Origin: Hymenobacter sp. | GTDB lineage: Bacteria > Bacteroidota > Bacteroidia > Cytophagales > Hymenobacteraceae | DNA: 34,744 nt | Assembly (NCBI GenBank): GCA_025354605.1 | Contig: JANXMN010000228.1 | Location: 1-34,744, forward strand | Direction: 5' to 3' | In this document: positions 1-34,744 of the stretch, in pieces | Layout of the letters: the number at the start of each line of letters is the position of its first letter | How positions within the stretch are numbered: position 1 is the first letter of the stretch | Translations under genes and position numbers: made by a program | Notes under the pieces: model-generated | Databases searched by the model: none | Told to the model about the DNA's origin: nothing | What the model saw: the letters and a program-made list of their open reading frames with translations, nothing else

Positions 1-62
1 CAAGCGAGAGGCCCCAGCGACGCGCGGCAGGACGTTATAACGGACCTTCGACGTTTAGCTGA

Positions 63-674
63 CTACCGGCTGGCCATTGGCACGTCGCCGGGCCGACAGG
101 CGGCTATCACGCTTATTTCGATGGACTTGGCAATGTTGTTCCGCACCAGCGCCGGAATCTTAATCTTGTAGTCGGCCGGGGCCACGCTGAATTTCGAAGT
201 TACCACCAGCTCGTCGCCGCGCAGCTGCACCGTGCCCGGTACCCGCACCTTGCGCTTCACGTTGTGAATAGTGAGCACGCCCTGCACATACACCGGTTGC
301 GGCCCGCCGCGCAGCTGCTCCAGGCTCGGCAGCGTCACAAGCTTGCCCGTGAACCGTGCCCGCGGGTACTTCTCGCTCTCGGCGTAGTTCTCGTTGAAGT
401 GCTCCTGCATCAGCGAATTTTTGAACTGGAAGTCGCGCATCAGCAGCGAAAATGCCAGCTGCCCCGAGGTCAAATCGAAGATGGCGGCCACCCGGGAATT
501 CAGCGCCTCAATATCCTCCAGCGGAGCTGTCGAGAAGAAGGTGGCCTGTCCGCTGGCGGTGGTGTAGCGCAGCGGCGCGGCTGGTGTGGTGGTCGTGGGT
601 GCGGCGGGGGCCGTCTGGGCGTAGGCGGCTGGCCCGGCCAGGGCCAGCAGGTAAAGAAGTAACCCGTATTTCAT
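63..674 (-). CDS. YceI-like family secreted protein
   Basis: A protein of 203 aa with an N-terminal signal peptide (hydrophobic segment ending in AYAQ at about residue 20), so probably periplasmic. The remainder reads as a YceI-like lipocalin fold: an Asp/Glu/Leu-rich first strand, the run SLLMRDFQFKNSLMQEHFNE, then the typical YPRARFTGK segment and a late IHNVKRKVRVPGT strand. YceI proteins bind isoprenoid or amphiphilic ligands; the ligand here cannot be told. The start was set at 674, because an in-frame extension to 770 would put a charged, non-signal stretch before the signal peptide. No clear promoter was seen. Confidence 0.85.
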   Translation of the reverse strand: MKYGLLLYLLALAGPAAYAQTAPAAPTTTTPAAPLRYTTASGQATFFSTAPLEDIEALNSRVAAIFDLTSGQLAFSLLMRDFQFKNSLMQEHFNENYAESEKYPRARFTGKLVTLPSLEQLRGGPQPVYVQGVLTIHNVKRKVRVPGTVQLRGDELVVTSKFSVAPADYKIKIPALVRNNIAKSIEISVIAACRPGDVPMASR

Positions 675-795
675 AAAGGTGCTGGATAAAGCAAGTGAGG
701 AATAAATGCTTCCGGGCTGCGCCCGGCATTTTCTCATTCGTCGCTCAAGCTTCTTTGGTTGCCTGCCCACACGATTGCAGCGAATTTAAGGCAGC

Positions 796-1026
796 TTATT
801 TCGTGCGCTGAACCCACCACACCCCGGCCACCACCAGCACCGCCCCCGCCACGGCCAGCGCCCCAATGGTCATGGGCGGCCCCAGCGCTTTGCAGGAGCA
901 GGTTTCAAAAACTTGCTGCCCATTCACCCGCAGCCGACGGCGGCAGAAGGCGCAGGGTGTCAGGTTGGGGTCAAGCTGGCCCGGCAGGGGCCATTGGTCG
1001 TTGTGGGTTTCGATGGACAGGCTCAT
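796..1026 (-). CDS. Small protein with paired cysteines and a C-terminal membrane anchor
   Basis: A 76-aa protein not recognised as a named family. It starts with a polar segment (MSLSIETHNDQWPLPGQ), has C25-x2-C28 and C43-x-C45 that could bind zinc or form a small treble-clef-like knuckle, and ends in one hydrophobic helix at about residues 52-72 followed by a short basic tail (QRTK). This suggests a tail-anchored inner-membrane protein with its Cys domain in the cytoplasm. ATG at 1026 is preferred over an in-frame TTG at 1035. It lies between nrdB and the YceI gene on the same strand, but the nrdB terminator separates it from nrdB. Confidence 0.55.
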   Translation of the reverse strand: MSLSIETHNDQWPLPGQLDPNLTPCAFCRRRLRVNGQQVFETCSCKALGPPMTIGALAVAGAVLVVAGVWWVQRTK

Positions 1027-1067
1027 AGGCTTCAATACCGTTCATCCGTCAATGGTAACCCAGCAAA

Positions 1068-1098
1068 AAGCCCTGACTCCCGGCGGGAATCAGGGCTT
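1068..1098 (-). terminator. Intrinsic terminator of nrdB
   Basis: A 14-bp stem with one mismatch (1068-1081 pairing with 1085-1098, loop 1082-1084), followed on the minus strand by a run of five T. It lies about 100 bp after the nrdB stop codon. Confidence 0.75.
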
Positions 1099-1110
1099 GT
1101 AGCGTGCACT

Positions 1111-1155
1111 CTGCGAGTCCGCGCGGTTGACCATTGATAACTCGCGGACTCACAG
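1111..1155. repeat. Inverted repeat downstream of nrdB
   Basis: The 13-nt arm ctgcgagtccgcg (1111-1123) faces cgcggactcacag (1143-1155) across a 19-nt loop, with one mismatch. It sits between the nrdB stop and its T-tailed terminator and has no T-run of its own, so it may be a dispersed palindrome or an mRNA 3'-end stabiliser. Confidence 0.5.
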
Positions 1156-1194
1156 CGTCCACGGTACTCGATACCAGCTAATTCAATCCGCTCC

Positions 1195-2154
1195 TTAGAA
1201 ATCCTCGTCGAGCGAGAATACGTTGTCGGTGCGCTCGCTCATCACGCCGGCTTTCTGATACTCGGCCACGCGCTTCTCAAAGAAGTTCGTCTTGCCCTGC
1301 ACCGAAATCATTTCCATGAAGTCGAAGGGGTTGGTGGCGTTGTACAGCTTGGCGCAGCCGAGCGACACCAGCAGGCGGTCGGCCACAAACTCGATGTATT
1401 GGGCCATCGTCTTGGCATTCATGCCAATGAGGCTCACGGGCAGCGCGTCGGTCACGAACTCCTGCTCGATGCGCACGGCATCGGCGATGATGCCCTGCAC
1501 CCGCTCTTCGGACAGCTTGTTCTGCAAGTAGCTGTAGAGCAGGCAGGCGAAATCGCAGTGTAGCCCCTCGTCGCGCGAAATCAGCTCGTTCGAGAACGTG
1601 AGGCCGGGCATCAGGCCCCGCTTCTTTAGCCAGAAGATGGAGCAGAACGAACCGGAGAAGAAAATGCCCTCCACGGCGGCGAAGGCGATAAGGCGCTCAG
1701 CGAAGTTATCGGAGTTAATCCACTTCAGGGCCCACTCGCCTTTTTTCTGCACGGCGGGCACCGTCTCGAGGGCATTAAAAAGGTAGTCCTTCTCCTTGGG
1801 GTCTTTGATGTAGGTGTCAATCAGCAGCGAATACGTCTCGCTGTGAATGTTTTCCATCATAATCTGGAAGCCGTAGAAGCAGCGCGCCTCGGGCATCTGC
1901 ACCTCCTGCATGAAGTTCACGGCCAGGTTCTCGTTCACGATGCCGTCGGAGGCGGCAAAAAAGGCCAACACGTGCTTGATGAAGTGGCGCTCGTTGTCGT
2001 TCAGGTTGTTCCAATCCTTTTGGTCCTGGCTCAGGTCGATTTCCTCGGCCGTCCAGAACGAGGCCTGCGACTTCTTGTAGTACTGCCACACCTCGTCGTT
2101 CTGAATGGGGAAGAGCACGAAGCGGTTGGGGTTTTCAGCGAGGAGCGGTTCCAT
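1195..2154 (-). CDS. nrdB: Class Ia ribonucleotide reductase, beta (R2) subunit
   Basis: Small subunit of the aerobic ribonucleotide reductase, which holds the diiron-tyrosyl radical used by the alpha subunit to make deoxyribonucleotides. At 319 aa it is full length and closer in motif wording to eukaryotic R2 than to E. coli NrdB. The expected iron ligands are visible: Asp70 (FAASDG), Glu101 and His104 ([10 protein letters not shown]), Glu162 (AVEGIFF), Glu196 and His199 (RDEGLH). Tyr108 in HSETYS is the radical Tyr, which places it in class Ia. The C-terminal FSLDEDF matches the tail that docks on R1. No nrdA lies next to it here. A TATATTTG -7 box lies 115 bp upstream and a DnaA-box pair about 285 bp upstream. 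Confidence 0.97.
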
Positions 2155-2268
2155 ATGGTTTCGGGGGTTGATAACGAGCGGTGGCGGAATGGAAAGATGC
2201 GAGTCAAACCCCGGCCCACGGGCAGATGTTTGGCCCGGCCGGCAAAAAAGCGAGCCGGCTTGTTACCC

Positions 2269-2276
2269 CAAATATA
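2269..2276 (-). promoter_or_regulatory. Putative nrdB promoter, -7 element
   Basis: On the minus strand this reads TATATTTG, a perfect match to the Bacteroidota TAnnTTTG -7 consensus, and it lies upstream of nrdB. No convincing -33 TTG was found at the right spacing. Confidence 0.55.
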
Positions 2277-2436
2277 GCCCCGCTCCGCAGGCCGATTACC
2301 ACCGTCTTTAGCTTTTTTGTTCGGAATTTTTTAGCTACGGCCAACTTTTTTCACCCTTCTTTTTGGCTCATTTCGGGACAAACCCCAACCCTTCGCCCGC
2401 CCTAAGCCGACTCATTTTCAGGCATTTTGGCCTCAC

Positions 2437-2461
2437 TTATCCACATTGCTCCTGTGGATAA
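2437..2461. promoter_or_regulatory. Inverted pair of perfect DnaA boxes
   Basis: TTATCCACA at 2437-2445 and its exact reverse complement TGTGGATAA at 2453-2461, separated by 7 bp. TTATCCACA is the strict bacterial DnaA-box consensus. DnaA is known to control nrdAB in E. coli, so regulation of the divergent nrdB is the simplest reading. A replication-related role is possible but not shown. Confidence 0.7.
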
Positions 2462-2511
2462 ACCGACTTGTCCCCAAACCAGGCCGGTTCCGACCGGATT
2501 TCTCTGATTTA

Positions 2512-2531
2512 TTAATCTGGCCTTAATCTGG
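2512..2531 (+). repeat. Tandem 9-mer ttaatctgg, two copies
   Basis: Copies at 2512-2520 and 2523-2531, 11 bp apart (one helical turn), in the AT-rich part between the DnaA boxes and the rplU promoter. The spacing would suit a dimeric regulator. Confidence 0.4.
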
Positions 2532-2601
2532 TCTTCATGCATGATTCCGGGTCTGAGACGAACGTATTGCTGGGCAGCCCCTGCCGATTAAGAACTTAGG
2601 G

Positions 2602-2633
2602 TTTGGATATCCCGAAGCGAAGTCGTACTTTTG
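2602..2633 (+). promoter_or_regulatory. rplU-rpmA promoter
   Basis: TTTG at 2602-2605 and TACTTTTG at 2626-2633, separated by 20 bp. This fits the Bacteroidota TTTG / TAnnTTTG promoter pattern at both elements, and the -7 box ends 32 bp before the rplU start. Confidence 0.75.
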
Positions 2634-2665
2634 CCTTCCCATTTCAGAAAAACCCGCGAAAGCTG

Positions 2666-2971
2666 ATGTACGCAATTGTTAACATAGCTGGCCAGCAGAC
2701 CAAGGTTGAGGCCAACAAATTCGTTTACGCTCACAAACTGGCTGGCAACGTTGGCGATGTCGTAACGCTGGGCAACGCCCTGCTGACCGATGACAACGGT
2801 ACCCTGACCATCGGCGCGCCCGAGCTGAGCCTCGCCGTAACCGGCACCATCGTGGCCCACGTAAAGGGCGACAAAGTTCTGGTCTTCAAGAAAAAGCGCC
2901 GCAAGGGCTACCAGAAAATGAACGGCCACCGACAGTCGTTCACCAAAGTAATGATTAACAGCATCGGCTAA
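2666..2971 (+). CDS. rplU: 50S ribosomal protein L21
   Basis: A 101-aa large-subunit ribosomal protein that binds 23S rRNA. It starts MYAIVNIAGQQTKVE, the standard L21 opening, and carries the conserved GDVVTLGNALL and KRRKGYQKMNGHRQ segments that contact rRNA. Length is normal for the family. ATG at 2666 was chosen because upstream in-frame codons overlap the promoter and do not resemble L21. rpmA follows 99 bp later, as in most bacteria, but the gap is filled by a palindromic heptad element. Confidence 0.97.
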   Translation: MYAIVNIAGQQTKVEANKFVYAHKLAGNVGDVVTLGNALLTDDNGTLTIGAPELSLAVTGTIVAHVKGDKVLVFKKKRRKGYQKMNGHRQSFTKVMINSIG

Positions 2972-2974
2972 TCT

Positions 2975-3062
2975 GAATTATGAATTATGAGTTATGAGTT
3001 ATGAATTGGCCCCTAGCTGGCTAATCGGAAACTCACAATTCACAATTCATAATTCATAATTC
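2975..3062. repeat. Heptad-repeat palindrome, AATTATG type, between rplU and rpmA
   Basis: The left arm (2975-3008, 34 nt) is made of 7-nt units of the form gaattat/gagttat. The right arm (about 3029-3062) is its imperfect reverse complement. The outer 16 nt (2975-2990 with 3047-3062) pair perfectly. The loop is about 20 nt. The hairpin begins 3 nt after the rplU stop codon and ends 8 nt before the rpmA ATG, so when folded it would abut the rpmA ribosome-binding region. Three relatives occur in this window, at 11442, 20889 and 24997. Confidence 0.85.
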
Positions 3063-3070
3063 AAAAAATT

Positions 3071-3346
3071 ATGGCTCACAAGAAAGGTGTCGGCTCATCC
3101 AACAACGGCCGCGAATCGCATTCGAAACGTCTCGGCGTAAAAATCTTTGGCGGCCAGGCCCTGGTAGCCGGCAACATCATCGTGCGTCAGCGCGGTACCA
3201 AGCACCACCCCGGCGCTAACGTCGGCATGGGCAAGGACCACACCCTGTTCGCCCTCGTTGACGGGGAGGTGCAGTTCCGCAAGGGCCGCAAAGACCGTTC
3301 GGTGGTAACCGTGCTAGCCCGCGAGGTAGTTTCGGTACCGGCTTAA
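3071..3346 (+). CDS. rpmA: 50S ribosomal protein L27
   Basis: A 91-aa L27 starting [20 protein letters not shown], the N-terminus that reaches the peptidyl-transferase centre. It has no cleavable N-terminal extension of the Firmicutes kind. The [20 protein letters not shown] block is the family signature. It is co-transcribed with rplU and followed by a strong intrinsic terminator. Confidence 0.97.
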
Positions 3347-3366
3347 TTGCCAGTTGCCAAGTGTTA

Positions 3367-3396
3367 AAAAGGGCTGCCCCACCAGGCAGCCCTTTT
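3367..3396. terminator. Intrinsic terminator, bidirectional, between rpmA and an outer-membrane protein gene
   Basis: A perfect 12-bp stem, aaaagggctgcc (3367-3378) with ggcagccctttt (3385-3396), and a 6-nt loop. The A/T ends let it act on both strands, and the flanking genes converge on it. Confidence 0.85.
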
Positions 3397-3421
3397 CACG
3401 TTTGAGATAGCGGAGCGGGTT

Positions 3422-4213
3422 TCAGCGGCCCGTCTGTCGGTAGTTGACGAGGTAGACCCGCAGGTTTACCTGGGCGGCCACGTTCCAGGATGGATTGCCA
3501 CCTCCCTCAGCAATATAGGGCGGTGGGGCTTCGAGGCCCAGTCCGGCATTGAGGTCGTAGAGCAGGCAGCAGCCGGATATGGCATGCTGCGCTCCTAGTA
3601 GCACGAACACACTGGGGGTGAGTCGGGTGAGGCTGCGCGAGCCCCGGCCCCTGGGACGCCCGCCGCCGCGCAGGCGGCCGGCGGCGCTTAGGTCGGTGCT
3701 GGTTTCGAGGGCCACATAATTGCCCCAGCACTCGGTCGGTGCGCCGCTGCAGCGCACCCGGGCCTGGTTGAAATAGTAGCGCCCGCCGAGGCCGAGCGAA
3801 GCGCCGGCATTTGGCGTGAGGCTGCTGCGCCGGCCCCGCGAGGCGCGCCCGGCCGCGAGGTCGACTTCGGCCTGGGCAAACAGGCTGAGGGCCGGCCGGA
3901 CACGGTATTCTACACCAAACGACATGGGGAGTACCAGCTGCCAGCTGCGATAATCGGGCAGGTAGAACAAATGCGTGAGCCGCAACCCACTTTTAAACAG
4001 AAACCGGGATGATGCCGCCGGGGCGTTGGGCGCTGCTGCAGGCCCCACCACGAGCCGCGACGCTGCGGCAGTGGAATCGAGGCTGGGTGCCGGTGCGCTC
4101 GGGGCCTGGGCTACGGCCGCAACGGGCCGCACTAGCAGCTCCAGGCTAAGCGCGGCCAGCAGCAGTGACCGTCCGGCGGAAGCAAAAGGTCGACGCAACA
4201 GGGCTGGTGTCAC
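3422..4213 (-). CDS. Secreted, probably outer-membrane beta-barrel protein
   Basis: No named family was recognised. The protein has a hydrophobic signal segment (SLLLAALSLELLVRP, ending near AVAQAP), a Pro/Ala/Ser-rich linker to about residue 65, then alternating amphipathic strands (LRLTHLFYLPDYRSWQLVLP, FGVEYRVRPALSLFAQAEVDL, GLGGRYYFNQ, NVAAQVNLRVYLVNY) typical of a small outer-membrane barrel. Four cysteines (RVRCSGAPTECWG and SGCCLLYD) are unusual for such a barrel. The start is uncertain: GTG at 4213 (263 aa) is favoured over TTG at 4273 because the latter lies inside a terminator hairpin. Confidence 0.6.
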   Translation of the reverse strand: MTPALLRRPFASAGRSLLLAALSLELLVRPVAAVAQAPSAPAPSLDSTAAASRLVVGPAAAPNAPAASSRFLFKSGLRLTHLFYLPDYRSWQLVLPMSFGVEYRVRPALSLFAQAEVDLAAGRASRGRRSSLTPNAGASLGLGGRYYFNQARVRCSGAPTECWGNYVALETSTDLSAAGRLRGGGRPRGRGSRSLTRLTPSVFVLLGAQHAISGCCLLYDLNAGLGLEAPPPYIAEGGGNPSWNVAAQVNLRVYLVNYRQTGR

Positions 4214-4254
4214 CGGTTTTATTGCTGATTTACAATGATTCAGCAATATCGTGC

Positions 4255-4280
4255 AAAACCAGCACCTCCGCAAGTGCTGG
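4255..4280 (-). terminator. Intrinsic terminator of the cyclase gene
   Basis: A stem of 7 bp, ccagcac (4259-4265) with gtgctgg (4274-4280), followed on the minus strand by TTTT (4258-4255). It lies about 40 bp after the cyclase stop codon. Confidence 0.6.
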
Positions 4281-4321
4281 TCGGCGAATGGCAGGAGGGG
4301 TCCGGCTAATTCTGGATTACA

Positions 4322-5098
4322 TCAGGTGGAAGTTTGGGTGAGCCGGTAGAGGATGGGCTTACTGGGGCTGGCGTCGAGCTCCAGACTGGTAATCTGGATA
4401 TTGAGCAGGTAGAGGCCGTCTTCCATTTCCTCGGGCACAAAAATGAGCTCGGTGATGGTGGCTGCGCGGCGGGGCCGGGCGGGGTACTGCCAGAAGGCGT
4501 GGTGAGCCAGCAGCTGGCCGGCATCTTCCTCGCGGTCGACGCTGGGCAGGTCGAGCAACAAGTGCTGAATGTTGTATTCGGCCAGCCATTCGGCCAGGGC
4601 GGGCTCAATGTAAGTGGGGTTGGTGCCGGAGTACTGGCGCTGGCGTTTGGCGGGGTCGTTGGGCAGGGTGCGCAGGACGAGGGCCTCGGGCAGGGCGCGG
4701 TCGGGCTGGCTCATAAGAGCGGCCTGCACGTCGGCCAGCTGCATCACGAGGTCGCCGTTGGGCTGGGGCACTGGGGCCACGCTCACCAGCCGGGCCACGC
4801 ACAGGAAGCGCTTCAGGCACTGGTTGAGAGTGATGGTGGGGTCGGGCGAGATGTGGCCGTAGCACTCGGTGTGGGTGCCGTTGCCGTGCGGCGTGATGTG
4901 CACGCGCTGGTAGTTGGTGCTGCCGCCCAGCGCCACGCTGCCCACGAAGCGGCCCACCCGAATGGTGTCGAATTGTACTGGCTCGGCCCAGAAGCAGTTC
5001 ACCTGGCCGGGGCCGGGAGCCAGTGGCAGCGAGATGTCGAGGGGGGCGTTGGGGTCGTACTCGTAGGTGCGGCCGGCGAAGGGGTAGGTGGGGAGCAT
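4322..5098 (-). CDS. Cyclase family protein, kynurenine-formamidase-like metal hydrolase
   Basis: A 258-aa protein of the PF04199 cyclase/kynurenine formamidase group, metal-dependent hydrolases of amides or lactones; the substrate is unknown. The metal-binding motif reads H71-GNGTH76-T-E78-CYGH82, with Glu where many members have Asp. A second family block, LLLDLPSVDREEDAG followed by HHAFW, carries the late Asp/Glu and His residues. ATG at 5098 is preferred; an in-frame TTG at 5161 overlapping the upstream stop codon (TTGA) would add 21 residues. It lies 59 bp downstream of the unknown 251-aa gene on the same strand, so the two are probably one operon. Confidence 0.85.
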   Translation of the reverse strand: MLPTYPFAGRTYEYDPNAPLDISLPLAPGPGQVNCFWAEPVQFDTIRVGRFVGSVALGGSTNYQRVHITPHGNGTHTECYGHISPDPTITLNQCLKRFLCVARLVSVAPVPQPNGDLVMQLADVQAALMSQPDRALPEALVLRTLPNDPAKRQRQYSGTNPTYIEPALAEWLAEYNIQHLLLDLPSVDREEDAGQLLAHHAFWQYPARPRRAATITELIFVPEEMEDGLYLLNIQITSLELDASPSKPILYRLTQTST

Positions 5099-5157
5099 CG
5101 GGAAGGGATTATGATTGGAACGATAAAAGAAAGAGCTGGGGGTGACTTGGTAATGGC

Positions 5158-5913
5158 TCAACTCAAACTTACCTGCAACACCTCATAGGCCCGGCTAAGC
5201 TCGGTCAGGGTTTCATCATCCAGCGTTGAGTCGTGCAGGATATAGGCCTCAAGTTGCTGGGCCAGCTGCTGCGGCACGGCGGCCTCGCTCAGCCAAGCCG
5301 AAACGGCTGCGTTGATGTGGGGCTCGGAAAATGGGTTGTGCAGTCGGTGCTGGCCCGCCCGGCCGAAATGAACTTCACGCAGCAGCAAGTCTTTGGTGTG
5401 CAGGGCGCTGCTTTGGCTGCGGGCGGCGGCCCAGGCGGCCAGCAACGGGGTGAGGTCGAAGTGCCCCAGCCCAAACATGATGACCATTTCGGTGAGGGAA
5501 GTGCCCACTGGCACGGGATACTGGCCCAGGCATTCGGCGAAAAACACTTCCGCGAAGGTTTGCAACAAAGCCAGCTCGGTTGGGAGCCACTCGGTGGGGC
5601 GATGCAGCTCCAGCCGGCTGAAGGTTATCTCCGTGGAGTGCATGGGAAAATCAAACTGCGTCACCAGCTCCAGCAGCCGGGGCAGAAAGTGCTTCATCTC
5701 CCAGTGCTCGCGTTGGGAGCCAGAGCGGGCCGAATAAAAGTAGCCCGCGTCGAGTACCGCGGCCGATACGGTCCGGAGCGGGGTGCGTAGTAACTCCTGC
5801 TCCTCAGCGTCGCTCACGCAACAAACCTTGCACACGTCCAGCGTAGCGCCCACCGTGTAGGGCGCGAAAAGCTCGTAAGCCGCGTCGACAATCTGGTAAA
5901 GCAGCGGGGCCAT
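5158..5913 (-). CDS. Conserved-looking hypothetical protein with a CxxCC motif
   Basis: A 251-aa soluble protein with no signal peptide or membrane segment; family not recognised. Near the N-terminus it has VCKVCCVSDAEEQELLRTPLR, a Cys cluster (C-x2-C-C). The middle is helix-rich and ends with a leucine-rich acidic tail (DDETLTELSRAYEVLQ). Composition and codon use match the neighbours, so it is probably a real gene. Its likely operon partner is the cyclase downstream. Some phrases (LLYQIVDAAYELFAPY, DLLLREVHFGRAGQHR) look specific enough to be traceable by search. Confidence 0.7.
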   Translation of the reverse strand: MAPLLYQIVDAAYELFAPYTVGATLDVCKVCCVSDAEEQELLRTPLRTVSAAVLDAGYFYSARSGSQREHWEMKHFLPRLLELVTQFDFPMHSTEITFSRLELHRPTEWLPTELALLQTFAEVFFAECLGQYPVPVGTSLTEMVIMFGLGHFDLTPLLAAWAAARSQSSALHTKDLLLREVHFGRAGQHRLHNPFSEPHINAAVSAWLSEAAVPQQLAQQLEAYILHDSTLDDETLTELSRAYEVLQVSLS

Positions 5914-6021
5914 CCGAACTACGAAGAGTGGGTACTGAATTGGTTGCGGCCGTTTGCGCGATTTCGGGCACGCCGAGTTGATGACTCGGGACTACTGTAG
6001 GCAAAAGAAGGGCAGCGACGC

Positions 6022-6043
6022 AAAAGCTGCGGCCCGGGGCCGC
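6022..6043 (-). terminator. Probable terminator of the hemW operon
   Basis: The GC-only palindrome gcggcccggggccgc (6029-6043) is followed on the minus strand by GC then TTTT (6025-6022). It lies immediately after the stop codon of the alpha/beta hydrolase. Confidence 0.5.
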
Positions 6044-6047
6044 GGCG

Positions 6048-6707
6048 TTACGCCGTTTCCACCGCTCCAAGCTGATTGAGAATCTGGCTGATTTCGGCGG
6101 CGCGGCTGATGATGATGAGGTGGCCGCCCGGCAGGCGGTACTGGCTGTGCGCCGCGCCGTGGGGCAGCAGTCGGTCGTCGGTGCCGTGGATGCGGACGAC
6201 GGGCACCTCCGGCCAGCCGGGCCATTGCAGGAGGCGGGCAATGGCCCAGCGGGTGAAGGCGGGGTCGGTGTCCTGCAGAATCTGGCGCAGCAGCTGTTGG
6301 TCGGGCCGGCTTTTCACCCCAAAAAACCAATTGGCCAAGTGCGGCAACCGGGGCAGCAGCAGCGGGGGTAGCAGGTGGTAGAGGCCAGTGGCGCGGGCCA
6401 TTCGGCCCAACCAGGGCAGTTCGTGCGGGCCGGCGAAGCTCGAAATCAATACCACGCGGGCCAGGGGACGCAGCCGGGCCACTTCGAGGGCCAGCACGCC
6501 GCCAAACGACACGCCCACCAGCCAGCAGGCGCGGGTGGGCGGCACCGCTTCGGCGAGGCGGGCGGCATAGTGCGGCAGGGCCTCGGCGGGCGTTTGGGGG
6601 GGCAGCCAGCGCAGCACGTGGGTTTCGCCGGCCAGGCGCAGCCGTTGGAAAACCCGCTCATCGGCCCCCAGGCCGGGAATGAGGTAGAACGCGGGCGGTA
6701 CGGCCAC
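6048..6707 (-). CDS. Alpha/beta hydrolase fold protein
   Basis: A 219-aa cytosolic alpha/beta hydrolase of unknown substrate. The early FYLIPGLGADERVF segment gives the oxyanion-hole strand. The nucleophile elbow is GVS67FGG, the acid is in GTDD (Asp177/178) and the catalytic His is in GGH196L. All three triad positions are thus present. The start is set at GTG 6707, only 2 nt after the stop of the upstream gene; no ATG exists before the first conserved strand. It is the last gene of the hemW operon. Confidence 0.8.
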   Translation of the reverse strand: MAVPPAFYLIPGLGADERVFQRLRLAGETHVLRWLPPQTPAEALPHYAARLAEAVPPTRACWLVGVSFGGVLALEVARLRPLARVVLISSFAGPHELPWLGRMARATGLYHLLPPLLLPRLPHLANWFFGVKSRPDQQLLRQILQDTDPAFTRWAIARLLQWPGWPEVPVVRIHGTDDRLLPHGAAHSQYRLPGGHLIIISRAAEISQILNQLGAVETA

Positions 6708-6709
6708 GG

Positions 6710-7141
6710 TCAGGTGTCGAGGCGCACGAACACGCCTTCGAGGTAGAAGATGTTGTGGGGCTGCGGGTCGTCGGGGTCGTCGTCGGCGGGCTCGCCGTCT
6801 TCGGGGGCGGGGTAGGTGACGGACAGCTTGAGGGCCACGCTGGGCAGGGGCACGGGCGGGCGGTCGTCGGCGTTGTATTCGAGCAGGGCGGGCCATTCGG
6901 CGGCGGCCAGGGCGTCGGCTACTTCTTCCCGCAGGGCCTCGGCGCGGTCGTGGGCAAGGCTCAGCAGGGTGTCGAGGGATTTGAAGGGCAGCGCGAGGTG
7001 GAAGAAATGCGGGTCGTTGTCGAAGAAAGTGGTGGCCCACACGGTCACGTCGTCGGTATTGTCGAAGACGATGGCCACGAGGTGAATCTGCTCAACGAAG
7101 AAGTCGGCATCATCGGCAATGCTGTCGCTCAGGAGTTTCAT
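6710..7141 (-). CDS. Hypothetical acidic protein in the hemW operon
   Basis: A 143-aa soluble, very acidic protein, not recognised. It has a start rich in hydrophobic strands (FFVEQIHLVAIVFDN, VTVWATTFF), a central helix rich in Ala/Glu/Arg (SLAHDRAEALREEVADALAAAEW) and an Asp/Pro loop (PEDGEPADDDPDDPQPHN) before the last strand. Its ATG shares one nucleotide with the hemW stop (TGATG), and the hydrolase GTG follows its stop by 2 nt, so the three are translationally coupled. Confidence 0.75.
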   Translation of the reverse strand: MKLLSDSIADDADFFVEQIHLVAIVFDNTDDVTVWATTFFDNDPHFFHLALPFKSLDTLLSLAHDRAEALREEVADALAAAEWPALLEYNADDRPPVPLPSVALKLSVTYPAPEDGEPADDDPDDPQPHNIFYLEGVFVRLDT

Positions 7142-8286
7142 CAGGATACGGCAGGGGGGTGGAACAGCTCCAGCGTGATGTGGTCGGCCAGCAGTTTGCC
7201 AGCGTCGGTCAAGGTAAGAACTTCGTTTTGAATGGTGGCCCAGCCACTAGCCTGCAGCTCGGCCAAGTAGGCGGCGCGGGTAGCGGGCAGGTCGAAGCCG
7301 TGGTGGGTGCGCAGGTGGGCCAGGTCGCAGCCGCGCGCCGTGCGCAGGGTAGTGAGCAGGTACTCGTTGGCGCGGTCGGTAGCCGTGAGCTGGTCTACGG
7401 TCACGGGGACTTCGCCGTGTTCCAGCACGGCGGCTACGTACTGCGGGTTGTTGGCCAGGGTGAAAAGGCGGTTGGTGCCGTCGTAGCTGTGGGCGCTGGG
7501 GCCGAGGCCGAGGTAGGGCACCCCGCGCCAGTAGTTGCCGTTGTGGCGGCTCTCGCGGCCGGGCTGGCAGAAGTTGCTTATTTCGTACTGCTCGTAGCCG
7601 TGGGCGCGCATCTGGGCCAGCAGCATTTCGAACTGCGTGACCACGAACTCATCAGGAGCAGGCTTGAAGGTGCCCTTGCGCAGGCGGTGCCCGAAGGCGG
7701 TGCCCGGCTCGATGGTGAGGGCGTAGGCCGACACGTGGGGCACGCCCAGCGCGAAAGCATTGGCCAGGTCGGCTTCCCAGATGTGGTGGCTGGGGGCGGG
7801 CACCCCGTAAATCAAGTCGATGGAAATATTCTCGAAGCCCGCGTCCTGGGCGCGGCGCACGGCCGTGGTCGACTCGTTAGCAGTGTGGGCACGGTTCATC
7901 AGGCGCAGGTGCGGCTCATAAAAACTTTGCAGCCCGATGCTTAAGCGGTTGATGCCGGCAGCTTTCAGCTCCTGCAGCTTGGCGGTACTCAGGTCATCGG
8001 GGTTGGCTTCGAGGGTGATTTCAGCCTGGGGCGCAACGGCAAAATGGTGCTGGACGGCGTCGAAAAGGCGCGCCAGCTCGTCGGCCGTGAGCAGCGAGGG
8101 CGTGCCGCCGCCGAAGTAGATGGTTTCGAGCGTGGTGCCGGCCGGTAAGTACGCGCGGCGCAGCTCCAGCTCTCGCACCAGGGCCTCCACCAGCCGGCTT
8201 TTTAGTCCCAGCGAGGTGCTGAAGTGGAAGTCGCAGTAGTGGCAGGCCTGTTTGCAGAAGGGGATGTGGAGATAGAGGCCGGCCAT
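7141..8286 (-). CDS. hemW: Radical SAM heme chaperone HemW
   Basis: A 381-aa radical SAM protein of the HemW (formerly HemN-like) family, which binds heme and is proposed to deliver it to respiratory proteins. The cluster motif is C11-x3-C15-x2-C18 followed by DFHF; true HemN oxidases differ here. Also present: the SAM-binding YFGGGTPSLL, the EANPDDL segment, the GLQSF block, and the HemW C-terminal domain (SAHSYDG, NEYLLTTLRTARGCDL). The start MAGLYLHIPFC at 8286 is standard for the family. First gene of a three-gene coupled operon. Confidence 0.93.
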   Translation of the reverse strand: MAGLYLHIPFCKQACHYCDFHFSTSLGLKSRLVEALVRELELRRAYLPAGTTLETIYFGGGTPSLLTADELARLFDAVQHHFAVAPQAEITLEANPDDLSTAKLQELKAAGINRLSIGLQSFYEPHLRLMNRAHTANESTTAVRRAQDAGFENISIDLIYGVPAPSHHIWEADLANAFALGVPHVSAYALTIEPGTAFGHRLRKGTFKPAPDEFVVTQFEMLLAQMRAHGYEQYEISNFCQPGRESRHNGNYWRGVPYLGLGPSAHSYDGTNRLFTLANNPQYVAAVLEHGEVPVTVDQLTATDRANEYLLTTLRTARGCDLAHLRTHHGFDLPATRAAYLAELQASGWATIQNEVLTLTDAGKLLADHITLELFHPPAVS

Positions 8287-8361
8287 GAAAACGAGAGCAA
8301 TGCGAAGCACAAAGATACCGGCGGCCCTGCCCCGGCCCGACCGCTGCCACCCGCCGGCTTC

Positions 8362-8369
8362 TACCTTCG
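8362..8369 (+). promoter_or_regulatory. Putative -7 element for the BamA/TamA-like gene
   Basis: TACCTTCG, one mismatch from TAnnTTTG, 36 bp before the ATG at 8406. TTCG variants precede other genes in this window (26836, 29640). Confidence 0.5.
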
Positions 8370-8405
8370 GGAAATTAAACGCCGGCCCGCGCGTTGTGCT
8401 TTCGA

Positions 8406-10268
8406 ATGACTAGAATTCTGCCGCGCTTTTGGGAATTACCGCTGCTGGCGGTACTGCTACTGCTCGGAAGCCGGCCCGCCCGCGCCCAACTGCCCGGCCT
8501 CAACCCCACCGCGCCCAACCAGCCCGGGCTGGCGTCGCCGCCGCTGCCGCCGCGGGTTGGTCCGCCCGCTCAAACTTCCGCTCGTGCCCTGGCCCACCCG
8601 CGCACGCTGGTAATCGAGGCCGAGCCCGCCGACCAGGCGCGCCTGCGCCGCTACAAGCTGCGCCCCACCGTGCCCGACTCGCTGGGTGCGCTGCGGGCCG
8701 TGCGCGAGCTGGTGCTGGGCCTGCAGGGCGAGGCGTACCTCACGGCCTCGGCCGATGAGCTGCGCTGGACCCGCGACACCGTGCGGGTGCGCCTGTACGT
8801 GGGCGAGCAGTTTCGCTGGGCCTACCTGCGCAACGGCAACCTCGGCGACGGCCTGCTGACCCGCGCCGGCTACCGCGAAAAGTTTTTCCGGGGCACGCCC
8901 TTCGTGCCCGACGACTGGGTGCGGCTGCAGGAGCGGATACTGACCGAGGCGGAGAACCAGGGCTTCCCGTTTGCCAGCGTCGGGCTCGATTCGGTGCGGC
9001 TGCGCGGGCACGACATTGCCGGGCGCGTGGTGCTCAAGCGTGGCCGTGCCATCGTGTTCGACTCGCTGCAGATTGTAGGCAGCACCAAAACCAAGAAGCG
9101 CTTCCTCACCAAGTATTTGCAATTATTCCCCGGGCAGCCCTACAGCCAGCAGCGGGTGGCCGCCGCCGCCCAGCTGCTGCGCCAGCTGCCCTACGTGCAG
9201 CTGCGGGCCGAGCCCGAGGTGCGCTTCGCCCTGGGCCGGGCGCGGGTGTACCTGCTGCTCGACGAGCGGCCCAGCAACCAGTTCGATGCCATCGTGGGCA
9301 TTCTGCCGAACTCGAACGCCAGCCAGACCGGCGTGCAGTTCACCGGCGACGTTACCATCAACCTGCGCAACCTGAAGGGTGGGGGCAAGCAGGTGGGCCT
9401 GCAATGGCGTAAAACCGACGCCATCTCACAGCTACTCGATGCCCAGTACGTGCACCCCAACTTCTTCGGCACGCCCTTCGAGGTGGCGGGCAGCTTCAAC
9501 CTCTACAAGCAGACCGATGCCTTTCTCACCCTGCGCCCCCGGGTGCAGGTGAGCTACCCCACCGCCCGGGCCGGCCGCGTGAGCTTCTTTTTCGAGCAGC
9601 GCAACTCTTTTCTGCTCGATACGCTGCTGAAAACCCGCACCACCTTGCCCGATAACGTCGACTCGCAGTTCAATTCCTATGGCCTGGCCTACTCCTGGAA
9701 CAGCCTCGACGACCTGTACTTTCCGCACCGGGGCTACCTGCTCATGGGGCAGGGCGCGGTGGGCACCAAAACCATCACCCGCAATACCGAGCTCAAGCCC
9801 GAGCTCTACGCTGGCCTGGCCCTACGCTCCACCCAATATGCCTTCAGCCTGCGCGCCGAGCGCTACTTGCCGGTGCAGCGCGCCGGGGTGCTGCTGCTGC
9901 GCCTGCGCGGCGAAAGCCTGCAAAATCCACAGCTGTTCATCAACGACCTATACCGGCTGGGCGGGCTGAATTCGCTGCGGGGCTTCAACGAAAACCAGTT
10001 CTACACCAGCACCTATGCCGTGGCCACGGCCGAGTTCCGCCAGTTCCTCAGCGCCGATTCCTACGCCTTCGTGTTTGCCGACCAGGCCTACCTGCGACGC
10101 GACCTGGCCAATGCTACCGCCAATGAGCCCACCGGCCTCGGCGCGGGCCTCAGCTTTCGCACTCCAGCGGGGCTGTTCCAGTTCGTGTATTCGGTGGGCC
10201 GGGCCAATGGGCAGGGCTTCGACGTGAAGACGTCGAAAATCCATTTTGGCCTGACCAGCCGGTTCTAG
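8406..10268 (+). CDS. BamA/TamA-like outer-membrane protein (POTRA plus Omp85 barrel)
   Basis: A 620-aa outer-membrane protein. The signal peptide spans residues 1-28 (ending in RPARAQ). Next is a Pro-rich linker, POTRA-type repeats at about 60-290 (including GRAIVFDSLQIVGSTKTKKRF, a strand-turn typical of POTRA), and a 16-strand Omp85 barrel to the end. The L6 loop motif is LRGF (Arg525-Gly526-Phe527), which in Omp85 proteins folds into the barrel and is functionally essential. The last residue is Phe, as expected for BAM substrates. At 620 aa it is shorter than BamA (about 800 aa, five POTRAs) and closer to TamA. Its role is probably insertion of outer-membrane proteins or lipids. Confidence 0.85.
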   Translation: MTRILPRFWELPLLAVLLLLGSRPARAQLPGLNPTAPNQPGLASPPLPPRVGPPAQTSARALAHPRTLVIEAEPADQARLRRYKLRPTVPDSLGALRAVRELVLGLQGEAYLTASADELRWTRDTVRVRLYVGEQFRWAYLRNGNLGDGLLTRAGYREKFFRGTPFVPDDWVRLQERILTEAENQGFPFASVGLDSVRLRGHDIAGRVVLKRGRAIVFDSLQIVGSTKTKKRFLTKYLQLFPGQPYSQQRVAAAAQLLRQLPYVQLRAEPEVRFALGRARVYLLLDERPSNQFDAIVGILPNSNASQTGVQFTGDVTINLRNLKGGGKQVGLQWRKTDAISQLLDAQYVHPNFFGTPFEVAGSFNLYKQTDAFLTLRPRVQVSYPTARAGRVSFFFEQRNSFLLDTLLKTRTTLPDNVDSQFNSYGLAYSWNSLDDLYFPHRGYLLMGQGAVGTKTITRNTELKPELYAGLALRSTQYAFSLRAERYLPVQRAGVLLLRLRGESLQNPQLFINDLYRLGGLNSLRGFNENQFYTSTYAVATAEFRQFLSADSYAFVFADQAYLRRDLANATANEPTGLGAGLSFRTPAGLFQFVYSVGRANGQGFDVKTSKIHFGLTSRF

Positions 10269-10562
10269 CCGCGCGCCGCCTATGGCAACGTGGCGCGCCG
10301 CCTTTGCCGCGGGAGGAGAGGGAGGCCGAGCAGGCCTCTTATAACTGCGATTCCGCGCGCAACAATGGCGACGCCTCACGTCATCTCGTCCGCATTTCCG
10401 GGCCGAAAAGCTGCCGCTGCGTCACACTGACCGAAAACGGCCGGAGGCCGTGTAAAAACACCGTCAATCCGACTGATATTCAGGTGGGATAACCACTGAA
10501 TGAGATTGGTACACGATTTGACTTACCGGGTTCGAAGCCGCCCTTAAAACCGGCTCCGAATC
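10269..10562. other. Intergenic region upstream of the Hsp20 gene
   Basis: No gene seen. It holds a repeated gcgcgccgcc (10270-10305), a short hairpin acggccggaggccgt (about 10437-10451), and an imperfect inverted repeat attcaggtg/cactgaat at about 10478-10503 that could be an operator. No TAnnTTTG element was found. Confidence 0.4.
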
Positions 10563-10946
10563 ATGAAACTCATCAGCTCGAAATTCATCCACAGCATTGC
10601 CCCGCAGCTCGACCTGCTCAACACCATCGGCGGGGGCGTGGCCCAGCCGCAGTTGCGCGTCGACCAGCACCCCAACGGGGTTATCGTGCGCGTGGCCATG
10701 CCCACCGTATTGGCCGACAGCTTCCGCGTGGTGCTCAAGCAGAACCAGCTCACCGTATTCAGCGAGTACCGCCACCAGCCCGACGACCCGCTGGCGGCCC
10801 CGCTTTTCGTGCAGACCCTGGCGCTGCCGGCTAACCTCGATGCTACCCGCATCGACGCCATTCACGAAAACCAGGAGTTGCGGGTGCGCATTCCCTTTGC
10901 CAAACCGGGCCAGCAGCGCGAAATCGACATCAAGCATCACGACTAG
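10563..10946 (+). CDS. Hsp20/alpha-crystallin family small heat-shock protein
   Basis: A 127-aa small heat-shock protein, an ATP-independent holdase that keeps unfolding proteins soluble. The N-terminal arm is about 30 aa. The alpha-crystallin domain follows: RVAMPTVLADSFRVVLKQNQLTVFSEYR gives strands 3-6, and LPANLDATRIDAIHENQELRVRIPF gives the late strands. The usual NGVL turn is replaced by ENQEL. It ends in an I-x-I motif (IDI, 121-123), used for oligomer assembly. It is monocistronic and ends at a good terminator. Confidence 0.85.
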   Translation: MKLISSKFIHSIAPQLDLLNTIGGGVAQPQLRVDQHPNGVIVRVAMPTVLADSFRVVLKQNQLTVFSEYRHQPDDPLAAPLFVQTLALPANLDATRIDAIHENQELRVRIPFAKPGQQREIDIKHHD

Positions 10947-10991
10947 CCTCGCCACCGGCGCGCCTCCGCGCCCAACCTTCTTCCGCTAGTT

Positions 10992-11045
10992 ATAACGCCG
11001 GGACCGACCGGCACCGCAGTCCATCGATAACGTCGGGACCGACCG
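10992..11045 (+). repeat. Direct repeat of a 19-mer after Hsp20
   Basis: The unit ataacgccgggaccgaccg at 10992-11010 recurs at 11027-11045 with one mismatch, offset by 35 bp. A looser relative (gttataacggacc) is found near position 34-46 of the window. It may be a dispersed intergenic repeat. Confidence 0.5.
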
Positions 11046-11071
11046 ACCAGCTGTTCACCTCCACCTTTGAG

Positions 11072-11100
11072 CCACCGCCCGCCGCGGTGGTTTTCTTTTT
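11072..11100 (+). terminator. Intrinsic terminator of the Hsp20 gene
   Basis: Stem ccaccgc (11072-11078) with gcggtgg (11084-11090), loop ccgcc, then ttttcttttt. Confidence 0.85.
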
Positions 11101-11106
11101 CCGGCG

Positions 11107-11430
11107 CTACGAAAACAGCGGAACAAGCAGCACGAAAGTCATGACCAGAGCCAGGTAGAACCAGCCCATCAGCTGCCCCCGGTAGCGGCGCGGCAGCCGG
11201 TTGCTAAGCACCAGCATGGCCCCGAGCACCAGCAGCAGATGTACCACCACGAATACCATGGTCTTCACCCAGTTGCTCACAATGGTGTTTTCGGCTTGGT
11301 CCTGGCTGTGCTCCCCCAGCCCCGAGGTCAGGAACTGCAGCACGAAGAAGGCCGCAATCTCGAAGGCCACGAACCAGAGCAGGCCCAGCAGCCGCGATGA
11401 GCCAGAAGATTTTTCGGAAACGTCGGCCAT
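11107..11430 (-). CDS. Small inner-membrane protein, three predicted helices
   Basis: A 107-aa protein with a Ser/Lys-rich cytoplasmic start (MADVSEKSSGSSR) and three hydrophobic segments at about residues 14-36, 55-77 and 86-106. A basic loop, NRLPRRYRGQ, lies between helices 2 and 3 and would be cytoplasmic. Family not recognised. A perfect -7 box lies 108 bp upstream, so its transcript would begin with a long leader containing a heptad palindrome. Confidence 0.7.
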   Translation of the reverse strand: MADVSEKSSGSSRLLGLLWFVAFEIAAFFVLQFLTSGLGEHSQDQAENTIVSNWVKTMVFVVVHLLLVLGAMLVLSNRLPRRYRGQLMGWFYLALVMTFVLLVPLFS

Positions 11431-11441
11431 AAAACAGGAAA

Positions 11442-11535
11442 GTTGCTGGTTGTTGGTTTCTCGTTGCTGGTTGGGTTCAGCACCTGGAAGCCGCGAAAAC
11501 CGCCAACAAGTAACTAGAAACCAATAGCTAGCAAC
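11442..11535. repeat. Heptad-repeat palindrome, GTTGCTG type
   Basis: The left arm (11442-11475, 34 nt) is five 7-nt units: gttgctg gttgttg gtttctc gttgctg gttggg. The right arm (11503-11535) is its reverse complement with about 6-7 mismatches, and the loop is 27 nt. It fills the 5' leader of the small membrane-protein gene at 11107-11430. Confidence 0.8.
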
Positions 11536-11537
11536 GC

Positions 11538-11545
11538 CAAAGTTA
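11538..11545 (-). promoter_or_regulatory. Putative -7 element for the small membrane protein, overlapping a stop codon
   Basis: On the minus strand it reads TAACTTTG, a perfect TAnnTTTG. Its first three bases are the TAA stop codon of the VF530-type gene upstream. Confidence 0.5.
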
Positions 11546-11818
11546 CGGGCGGGGGCGGCCCTGCACTTCGGCGCTGCGGGCTTTGATGTAAAGCTCCTCG
11601 ACTTTGGTGCGGGCCCAGGGTGTGCGCCGCAAAAAAGTGAGGCTCGATTTAATGCTGGGGTTATCGGCGAAGCAATTCATGCGCAGGCGCGCATCGAGTT
11701 CGGGCCAGCCGTAGGCGGCCACCAGGTATTCGAGAATCTGGGCGAGCTTGATGCCGTGCAACTCGCTGATGAGGTGGCCGGATTCATCGCGGGCATCGGC
11801 AGCGCGGAGGAAAGACAT
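11543..11818 (-). CDS. VF530-type (DUF2132) small putative DNA-binding protein
   Basis: A 91-aa protein. The block RMNCFADNPSIKSSLTFLRRTPWARTKVEELY is the hallmark of the VF530/DUF2132 family, small helical proteins reported to bind DNA. The N-terminal HGIKLAQILEYLVAAYGWPEL is also standard. ATG at 11818 was chosen; upstream in-frame codons do not match the family. The stop codon overlaps a -7 promoter box for the next gene. Confidence 0.85.
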   Translation of the reverse strand: MSFLRAADARDESGHLISELHGIKLAQILEYLVAAYGWPELDARLRMNCFADNPSIKSSLTFLRRTPWARTKVEELYIKARSAEVQGRPRP

Positions 11819-11895
11819 GGGCGAAATGGTCGACTGAAAGCACAAAGTTGGCGAAAAGCCCGGGGCCGTGGGCACGATGGACGCGGGGCGGGCGT

Positions 11896-11903
11896 TATTT
11901 TTG
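11896..11903 (+). promoter_or_regulatory. Putative -7 element of the GH25 gene
   Basis: TATTTTTG, a perfect TAnnTTTG, 14 nt before the ATG at 11918, which implies a very short leader. Confidence 0.6.
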
Positions 11904-11917
11904 GCCACCGCCCGCCT

Positions 11918-12796
11918 ATGTCCTCCCTACCAACTGCTGCTTCTGCCTCCCGCGCCCCGCGCCGCGCCGCCCCCCGGCGGCGCTGGCGGCAGGGCCTGTT
12001 GGCTGGCCTGCTGCTGGCCCTGGGGCTGCTGGGCAGCTACTACCTGCGCCACCAAGTGCAGTTGAACCGCTACGCCCGCCGCGCTTGGGCCTCCTTCACC
12101 CGAAATGCCCTCACCGGCCGCGAAAAAACCCCGCTGCTAGCTGGCTACAGCGTGCACGGCATCGACGTGTCGGCTTACCAGGGCCGTATCGACTGGCCCG
12201 AAGTGGCCCGCAACCGGGTCCGTTTTGCCTTCATCAAGGCCAGCGAGGGCGGCACCCTGCGCGACCCGCGCTTCGCCCGCAACTGGAAAAGCGCCCGCGC
12301 CGCCGGGGTGCTCTGCGGGGCTTACCACTACTTCCAGCCCAGCCGCGCTGGCGAGCAGCAGGCCCGGCTGTTCATTGGCACCGTGCCGCTGGCCCCCGGC
12401 GACCTGCCCCCCGTGCTCGACGTAGAGGCGGCCAGCTTCCACGATGTGGCCGTGATGCGCCGCGAAGTAACCGTCTGGCTGAAGCTGGTGGAGGACCACT
12501 ATGGCGTGCGCCCCATTCTCTATTCCAACCACAGCTTTTACCAGCGCCACTTGGCCGGGCACTTCGACGACTACCCGCTCTGGCTGGCCCATTACGAAGT
12601 AGCTCGCCCCAAGCTGGCCCGCAACAAGTGGATAATTTGGCAGCACTCCGACGAAGCCTACGTGCCCGGTATTCGCGGCGTAGTCGATTTCAACGTGTTC
12701 CAGGGTACCCTCGACCAACTGGAAGCGCTGCGCGTACCCGCCCCGACCCGGGCTGCGGCCGCCAAAGCCCCCGCCGCCGGGCTCCGGGCCCGCTAG
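11918..12796 (+). CDS. GH25 family lysozyme, membrane-anchored
   Basis: A 292-aa glycoside hydrolase family 25 protein (N-acetylmuramidase type), expected to cleave peptidoglycan. A basic Arg/Pro-rich N-terminus leads into one membrane helix (about 27-43), so the enzyme is anchored with its catalytic domain in the periplasm. The domain starts HGIDVSAYQGRIDW (Asp83) and has the central acid pair PVLD168VE170, a KASEG motif at about 107-111, and GAYHYF. These match the GH25 Asp/Glu catalytic centre. The C-terminal tail is Ala/Pro-rich. It converges on the Met/Lys-repeat gene through a shared terminator. Confidence 0.9.
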   Translation: MSSLPTAASASRAPRRAAPRRRWRQGLLAGLLLALGLLGSYYLRHQVQLNRYARRAWASFTRNALTGREKTPLLAGYSVHGIDVSAYQGRIDWPEVARNRVRFAFIKASEGGTLRDPRFARNWKSARAAGVLCGAYHYFQPSRAGEQQARLFIGTVPLAPGDLPPVLDVEAASFHDVAVMRREVTVWLKLVEDHYGVRPILYSNHSFYQRHLAGHFDDYPLWLAHYEVARPKLARNKWIIWQHSDEAYVPGIRGVVDFNVFQGTLDQLEALRVPAPTRAAAAKAPAAGLRAR

Positions 12797-12833
12797 CCCG
12801 CCGCCCGGCCCCGACCAACCTGCGCAGCCACAA

Positions 12834-12890
12834 AAAAAGCCGCCCGGTACCGGTGCTTCCGCAGAAGCATCCGGGTCCGGGCGGCTTTTT
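12834..12890. terminator. Bidirectional terminator between GH25 and the Met/Lys-repeat gene
   Basis: A perfect 14-bp outer stem (aaaaagccgcccgg at 12834-12847 with 12877-12890) with a further imperfect inner stem around gcttccgcagaagc. It has an A-run on one side and a T-run on the other, between convergent genes. Confidence 0.85.
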
Positions 12891-12905
12891 CAGCAAAGTA
12901 GTAGC

Positions 12906-13139
12906 CTACATTTTGTCTTTCGACTCCATTTTGGCATCCATCTTGGCATCCTTCTTCATCATCTTGCCGGGCTTCTTGGCCATCTTGTCGTTCGACATCA
13001 TCTTGCCTTCTTTCTTCATCATCTTGCCGTCGGCCTTCTCGTCTTTTTTCATCATCTTGCCGTCGCCCTGCTGGGCATGAGCCGCGACAAAGGTGAGCGA
13101 AAGCGCGCAGGCCGCAGCCATTTTCAGGAGGTTTTTCAT
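12906..13139 (-). CDS. Secreted Met/Lys-rich repeat protein
   Basis: A 77-aa protein with a clear signal peptide (MKNLLKMAAACALSLTFVAA, cleavage near HAQ). The mature part is almost entirely Met, Lys, Asp and Gly, with GKMMKK recurring three times plus variants (GKMMSN, DKMAKK, AKMDAK). About a quarter of the mature residues are Met. It resembles Met-rich periplasmic metal-binding (copper or silver) tails and the short MxKDx-repeat proteins, but the function is inferred only from composition. It could also be a cationic disordered cell-wall protein. Confidence 0.75.
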   Translation of the reverse strand: MKNLLKMAAACALSLTFVAAHAQQGDGKMMKKDEKADGKMMKKEGKMMSNDKMAKKPGKMMKKDAKMDAKMESKDKM

Positions 13140-13209
13140 GGTTGAAAAGAGTAAAGGGGGGGTGAGTGAGAATTATGGCCGAAAGGTTGCCACCTTTTCT
13201 AAACTTTAG

Positions 13210-13668
13210 ATGAAGTTGATGCACAGTGCCAAAATAATGTACCGGCCCGGTAGTCGCTTCGCGCTGCTGCTGCTGGCGCTGTTGGGCACCGCCGGGTGCC
13301 GTAGCAGTCGCGAGGCCCGGCCGCCGGACCGCCACGCCACTTCGCGTTCCCCACGCGGTGCGGTGCAAACCGGGCTGGGCTCCTACTATGCCAGCAAATT
13401 TAATGGCCGGCCCACGGCCAGCGGCAGTATCTACCGCCCCGGCGATATGACGGCCGCCCACAACACCCTGCCTTTCGGCACGCTCATCCGCGTCACTAAT
13501 ACCCGCAACGGCCGCTCGGTCGAAGTTACCGTGACCGACCGGGGGCCGCATACCCGGGGCTACATCGTCGACGTATCGCACCGCGCTGCCGTGCAACTCG
13601 ACATCATAGAGGCCGGCGTGGTGCCCGTAGAAGTTGCGGTGCTACGCCCCGCGCCCGGCAGCCACTAA
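13210..13668 (+). CDS. RlpA-like lipoprotein (septal-ring lytic transglycosylase family)
   Basis: A 152-aa predicted lipoprotein with lipobox LGTAGC (Cys30) after a hydrophobic stretch. The double-psi beta-barrel of RlpA fills the rest: GLGSYYASKFNGRPTASG, then MTAAHNTLPFGTLIRVTN, then VTDRGPHTRGYIVDVSHRAA. The Asp of DRGP and the His of AAHNTLP correspond to the RlpA active-site residues. RlpA cleaves glycan strands lacking stem peptides. There is no C-terminal SPOR domain, unlike E. coli RlpA. Start ATG 13210; an internal ATG at 13237 (MYRPGSRF) would also give a good lipoprotein signal. Confidence 0.88.
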   Translation: MKLMHSAKIMYRPGSRFALLLLALLGTAGCRSSREARPPDRHATSRSPRGAVQTGLGSYYASKFNGRPTASGSIYRPGDMTAAHNTLPFGTLIRVTNTRNGRSVEVTVTDRGPHTRGYIVDVSHRAAVQLDIIEAGVVPVEVAVLRPAPGSH

Positions 13669-13702
13669 TTTCGCCGCTCGCTCAATCCCTTCACTTTCCG
13701 CC

Positions 13703-13897
13703 ATGAACATCCGCAAAAAAATTACCTGGACGCTGCCCACCGGCCTCAACCGCTACGCCGCTCTCGATAGCTGGGTGGCGGCGGCCGAAGACGAGGACTG
13801 GTCGGAAGCCGAGGTGCAATACGTCATCAACGAAGTAGTCGAAGCCGACGACGATGCCGCTGGCCTGGCCGTGCTGGCCTGGTACTCCCGCTTCTGA
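13703..13897 (+). CDS. Small acidic hypothetical protein
   Basis: A 64-aa protein, not recognised. It starts basic (MNIRKKITWTLP) and becomes strongly acidic (AAEDEDWSEAEVQYVINEVVEADDDAAG). No signal peptide. It begins 34 bp after the rlpA stop codon, so it is likely in the same transcript, and a GC-rich hairpin follows it. Confidence 0.55.
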   Translation: MNIRKKITWTLPTGLNRYAALDSWVAAAEDEDWSEAEVQYVINEVVEADDDAAGLAVLAWYSRF

Positions 13898-13930
13898 ACA
13901 GTAGCCTTTCTCGCATCGGGGGCATGTTCC

Positions 13931-13965
13931 GGCGGGCGCAGTTGCGCCCGCCGGGGCCTGCTTTT
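13931..13965 (+). terminator. Hairpin after the small acidic gene
   Basis: A perfect 10-bp stem ggcgggcgca (13931-13940) with tgcgcccgcc (13943-13952), a 2-nt loop, then GGGGCCTGC and TTTT. Probably the terminator of the rlpA unit, although the T-run is 9 nt from the stem. Confidence 0.5.
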
Positions 13966-14338
13966 GCAACGGGCCATAGCTCGTTGCGAAGTAAGGCTGA
14001 GGGCGAGCCCGGCCCATGCCATCCCGTGCCCTGCGGGGTGATGAATGCATAGCGAAGCCAAGCGGGGGAGCCGTCTGTAAAAGGGTAACCGTTTGCCATC
14101 CTTGCAGGGAATTAGTAGCGGTATATAGTTGTGTTTATCGGGCAATGAATAGCCTTCAATCAGGAGACTGGCGGAACTGTGCAACAGGCGCGCCGCTTGG
14201 CGAATAGAACTATTCACACAGTTATTTTATCCGTTCGCCGGTTATATGATGTTTAAATAATAGTGGTTTGTATTTTTATAAAGTACATGACGGGTTATTC
14301 CACCTATTTTATTATTTACGGCTTCAGTACCTTTTCTC
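13966..14338. other. Intergenic region with an AT-rich tract
   Basis: No gene or RNA is recognised. The first part is GC-rich. From about 14105 to 14338 the sequence becomes markedly AT-rich, with several ATG-like and TATA-like stretches. TACCTTTT at about 14329-14336 directly precedes the ATG at 14339 and is a weak -7 candidate. Confidence 0.5.
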
Positions 14339-15853
14339 ATGAAACCTTTTTTCTGCTTGCTCGCAGCCGCTTTCCTGTTCATTAATTCTGCCCTGGCCAA
14401 TACCCTGGATACCGCTCAGCTGTTGGGCCAGTGGACTGGGACCTTGCTGGTTCCCGGCGGTAGCCGCCAGGTAAATATTATCGTGAGCCGGCAGGCCGAC
14501 GGCAGCCCGGCCGCCGTGCTGCGCATTGATGCGCAGCGCCTCGACAACAGCCCCATGCGGGTGCTGCGCGGCACCGACAGCATCACGTTTGTAGCGGCCC
14601 AGGCGGGCTGCCGTTTCGCCGCGCTGCCCATGGCCGAAGGTCAGCAGTTGCGTGGCACCTGGCAGCAGCCGGGCTTCCGCACGGTGCTGGTGCTGGAGCG
14701 GGTAGCGGGCAGCGGCGAAAGCCAGGCCAGTACCGTGGCCATCGAGGAAGTGCACGTGAGCAGCCCCAGCTCGCCCAATCCGGAAATCGGGCTGGGCGGC
14801 ACGCTGCGCCGCCCGGCCGGGGCCGGCCCTTTTCCGGCCGTGCTGCTGCTGCCCGATTTCCTGGCTGCCGTGTCGCCGGCCGCCAGCAACACCCTGCTCG
14901 ATAATCTGACCTCTTACCTGTTGCGGCAGGGTGTTGCCGTACTGCGCCTCGACGACCGGGGCACCGGCCGCTCGGTGGCCCTGCCCGGTGCTATGGCCTG
15001 TGCCGAGCTGGCTGCTGATGCGCAGTCGGCGCTCAATTTTTTGCGTTCGCGGCCCGGCATCGACCCCCTGCGGGTTGGCGTGCTCGGCCACGGCACCGGG
15101 GCTAACGTGGCGCTGCTGGCCGCTAGCCAGTCGCCGGCTCCGGCTTTTGTGGTGGCTATGGGAGCTGCCGGCGTAAGCGGGCAGGAGCTGCTGGCGCGTC
15201 AGACGGCCCTGGTGAACAAGCCTGGGGCTCCTGATACCGCCCAGCTGGCCTGGCAAACGCGCTGTGCGCAGCTCATGGCCCAGGCCCGCCGCGGGGCCAA
15301 GCAGCAGTTGGCCGGCGGAGCCAGTGCCGAGCAGGTGCAGGTTCGCCTGGCCCAGGAGCAGTTGCGCTTGGTTACTGAAGCCCGCAAGCGCAACGAAGTG
15401 CTTTACAAACGCCAGTTTGCCTTGCTCGAAATCATCCGTCAGACGCCTGATAATGCCCAGGCGCAGGTTATTGTCGCCAATATGCTGAAGCAGATTTACC
15501 CCGCCCTCCCCTCTGCCGCCGCCCAAGAGCGCGCCGCCCAGCTCACTTCGCCCTGGTACCGCGCTCTGCTCGCTTTCGACCCCCGGGCTGAGCTGGCCAA
15601 AGTAACCTGCCCCACGCTGCTGCTGCACGGCACCGCCGATAATCAGGCTCCTGCTGCCATCAATCTCACGGCCCTCGAAAAAGCTTTCCGTGGCAACAAG
15701 CAAGTGAATGCCCAGCGCCTGGAGGGAGTGAACCATGACTTCCAGGTTGCTCCCGGCGAGAACGCGCTGCTGGCCGGCCTCACGCCCACTTCTGAAGCTT
15801 CTACTGATGCGCTCGAAGCTGTAGGCGAATGGGTAGCTCAGCGCTTACGCTAA
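14339..15853 (+). CDS. Secreted alpha/beta hydrolase-like protein lacking the catalytic Ser
   Basis: A 504-aa exported protein: signal peptide 1-20 (ending INSALA), an N-terminal beta domain (about 25-140, opening LLGQWTGTLLVPGG), and an alpha/beta hydrolase domain (about 150-504). It resembles a family of exported Bacteroidota hydrolases whose elbow normally reads GHSEGG. Here it reads G250-H-G252-T-G254-A, so the nucleophile Ser is Gly. The oxyanion-region GSGPQDRDE-like motif is also degraded (LLPDFLAAVSPAAS). The acid (Asp434 in HGTADNQAP) and His (His466 in GVNHDF) remain. It is probably a non-catalytic binding protein, or it uses another chemistry. The frame is intact along its whole length. 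Confidence 0.8.
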   Translation: MKPFFCLLAAAFLFINSALANTLDTAQLLGQWTGTLLVPGGSRQVNIIVSRQADGSPAAVLRIDAQRLDNSPMRVLRGTDSITFVAAQAGCRFAALPMAEGQQLRGTWQQPGFRTVLVLERVAGSGESQASTVAIEEVHVSSPSSPNPEIGLGGTLRRPAGAGPFPAVLLLPDFLAAVSPAASNTLLDNLTSYLLRQGVAVLRLDDRGTGRSVALPGAMACAELAADAQSALNFLRSRPGIDPLRVGVLGHGTGANVALLAASQSPAPAFVVAMGAAGVSGQELLARQTALVNKPGAPDTAQLAWQTRCAQLMAQARRGAKQQLAGGASAEQVQVRLAQEQLRLVTEARKRNEVLYKRQFALLEIIRQTPDNAQAQVIVANMLKQIYPALPSAAAQERAAQLTSPWYRALLAFDPRAELAKVTCPTLLLHGTADNQAPAAINLTALEKAFRGNKQVNAQRLEGVNHDFQVAPGENALLAGLTPTSEASTDALEAVGEWVAQRLR

Positions 15854-16062
15854 AATTATTCTCAGGCCACTGCATGAACTGGGGGCGGGTGGCAATAGCT
15901 GCCTGCTTCTATTCGTTCAGTGCCTTGAACAATGCTGCATAGCCGTTGGCGCCCAAATGCTTCGCGCAGCAGCGACTGGCTAAGGCTGAAAGACCTTTGA
16001 CCAGCCTGCTAACGAGGGTATTCACCAGTGGAAGCGGGGTGATGCGCCTCCAGTGGGCGCGA

Positions 16063-16728
16063 CTACTCGGCTGCGGCCAGCACAGCCGCATCGTTGTTGG
16101 CCGGCGAGTTCACTCGCTTACTGATGACATAGGCCTGCATGGCGGTGGCCGCAAATGGCTGGAGCTGCTGCTGATGCGCGGCCATCTTCTGGTCATCGTC
16201 GAGCCAGGCCAACTCGGCGGCCCGGTCGGGTAAAATGACGGGCATGCGGTTGTGGATACCGGCCATCAGCTCATTGGGCTCGGTGGTGATGATAGTGAAA
16301 GTGGGGTGCAGCTCGCCGGTCGCCCGGTCGACCCATTCGTCCCAAAGGCCGGCGAAGGCGAAGGGCTGCTCGTTGCGCAGCAAAATGCGGTGCGGCACCT
16401 TGCCAGCGGGCGTGGCCTGCCACTCATAGAAGCCATCGGCCAATACCAGGCAGCGCCGCCGGGCCAGCAGCAGGCGGAAGGAGGGCTTGTCGGCCAGCGT
16501 CTCTGCGCGGGCGTTGATGGGCTTAGGTCCGCCGCCGGGGTCGCGGCTCCAGGCCGGCACCAGGCCCCAGCGCAGCAGCTGAACGCGGTCGGGGGCGGCG
16601 TTGGTGATAACCGGCAGCTGTTGTGAGGGGGCGGCGTTGTAGCGCAGCGGGGCCGGTTCGGCAAACACCGCTTCGAAGCGCGCTTCGGCACTGGGGGCGG
16701 GGGTTATGAACGAGTATCGACCACACAT
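16063..16728 (-). CDS. SOS response-associated peptidase / SRAP protein (YedK/HMCES family)
   Basis: A 221-aa SRAP-domain protein. These shield abasic sites in single-stranded DNA by forming a thiazolidine DNA-protein crosslink through Cys2. All key residues are present: Cys2 in MCGRYSF, Asn72 in INARAET, Glu102 in FYEW and His159 in GIHNRMPVIL. Length is normal for the family (about 220 aa). Transcribed away from prfA. No LexA-type operator was identified. Confidence 0.93.
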   Translation of the reverse strand: MCGRYSFITPAPSAEARFEAVFAEPAPLRYNAAPSQQLPVITNAAPDRVQLLRWGLVPAWSRDPGGGPKPINARAETLADKPSFRLLLARRRCLVLADGFYEWQATPAGKVPHRILLRNEQPFAFAGLWDEWVDRATGELHPTFTIITTEPNELMAGIHNRMPVILPDRAAELAWLDDDQKMAAHQQQLQPFAATAMQAYVISKRVNSPANNDAAVLAAAE

Positions 16729-16977
16729 GGCAACTGGGTTTTTCGGACAAAAACTGAGAGGTAGCCCGGCTGCGTTTTACCGATATTCGGCTGGAAGGTT
16801 GCTACTAGGCGGGCCGTAAGGGCTGATTTCCACGCTGGAGCAGCGCCCGGGGGCAATTTCGTGGCGCGGCTGGGGCTGGCAGGGACCGGCGAGCCGGGCT
16901 GGCAATTGCCAGAAACCGCCCGCTGCTTTGGCAAAGTAGCCGTGAACGCGGGCTCCCACCGGGGTGTTGCGATGCCG

Positions 16978-16985
16978 TATCTTTG
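16978..16985 (+). promoter_or_regulatory. prfA promoter, -7 element
   Basis: TATCTTTG, a perfect TAnnTTTG, 30 bp before the prfA ATG. No good -33 element was found. Confidence 0.65.
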
Positions 16986-17015
16986 TAGTCTTATTGCTTT
17001 AATTCTGAACACCCG

Positions 17016-18089
17016 ATGCTCGATAAACTGGAAGCCATCAATCAGCGCTATGAAACCGTCAACGAAGAGCTGATGCAGCCCGACGTGATGTCGGATCTGA
17101 AGCGCTACAAGTCACTAAATAAAGAATACAAGGAACTGGGCAAGATTGTGGCCGAGTACCGCAACTATCAGAAGGTACTCAGCAACATCGAGAATGCCCG
17201 CGAGGTCATTGCCACCGAAAAGGACCAGGACTTCCGCGAGATGGCCAAGGCCGAGCTCGACGAGCTGCAGCCCGAGCAGGAGCGCCTTGAAGTGCTTATC
17301 AAGGACCTGCTGCTGCCCAAGGACCCCAACGACTCGAAGGACGTAATTATGGAAATCCGGGCCGGGGCGGGCGGCGACGAGGCGGCCCTTTTTGCCGGCG
17401 ACCTGCAGCGCATGTACATGCGCTTTGCCGAAAAGCAGAACTGGAAAATGGAACTGATTGACGCCATGGAGGGTACCGCCGGCGGCTATAAGGAAATCAT
17501 CGTGGCCGTGCGCGGCGAGGATGTGTACGGCAAGCTTAAATTCGAAAGCGGCGTGCACCGCGTGCAGCGCGTGCCGGCCACCGAAACCCAGGGCCGCATC
17601 CACACCAGCGTAGCTTCCATCGTGGTGATTCCCGAAGTCGAGGAGTTTGATATTGAGCTGAACATGGGCGACATCCGCAAGGACTATTTCTGCTCCAGCG
17701 GCCCGGGCGGCCAGTCGGTGAACACGACGTATTCGGCCGTGCGCCTTACCCACCTGCCCTCGGGCCTCGTAGCTCAGTGCCAGGACCAGAAGTCGCAGCT
17801 CAAAAACTTCGACAAGGCCCTGGCCGTGCTCCGCTCCCGCGTGTACGACATGGAGCTGGCCAAAAAGAACGAAGCCGACGGACTGGTGCGCAAAAGCATG
17901 ATTGGCGGCGGCGACCGCTCCGACAAAATCCGTACCTACAACTACCCCCAGGGCCGCGTCACGGACCACCGCATCGGCTACACCGTATATAACCTGGCCA
18001 GCGTGATGGAAGGCAACGTCGACGACTTCGTGGAGCAGCTGCGCCTAGCCGAAAGTGCCGAGCGCCTGCAGGAAGGCGTGACGAAATAA
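17016..18089 (+). CDS. prfA: Peptide chain release factor 1
   Basis: A 357-aa class I release factor that reads UAA and UAG and triggers peptidyl-tRNA hydrolysis. The anticodon-like motif is PAT (187-189, in RVPATETQGRIHTS), which marks RF1; RF2 has SPF. The catalytic GGQ is at 231-233 (SSGPGGQSVNTT). The N-terminal coiled coil (about 1-100) and the GAGGDEAALF domain-2 segment are normal. The gene has its own -7 element and is followed by a T-tailed hairpin that is also the left end of a palindromic element. Confidence 0.97.
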   Translation: MLDKLEAINQRYETVNEELMQPDVMSDLKRYKSLNKEYKELGKIVAEYRNYQKVLSNIENAREVIATEKDQDFREMAKAELDELQPEQERLEVLIKDLLLPKDPNDSKDVIMEIRAGAGGDEAALFAGDLQRMYMRFAEKQNWKMELIDAMEGTAGGYKEIIVAVRGEDVYGKLKFESGVHRVQRVPATETQGRIHTSVASIVVIPEVEEFDIELNMGDIRKDYFCSSGPGGQSVNTTYSAVRLTHLPSGLVAQCQDQKSQLKNFDKALAVLRSRVYDMELAKKNEADGLVRKSMIGGGDRSDKIRTYNYPQGRVTDHRIGYTVYNLASVMEGNVDDFVEQLRLAESAERLQEGVTK

Positions 18090-18100
18090 GGCAGAACGAC

Positions 18101-18133
18101 AACTCCCCTCCTTTTTTAAGGAGGGGAGTTTTT
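18101..18133 (+). terminator. Intrinsic terminator of prfA, formed by the left end of a repeat element
   Basis: A 13-bp stem aactcccctcctt (18101-18113) with its complement 18118-18130, followed by TTT; with the last two stem bases this makes a run of five T. Confidence 0.7.
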
Positions 18134-18312
18134 GCGAAGCAAAAACGGGGGTGGTAAAGTCGTTGAACGATGCCTGCACGACTGCCGCCCAACCTGCTCA
18201 TCCACTCGTACAATTTTTGCGGCCTGGCGGACGTTCAGGTATCGTTCAACGACTTTACCACCCCAATTTTAGCTGTGCTAAAATATCCCCTCTTTAAAAA
18301 AGGCGGGGAGTT
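18101..18312. mobile_element. MITE-like composite palindromic element
   Basis: A 212-bp element. It opens with aactcccc and closes with ggggagtt. A perfect 22-bp internal inverted repeat pairs 18150-18171 with 18241-18262. Each arm carries further hairpins: 18101-18130 and 18129-18145 on the left, about 18265-18284 and 18286-18308 on the right. The centre (18172-18240) is unique and non-coding. No transposase gene and no clear target-site duplication were seen. It sits between prfA and the beta-helix lipoprotein. Confidence 0.65.
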
Positions 18313-18329
18313 GGCTGTTTACTATTTTT

Positions 18330-19913
18330 ATGCGCTACCTCTTCCCGCTGTTTCTCGTGCTGAGCTGCCTGCTCACCTTCCTGCCCGGCTGCGAGCCCAA
18401 GGAAGACCTGGTGCAGACCAGCGGCAGCCTGGAGTTTGCCCAGGACACGGTGTTGTTCGATACGGTATTCACCACCATCAAAACCGTGACCAAGCGGCTG
18501 TGGGTGTACAACCGCAACGGCGGCGCGGTGAAAACGGACGTGAGCCTGGGCGGCACGGCCGGCAGCCCCTATTCGCTGATTATCGACGGCGACGCGGGCA
18601 GTGCGAAAAGCGGCGTGCTCATTCGGGGCAACGACAGTCTGCAAGTGCTGGTGCGCGCCGTGCTCGGCGACAATGGGCAGGCCACGGCGGCCAAAAACTT
18701 TCTGGTGACGGACCAGGTGAACTTCCGCACCAACGGCAACGACCAGAACGTGAAGCTGGTGGCCTACGGACAGAATGCCTATTTCCACCGGGCCGACATC
18801 GTGCGCAGCAATACCATCTGGCGCACCGACAAGCCTCATGTCATCATCAACAGCGCCTATGTGCAGGGTGGCCAGGTCACGCAGGTGGGCGTGGCAGTGG
18901 TGCAAGGCGTTACCCTGACGATTCCCAAAGGCGCGCGCATCTACTCGCACGCCGGGGCCCTGATTCAGGTGGACGGCACGCTGCGCGTGAACGATGACTT
19001 TATGCCGGGCACTGGCGCTACTGATACCGTGAAGGCCAGCAACCCCAACATCGTGCGCTTCCAAGGCGACCGGCTGGAGCCGCAGTATTCGGATATTCCC
19101 GGGCAGTGGGTGGGCATCGTGTTCACGGCTAGCAGCCGCAACAACAGCATCCGCTACGCCGAAATCAAGAACGCCACGTTCGGGGCGCTGCTGTATAATC
19201 CGGAAGGCAACACCGCGCACCCCAACCTGACGGTGGACAACACGGTCATTCGCAATATCTCGGGCTCCAACGTGTCGTTTGCCAATGCCACGGCCAGTAC
19301 TGGCGGCGGCATCATCAGCTACTCAGGTAACGTGACGGCTACTAATTGCCTGTTCACCAACTGCGGCGAGTACGCCGTGCTGGGCGTGGGTGGCGGGGTG
19401 TACGACTTCAACTTCTGCACCTTCGCCAACTATACGCCCGCCTTCCGGCGCGAAACGGCCTCGCTCACCTTTACCAACGAGAAGGCCACCGATGCGCGGG
19501 TACACCTGCCTATCTCGCTCACGTTGAGCAACTCCATCGTGTGGGGTTCCAACCTGGGCGTCACTACCCTCGACGACGAGCTGTACCTGAAAAACTACCC
19601 GGAATACCCCACCACCGGCGTGCTCAGCATTCGCAATAACCTGCTGCGCACCAAGGAATATGCTACAATAGCGGCCGTCGTCGGCCCGGCCGGAAGCAAC
19701 CTGAACCTGCTCAACGTCGACCCCCTGTTTGTACGCACCGCTCTGGTCAGCAACCGGCCCGATTATACGCTCCAGGCAGCTTCGCCGGCTAACGCGCCGC
19801 GCCGCCCCCTGGTTGTGAGAGTAGGTACTGTGTCCTTTCACGACCTGCTGAACTTGCCCCGCCCCGCCCCCAACCAGACCATGCCAGCACTAGGAGCCTA
19901 CGAGCACAGGTAG
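18330..19913 (+). CDS. Right-handed beta-helix lipoprotein
   Basis: A 527-aa predicted lipoprotein, lipobox FLPGC (Cys21). From about residue 140 it is a series of short strand repeats typical of right-handed parallel beta-helix (pectate-lyase-like or choice-of-anchor Q) proteins: VTLTIPKGARIYSHAG, NSIRYAEIKNATFGALL, LTVDNTVIRNIS, VTATNCLFTNCG, and the ending LNVDPLFVR ... PALGAYEHR, which is a common terminus in such Bacteroidota proteins. Function unknown; a surface polysaccharide-binding role is plausible. It begins 18 bp after the repeat element, and its stop is followed by a 48-bp palindrome. Confidence 0.85.
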   Translation: MRYLFPLFLVLSCLLTFLPGCEPKEDLVQTSGSLEFAQDTVLFDTVFTTIKTVTKRLWVYNRNGGAVKTDVSLGGTAGSPYSLIIDGDAGSAKSGVLIRGNDSLQVLVRAVLGDNGQATAAKNFLVTDQVNFRTNGNDQNVKLVAYGQNAYFHRADIVRSNTIWRTDKPHVIINSAYVQGGQVTQVGVAVVQGVTLTIPKGARIYSHAGALIQVDGTLRVNDDFMPGTGATDTVKASNPNIVRFQGDRLEPQYSDIPGQWVGIVFTASSRNNSIRYAEIKNATFGALLYNPEGNTAHPNLTVDNTVIRNISGSNVSFANATASTGGGIISYSGNVTATNCLFTNCGEYAVLGVGGGVYDFNFCTFANYTPAFRRETASLTFTNEKATDARVHLPISLTLSNSIVWGSNLGVTTLDDELYLKNYPEYPTTGVLSIRNNLLRTKEYATIAAVVGPAGSNLNLLNVDPLFVRTALVSNRPDYTLQAASPANAPRRPLVVRVGTVSFHDLLNLPRPAPNQTMPALGAYEHR

Positions 19914-19920
19914 AATGGCG

Positions 19921-19968
19921 CACAAACAACAGAAGGGCGGCTCATGAGCCGCCCTTCTGTTGTTTGTG
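19921..19968. terminator. 48-bp perfect palindrome, bidirectional terminator
   Basis: The 24-nt arms 19921-19944 and 19945-19968 are exact reverse complements with no spacer. It lies between convergent genes (the beta-helix lipoprotein and lipA), so it probably ends both transcripts. Confidence 0.8.
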
Positions 19969-19989
19969 GCGTTGAAAACCGTTGGCCCT

Positions 19990-20883
19990 TTACACCGGCA
20001 CGTTCACGTGGCGCTCGGCGTGGTAGGAGCTGCGCACCAGCGGGCCGCTTTCCACGTACTTCAGGCCGCGGCGCAGGCCCTCTTCCTTGTAGTGGGTAAA
20101 CTGGTCGGGGGTGATGAATTCGGCTACGTCGAGGTGGCGCCGAGTGGGCTGCAGATATTGGCCCAGGGTGAGGATGTCGAGGCCATTGGCCACGAGGTCG
20201 TCCATGGCTTGGTACAGCTCGTCGGGCTTTTCGCCCAGGCCGAGCATGATGCCAGACTTGGTGCGGTGCCCGGCCTGCTTGGTGCGGCGGATTTGCTCCA
20301 GACTGCGGTCGTAGCGGGCCTGGGGGCGCACGAGGCGGTAGAGGCTGCCCACGGTTTCGATGTTGTGCGAAATCACTTCCTGGCCGCCCGAAATCATGAC
20401 GTCCAGCGCGTCCCAGTTGGCTTTTACGTCGGGTATCAGGGTTTCGATGGTAGTAGTAGGCGAAAGCTGCTTGGTGAGCACTACGGTTTCGCGCCATACG
20501 CTGGCCCCGCGGTCTTTCAGCTCGTCGCGGTTCACGGAAGTGATGACGGCGTGCTTCACCTTCATCAGGTGAATGGCCTCGGCTACGCGGCGGGGCTCGT
20601 CGAGGTCGTACTCGGTGGGGCGGCCGGTGGCCACGGCGCAGAACGAGCACGAGCGGGTGCAGATGTTGCCCAGAATCATGAACGTGGCCGTGCCCGCGCC
20701 CCAGCACTCGCCCATGTTGGGGCAGTTGCCGCTCTCGCAGATGGTGTGGAGCTTGTGTTCATCAACCAGCCGGCGCACGGCGGCATATTCTTCGCCCACG
20801 GGCAGCTTCACGCGCAGCCAGTCAGGCTTGCGGGGGCGGGCGGGGGCAGCCGTTTCGGGCTGGATAACCGGCAAATCAATCAT
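19990..20883 (-). CDS. lipA: Lipoyl synthase
   Basis: A 297-aa radical SAM enzyme that inserts two sulfur atoms into protein-bound octanoate to make lipoate, the cofactor of E2 subunits in 2-oxoacid dehydrogenase complexes. Both clusters are visible: auxiliary C49-x4-C54-x5-C60 ([15 protein letters not shown]) and radical SAM C75-x3-C79-x2-C82 ([10 protein letters not shown]). It has the C-terminal HVNVPV tail. The E1 fusion 3 kb away depends on this cofactor. Its leader carries a heptad palindrome and a -7 box at 20952-20959. Confidence 0.97.
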
Positions 20884-20888
20884 AAATC

Positions 20889-21026
20889 GAATTATGAGTT
20901 ATAAATTATGAATTATGAGTTGTTGGCATTGTATGAGGTGCCCAGGCACAACAAAATTACAAACGAAGTGCTTCGACACCGGCTCCGGGCGCAAACTCAT
21001 AATTCATAATTCAAAACTCATAATTT
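20889..21026. repeat. Heptad-repeat palindrome, AATTATG type, in the lipA leader
   Basis: The left arm (20889-20922, 34 nt) and right arm (20994-21026) are built of the same gaattat/gagttat-type units as the copy at 2975, and pair with about three mismatches. The loop is about 70 bp and is not repetitive. It fills the gap between lipA and the upstream outer-membrane protein gene. Confidence 0.85.
20952..20959 (-). promoter_or_regulatory. Putative lipA -7 element inside the palindrome loop
   Basis: On the minus strand it reads TAATTTTG, a perfect TAnnTTTG, inside the loop of the heptad palindrome. Transcription from here would include only the arm nearest lipA. Confidence 0.45.
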
Positions 21027-21028
21027 CT

Positions 21029-21844
21029 TTACGAGCGGTGCCCGAAATACAGAGTGAGGTAAACCGAGGGCAGAAACTTGTGGTTCAGCTCATCGGTAGC
21101 GGCATTCAGGTCGGGGCTGAGGATGACCATCCGCTTCGTGAAGGCCTCGATGATGAAGCCTGCTTCGAGGCCCGCCACGGCATCGCGGTAGCGCCCATAC
21201 TCGAAGCTGAGCGCCCCTCGCAGGTGGACGCCCGGCACCAGCTGGGTCTGGCTGATGCCACTGAACAGCGGGCCGTGGTCGAGGATATTGCCGGGAGAAG
21301 TGTGTTTGGCCGGGTCGAAGGGTTCACTCACGATATTATCATTCGACAGATTCGGTCCGGTCGGGCTGAGGGGAGTGTAGTCGTAAATGATGTAATAGGG
21401 CATCAGCAGGCCCAGCGACGGCCCGGCGCTCAACAGCCCGTTCACCTGCACGCCGGCATCGGCGGCCTTGCGGAACAGGATGCGCTGCATCCCGAAAGAG
21501 GGCCGCAGCACAAAAGCGTAGTTAGCTTTCCGGTACACGTATGTGCCGCCCACAAGGGTCGTCAGGCGCTGCTCTTTCTGGTTCTTCAGCATCACACCTT
21601 CCAGGCTCCAGAAGCGCAGCAGGCGGTCGTCGATGACGTGCGACGAGCGAATGGAGGCCCCGCCCAGCAATCCGCCCTGCGTGTTGAAGTTCACCCCGAA
21701 GACAAACTCCTTCTTGTAGGACTGCTCGTCGGAAGGGGCGTCGAGCACCGGGCCGGGCCGTGGGGGGGCCTGGGCGCGAGCACCGCCCCCGGCCAAAATA
21801 CCGGTGAGCAGCAGGCCGGCAACACGAAGCTTAAAGGGTTTCAT
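21029..21844 (-). CDS. Predicted outer-membrane beta-barrel protein
   Basis: A 271-aa protein with a signal peptide (MKPFKLRVAGLLLTGILAGG, cleaved near GARAQ) and a series of amphipathic strands: EFVFGVNFNTQGGLLGGASIR, YAFVLRPSFGMQRILF, GVHLRGALSFEYGR, AVAGLEAGFIIEAFTKR, and ending FLPSVYLTLYFGHRS. This is a pattern of small Bacteroidota outer-membrane barrels; no named family was recognised. It lies upstream of lipA on the same strand. A weak -7 box (TACCTTTA on the minus strand) lies at about 21932-21939. Confidence 0.7.
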   Translation of the reverse strand: MKPFKLRVAGLLLTGILAGGGARAQAPPRPGPVLDAPSDEQSYKKEFVFGVNFNTQGGLLGGASIRSSHVIDDRLLRFWSLEGVMLKNQKEQRLTTLVGGTYVYRKANYAFVLRPSFGMQRILFRKAADAGVQVNGLLSAGPSLGLLMPYYIIYDYTPLSPTGPNLSNDNIVSEPFDPAKHTSPGNILDHGPLFSGISQTQLVPGVHLRGALSFEYGRYRDAVAGLEAGFIIEAFTKRMVILSPDLNAATDELNHKFLPSVYLTLYFGHRS

Positions 21845-21949
21845 AACGAACCGGAAGAGGGGCGCGGAGCTGCGGATGCGGGCTGCGGAACGCCGGGAGT
21901 ACGTAAATTAGCTGTTGAACCGACAACGCCTTAAAGGTAACTAACTGAC

Positions 21950-22360
21950 TTGAAGAACACCGCCACTGCCCGCTACGCCGGCCATCTGCGCACCGAAGCG
22001 ACGCACACCGCCTCGGGCAACGTTATTCAGACCGATGCCCCGGTCGACAACCACGGCCGGGGCGAAGCCTTTTCGCCTACCGACCTGGTGAGCACCGCCC
22101 TGGGCGCATGCATGATGACGGTGATGGGCATCGTGGCCGAGCGCCACGCCTGGGACCTGACCAGCGCCACCTTCACCGTGCTCAAGCACATGAGCCCGGA
22201 GCCGCCGCGCCGCATCGCGCAGCTTGACGTGACGTTTTCGCTGCCCGCCAGCCTAGCCCCGCAGGAACGCGTGCTGCTGGAGCGGGCCGCCCACACCTGC
22301 CCGGTGGGCCTGAGCCTGCACCCGGAAGTGCGGCAGAATATCGTCTTCGAATACAAGTAA
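21950..22360 (+). CDS. OsmC family protein
   Basis: A 136-aa OsmC/Ohr-fold protein, thiol-dependent enzymes that reduce organic hydroperoxides. The two redox cysteines are Cys54 (LGACMMTVMG) and Cys117 (HTCPVGLSL). The N-terminal GEAFSPTDLVSTALGAC block is standard. The only usable start is TTG at 21950; an in-frame stop lies just upstream. It converges with ytxJ with a 13-bp gap. Confidence 0.9.
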   Translation: MKNTATARYAGHLRTEATHTASGNVIQTDAPVDNHGRGEAFSPTDLVSTALGACMMTVMGIVAERHAWDLTSATFTVLKHMSPEPPRRIAQLDVTFSLPASLAPQERVLLERAAHTCPVGLSLHPEVRQNIVFEYK

Positions 22361-22373
22361 GCGGGCAAACCGC

Positions 22374-22715
22374 CTACTGCACAGCCTCTTTTACCTCGCT
22401 TAGGCGGATGCCCATGTGCGACGCATCGTAGGCGCACTCGCCGTCTTTAATCAGCAGCAGCTGGGGCGACTCGTGCCGCACGCCGAACTGCTCGGCAATC
22501 TGGCCCGAGAGGGGGCGGAAGCGCAGCAGGTCGAGGTAGTAGATTGGTAAGCTCAGGCCGCTGTCGGCCCATTGGCGCTCAATTTTGCCCTTGGCCGCCG
22601 CGCTGATGGAGCAGGTAGTGCTGTGCTTAAAAATGAGGACCGGCTGCTCGTGCGAGGTGCGGGCGAGCTCGGTAATCTGAGCGGAATCGGTGAGGGGAAG
22701 CCAGGGAGTGGACAT
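22374..22715 (-). CDS. ytxJ: Bacillithiol system redox-active protein YtxJ
   Basis: A 113-aa thioredoxin-fold monothiol protein linked to bacillithiol, proposed to act as a bacilliredoxin. The active-site region is FKHSTTC35SISAAAK, and the cis-Pro segment is HESPQLLLIKDG. Length is normal. Its presence argues that the organism uses bacillithiol, as known for several Bacteroidota. The adjacent OsmC gene suggests a shared peroxide or thiol-stress role, although the two are convergent. Confidence 0.9.
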   Translation of the reverse strand: MSTPWLPLTDSAQITELARTSHEQPVLIFKHSTTCSISAAAKGKIERQWADSGLSLPIYYLDLLRFRPLSGQIAEQFGVRHESPQLLLIKDGECAYDASHMGIRLSEVKEAVQ

Positions 22716-22794
22716 CGGGAGATAATAGTCGAATCGGTGATGGATAGTAGTTGCACTACAACAAGCGACGGGCAGTTGATTCCCGCCGGAGGGC

Positions 22795-23175
22795 TCACTT
22801 TTTCTTTTCTTTCTGCTTTTTCGCCTCGCGGGGTAGCGGCTGCTGAATAGCCGTGCGCCGCCGCAGGCCCAGCAGCCCGGGCGGCTTCACGTTGGGTGCC
22901 GTGCCGGTGGCGTAGTTGGTGCGGCGGCTGGCTTCGGGCTGGGGCTCATTGCTGTTGCCGCGCCGCAGCTGCTCCCGCGTCACATCGAGGTGGCTTTCTT
23001 TGTAGGGCGAGTCGATTTGGCGGGCCTCGCGCAGGGCGCGGCGGTTGGCTGCCCGGATGTGGCCGGGCCGCTCTTTCGAAATCTGGGCGTGGGCCGCAGG
23101 GGCCGCCAGCACCAGCAGCAGCAAAGCCAGTAGCCGCGCCAGCCGGCCGGGGCCGCTACCGCTTGGGGCCGGCAT
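22795..23175 (-). CDS. Small secreted basic protein
   Basis: A 126-aa protein with a signal peptide (RLARLLALLLLVLAAPAAHAQ) and a basic, hydrophilic mature part (SKERPGHIRAANRRALREAR, EQLRRGNSNEPQPEASRR) ending KKQKEKKK. Not recognised. Its start ATG at 23175 lies inside the end of the upstream lipoprotein gene in another frame (20-bp overlap), so the two are probably co-transcribed and perhaps translationally coupled. Confidence 0.7.
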   Translation of the reverse strand: MPAPSGSGPGRLARLLALLLLVLAAPAAHAQISKERPGHIRAANRRALREARQIDSPYKESHLDVTREQLRRGNSNEPQPEASRRTNYATGTAPNVKPPGLLGLRRRTAIQQPLPREAKKQKEKKK

Positions 23176-23887
23176 CGGGCGAAGCGGGTGGGCCGCTCGG
23201 AGCTGCTGGAGTGGCGCTGGGCGCTGCCGACGGGCCGGCATCGGGTGCGGCGGGCGGTCCGTCGTTAGGAGCGGCAGGGGGGCCACCGGGGGTATCGGGC
23301 GTAGCGGGGGCATCGGGCGCGAGAACCGGTTCCTTCTTCTGGACCTTGTGGTCGGGGTCGTAGTTGGGCTTGGCATGGATGTCGAATTTGAAGAAGTGAC
23401 GAATGGCCTGCCAGGGGCGGAAAGGCTTGTGCGTTTTATGAATGCGCCGCCGCTTCAGCTTGGGTTGGTTCTTCATCAGCCCGTGCTTGTCGTAGCGCAC
23501 GGTCGACTTTTCGGGCAGGGTCCGGGTTTCGGTAGGCGCAGTTGAGGTGGCTGAGGCCAAGGGCGCGCCCGACGGGGACGAAATATCGGTGGCGGCTTCC
23601 GCGGGGGCTTTCTTCTTGCCAAACAGGCCGCCTAGGCCCTTGGCCTTTTCGCTATCGCCGTGGTTGGAGCGGGCTTCCTGCTCGCGGGCTTCGCGGGCTT
23701 TTTTGTCGGCCTTCTGCTGGGCAATGAATTCGGGCGAGGGCTTGGGAGTGGGCAGGCGGTAGGGATGCACCACTTTATGGTACAGGCTGCACCCGCTTAG
23801 GCCCGCCGTCAACAGCGCGCTCAGCATCAGCAGTAAGAAAGTGGAAGAATAGCGGTGTTTCACAGGATAATAGACCGGGCTCAGCAT
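23156..23887 (-). CDS. Pro/Ala-rich predicted lipoprotein
   Basis: A 243-aa protein with a lipoprotein signal (LLLMLSALLTAGLSGC, Cys33). The mature part has a charged Lys/Glu/Arg segment (KADKKAREAREQEARSNHGD), a basic central region (KLKRRRIHKTHKPFRPWQAIRHFFKF) and a C-terminal low-complexity Pro/Ala/Gly tail with repeated GPPAAP-type units. Not recognised; the tail could span the cell wall. ATG at 23887 was chosen because codons further upstream fall in a long palindrome. It overlaps the next gene by 20 bp. Confidence 0.7.
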   Translation of the reverse strand: MLSPVYYPVKHRYSSTFLLLMLSALLTAGLSGCSLYHKVVHPYRLPTPKPSPEFIAQQKADKKAREAREQEARSNHGDSEKAKGLGGLFGKKKAPAEAATDISSPSGAPLASATSTAPTETRTLPEKSTVRYDKHGLMKNQPKLKRRRIHKTHKPFRPWQAIRHFFKFDIHAKPNYDPDHKVQKKEPVLAPDAPATPDTPGGPPAAPNDGPPAAPDAGPSAAPSATPAAPSGPPASPDAGPKR

Positions 23888-23951
23888 ACGTAAATAACCA
23901 TAAATCGAACGCGCGAAAACCGCGCCAACCTGCCGGAGCAGGGCCCGGAAG

Positions 23952-24030
23952 GGCAGGAGCGTAACCGCAGAAAGCACGTCATGCTAAGCGCAGTGAAGTA
24001 TGACGTGCTTTCTGCGGTTACGCTCTTGCC
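23952..24030. repeat. Long inverted repeat between the E1 fusion and the lipoprotein gene
   Basis: The 26-nt arms 23957-23982 and 24000-24025 are perfect reverse complements, extendable to about 31 nt with one mismatch. The loop is 17 nt (23983-23999) and, with the arm ends, reads gtcatgctaagcgcagtgaa, resembling gtcatgctgagc-type dispersed repeats I associate with this group of bacteria. No T-run follows, so it is not an obvious terminator. Confidence 0.8.
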
Positions 24031-24034
24031 TTAC

Positions 24035-26089
24035 CTAGTAGCTGCGCAAGGCCTGCACCTGCTCGCGCAGGCGCTGCTGGGGCAGGAAGGCGGCTTCCAG
24101 CGGTGGGGCAAACGGGATAGCGGTATCGAGCGAAGCCACGCGGCGCACGGGCGCGTCGAGGTGCTCGAAGCAGTGCTCGCCAATCCAGGCCGCGATTTCG
24201 CCACCGATGCCGCCGGTCATCGTGTCTTCATGCAGGATGATGACGCGGCCGTTTTTCGCCACGGTGCGCCGCACGGCTTCCTCGTCCCAGGGCAGCAGGG
24301 TGCGCAGGTCCAGGATGTCGGCCGACACGCCCAGGTCCTGGCATACCTGCAAGGCCCAGCGCACGCCCATGCCGTAGGTGATGATGCTCAGCTCGTCGCC
24401 CTCGGCGGCCAGCGCGGCCTGCCCGATGGGCGTGGTGTAGTAGGCCTCGGGCACCGGGCCGCTGAGGCTGCGGTAGAGCATCTTGTGCTCGAAATACAGC
24501 ACCGGGTTGGGGTCTTCGAAGGCGGCGCAGAGCAGGCCCTTGGCATCGTGCGGGTTGCTGGGGTACACCACTTTCAGGCCGGGCACGTGGGTGAACCAGG
24601 CCTCGTTGCTCTGGCTGTGGAAAGGACCAGCCGCCGAACCCGCGCCGGTGGGCATGCGCACCACCACGTCGGCGTTCTGGCCCCAGCGGTAGTGGCTCTT
24701 GGCCAGGTTGTTCACAATCTGGTTGAAGCCGCAGGTGACGAAGTCGGCAAACTGCATTTCCACCATGGCCTTCTTGCGCTTGATGCTCAGACCCAGCCCG
24801 ATGCCCACGATGGCCGACTCGCACAGTGGCGTGTTGCGCACCCGGGCCTTGCCGAATTCGGCCACACAGCCCTCCGTTATTTTGAAGACTCCGCCGTAGT
24901 CGGCAATGTCCTGGCCCATGAGCACCAGCTCGGGGTAGCGCTCCATGCTCTGCTTCAGCCCTTCTTGTATAGCATCAATGAAACGGATTTCTCTGGTTGG
25001 TGCTTGGTTGTTGGTGCTTGGTGCTTGGTTTTTGGGGCCGTCCGAACCAAGCACCAAGCTCTGAGCACCAAGTACCAATGGCGCGTACATGTCCGCGATT
25101 TCCTCGGCGATATCGGCCGTGGGCATGGGCGCGGCGTCGGCTTCCTGTAGGCCGGCTTCGATGGCGGCCTTGATTTTCTCGCGGATGCCGTGCTTGGCCG
25201 TTTCGGTAAGGATGCCCTCGGCCAGCAGCCACTTCTCGTAGTTCTCGACCGGGTCTTTGGCGGCCCATTCCTCCATCAGGCTCTGGGGCACGTACTTGGT
25301 GCCGCTGGCCTCCTCGTGGCCGCGCATCCGAAAGGTGAGGGCCTCGACCAGCACCGGGCGCGGGTTTTCGCGCATGTCCTCGGCCAGCCGCTTGATAGTG
25401 GTGTACACCTCCAGAATGTTGTTGCCATCGACCTGCACGGCCTCCATGCCGTAGGCCGGGCCTTTGTCGACGAACGACTTGAAGCGGAACTGCTCGTTGC
25501 TGGGCGTGCTCAGGCCGTAGCCGTTGTTTTCGATGATAAAGATGACCGGCAGCTGCCACACGGCGGCCACGTTCAGGGCCTCGTGGAAGTCGCCTTCCGA
25601 AGCACCGCCGTCGCCGCTGTAGGTCACGGTCACCTTGGGCTTTTTATCGAGCAAATCGGCCAGGGCGATGCCGCCGGCCACGGCCAGCTGTGGGCCGAGG
25701 TGCGAAATCATGCCCACGATGTGGTACTCGTTGGTGCCGAAGTGGAAGCTGCGGTCGCGGCCCTTGGTGAAGCCCAGGCGCTTGCCCTGCCACTGCGCAA
25801 ATAGGCGGCCCAGCGGCACCTCGCGACCTGTGAATACGCCCAGGTTGCGGTGCAGTGGCAGAATGTACTCATCGGCGTCCAGCGCCAGGGTGCTGCCCAC
25901 CGAGATGGCCTCCTGGCCGATGCCCGAAAACCACTTGCTCACCTTGCCCTGGCGCAGCAGAATCAGCATTTTCTCCTCAATCAGCCGGGGCCGCAGCAGG
26001 TGCTGGTAGAGGTGCAGGAGGGTTTCATTGGGAAGGTCCTGCCGGTCGAAGGCGAGCGCCGTAGCAGTAGTGGAGGTGGTGGGAGTCAT
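24035..26089 (-). CDS. 2-oxoacid dehydrogenase E1, fused alpha and beta subunits
   Basis: A 684-aa thiamine-diphosphate enzyme that decarboxylates a 2-oxoacid (branched-chain oxoacid or pyruvate) and passes the acyl group to lipoylated E2. The alpha half (about 1-335) has the ThDP motif GDG(159-161)...NN(188-189) and the HRNLGVF and RMRGHEEASGT loops. The beta half (about 366-684) starts REIRFIDAIQEGLKQSMERY and holds MGQDIADYGGVFK, NTPLCESAIVGIGLG and the HEDTMTGGIGGE end. Alpha/beta fusions of this kind are usual in Bacteroidota. Odd: the linker (338-365, with LVLGAQSLVLG and NQAPSTNNQAPT) is encoded by a palindromic repeat. A TACCTTTG -7 box precedes it. Confidence 0.93.
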   Translation of the reverse strand: MTPTTSTTATALAFDRQDLPNETLLHLYQHLLRPRLIEEKMLILLRQGKVSKWFSGIGQEAISVGSTLALDADEYILPLHRNLGVFTGREVPLGRLFAQWQGKRLGFTKGRDRSFHFGTNEYHIVGMISHLGPQLAVAGGIALADLLDKKPKVTVTYSGDGGASEGDFHEALNVAAVWQLPVIFIIENNGYGLSTPSNEQFRFKSFVDKGPAYGMEAVQVDGNNILEVYTTIKRLAEDMRENPRPVLVEALTFRMRGHEEASGTKYVPQSLMEEWAAKDPVENYEKWLLAEGILTETAKHGIREKIKAAIEAGLQEADAAPMPTADIAEEIADMYAPLVLGAQSLVLGSDGPKNQAPSTNNQAPTREIRFIDAIQEGLKQSMERYPELVLMGQDIADYGGVFKITEGCVAEFGKARVRNTPLCESAIVGIGLGLSIKRKKAMVEMQFADFVTCGFNQIVNNLAKSHYRWGQNADVVVRMPTGAGSAAGPFHSQSNEAWFTHVPGLKVVYPSNPHDAKGLLCAAFEDPNPVLYFEHKMLYRSLSGPVPEAYYTTPIGQAALAAEGDELSIITYGMGVRWALQVCQDLGVSADILDLRTLLPWDEEAVRRTVAKNGRVIILHEDTMTGGIGGEIAAWIGEHCFEHLDAPVRRVASLDTAIPFAPPLEAAFLPQQRLREQVQALRSY
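24997..25078. repeat. Heptad-repeat palindrome, TTGGTGC type, inside the E1 linker
   Basis: The left arm (24997-25030, 34 nt) is made of ttggtgc-type 7-nt units. The right arm (25045-25078, 34 nt) is its reverse complement, with a perfect 15-bp core (25016-25030 with 25045-25059) and several mismatches beyond it. The loop is 14 nt. It is read through in frame as residues 338-365 of the fused E1 and contains no stop codon. Confidence 0.85.
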
Positions 26090-26115
26090 GCGGGAAAACG
26101 GGTGGGTTTGGCCCG

Positions 26116-26123
26116 CAAAGGTA
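26116..26123 (-). promoter_or_regulatory. Promoter -7 element of the E1 fusion gene
   Basis: On the minus strand it reads TACCTTTG, a perfect TAnnTTTG, 26 bp before the ATG at 26089. Confidence 0.65.
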
Positions 26124-26164
26124 GCGGCTGCGCGGGGCTGTGCCCCGGCCCGGTCTGCCGTCGT

Positions 26165-26707
26165 CTAGCGGCTCAGCTGCACGTCGAATCGGCCCTCGCT
26201 CACGCGCAGAGCCTGGCCCGCCGGGGTGGCGGCGTGTAGCTCGAAGCGGCCGGCCACCACCGGGTGCGGCCCGGTCGTATCGAGCCGGGTGATGGTGAGC
26301 ATGCCCGTGGCCGGAATGAGCGGCTGGCCAATGCTGCCCAACGTAGCCGTGCGGCCGGTTTCGGCGGTCGGCGCGGCCAGCGGATACATGCCGGGACCCG
26401 TGACGCGGGCCGCTACCAGGCGCAGGCTGGCCACCGGGCCCTCCACCTGCAGGCGGCGGAAGGCTTCCAGCTGCAGTTCGCCGTGGGCGTAGCGGGCGGT
26501 GGGCGTGAGCACACGCCCGTCGAGGGTAGGGGAGTTGCTGGCTTCCCAGGGCTGGCCATTCACGAGGCCCCCGAGGGTATTGGCCCCCACCTGGGTGGCA
26601 GTGGGCAGGTGCACCGGAGGCAGCGCCGGAAATAAGTCGGAAGTGGCATCTTCGCAGCTGGTAAGCAGCGCGAGCAGTGGCAGCAGGCGGAGTAGGCGAG
26701 TGGGCAT
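26165..26707 (-). CDS. Lipoprotein, DUF6252-like
   Basis: A 180-aa predicted lipoprotein: MPTRLLRLLPLLALLTSC with Cys18 as the lipidation site. The segment TQVGANTLGGLVNGQPWEA followed by repeated beta strands and a GMYPL turn resembles the DUF6252 group of Bacteroidota lipoproteins (GANTFGxLVNGxxW); this assignment is from memory of the motif. The substrate or partner is unknown. Start at 26707; upstream codons in frame are Cys/Pro-rich and do not look native. A TACCTTTA -7-like box lies at 26735-26742 on the minus strand. Divergent from the SusC-like gene. Confidence 0.7.
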   Translation of the reverse strand: MPTRLLRLLPLLALLTSCEDATSDLFPALPPVHLPTATQVGANTLGGLVNGQPWEASNSPTLDGRVLTPTARYAHGELQLEAFRRLQVEGPVASLRLVAARVTGPGMYPLAAPTAETGRTATLGSIGQPLIPATGMLTITRLDTTGPHPVVAGRFELHAATPAGQALRVSEGRFDVQLSR

Positions 26708-26835
26708 AGCGGATGCAGGGGAAAAGATGGTGGCTAAAGGTAGGTGTTTGGGCGGAATTACGCAGGGAGCAGTGGCTGGGCAGGGATTCGCCGAGGCACA
26801 GGGGTAACATGTGAAATCGGCTGGGGGACGGCATC

Positions 26836-26843
26836 TATCTTCG
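26836..26843 (+). promoter_or_regulatory. Putative -7 element of the SusC-like gene
   Basis: TATCTTCG, one mismatch from TAnnTTTG, 32 bp before the ATG at 26876. Confidence 0.55.
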
Positions 26844-26875
26844 CGGGCTTTTCCCTTTCCATCAGCCATTTATTT

Positions 26876-29575
26876 ATGGTCCGAGTATTACTCGCTAGCA
26901 GCCTGTTTCTGCTGACATCTGCCGTACAGGCGCAACAACCCGATACGCTCCGCCCACGCAGCCCCGCGCTACATTCGACTGCGGCCGATAGTTTGCCGAC
27001 GCGGCCGGCCGTGCTAGATGGGCTGGCTTACCCCGTTCGTTGTCCGGTCGCCCGAGTCAGCGTCATTGATACAAGACTTCCCCCCTTCACTACCATCCAG
27101 CCGGCGCTGTCCAGCGCGGCCGGGGTGCAGGTGACGCCCTATTCCGGCGCGCCCGGCGCGTGGAGCACCGTGCGCATCCGGGGCGTGGCCAACGTGACGG
27201 GCAACAGCCAGCCGTTGTACGTGGTGGACGGGGTGCCGGCTTACAACACCGAGGTAACGCCCGAGATGTGGAGCGCCAGCGAGGAGTTTGTTCGCAGAAC
27301 CTTCCCTTTCACTTTCACCCCCCGCACGCCCATGGCCAACCCGCTGCTCGACCTGCCCGTGGAAGACATTGCCCAAGTAGAAGTGCTGAAGGGCGCGGCT
27401 GCTACGGCCCGCTATGGCATGCAGGGCACCAATGGCGTCATCCTCATCAGCACCCGGCGCGGAGCTGACGGCGGCACCACGCCCCAGCCGCTGCGGGTGC
27501 GCTACGCCGGTTGGGGCGGCGTGCAGCAGGTGCGCCAGCGCTACGCCCTACTGAATGCCCGCCAATACGCCAGCTTGGCCAATGAAGCCGAAACCAACGC
27601 CGGCCAGCCCGCTCCCTATTCGGCCGCTGACCTCAACAACCTGCGCGAAACCGATTGGCAGGACCGGGTATTCCGGGTGGCGGGCATGCAAAGCCACAAC
27701 TTGAGCGTAGATGGCCTGACCCGCCACACCCGCTACTACGTGGCCGCCGACTACCTGCAACAAGCCGGCGTGGTGCGCGAATCGGGCCTGAGCCGCTACC
27801 AGCTGCGTGCCAACCTCGACCAGCACCTGACCAACAAGCTGAGCGTGGGGCTACGCGCCAGCGTTGGGCAAACCAACCAGTACTACCCCGGCACCGAGTC
27901 CGACGCGGGGCCGCTGCTCCAGCAAGCCCTGCTGGCCTCGCCCACTTCGCCGCCGGGCAATGCGGCTGGTGCGCCTGATACTGGCATTTCGCAGCAGCTT
28001 GACTACTTCTCCCGCGCATCGCGCACCCGGCGGCTACTGGCGCAGCTCAGCGCCACGTACCAGTTCAGCTCCGGCCTGAGCGCGACCGTTCGCGCCAGTC
28101 GGCAGCTGGCCTTGGCCCGCCAGCTGGCCTACGGCCCCGACTTCGACGCGCAGTACCAGATTCGCGGCGTGGTGGAAAACGGGACCGATTCGACCACTTC
28201 GCGCAGCTGGGTGCTCGATGCGGCCCTGCACTACCAGCGCACCTTCGGCACCAGCCACGCCCTCACGGCGGGCCTCGGCTACCTGCGCCAGCGCTACGAG
28301 CGGGAGCTGAGCCAGCACACGTACTTCGGCGCGGGTGGGGTTGGGGTCAGGACTTCGTTCACCAACCGCGAAGCGAGTGCCCCCCTGCACAGCGCCACTG
28401 CCTGGCTGAACTACACCTACGCCGGCCGTTACGAAGTACAGGCCTCGCTGCGCTCCGACTACTTTGCCTTCAGCCCCGACGGGCCGCGCAGTGGGTTTAG
28501 TTGGCTGCCGGGTGGGCAGCTGAGCTGGCACCTCCACAAAGAAGCCTTTCTGGCCAACGCTTCGGGCCTAAGCGACCTGACGCTATGGGCCGGCACGGGC
28601 CAGACCAGCAGCTCTTTCTCGGCCGACCGCACCACCCACCACGATGCCGGCCTGCGGGCGGGCCTGCTTGGGGGCCACCTCACGCTGGAAGTGGCCGCCT
28701 ACCAGCGCCGCACCCGCCACGCCCGCACGCTGATTACAGTGCCGGCCTTAGGCGGGAGCGGCATCGGATACCTATCGCCGGACGTGACGCTGCTCAATCG
28801 GGGCCTGGAGCTGACCGTGGGCAGCACCTGGCAGCTGGGCCCGCTGGCGGGCACCACCCAGCTGGCCGCCGCCGCCAACCGCAACCAGGTGGAGGCGGTT
28901 GATAATGGGCCGTACTCCGGCGGCACTTTCACCTTTTCGGGCCTCGAAGCCGGCCAGCCGCTGGCCCGGTTTCTGGTGTATGAGCAGAGCGGCACCTACC
29001 CCCTGGGCTCGTCCCAGGCGGGCCAGATGCGCTTTCGCGACCGCAACGGCGACGGCCGAATCAATTATTCCGATGCCTATGCTATGGGCAGTGGCCTGCC
29101 CCGCTATACCCTCAACCTGTATCAGGAGCTGCGCTTTCGCCGCTTCCAGCTAACCGCCCAGCTCGACGGACTGTTTGGCTACCAGCTGCACAACCCCACG
29201 TTCCGCACCCTCGACGAGCCCACCGGCTTCTATAACAGTTCAGTGCGCGCCCTCGACTACTGGACGCCCGCTCACCAGAACACCAATATACCGTCCCCCG
29301 GCAACTCCTCCTCGCCTTACCTCAGCGACCAGGCCCTGGCCAGCGGCAACCACCTGCGCCTCTCGCAGCTCACGGTGGCCTACGAGGTGCTGCGCCAGGA
29401 AACCCGTCGCGTTAGCGTGTGGGTGGGCGGCCAGAACTTATTCGTAACCAGTAGCTACCGAGGCTTCGACCCCAACGTGAGCAGCGGCGGCGCGGCCCCT
29501 TTGCAAGCCGGTCTCGATGCCAGCGTATACCCCGTGGCGCGGGTATGGCAATTGGGCGTGCGCGGGCAGTTTTAG
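26876..29575 (+). CDS. SusC/RagA-like TonB-dependent outer-membrane receptor
   Basis: An 899-aa TonB-dependent transporter: signal peptide MVRVLLASSLFLLTSAVQAQ, plug domain about 60-210 (RIRGVANVTGNSQPLYVVDGVPAYN, then VEVLKGAAATARYGMQGTNGVILISTRR, the SusC-type plug signature), and a 22-strand barrel to the end, with the RDRNGDGRINYSDAYAMG calcium-like loop typical of SusC proteins. It lacks the N-terminal carboxypeptidase-regulatory-like domain that most SusC proteins carry, and no SusD partner gene is next to it. Substrate unknown. Confidence 0.9.
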   Translation: MVRVLLASSLFLLTSAVQAQQPDTLRPRSPALHSTAADSLPTRPAVLDGLAYPVRCPVARVSVIDTRLPPFTTIQPALSSAAGVQVTPYSGAPGAWSTVRIRGVANVTGNSQPLYVVDGVPAYNTEVTPEMWSASEEFVRRTFPFTFTPRTPMANPLLDLPVEDIAQVEVLKGAAATARYGMQGTNGVILISTRRGADGGTTPQPLRVRYAGWGGVQQVRQRYALLNARQYASLANEAETNAGQPAPYSAADLNNLRETDWQDRVFRVAGMQSHNLSVDGLTRHTRYYVAADYLQQAGVVRESGLSRYQLRANLDQHLTNKLSVGLRASVGQTNQYYPGTESDAGPLLQQALLASPTSPPGNAAGAPDTGISQQLDYFSRASRTRRLLAQLSATYQFSSGLSATVRASRQLALARQLAYGPDFDAQYQIRGVVENGTDSTTSRSWVLDAALHYQRTFGTSHALTAGLGYLRQRYERELSQHTYFGAGGVGVRTSFTNREASAPLHSATAWLNYTYAGRYEVQASLRSDYFAFSPDGPRSGFSWLPGGQLSWHLHKEAFLANASGLSDLTLWAGTGQTSSSFSADRTTHHDAGLRAGLLGGHLTLEVAAYQRRTRHARTLITVPALGGSGIGYLSPDVTLLNRGLELTVGSTWQLGPLAGTTQLAAAANRNQVEAVDNGPYSGGTFTFSGLEAGQPLARFLVYEQSGTYPLGSSQAGQMRFRDRNGDGRINYSDAYAMGSGLPRYTLNLYQELRFRRFQLTAQLDGLFGYQLHNPTFRTLDEPTGFYNSSVRALDYWTPAHQNTNIPSPGNSSSPYLSDQALASGNHLRLSQLTVAYEVLRQETRRVSVWVGGQNLFVTSSYRGFDPNVSSGGAAPLQAGLDASVYPVARVWQLGVRGQF

Positions 29576-29639
29576 CCGCCGAAACCCGACGGCCAGCCGA
29601 CCGGTTACCCAGCCCCGGCCGGCCGCTGCCTCCACGCCG

Positions 29640-29647
29640 TATCTTCG
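29640..29647 (+). promoter_or_regulatory. Putative -7 element of the M16 peptidase gene
   Basis: TATCTTCG, one mismatch from TAnnTTTG, with only 4 nt between it and the ATG at 29652; the transcript would be essentially leaderless. Confidence 0.5.
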
Positions 29648-29651
29648 CCCC

Positions 29652-30905
29652 ATGATTCACTTCACCGAATTTACCCTCGCCAACGGCCTGCGCTGCATCG
29701 TTCACGAAGATTTCAGCACGCCCATGGCCGTGCTGAATGTAATGTACGACGTGGGCTCGCGCGATGAGTCGCCCGAGCACACCGGCTTCGCCCACCTGTT
29801 CGAGCACCTCATGTTCTCGGGTTCGGTCAACATTCCGAGCTACGATGAGCCCCTACAGCGCGTGGGAGGCGAGAACAACGCCTTCACCAGCGCCGATGTC
29901 ACCAACTACTACCTCTCGTTGCCGGCGGCCAACCTCGAAACCGGCTTCTGGCTCGAATCAGACCGCATGCTCAACCTGGCTTTCTCCGAGAATGGCTTGG
30001 AAGTGCAGCGTAAGGTGGTGGTCGAGGAGTTCAAGCAGAGCTACCTCAATCAGCCCTACGGCGACGTGTGGCTGCAACTCAAGCCTTTGGCCTACCAGGC
30101 TCATCCTTACCAGTGGAACACCATCGGCAAGGAAATCGGGCACATTGAAAATGCCGTGATGGATGACGTGCGAGCCTTTTTTGGCAAGCACTACGCCCCG
30201 CAGAATGCCGTGTTGGTGGTGGCCGGGGCCGTGAGTGAGGCGGAAGTGCGCCGTCTGGCCGAAAAGTGGTTCGGTCCCATTCCCGGCGGCCCGGCTTACC
30301 AGCGCCATCTGCCAGCCGAACCCGTCCAGACCGCAGCCCGCCACCTCGCGGCCAGCGCGCCGGTACCGCTTTCGGCCCTCTACAAAGCCTACCACATGCC
30401 CGCCCGCGCCGATGACCGGTACCACGCCGTCGACCTGCTGAGCGACGTGCTGGGCCGGGGCAAGTCGGCCCGCCTGCACCAGCGCCTGGTGAAGGAGCGG
30501 CCGCTGTTCAACAACATCTCGGCCTCGCTCACCGGCTCGCTCGACCCCGGCCTGCTCGTCATCAGCGGCAAGCTGAACGAGGGCGTGGAACTGCATGAAG
30601 CCGATGCCGCCATCGAAGCCGTAGTGGCCGAGTTTCTGACCCAGGACGTGGACGCGCAGGAACTGGAAAAAGTAAAAAACCAGGCCGAAAGCAGCCTAGT
30701 GTTCGGTGAAATCGAGCTGCTAAATCGAGCCATGAACCTGGCTTACAGTAAGCTGCAGGGCGACACCAACCTGGTAAACGATGAAAGCCGCCGCATCCAG
30801 GCCGTAACGGTAGCCGACGTCCGCGCCGCTGCCGCCCTGGTGCTGCGCCCCGAAAACTGCAGCACCCTCTACTACCAGGCCGTGCCGGCCGAGGTGGAAG
30901 CGTAG
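29652..30905 (+). CDS. M16 family zinc metallopeptidase
   Basis: A 417-aa inverzincin peptidase of the pitrilysin/insulinase family. The inverted zinc motif is H48-LF-E51-H52 (FAHLFEHLMF), with the distal Glu ligand in VVVEEFK (Glu125/126). The GGENNAFTSADVTNYY block is standard. The second, non-catalytic domain begins near residue 210 (APVPLSALYKAYHMP) and holds LSDVLGRGKSARLHQRLVKE. There is no signal peptide, so it acts in the cytoplasm or is exported another way. Many relatives form a heterodimer with an inactive partner; none is adjacent here. Confidence 0.92.
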   Translation: MIHFTEFTLANGLRCIVHEDFSTPMAVLNVMYDVGSRDESPEHTGFAHLFEHLMFSGSVNIPSYDEPLQRVGGENNAFTSADVTNYYLSLPAANLETGFWLESDRMLNLAFSENGLEVQRKVVVEEFKQSYLNQPYGDVWLQLKPLAYQAHPYQWNTIGKEIGHIENAVMDDVRAFFGKHYAPQNAVLVVAGAVSEAEVRRLAEKWFGPIPGGPAYQRHLPAEPVQTAARHLAASAPVPLSALYKAYHMPARADDRYHAVDLLSDVLGRGKSARLHQRLVKERPLFNNISASLTGSLDPGLLVISGKLNEGVELHEADAAIEAVVAEFLTQDVDAQELEKVKNQAESSLVFGEIELLNRAMNLAYSKLQGDTNLVNDESRRIQAVTVADVRAAAALVLRPENCSTLYYQAVPAEVEA

Positions 30906-30930
30906 GGCAAACAGGAGAACGAAGAATAAG

Positions 30931-30966
30931 AAACGTCCTGCTGCACTGCGTGCAACAGGACGTTTT
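30931..30966. terminator. Terminator between the M16 gene and the small secreted-protein cluster
   Basis: Stem aaacgtcctgctgca (30931-30945) with 30951-30965 (one mismatch), loop ctgcg, ending in TTTT (30963-30966). The flanking genes converge, so it may work in both directions. Confidence 0.75.
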
Positions 30967-30986
30967 GAAGCAGCTTTGAACTACGC

Positions 30987-31361
30987 TTAACGCTTGGTTT
31001 TTACCTTCGTTTTGGCCGGGGTCACGGGGGCGTTGCTGTCGCGGTTCAGGCTGCTGTTGGTGGGCTTGGTGTAGCGGGGGCGCAGGGTGCGGTTGTCGTT
31101 GTAGCCACCGTTGCCTTGGTAGCCTACCTGCCGGCGCATGGGCACGCTCGGGGCCAGATACGACATGGTACCGTTCTTGATATCTTCGGGCACGCCGGCC
31201 CCGTAGGGTTTACCCGTGTGGGGGTTGATGTTGGCACGCGGGGCCTTGCGCGGGCCACGGGTGGAGTAGGGCACCGCTTTCTTGCGCGGGTGGGTTTGCG
31301 CATCGGCTGGGCCGGCCACAGCGGCCAGCAACAGGGCCACGATGAGAAGGGGACGGAACAT
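30987..31361 (-). CDS. Small secreted basic protein, cluster member 1
   Basis: A 124-aa protein with a signal peptide (MFRPLLIVALLLAAVAGPADA, cleaved near AQ), then a basic low-complexity chain ending in PAKTKVKTKR. It has RGPRKAPRANINPHTGKPYG and a motif YLAPSVPMRR (68-77) loosely like the VYAxPGxP motif of the next genes. Gly/Asn/Tyr-rich around 78-90. Not recognised. Last of four tandem minus-strand genes that all start with a short signal peptide ending in AQ. Confidence 0.7.
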   Translation of the reverse strand: MFRPLLIVALLLAAVAGPADAQTHPRKKAVPYSTRGPRKAPRANINPHTGKPYGAGVPEDIKNGTMSYLAPSVPMRRQVGYQGNGGYNDNRTLRPRYTKPTNSSLNRDSNAPVTPAKTKVKTKR

Positions 31362-31532
31362 AACGAGAGTAGTGATAAGTGGCGGGTGGAAAAGGCCGGG
31401 GCCAAAAAACAAAACCGCTGCCATCATACGCGCGCCGGCCCGGCCAGGGTTTGCGCGGGCGATGGCAGCGGCCCAAAAACCAACGTCGCGACCCGGCCGA
31501 AGCCAGGCCGCGATGGCCGGATACCGGAGGGC

Positions 31533-31952
31533 TTAATTGCCCAGCGTGGTAGTTTGCGAGCCGGCCGGCTTGCGAGCCGGGCGCACGCTGTAGGGCACCA
31601 TCCCATTGCTGGTGCGGATGTGCAGCGGCATGCCAGGCGAGGCATACACGTTAGCATTATTGATTTCGCCGCGGTTGCTGGCAGGGGCTCCGGCGGCCCA
31701 GCCGTCGTTGGCGGCCGGCGTAGTAGCCGAGGCTACGGCCGTGGTTTCTTCGAGGGGAGGCCAGCCGTCGTTGAGCACGGGCTTGGCCGGGGCGGTTTTT
31801 GCGGCCACCTTGCTGGCCTTTTTGGCAGCGCGCCGGGTGGCGCGGGCAGTGGCCTTGGGGGTTTTAACTTTCGCCTTCACCGGGGTGGTTTGGGCACTGG
31901 CCTCGGCCAGCAGGAACATCGAAAGAGCAAGCGTGAGGACAGTGCGGAACAT
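31533..31952 (-). CDS. Small secreted Lys/Ala-rich protein, cluster member 2
   Basis: A 139-aa protein with signal peptide MFRTVLTLALSMFLLAEASA (then QTTP). Next is a histone-H1-like Lys/Ala/Thr stretch (about 25-57), a repeated NDGW (61-64 and 82-85), then VYASPGMPLHIR (102-113) and a basic tail. The VYA-PG-P motif recurs in members 3 and 4. No enzyme motif is seen. Function unknown; a cell-envelope structural role is only a guess. Confidence 0.7.
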   Translation of the reverse strand: MFRTVLTLALSMFLLAEASAQTTPVKAKVKTPKATARATRRAAKKASKVAAKTAPAKPVLNDGWPPLEETTAVASATTPAANDGWAAGAPASNRGEINNANVYASPGMPLHIRTSNGMVPYSVRPARKPAGSQTTTLGN

Positions 31953-32052
31953 GGCGAAAGCGGTTGAGAAGTGAGGCGTTTGTTTTCGTTACTGAAAGGA
32001 GTAATTCGAAAAGCGTGCCAACTTCCTCCGGTCCGTTTGCCAATGGTCCTCA

Positions 32053-32457
32053 TTAGCGCGGGGTGAGCGTAGTCGGAGCTTTGCTGGTTTTACGGTGGCC
32101 GGTGGCGGGGCCATCGTACCCACTCGTGGGCGTAGTCTGAATGTTGACCGGTTCGCCGGGCGCGGCGTACACGCCCTGGCCTTTGCCATCGGCGTTGGCC
32201 TTCGAGCCGCTGGCCCCACCCCTGCGGCTGGTAGCGGCGGCGGCAGCCCCCGAAGCCGGGGCAACGCGAGCCCGAGTAGCGGTTCCCACTTTTTTGGTGC
32301 TGGTTTTACGGACGGTGGTGCGACGCTTGGCGGCCGGGTGGCGCACGGTAGTTTTCTGGTGCGTGGTCGTAGTAGGCGTGGTGGTAGGCGTAGTTTGGGC
32401 TAAAGCCTGGGCAGTGAAGGCCAGCACAAGCAGGCCGAGGAGGAGCGAGCGGAGCAT
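32053..32457 (-). CDS. Small secreted Thr/Arg/Lys-rich protein, cluster member 3
   Basis: A 134-aa protein with signal peptide MLRSLLLGLLVLAFTAQALA (then QTTP), a Thr-rich stretch, a basic TTVRKTSTKK region, an Ala/Gly run, then VYAAPGEPVNIQ (96-107), which matches VYASPGMPLHIR of member 2, and a Thr/Pro-rich tail. ATG 32457 was chosen because codons upstream are Pro/Arg-rich and do not encode a signal peptide. Not recognised. Confidence 0.7.
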   Translation of the reverse strand: MLRSLLLGLLVLAFTAQALAQTTPTTTPTTTTHQKTTVRHPAAKRRTTVRKTSTKKVGTATRARVAPASGAAAAATSRRGGASGSKANADGKGQGVYAAPGEPVNIQTTPTSGYDGPATGHRKTSKAPTTLTPR

Positions 32458-32594
32458 GAAGAAAAGGCTAAGGTAAATAGAAGGAAAAGGGAAAATCCGG
32501 CTTCCGCAGTGGGAAGGGCCGGGTATTGCAGCATACGCGAAACCAGTGGACCGGGATAGGCAGCGATTCAATTGCCGACGTTGGAGCCCAAAAA

Positions 32595-32626
32595 AAATCC
32601 GCTTCCCGTAGCGGGGAAGCGGATTT
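32595..32626 (-). terminator. Terminator of cluster member 4
   Basis: A perfect 13-bp stem, aaatccgcttccc (32595-32607) with 32614-32626, loop 32608-32613; on the minus strand a run of eight T covers 32597-32590. It lies about 45 bp after the stop at 32669. Confidence 0.85.
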
Positions 32627-32668
32627 GCAGCAAGTATGTTAGTTAGCAAGGCCTGAAACCGGGCCGGG

Positions 32669-33313
32669 CTACCAGCCCAGGGGCTCTTCTTTTTTCTTGG
32701 ATGGGGCTTTCGGGGCAGCTTTGGCGGCGGGCGCAGCTTTGGGCGCGGCGGCGGGAGTTGCTTTCGGAGCGGCAGCCTGGGCACCACCCGATGCCTGCAT
32801 GCCGCTGCTGCTGGCCGCAGCGGCCGGAGCTCCAGCCGGCGCGGCGGCGGGCGCGGCTACCGGAGCGGGAGCCAGCGTAGCGGCGGCAATCGGGCGTGGG
32901 GGCCAGGGCTTCTCGCGGCGCACTTTGCGGTTCATGCGGCGCTCGCGCATGGCGGCGGCATCGTCGGCCATCACGCTGCGGCCGCCGCGCATCACAATCG
33001 GCGCGCCGGGGGCTACCGACATGCCAATGCTGGACGGGGTATTGCCTCCACCGCCACCACCGAAGCCGGCAGCAGCCGGGGCGGCCGCGGCCGGAGCCTC
33101 GGCCATGGGGGCGGCCGCTGGTTCGGCGGCGGGCGTTTCGGCCGCACCGCCGTTCTGGGCGGCACCGGTGGCTTTGGCGGCGCTGGTTTTAGTCGATTTC
33201 TTGGCGGCACCCTTCTTGGGGGCATCCCAGCCGCTCGAATCCCAGCCGCTTTGGGCAGCAGCGGAGTTGGCTAAGCCGGCGGCAAATAGCAGAAAGAATA
33301 GGGTACGTTTCAT
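32669..33313 (-). CDS. Secreted Ala/Pro/Lys-rich protein, cluster member 4
   Basis: A 214-aa protein with signal peptide MKRTLFFLLFAAGLANSAAA (then QSGW). It has the tandem SGWDSSGWD (22-30), long Ala/Pro/Lys low-complexity runs, a Gly run (84-90), MSVAPGAPIVMR (98-109), which aligns with the PGxP motif of members 2 and 3, and a C-terminal AAPKA-type repeat ending KKKEEPLGW. No recognised domain. It is the first gene of the minus-strand set and has its own T-tailed terminator, so it is transcribed separately from member 3. Confidence 0.7.
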   Translation of the reverse strand: MKRTLFFLLFAAGLANSAAAQSGWDSSGWDAPKKGAAKKSTKTSAAKATGAAQNGGAAETPAAEPAAAPMAEAPAAAAPAAAGFGGGGGGNTPSSIGMSVAPGAPIVMRGGRSVMADDAAAMRERRMNRKVRREKPWPPRPIAAATLAPAPVAAPAAAPAGAPAAAASSSGMQASGGAQAAAPKATPAAAPKAAPAAKAAPKAPSKKKEEPLGW

Positions 33314-33397
33314 GACGAGGTATATGGGGATATTGAAGTGGACGCGGGACTAACTGCAAGCGCGGACGAAACGTTCGGCCCGGGGCGGGCCTTGCCG

Positions 33398-33405
33398 TAA
33401 CTTTG
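33398..33405 (+). promoter_or_regulatory. pheS promoter, -7 element
   Basis: TAACTTTG, a perfect TAnnTTTG, with 6 nt between it and the ATG at 33412; the transcript would have almost no leader. Confidence 0.6.
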
Positions 33406-33411
33406 CGCCCT

Positions 33412-34491
33412 ATGACGCAGATGCAGGACTCCATTGCCGCGCTGACGGCCGAAGTTACAAACGCCGACCTTAGCAGCGCTACTCACCTCGATGCTTTTCG
33501 CATTGCCTACCTCGGCCGCAAGGGCCGCCTGGCCGATTTGTTCGACCAGCTGAAGGCCGTGCCCGCCGACCAGAAGCGTGCAGTAGGCCAGCAGCTTAAC
33601 GCCCTGAAGCAGCAGGCCCAGGCCCGCTTCGACGAGGCGCAGCAGGCCGCCGATGCCGCCGCCGATAATGCGCCGGCCAACCCCGATTTCGACTATACGC
33701 TGCCCCCTGTGCCCCACGGCCTGGGCACCCGCCATCCCCTGAGCCTGGTGCGCGAGGAGATGATGCGCGTGTTCGCCCGCATTGGCTTCGCCATCGCCGA
33801 AGGCCCGGAGATTGAGGACGACTGGCACAACTTCACCGCCCTCAACTTCCCCGAAAACCATCCGGCGCGCGACATGCAGGACACGTTCTTCGTGGCCCCG
33901 GCCTCGCGCCCAGCCACGCCCGGCGACGTGCCCACCGGCGCGCCCGACCTGCCTCACCTGCTGCGCACCCACACCAGCACCGTGCAAGTGCGCGTGATGG
34001 AAAGCGAGCCGCTGCCCATCCGCCGCGTGATGCCGGGCCGGGTGTTCCGCAACGAGGCCATTTCGGCCCGCGCCCACATGATGTTTCATCAGGTGGAAGG
34101 CATTTTCATTGACGAGGGCGTGAGCTTCGCCGACCTGAAGCAGACGGTGTATTACTTCGTGCAGGAGCTGTTCGGGGCCGATATCAACATCCGCTTACGC
34201 CCCAGCTTCTTACCCTTCACCGAGCCCAGCGCCGTAATCGACATCACCTGCCTGATTTGCAAGGGCGCGGGCTGCAACATCTGCAAGTATTCGGGCTGGG
34301 TGGAGATTGGCGGATGCGGCATGGTGGACCCCGCCGTGCTCGAAAACGCTAAAATTGACCCCGAGAAATACTCCGGCTACGCCTGGGGCATGGGCATCGA
34401 GCGCATCGCCATGCTTAAATATCAGATTAAGGATTTGCGCCTGTTCACGGAAAATGACATGCGTTTCCTGCGGCAGTTCGAGGCGTTGTAG
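33412..34491 (+). CDS. pheS: Phenylalanyl-tRNA synthetase alpha subunit
   Basis: The 359-aa catalytic alpha subunit of the (alpha-beta)2 PheRS, which charges tRNA-Phe. The N-terminal coiled coil (about 1-95) binds tRNA. Class II motif 2 is F212-R-N-E and its HQVEG partner; motif 3 is GMGIER (326-331). A Cys-rich turn (CLICKGAGCNICKYSGW) lies between, as in many bacterial PheS. Length is normal. ATG 33412 was chosen; an in-frame TTG at 33403 lies in the promoter. The pheT gene is not adjacent in this window. Confidence 0.96.
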   Translation: MTQMQDSIAALTAEVTNADLSSATHLDAFRIAYLGRKGRLADLFDQLKAVPADQKRAVGQQLNALKQQAQARFDEAQQAADAAADNAPANPDFDYTLPPVPHGLGTRHPLSLVREEMMRVFARIGFAIAEGPEIEDDWHNFTALNFPENHPARDMQDTFFVAPASRPATPGDVPTGAPDLPHLLRTHTSTVQVRVMESEPLPIRRVMPGRVFRNEAISARAHMMFHQVEGIFIDEGVSFADLKQTVYYFVQELFGADINIRLRPSFLPFTEPSAVIDITCLICKGAGCNICKYSGWVEIGGCGMVDPAVLENAKIDPEKYSGYAWGMGIERIAMLKYQIKDLRLFTENDMRFLRQFEAL

Positions 34492-34525
34492 GGCATTTTT
34501 GTTGATTTAATTATTTCCGCACGGC

Positions 34526-34744
34526 ATGTCGCTTTTCTCGTTCTTCAAGAAGCCCAACGTACCTGAGCCATCGCCCATTCACGATTTCCTATTTGGCGAC
34601 GTGCCGGTGCTGGAATGGCCGCGCCCCGATTCGGTGAGCCGCAATGTGCTGCCCTGGTCGTTGTTTGCGACGGCGCAGGAAGCTTCCCAGCGCGGCGATT
34701 CGGCTACTGCGGTTACCGCGCTGCAAGGCGTGCTGGCCACCCCG
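34526..34744 (+). CDS. Hypothetical protein, 5' part only (runs off the window end)
   Basis: The first 73 codons of an open frame from ATG 34526, 34 bp after the pheS stop codon, with no stop before the window end. It starts MSLFSFFKKPNVPEPSPIHD and continues FLFGDVPVLEWPRPDSVSRN, without a signal peptide. Codon use matches the neighbours. Family not recognised. It may share the pheS transcript. Confidence 0.6.
   Translation, partial: MSLFSFFKKPNVPEPSPIHDFLFGDVPVLEWPRPDSVSRNVLPWSLFATAQEASQRGDSATAVTALQGVLATP

Follow-up and report, generated by a model that had tools for sequence, protein, structure and literature searches.

We favour, with moderate confidence, the reading that the palindrome between the ribosomal-protein genes rplU and rpmA of a Hymenobacter sp. 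represents a copy of a dispersed non-coding repeat, an inverted pair of period-7 arms of about 32 nt, which likely spreads into tight gene junctions by the copying of its arms and not of the intervening DNA. The palindrome lies in a stretch of 34,744 nucleotides, the whole of which is here called the window. In the sampled DNA, the class itself, its period, its C-poor 5' arm, the sharing of arms around unrelated loops and the snug fit between stop and start codons are established, and so are the lineage-specific abundance of units and the occurrence of different unit types at one orthologous site. New copies may arise by REP-like, non-autonomous copying, with the arm pair as the part that appears to be copied. 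Junction sites would be kept because a hairpin is harmless there, or because it is of benefit as an mRNA fold past the stop codon of the upstream gene, a region in which additional stop codons in several frames often seem to come from the units; such an mRNA role is a candidate suggested by sequence. Differences at the same site would stem from repeated replacement of whole junctions rather than from point mutation.

Hairpins of the window and the heptad class

All four palindromes named by the first-pass annotation were recovered by inverted-repeat and tandem-repeat scans, with arms of 32–34 nt and a 7-nt period, the first of them between rplU and rpmA (Table 1). A hairpin scan found seven hairpins in the window, four of them heptad hairpins, and none in 100 dinucleotide shuffles. 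The annotation had put hairpin 1 at 8 nt from rpmA; the proximity stands, but with the last base of the right arm at 3063 and the rpmA start at 3071, 7 nt lie between them. As RNA, the region 2972–3070 folds with –36.6 kcal/mol (z –8.58). The stem is A+T-rich, and a T run behind it is absent from the sequence as read. Rfam gave no match in the window at the gathering score. Hairpin 4 is intragenic and lies in frame between the E1_dh and Transket_pyr domains of the E1-type protein. The assembly of origin (G000; 5.50 Mb, 601 contigs, 90% complete) encodes an L21 that is 97% identical to L21 of H. sp. IS2118 and H. lapidarius.

Table 1 Hairpins, neighbouring genes and other inverted repeats of the window
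Feature	Position	Strand	Description
rplU, ribosomal protein L21	2666..2971	+	PF00829, TIGR00061
Hairpin 1, left arm	2974..3007		34 nt; AATTATG/AGTTATG units; starts 2 nt past the rplU stop codon
Hairpin 1, loop	3008..3029		22 nt
Hairpin 1, right arm	3030..3063		34 nt; arms 85% complementary
rpmA, ribosomal protein L27	3071..3346	+	PF01016, TIGR00062
Hairpin 2, left arm	11442..11474		33 nt; GTTGCTG units
Hairpin 2, loop	11475..11502		28 nt
Hairpin 2, right arm	11503..11535		33 nt; arms 82% complementary
Imperfect inverted repeat	18100..18313		82-nt arms; outer ends CAACTCCCCTCC; separate repeat family
Perfect palindrome	19921..19968		25-nt arms that overlap; flanked by a gene end (19913) and by the end of lipA (19990); placed like a terminator
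lipA, lipoyl synthase	19990..20883	-	PF04055, TIGR00510; downstream of hairpin 3
Hairpin 3, arm	20890..20921		32 nt; AATTATG type; 6 nt before the start codon of lipA
Hairpin 3, loop	20922..20993		72 nt; contains TAATTTTG on the lipA strand
Hairpin 3, other arm	20994..21025		32 nt; 94% complementary; stop codon of the upstream gene at a distance of 3 nt
Inverted repeat	23947..24035		arms of 39 nt with 90% complementarity; no 7-nt period; immediately precedes the end of the E1-type gene
E1 alpha/beta-type dehydrogenase gene	24035..26089	-	684 aa; E1_dh (35-325) and Transket_pyr (368-540) domains
Hairpin 4, arm	24997..25030		34 nt; TTGGTGC type; in-frame linker
Hairpin 4, loop			14 nt
Hairpin 4, other arm	25045..25078		34 nt; arms 82% complementary

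The hairpin scan covered 2.28 Mb, comprising parts of the window's own genome and of G005, G009, G011, G012, G014 and G093, together with loci of up to 20 kb from other species. Among the 359 hairpins obtained, 55 had arms with a period of 7 and eight had a period of 8, and each other period (2–12) accounted for at most three. Thirty-four consensus units were found among the 55 heptad hairpins, one of which (G012:226707, GC-rich) probably lies outside the class. Arm lengths had quartiles of 29, 32 and 35 nt, a range of 22–76 and a mode of 32 (11 of 55), so that 34 nt is near the peak without being the rule. The proposal of a shared period and arm size with changing unit sequence was thus borne out, including a length peak close to 34 nt, whereas an arm size fixed at that value was not. 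The 61 hairpins of the GTCATG family had longer arms than the heptads, and the arm lengths of the other 235 hairpins were spread more widely. Period-8 hairpins, for instance L010:14915-15029, L010:16053-16138 and G014:C1:6112-6203, matched the heptads approximately in arm length.

The arms are polar. G exceeded C in the 5' arm of 51 of the 55 heptads (binomial p 2e-11), which are not all independent for this count because 12 of them are rplU–rpmA orthologues, and in all eight octads. The corresponding counts of G>C versus C>G were 112:114 (nine ties) for unclassified hairpins and 21:37 (three ties) for the GTCATG family. Low-GC heptad tracts had an inverted partner within 260 nt in 89 of 100 cases (52 clear, 37 weak, 11 none); by the weak criterion, control 33-mers had one in 5 of about 300. 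Units without palindromes, which by the annotation would have counted against its proposal, were therefore the exception. Only two inverted tract pairs were listed at distances of 260–5000 nt, both in G009 and both at 4.3–4.4 kb. With stricter tract criteria, 492 kb yielded a single inverted pair; the hairpin scan later took the place of that search. In the rplU–rpmA gaps of other bacteria (57 loci, L024–L080), which were mostly short, a stricter form of the scan detected no hairpin with a lag score of at least 0.55.

Gene junctions and the rplU–rpmA site

Heptad hairpins span the entire gene gap, with a median of 3 nt to the stop codon and 8 nt to the start codon, the latter being approximate because gene borders were taken from a simple codon-usage gene finder. 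The two flanks summed to at most 30 nt in 47 of 58 heptad and octad hairpins, compared with 6 of 61 GTCATG and 52 of 206 other hairpins, and in 36 of 46 when the rplU–rpmA orthologues were left out. Flanks were not wider with loops above 40 nt (medians 10 versus 13). Four of the 55 heptads are intragenic, and three of these share one E1 site. Stop codons were more frequent than in column-permuted controls in both heptad arms (per 100 nt, 11.5 versus 8.7 in 5' arms and 8.1 versus 4.3 in 3' arms; 54 hairpins). In octads they were enriched in 5' arms (18.1 versus 10.3) and depleted in 3' arms (0.4 versus 3.0). A stop codon is held by 24 of the 34 distinct units (permuted mean 18.7).

Such a position could also mark a selected RNA element: the junctions would need a hairpin for 3'-end protection, processing or insulation, and the arms would drift or be replaced while pairing is kept. 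The close approach to the stop codon and the excess of stop codons in both heptad arms agree with this explanation, and all 33 automatically typed rplU–rpmA gaps fold with z < –2. Divergent gaps are avoided as well (2 of 59 versus 320 of 1456 gaps of at least 60 nt), but GTCATG hairpins (3 of 61) and other hairpins (16 of 224) avoid them likewise, so that the avoidance is not heptad-specific. Against selection speak the copy that lies in frame within a protein gene, the many relatives in which the same sites carry no hairpin, and the degenerate rplU–rpmA gaps, of which 8 of 12 miss z < –2. Moreover, selection at single sites leaves unexplained why the same arm occurs at many loci of one genome. 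We thus regard a selected RNA element as rather unlikely to be the main explanation.

The rplU–rpmA site was compared in 47 distinct genomes, drawn from 23 loci and 24 of 30 further loci and thus a subset of the 120 genomes searched; sequence duplicates (G055, G095, G066, G136, G054) and G094, a near copy of G093, were dropped. A heptad-type gap was present in 35 of the 47 (33 by automatic call, two by eye). The remaining 12 (G067, G028, G046, G088, G124, G089, G060, G111, G064, G113, G078 and L004) had a shorter, degenerate gap of 80–83 nt, which looks like a decayed AGCT-type hairpin. Automatic classing had called 14 gaps degenerate, six of them with z < –2, including L010 and L013; by eye, L010 was recoded as AATT, L013 as GTTG and L021 from AATT to GTTG, and the hybrid G086 was kept as AATT. 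With five classes, the degenerate one included, 18 changes were required on a tree of nrdB, rplU and rpmA, and 13 without the degenerate rows. The shuffled mean was 25.2, indicating some clustering of classes on the tree. The sister genomes G030 and G093, 92% identical at this locus, differ in both arms and loop.

These same-site differences might reflect exchange of whole-junction haplotypes between Hymenobacter species by homologous recombination. In agreement with such exchange, the stop codon tracks the arm class (TAA in 18 of 20 AATT/GTTG rows, TAG in 14 of 15 AGCT/AGTG rows), and similar loops were seen by eye in non-sister species, e.g., G050 and G069. Trees of the coding DNA beside the gap gave no recombination signal, with 17 class changes versus 18 for distal coding DNA, although this is a weak test on short sequences. 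Exchange would in any case leave the origin of the unit types and their spread within a genome unexplained, and we think it unlikely as a full account.

Copies within one genome and candidate enzymes

The case for copying comes from hairpins of the window's own genome. Compared between hairpins in their best register, the arms of 25 AATTATG hairpins agreed to 92%, and one exact 25-mer was common to 11 of the 25. Of 50 arms, 19 showed the unit order A-G-A-G, compared with a mean of 3.9 and a maximum of 11 in 2000 shuffles, with the reservation that these hairpins come mostly from sites picked by an AATTATG-initial pattern, which may favour some unit orders. By contrast with the arms, the loops (9–97 nt) resembled shuffled sequence, with a mean local score of 5.22 versus 4.84 over 231 pairs and one pair reaching at least 12. 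Neither the 25-base pattern 3008–3032 of hairpin 1 nor the 28-nt loop of hairpin 2 had a second copy, and hence a loop donor, elsewhere in the own genome at up to three mismatches. As the copies share arm sequence, copying is likely, and the annotation's preference for a common copying mechanism over chance is upheld to that extent. At two own-genome loci (L342 and L343; C308 and C537), AATTATG arms had grown to 46 and 59 nt, compared with the usual 32.

Unit types are also unevenly distributed. Three ARTTATG units in a row gave 242 hits in the own genome, 77 in G002, 94 in G007, 28–52 in three genomes and at most 13 in the other 16 of 22, and the AGCTGTT pattern gave 289 in G009, 156 in G011 and one in the own genome; these hits are overlapping and from both strands, and thus are not copy numbers, while reversed-pattern controls gave 0–10. 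Pattern hits of a unit type hence differ more than 100-fold between species. Across the order, the ARTTATG pattern, counted as hits without scoring of hairpins, was patchy (171 of 390 genomes, 69 of 129 genera).

The annotation had recommended comparing loci in sister strains for presence or absence. At the junction of hairpin 2, the hairpin was absent from all seven relatives read, including G093. A target duplication, as expected for a MITE of a DNA transposon, was not visible by eye at this one empty site, whose flanks are 74–82% identical; G014, not among the seven, has a longer gap there. Inspection by eye revealed heptad tracts upstream of lipA in 13 of 35 genomes; these tracts comprised at least seven unit types, and in some of them one arm was weak. 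The loop contained TAATTTTG or TAAATTTG in 10 of the 13, in G009 and G010 TACCTTTG lay outside the hairpin beside the lipA start codon, and G070 was ambiguous. The TAATTTTG stretch of the hairpin 3 loop also recurs upstream of lipA in relatives that have different arms or lack them. TAnnTTTG serves as a promoter motif in Bacteroidota, and we take TAATTTTG to be a putative promoter motif of this kind. As the core of the lipA loop is kept across arm types, addition of arms around resident DNA fits better than insertion of a ready hairpin. At the E1 linker, inspection of 22 genomes by eye showed an in-frame hairpin in four and a single heptad arm in five; ten had neither and three rows were ambiguous or misaligned. 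At four more sites, the single relative compared per site carried a different palindrome. Between G093 and G094, which are 99.3% identical at the rplU locus, no move was detected, all five heptad hairpins in 200 kb being shared. The pair G009/G011 was too distant for the study of single events (about 82% identity in aligned blocks).

A stricter version of the arm-copying reading, which we put forward tentatively and judge unlikely in its full form, is that the hairpins form a new kind of dispersed element of which the inverted arm pair alone is copied. Arms would be laid at both borders of a gap around resident DNA, such as the promoter-like core at lipA, as if one 32-nt donor arm had served as template for two DNA ends that then rejoined. 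With a period of 7 or 8, every frame would then contain stop codons, and the low C content of the 5' arm would be a polarity mark of the copying enzyme.

The arms could instead have evolved in place without mobility, slippage spreading a changed unit along one arm and foldback template switching copying it to the other. Mixed arms, as in G086 with AGTTATG-like outer and AGTTGTC inner units, and a few variant units matched in both arms (both by eye) would be expected from such a process. Most variant units were, however, unmatched in the partner arm when compared by eye, and arm-to-arm correction was rejected on that account. Since the same long arm sequence moreover occurs at different loci of one genome and an empty site exists for hairpin 2, evolution in place is improbable.

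The layout of the heptad hairpins recalls REPINs, which are inverted pairs with a spacer that form hairpins and occur extragenically in high copy number (PMC3116915). The heptads likewise are inverted pairs of short repeats around a spacer, hairpin-forming, many in number and extragenic apart from the four in genes. They might hence be REPINs mobilised by a RAYT (Y1) transposase whose gene lies at another place in the genome. Of 22 genomes, 16 had PF01797 (Y1/RAYT) matches, 35 in total, and all seven with more than 70 hits of either pattern were among them; RAYT subclass 2.6, mostly from Bacteroidetes, is described as flanked by atypical secondary structures (PMC6006769). Yet of 30 Y1 loci scanned (1.9–3.3 kb each) only one, L106, had a heptad hairpin nearby, and hairpins of other families were found at 21. 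The suggestion of a linked RAYT-type gene was thus not supported, and RAYT linkage was rejected. All six genomes without a Y1 match still carry a heptad-type hairpin at rplU–rpmA (L013 by eye). As a rule the heptads have no neighbouring RAYT, their arms consist of 7-nt units, and the conserved spacer length and whole-unit replication of REPINs are not seen in them, the loops being unconserved in sequence and length in the 25 copies. Movement by RAYT therefore appears doubtful. A reverse transcriptase adding repeats to broken ends in the manner of telomerase would suit 5' arms rich in G, T and A and a repeat length of 7 or 8 nt, both of which resemble templated end addition, but only 4 of 22 genomes had an RVT_1 match, and the three richest in pattern hits (own, its assembly being 90% complete, G009 and G011) had none, so that this reading is largely refuted for RVT_1 enzymes and extremely improbable overall. 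Among the Y1 and RVT_1 matches of the 22 genomes, no moving enzyme was found.

Relation to other repeats

Heptameric STRR repeats are known from cyanobacteria, as the annotation had noted. Head-to-tail 7-nt units in intergenic DNA are common to them and the Hymenobacter hairpins; direct arrays without an inverted partner, as in STRR-like repeats, do not describe the Hymenobacter tracts, most of which have a partner. The annotation had supposed that heptad-like repeats might be known in Bacteroidota, and indeed TAACTGA heptamers are published for Beggiatoaceae, Cyanobacteria and five Bacteroidetes, patchily distributed and near start codons (PMC4679880). That forward TAACTGA repeats hold stop codons in all three frames is likewise already published (PMC4679880), and their complement TCAGTTA resembles the AGTTATG-type units. 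TAACTGA repeats are nevertheless direct, with one inverted set of 170 reported for the main genome (PMC4679880), while Hymenobacter has inverted arms. In the trnL intron of Nostoc, the P6b stem always consists of one of two 7-nt motifs, TDNGATT or NNTGAGT; at one site, Class I has taken the place of Class II in repeated, independent events, the origin of the motifs being given as unknown there (PMC4476775). Both systems are heptad stems that keep a similar structure through unit replacement, but P6b is one RNA locus, whereas Hymenobacter has many gene junctions and many unit types. The GGGAATC heptamers of Xanthomonas occur as inverted pairs, 70 in one genome and 75 in another (PMC4692102); they represent one G-rich unit studied for G-quadruplexes, and the consulted parts of that paper describe no same-site unit change, whereas units swap at one site in Hymenobacter. 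Rickettsia palindromic elements (about 150 bp) often lie inside genes and include an in-frame insertion in a protein gene (review PMC10969869). The in-frame case is common to both, but the Hymenobacter heptads are only rarely intragenic.

The published heptads (PMC4476775, PMC4692102, PMC4679880) thus imply that the Hymenobacter hairpins extend known repeats and are not wholly new. No paper on this inverted heptad class in Bacteroidota, or on Hymenobacter palindromic repeats, was found in a literature search whose coverage excluded most subscription journals. The earlier heptad papers, as far as their consulted sections extend, treat one or few motifs each. Here, one architecture (a 7- or 8-nt period, inverted arms of about 32 nt, a C-poor 5' arm and gap-filling) unites many unit types, which substitute for one another at orthologous sites. 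The class switch of Nostoc P6b would thereby become testable as a general process, and the combination of shared arms with unrelated loops sharply limits the possible modes of copying of such repeats.

A second palindrome family of the type GTCATGCTGAGC...GAAGCATCTC is common in Hymenobacter gene gaps (e.g., L008, L009, L013, L020, G005:C237 and others), with 62 copies seen and arms of 27–59 nt. Unlike those of the heptad hairpins, some of its loops share sequence, namely in 26 of 1326 pairs.
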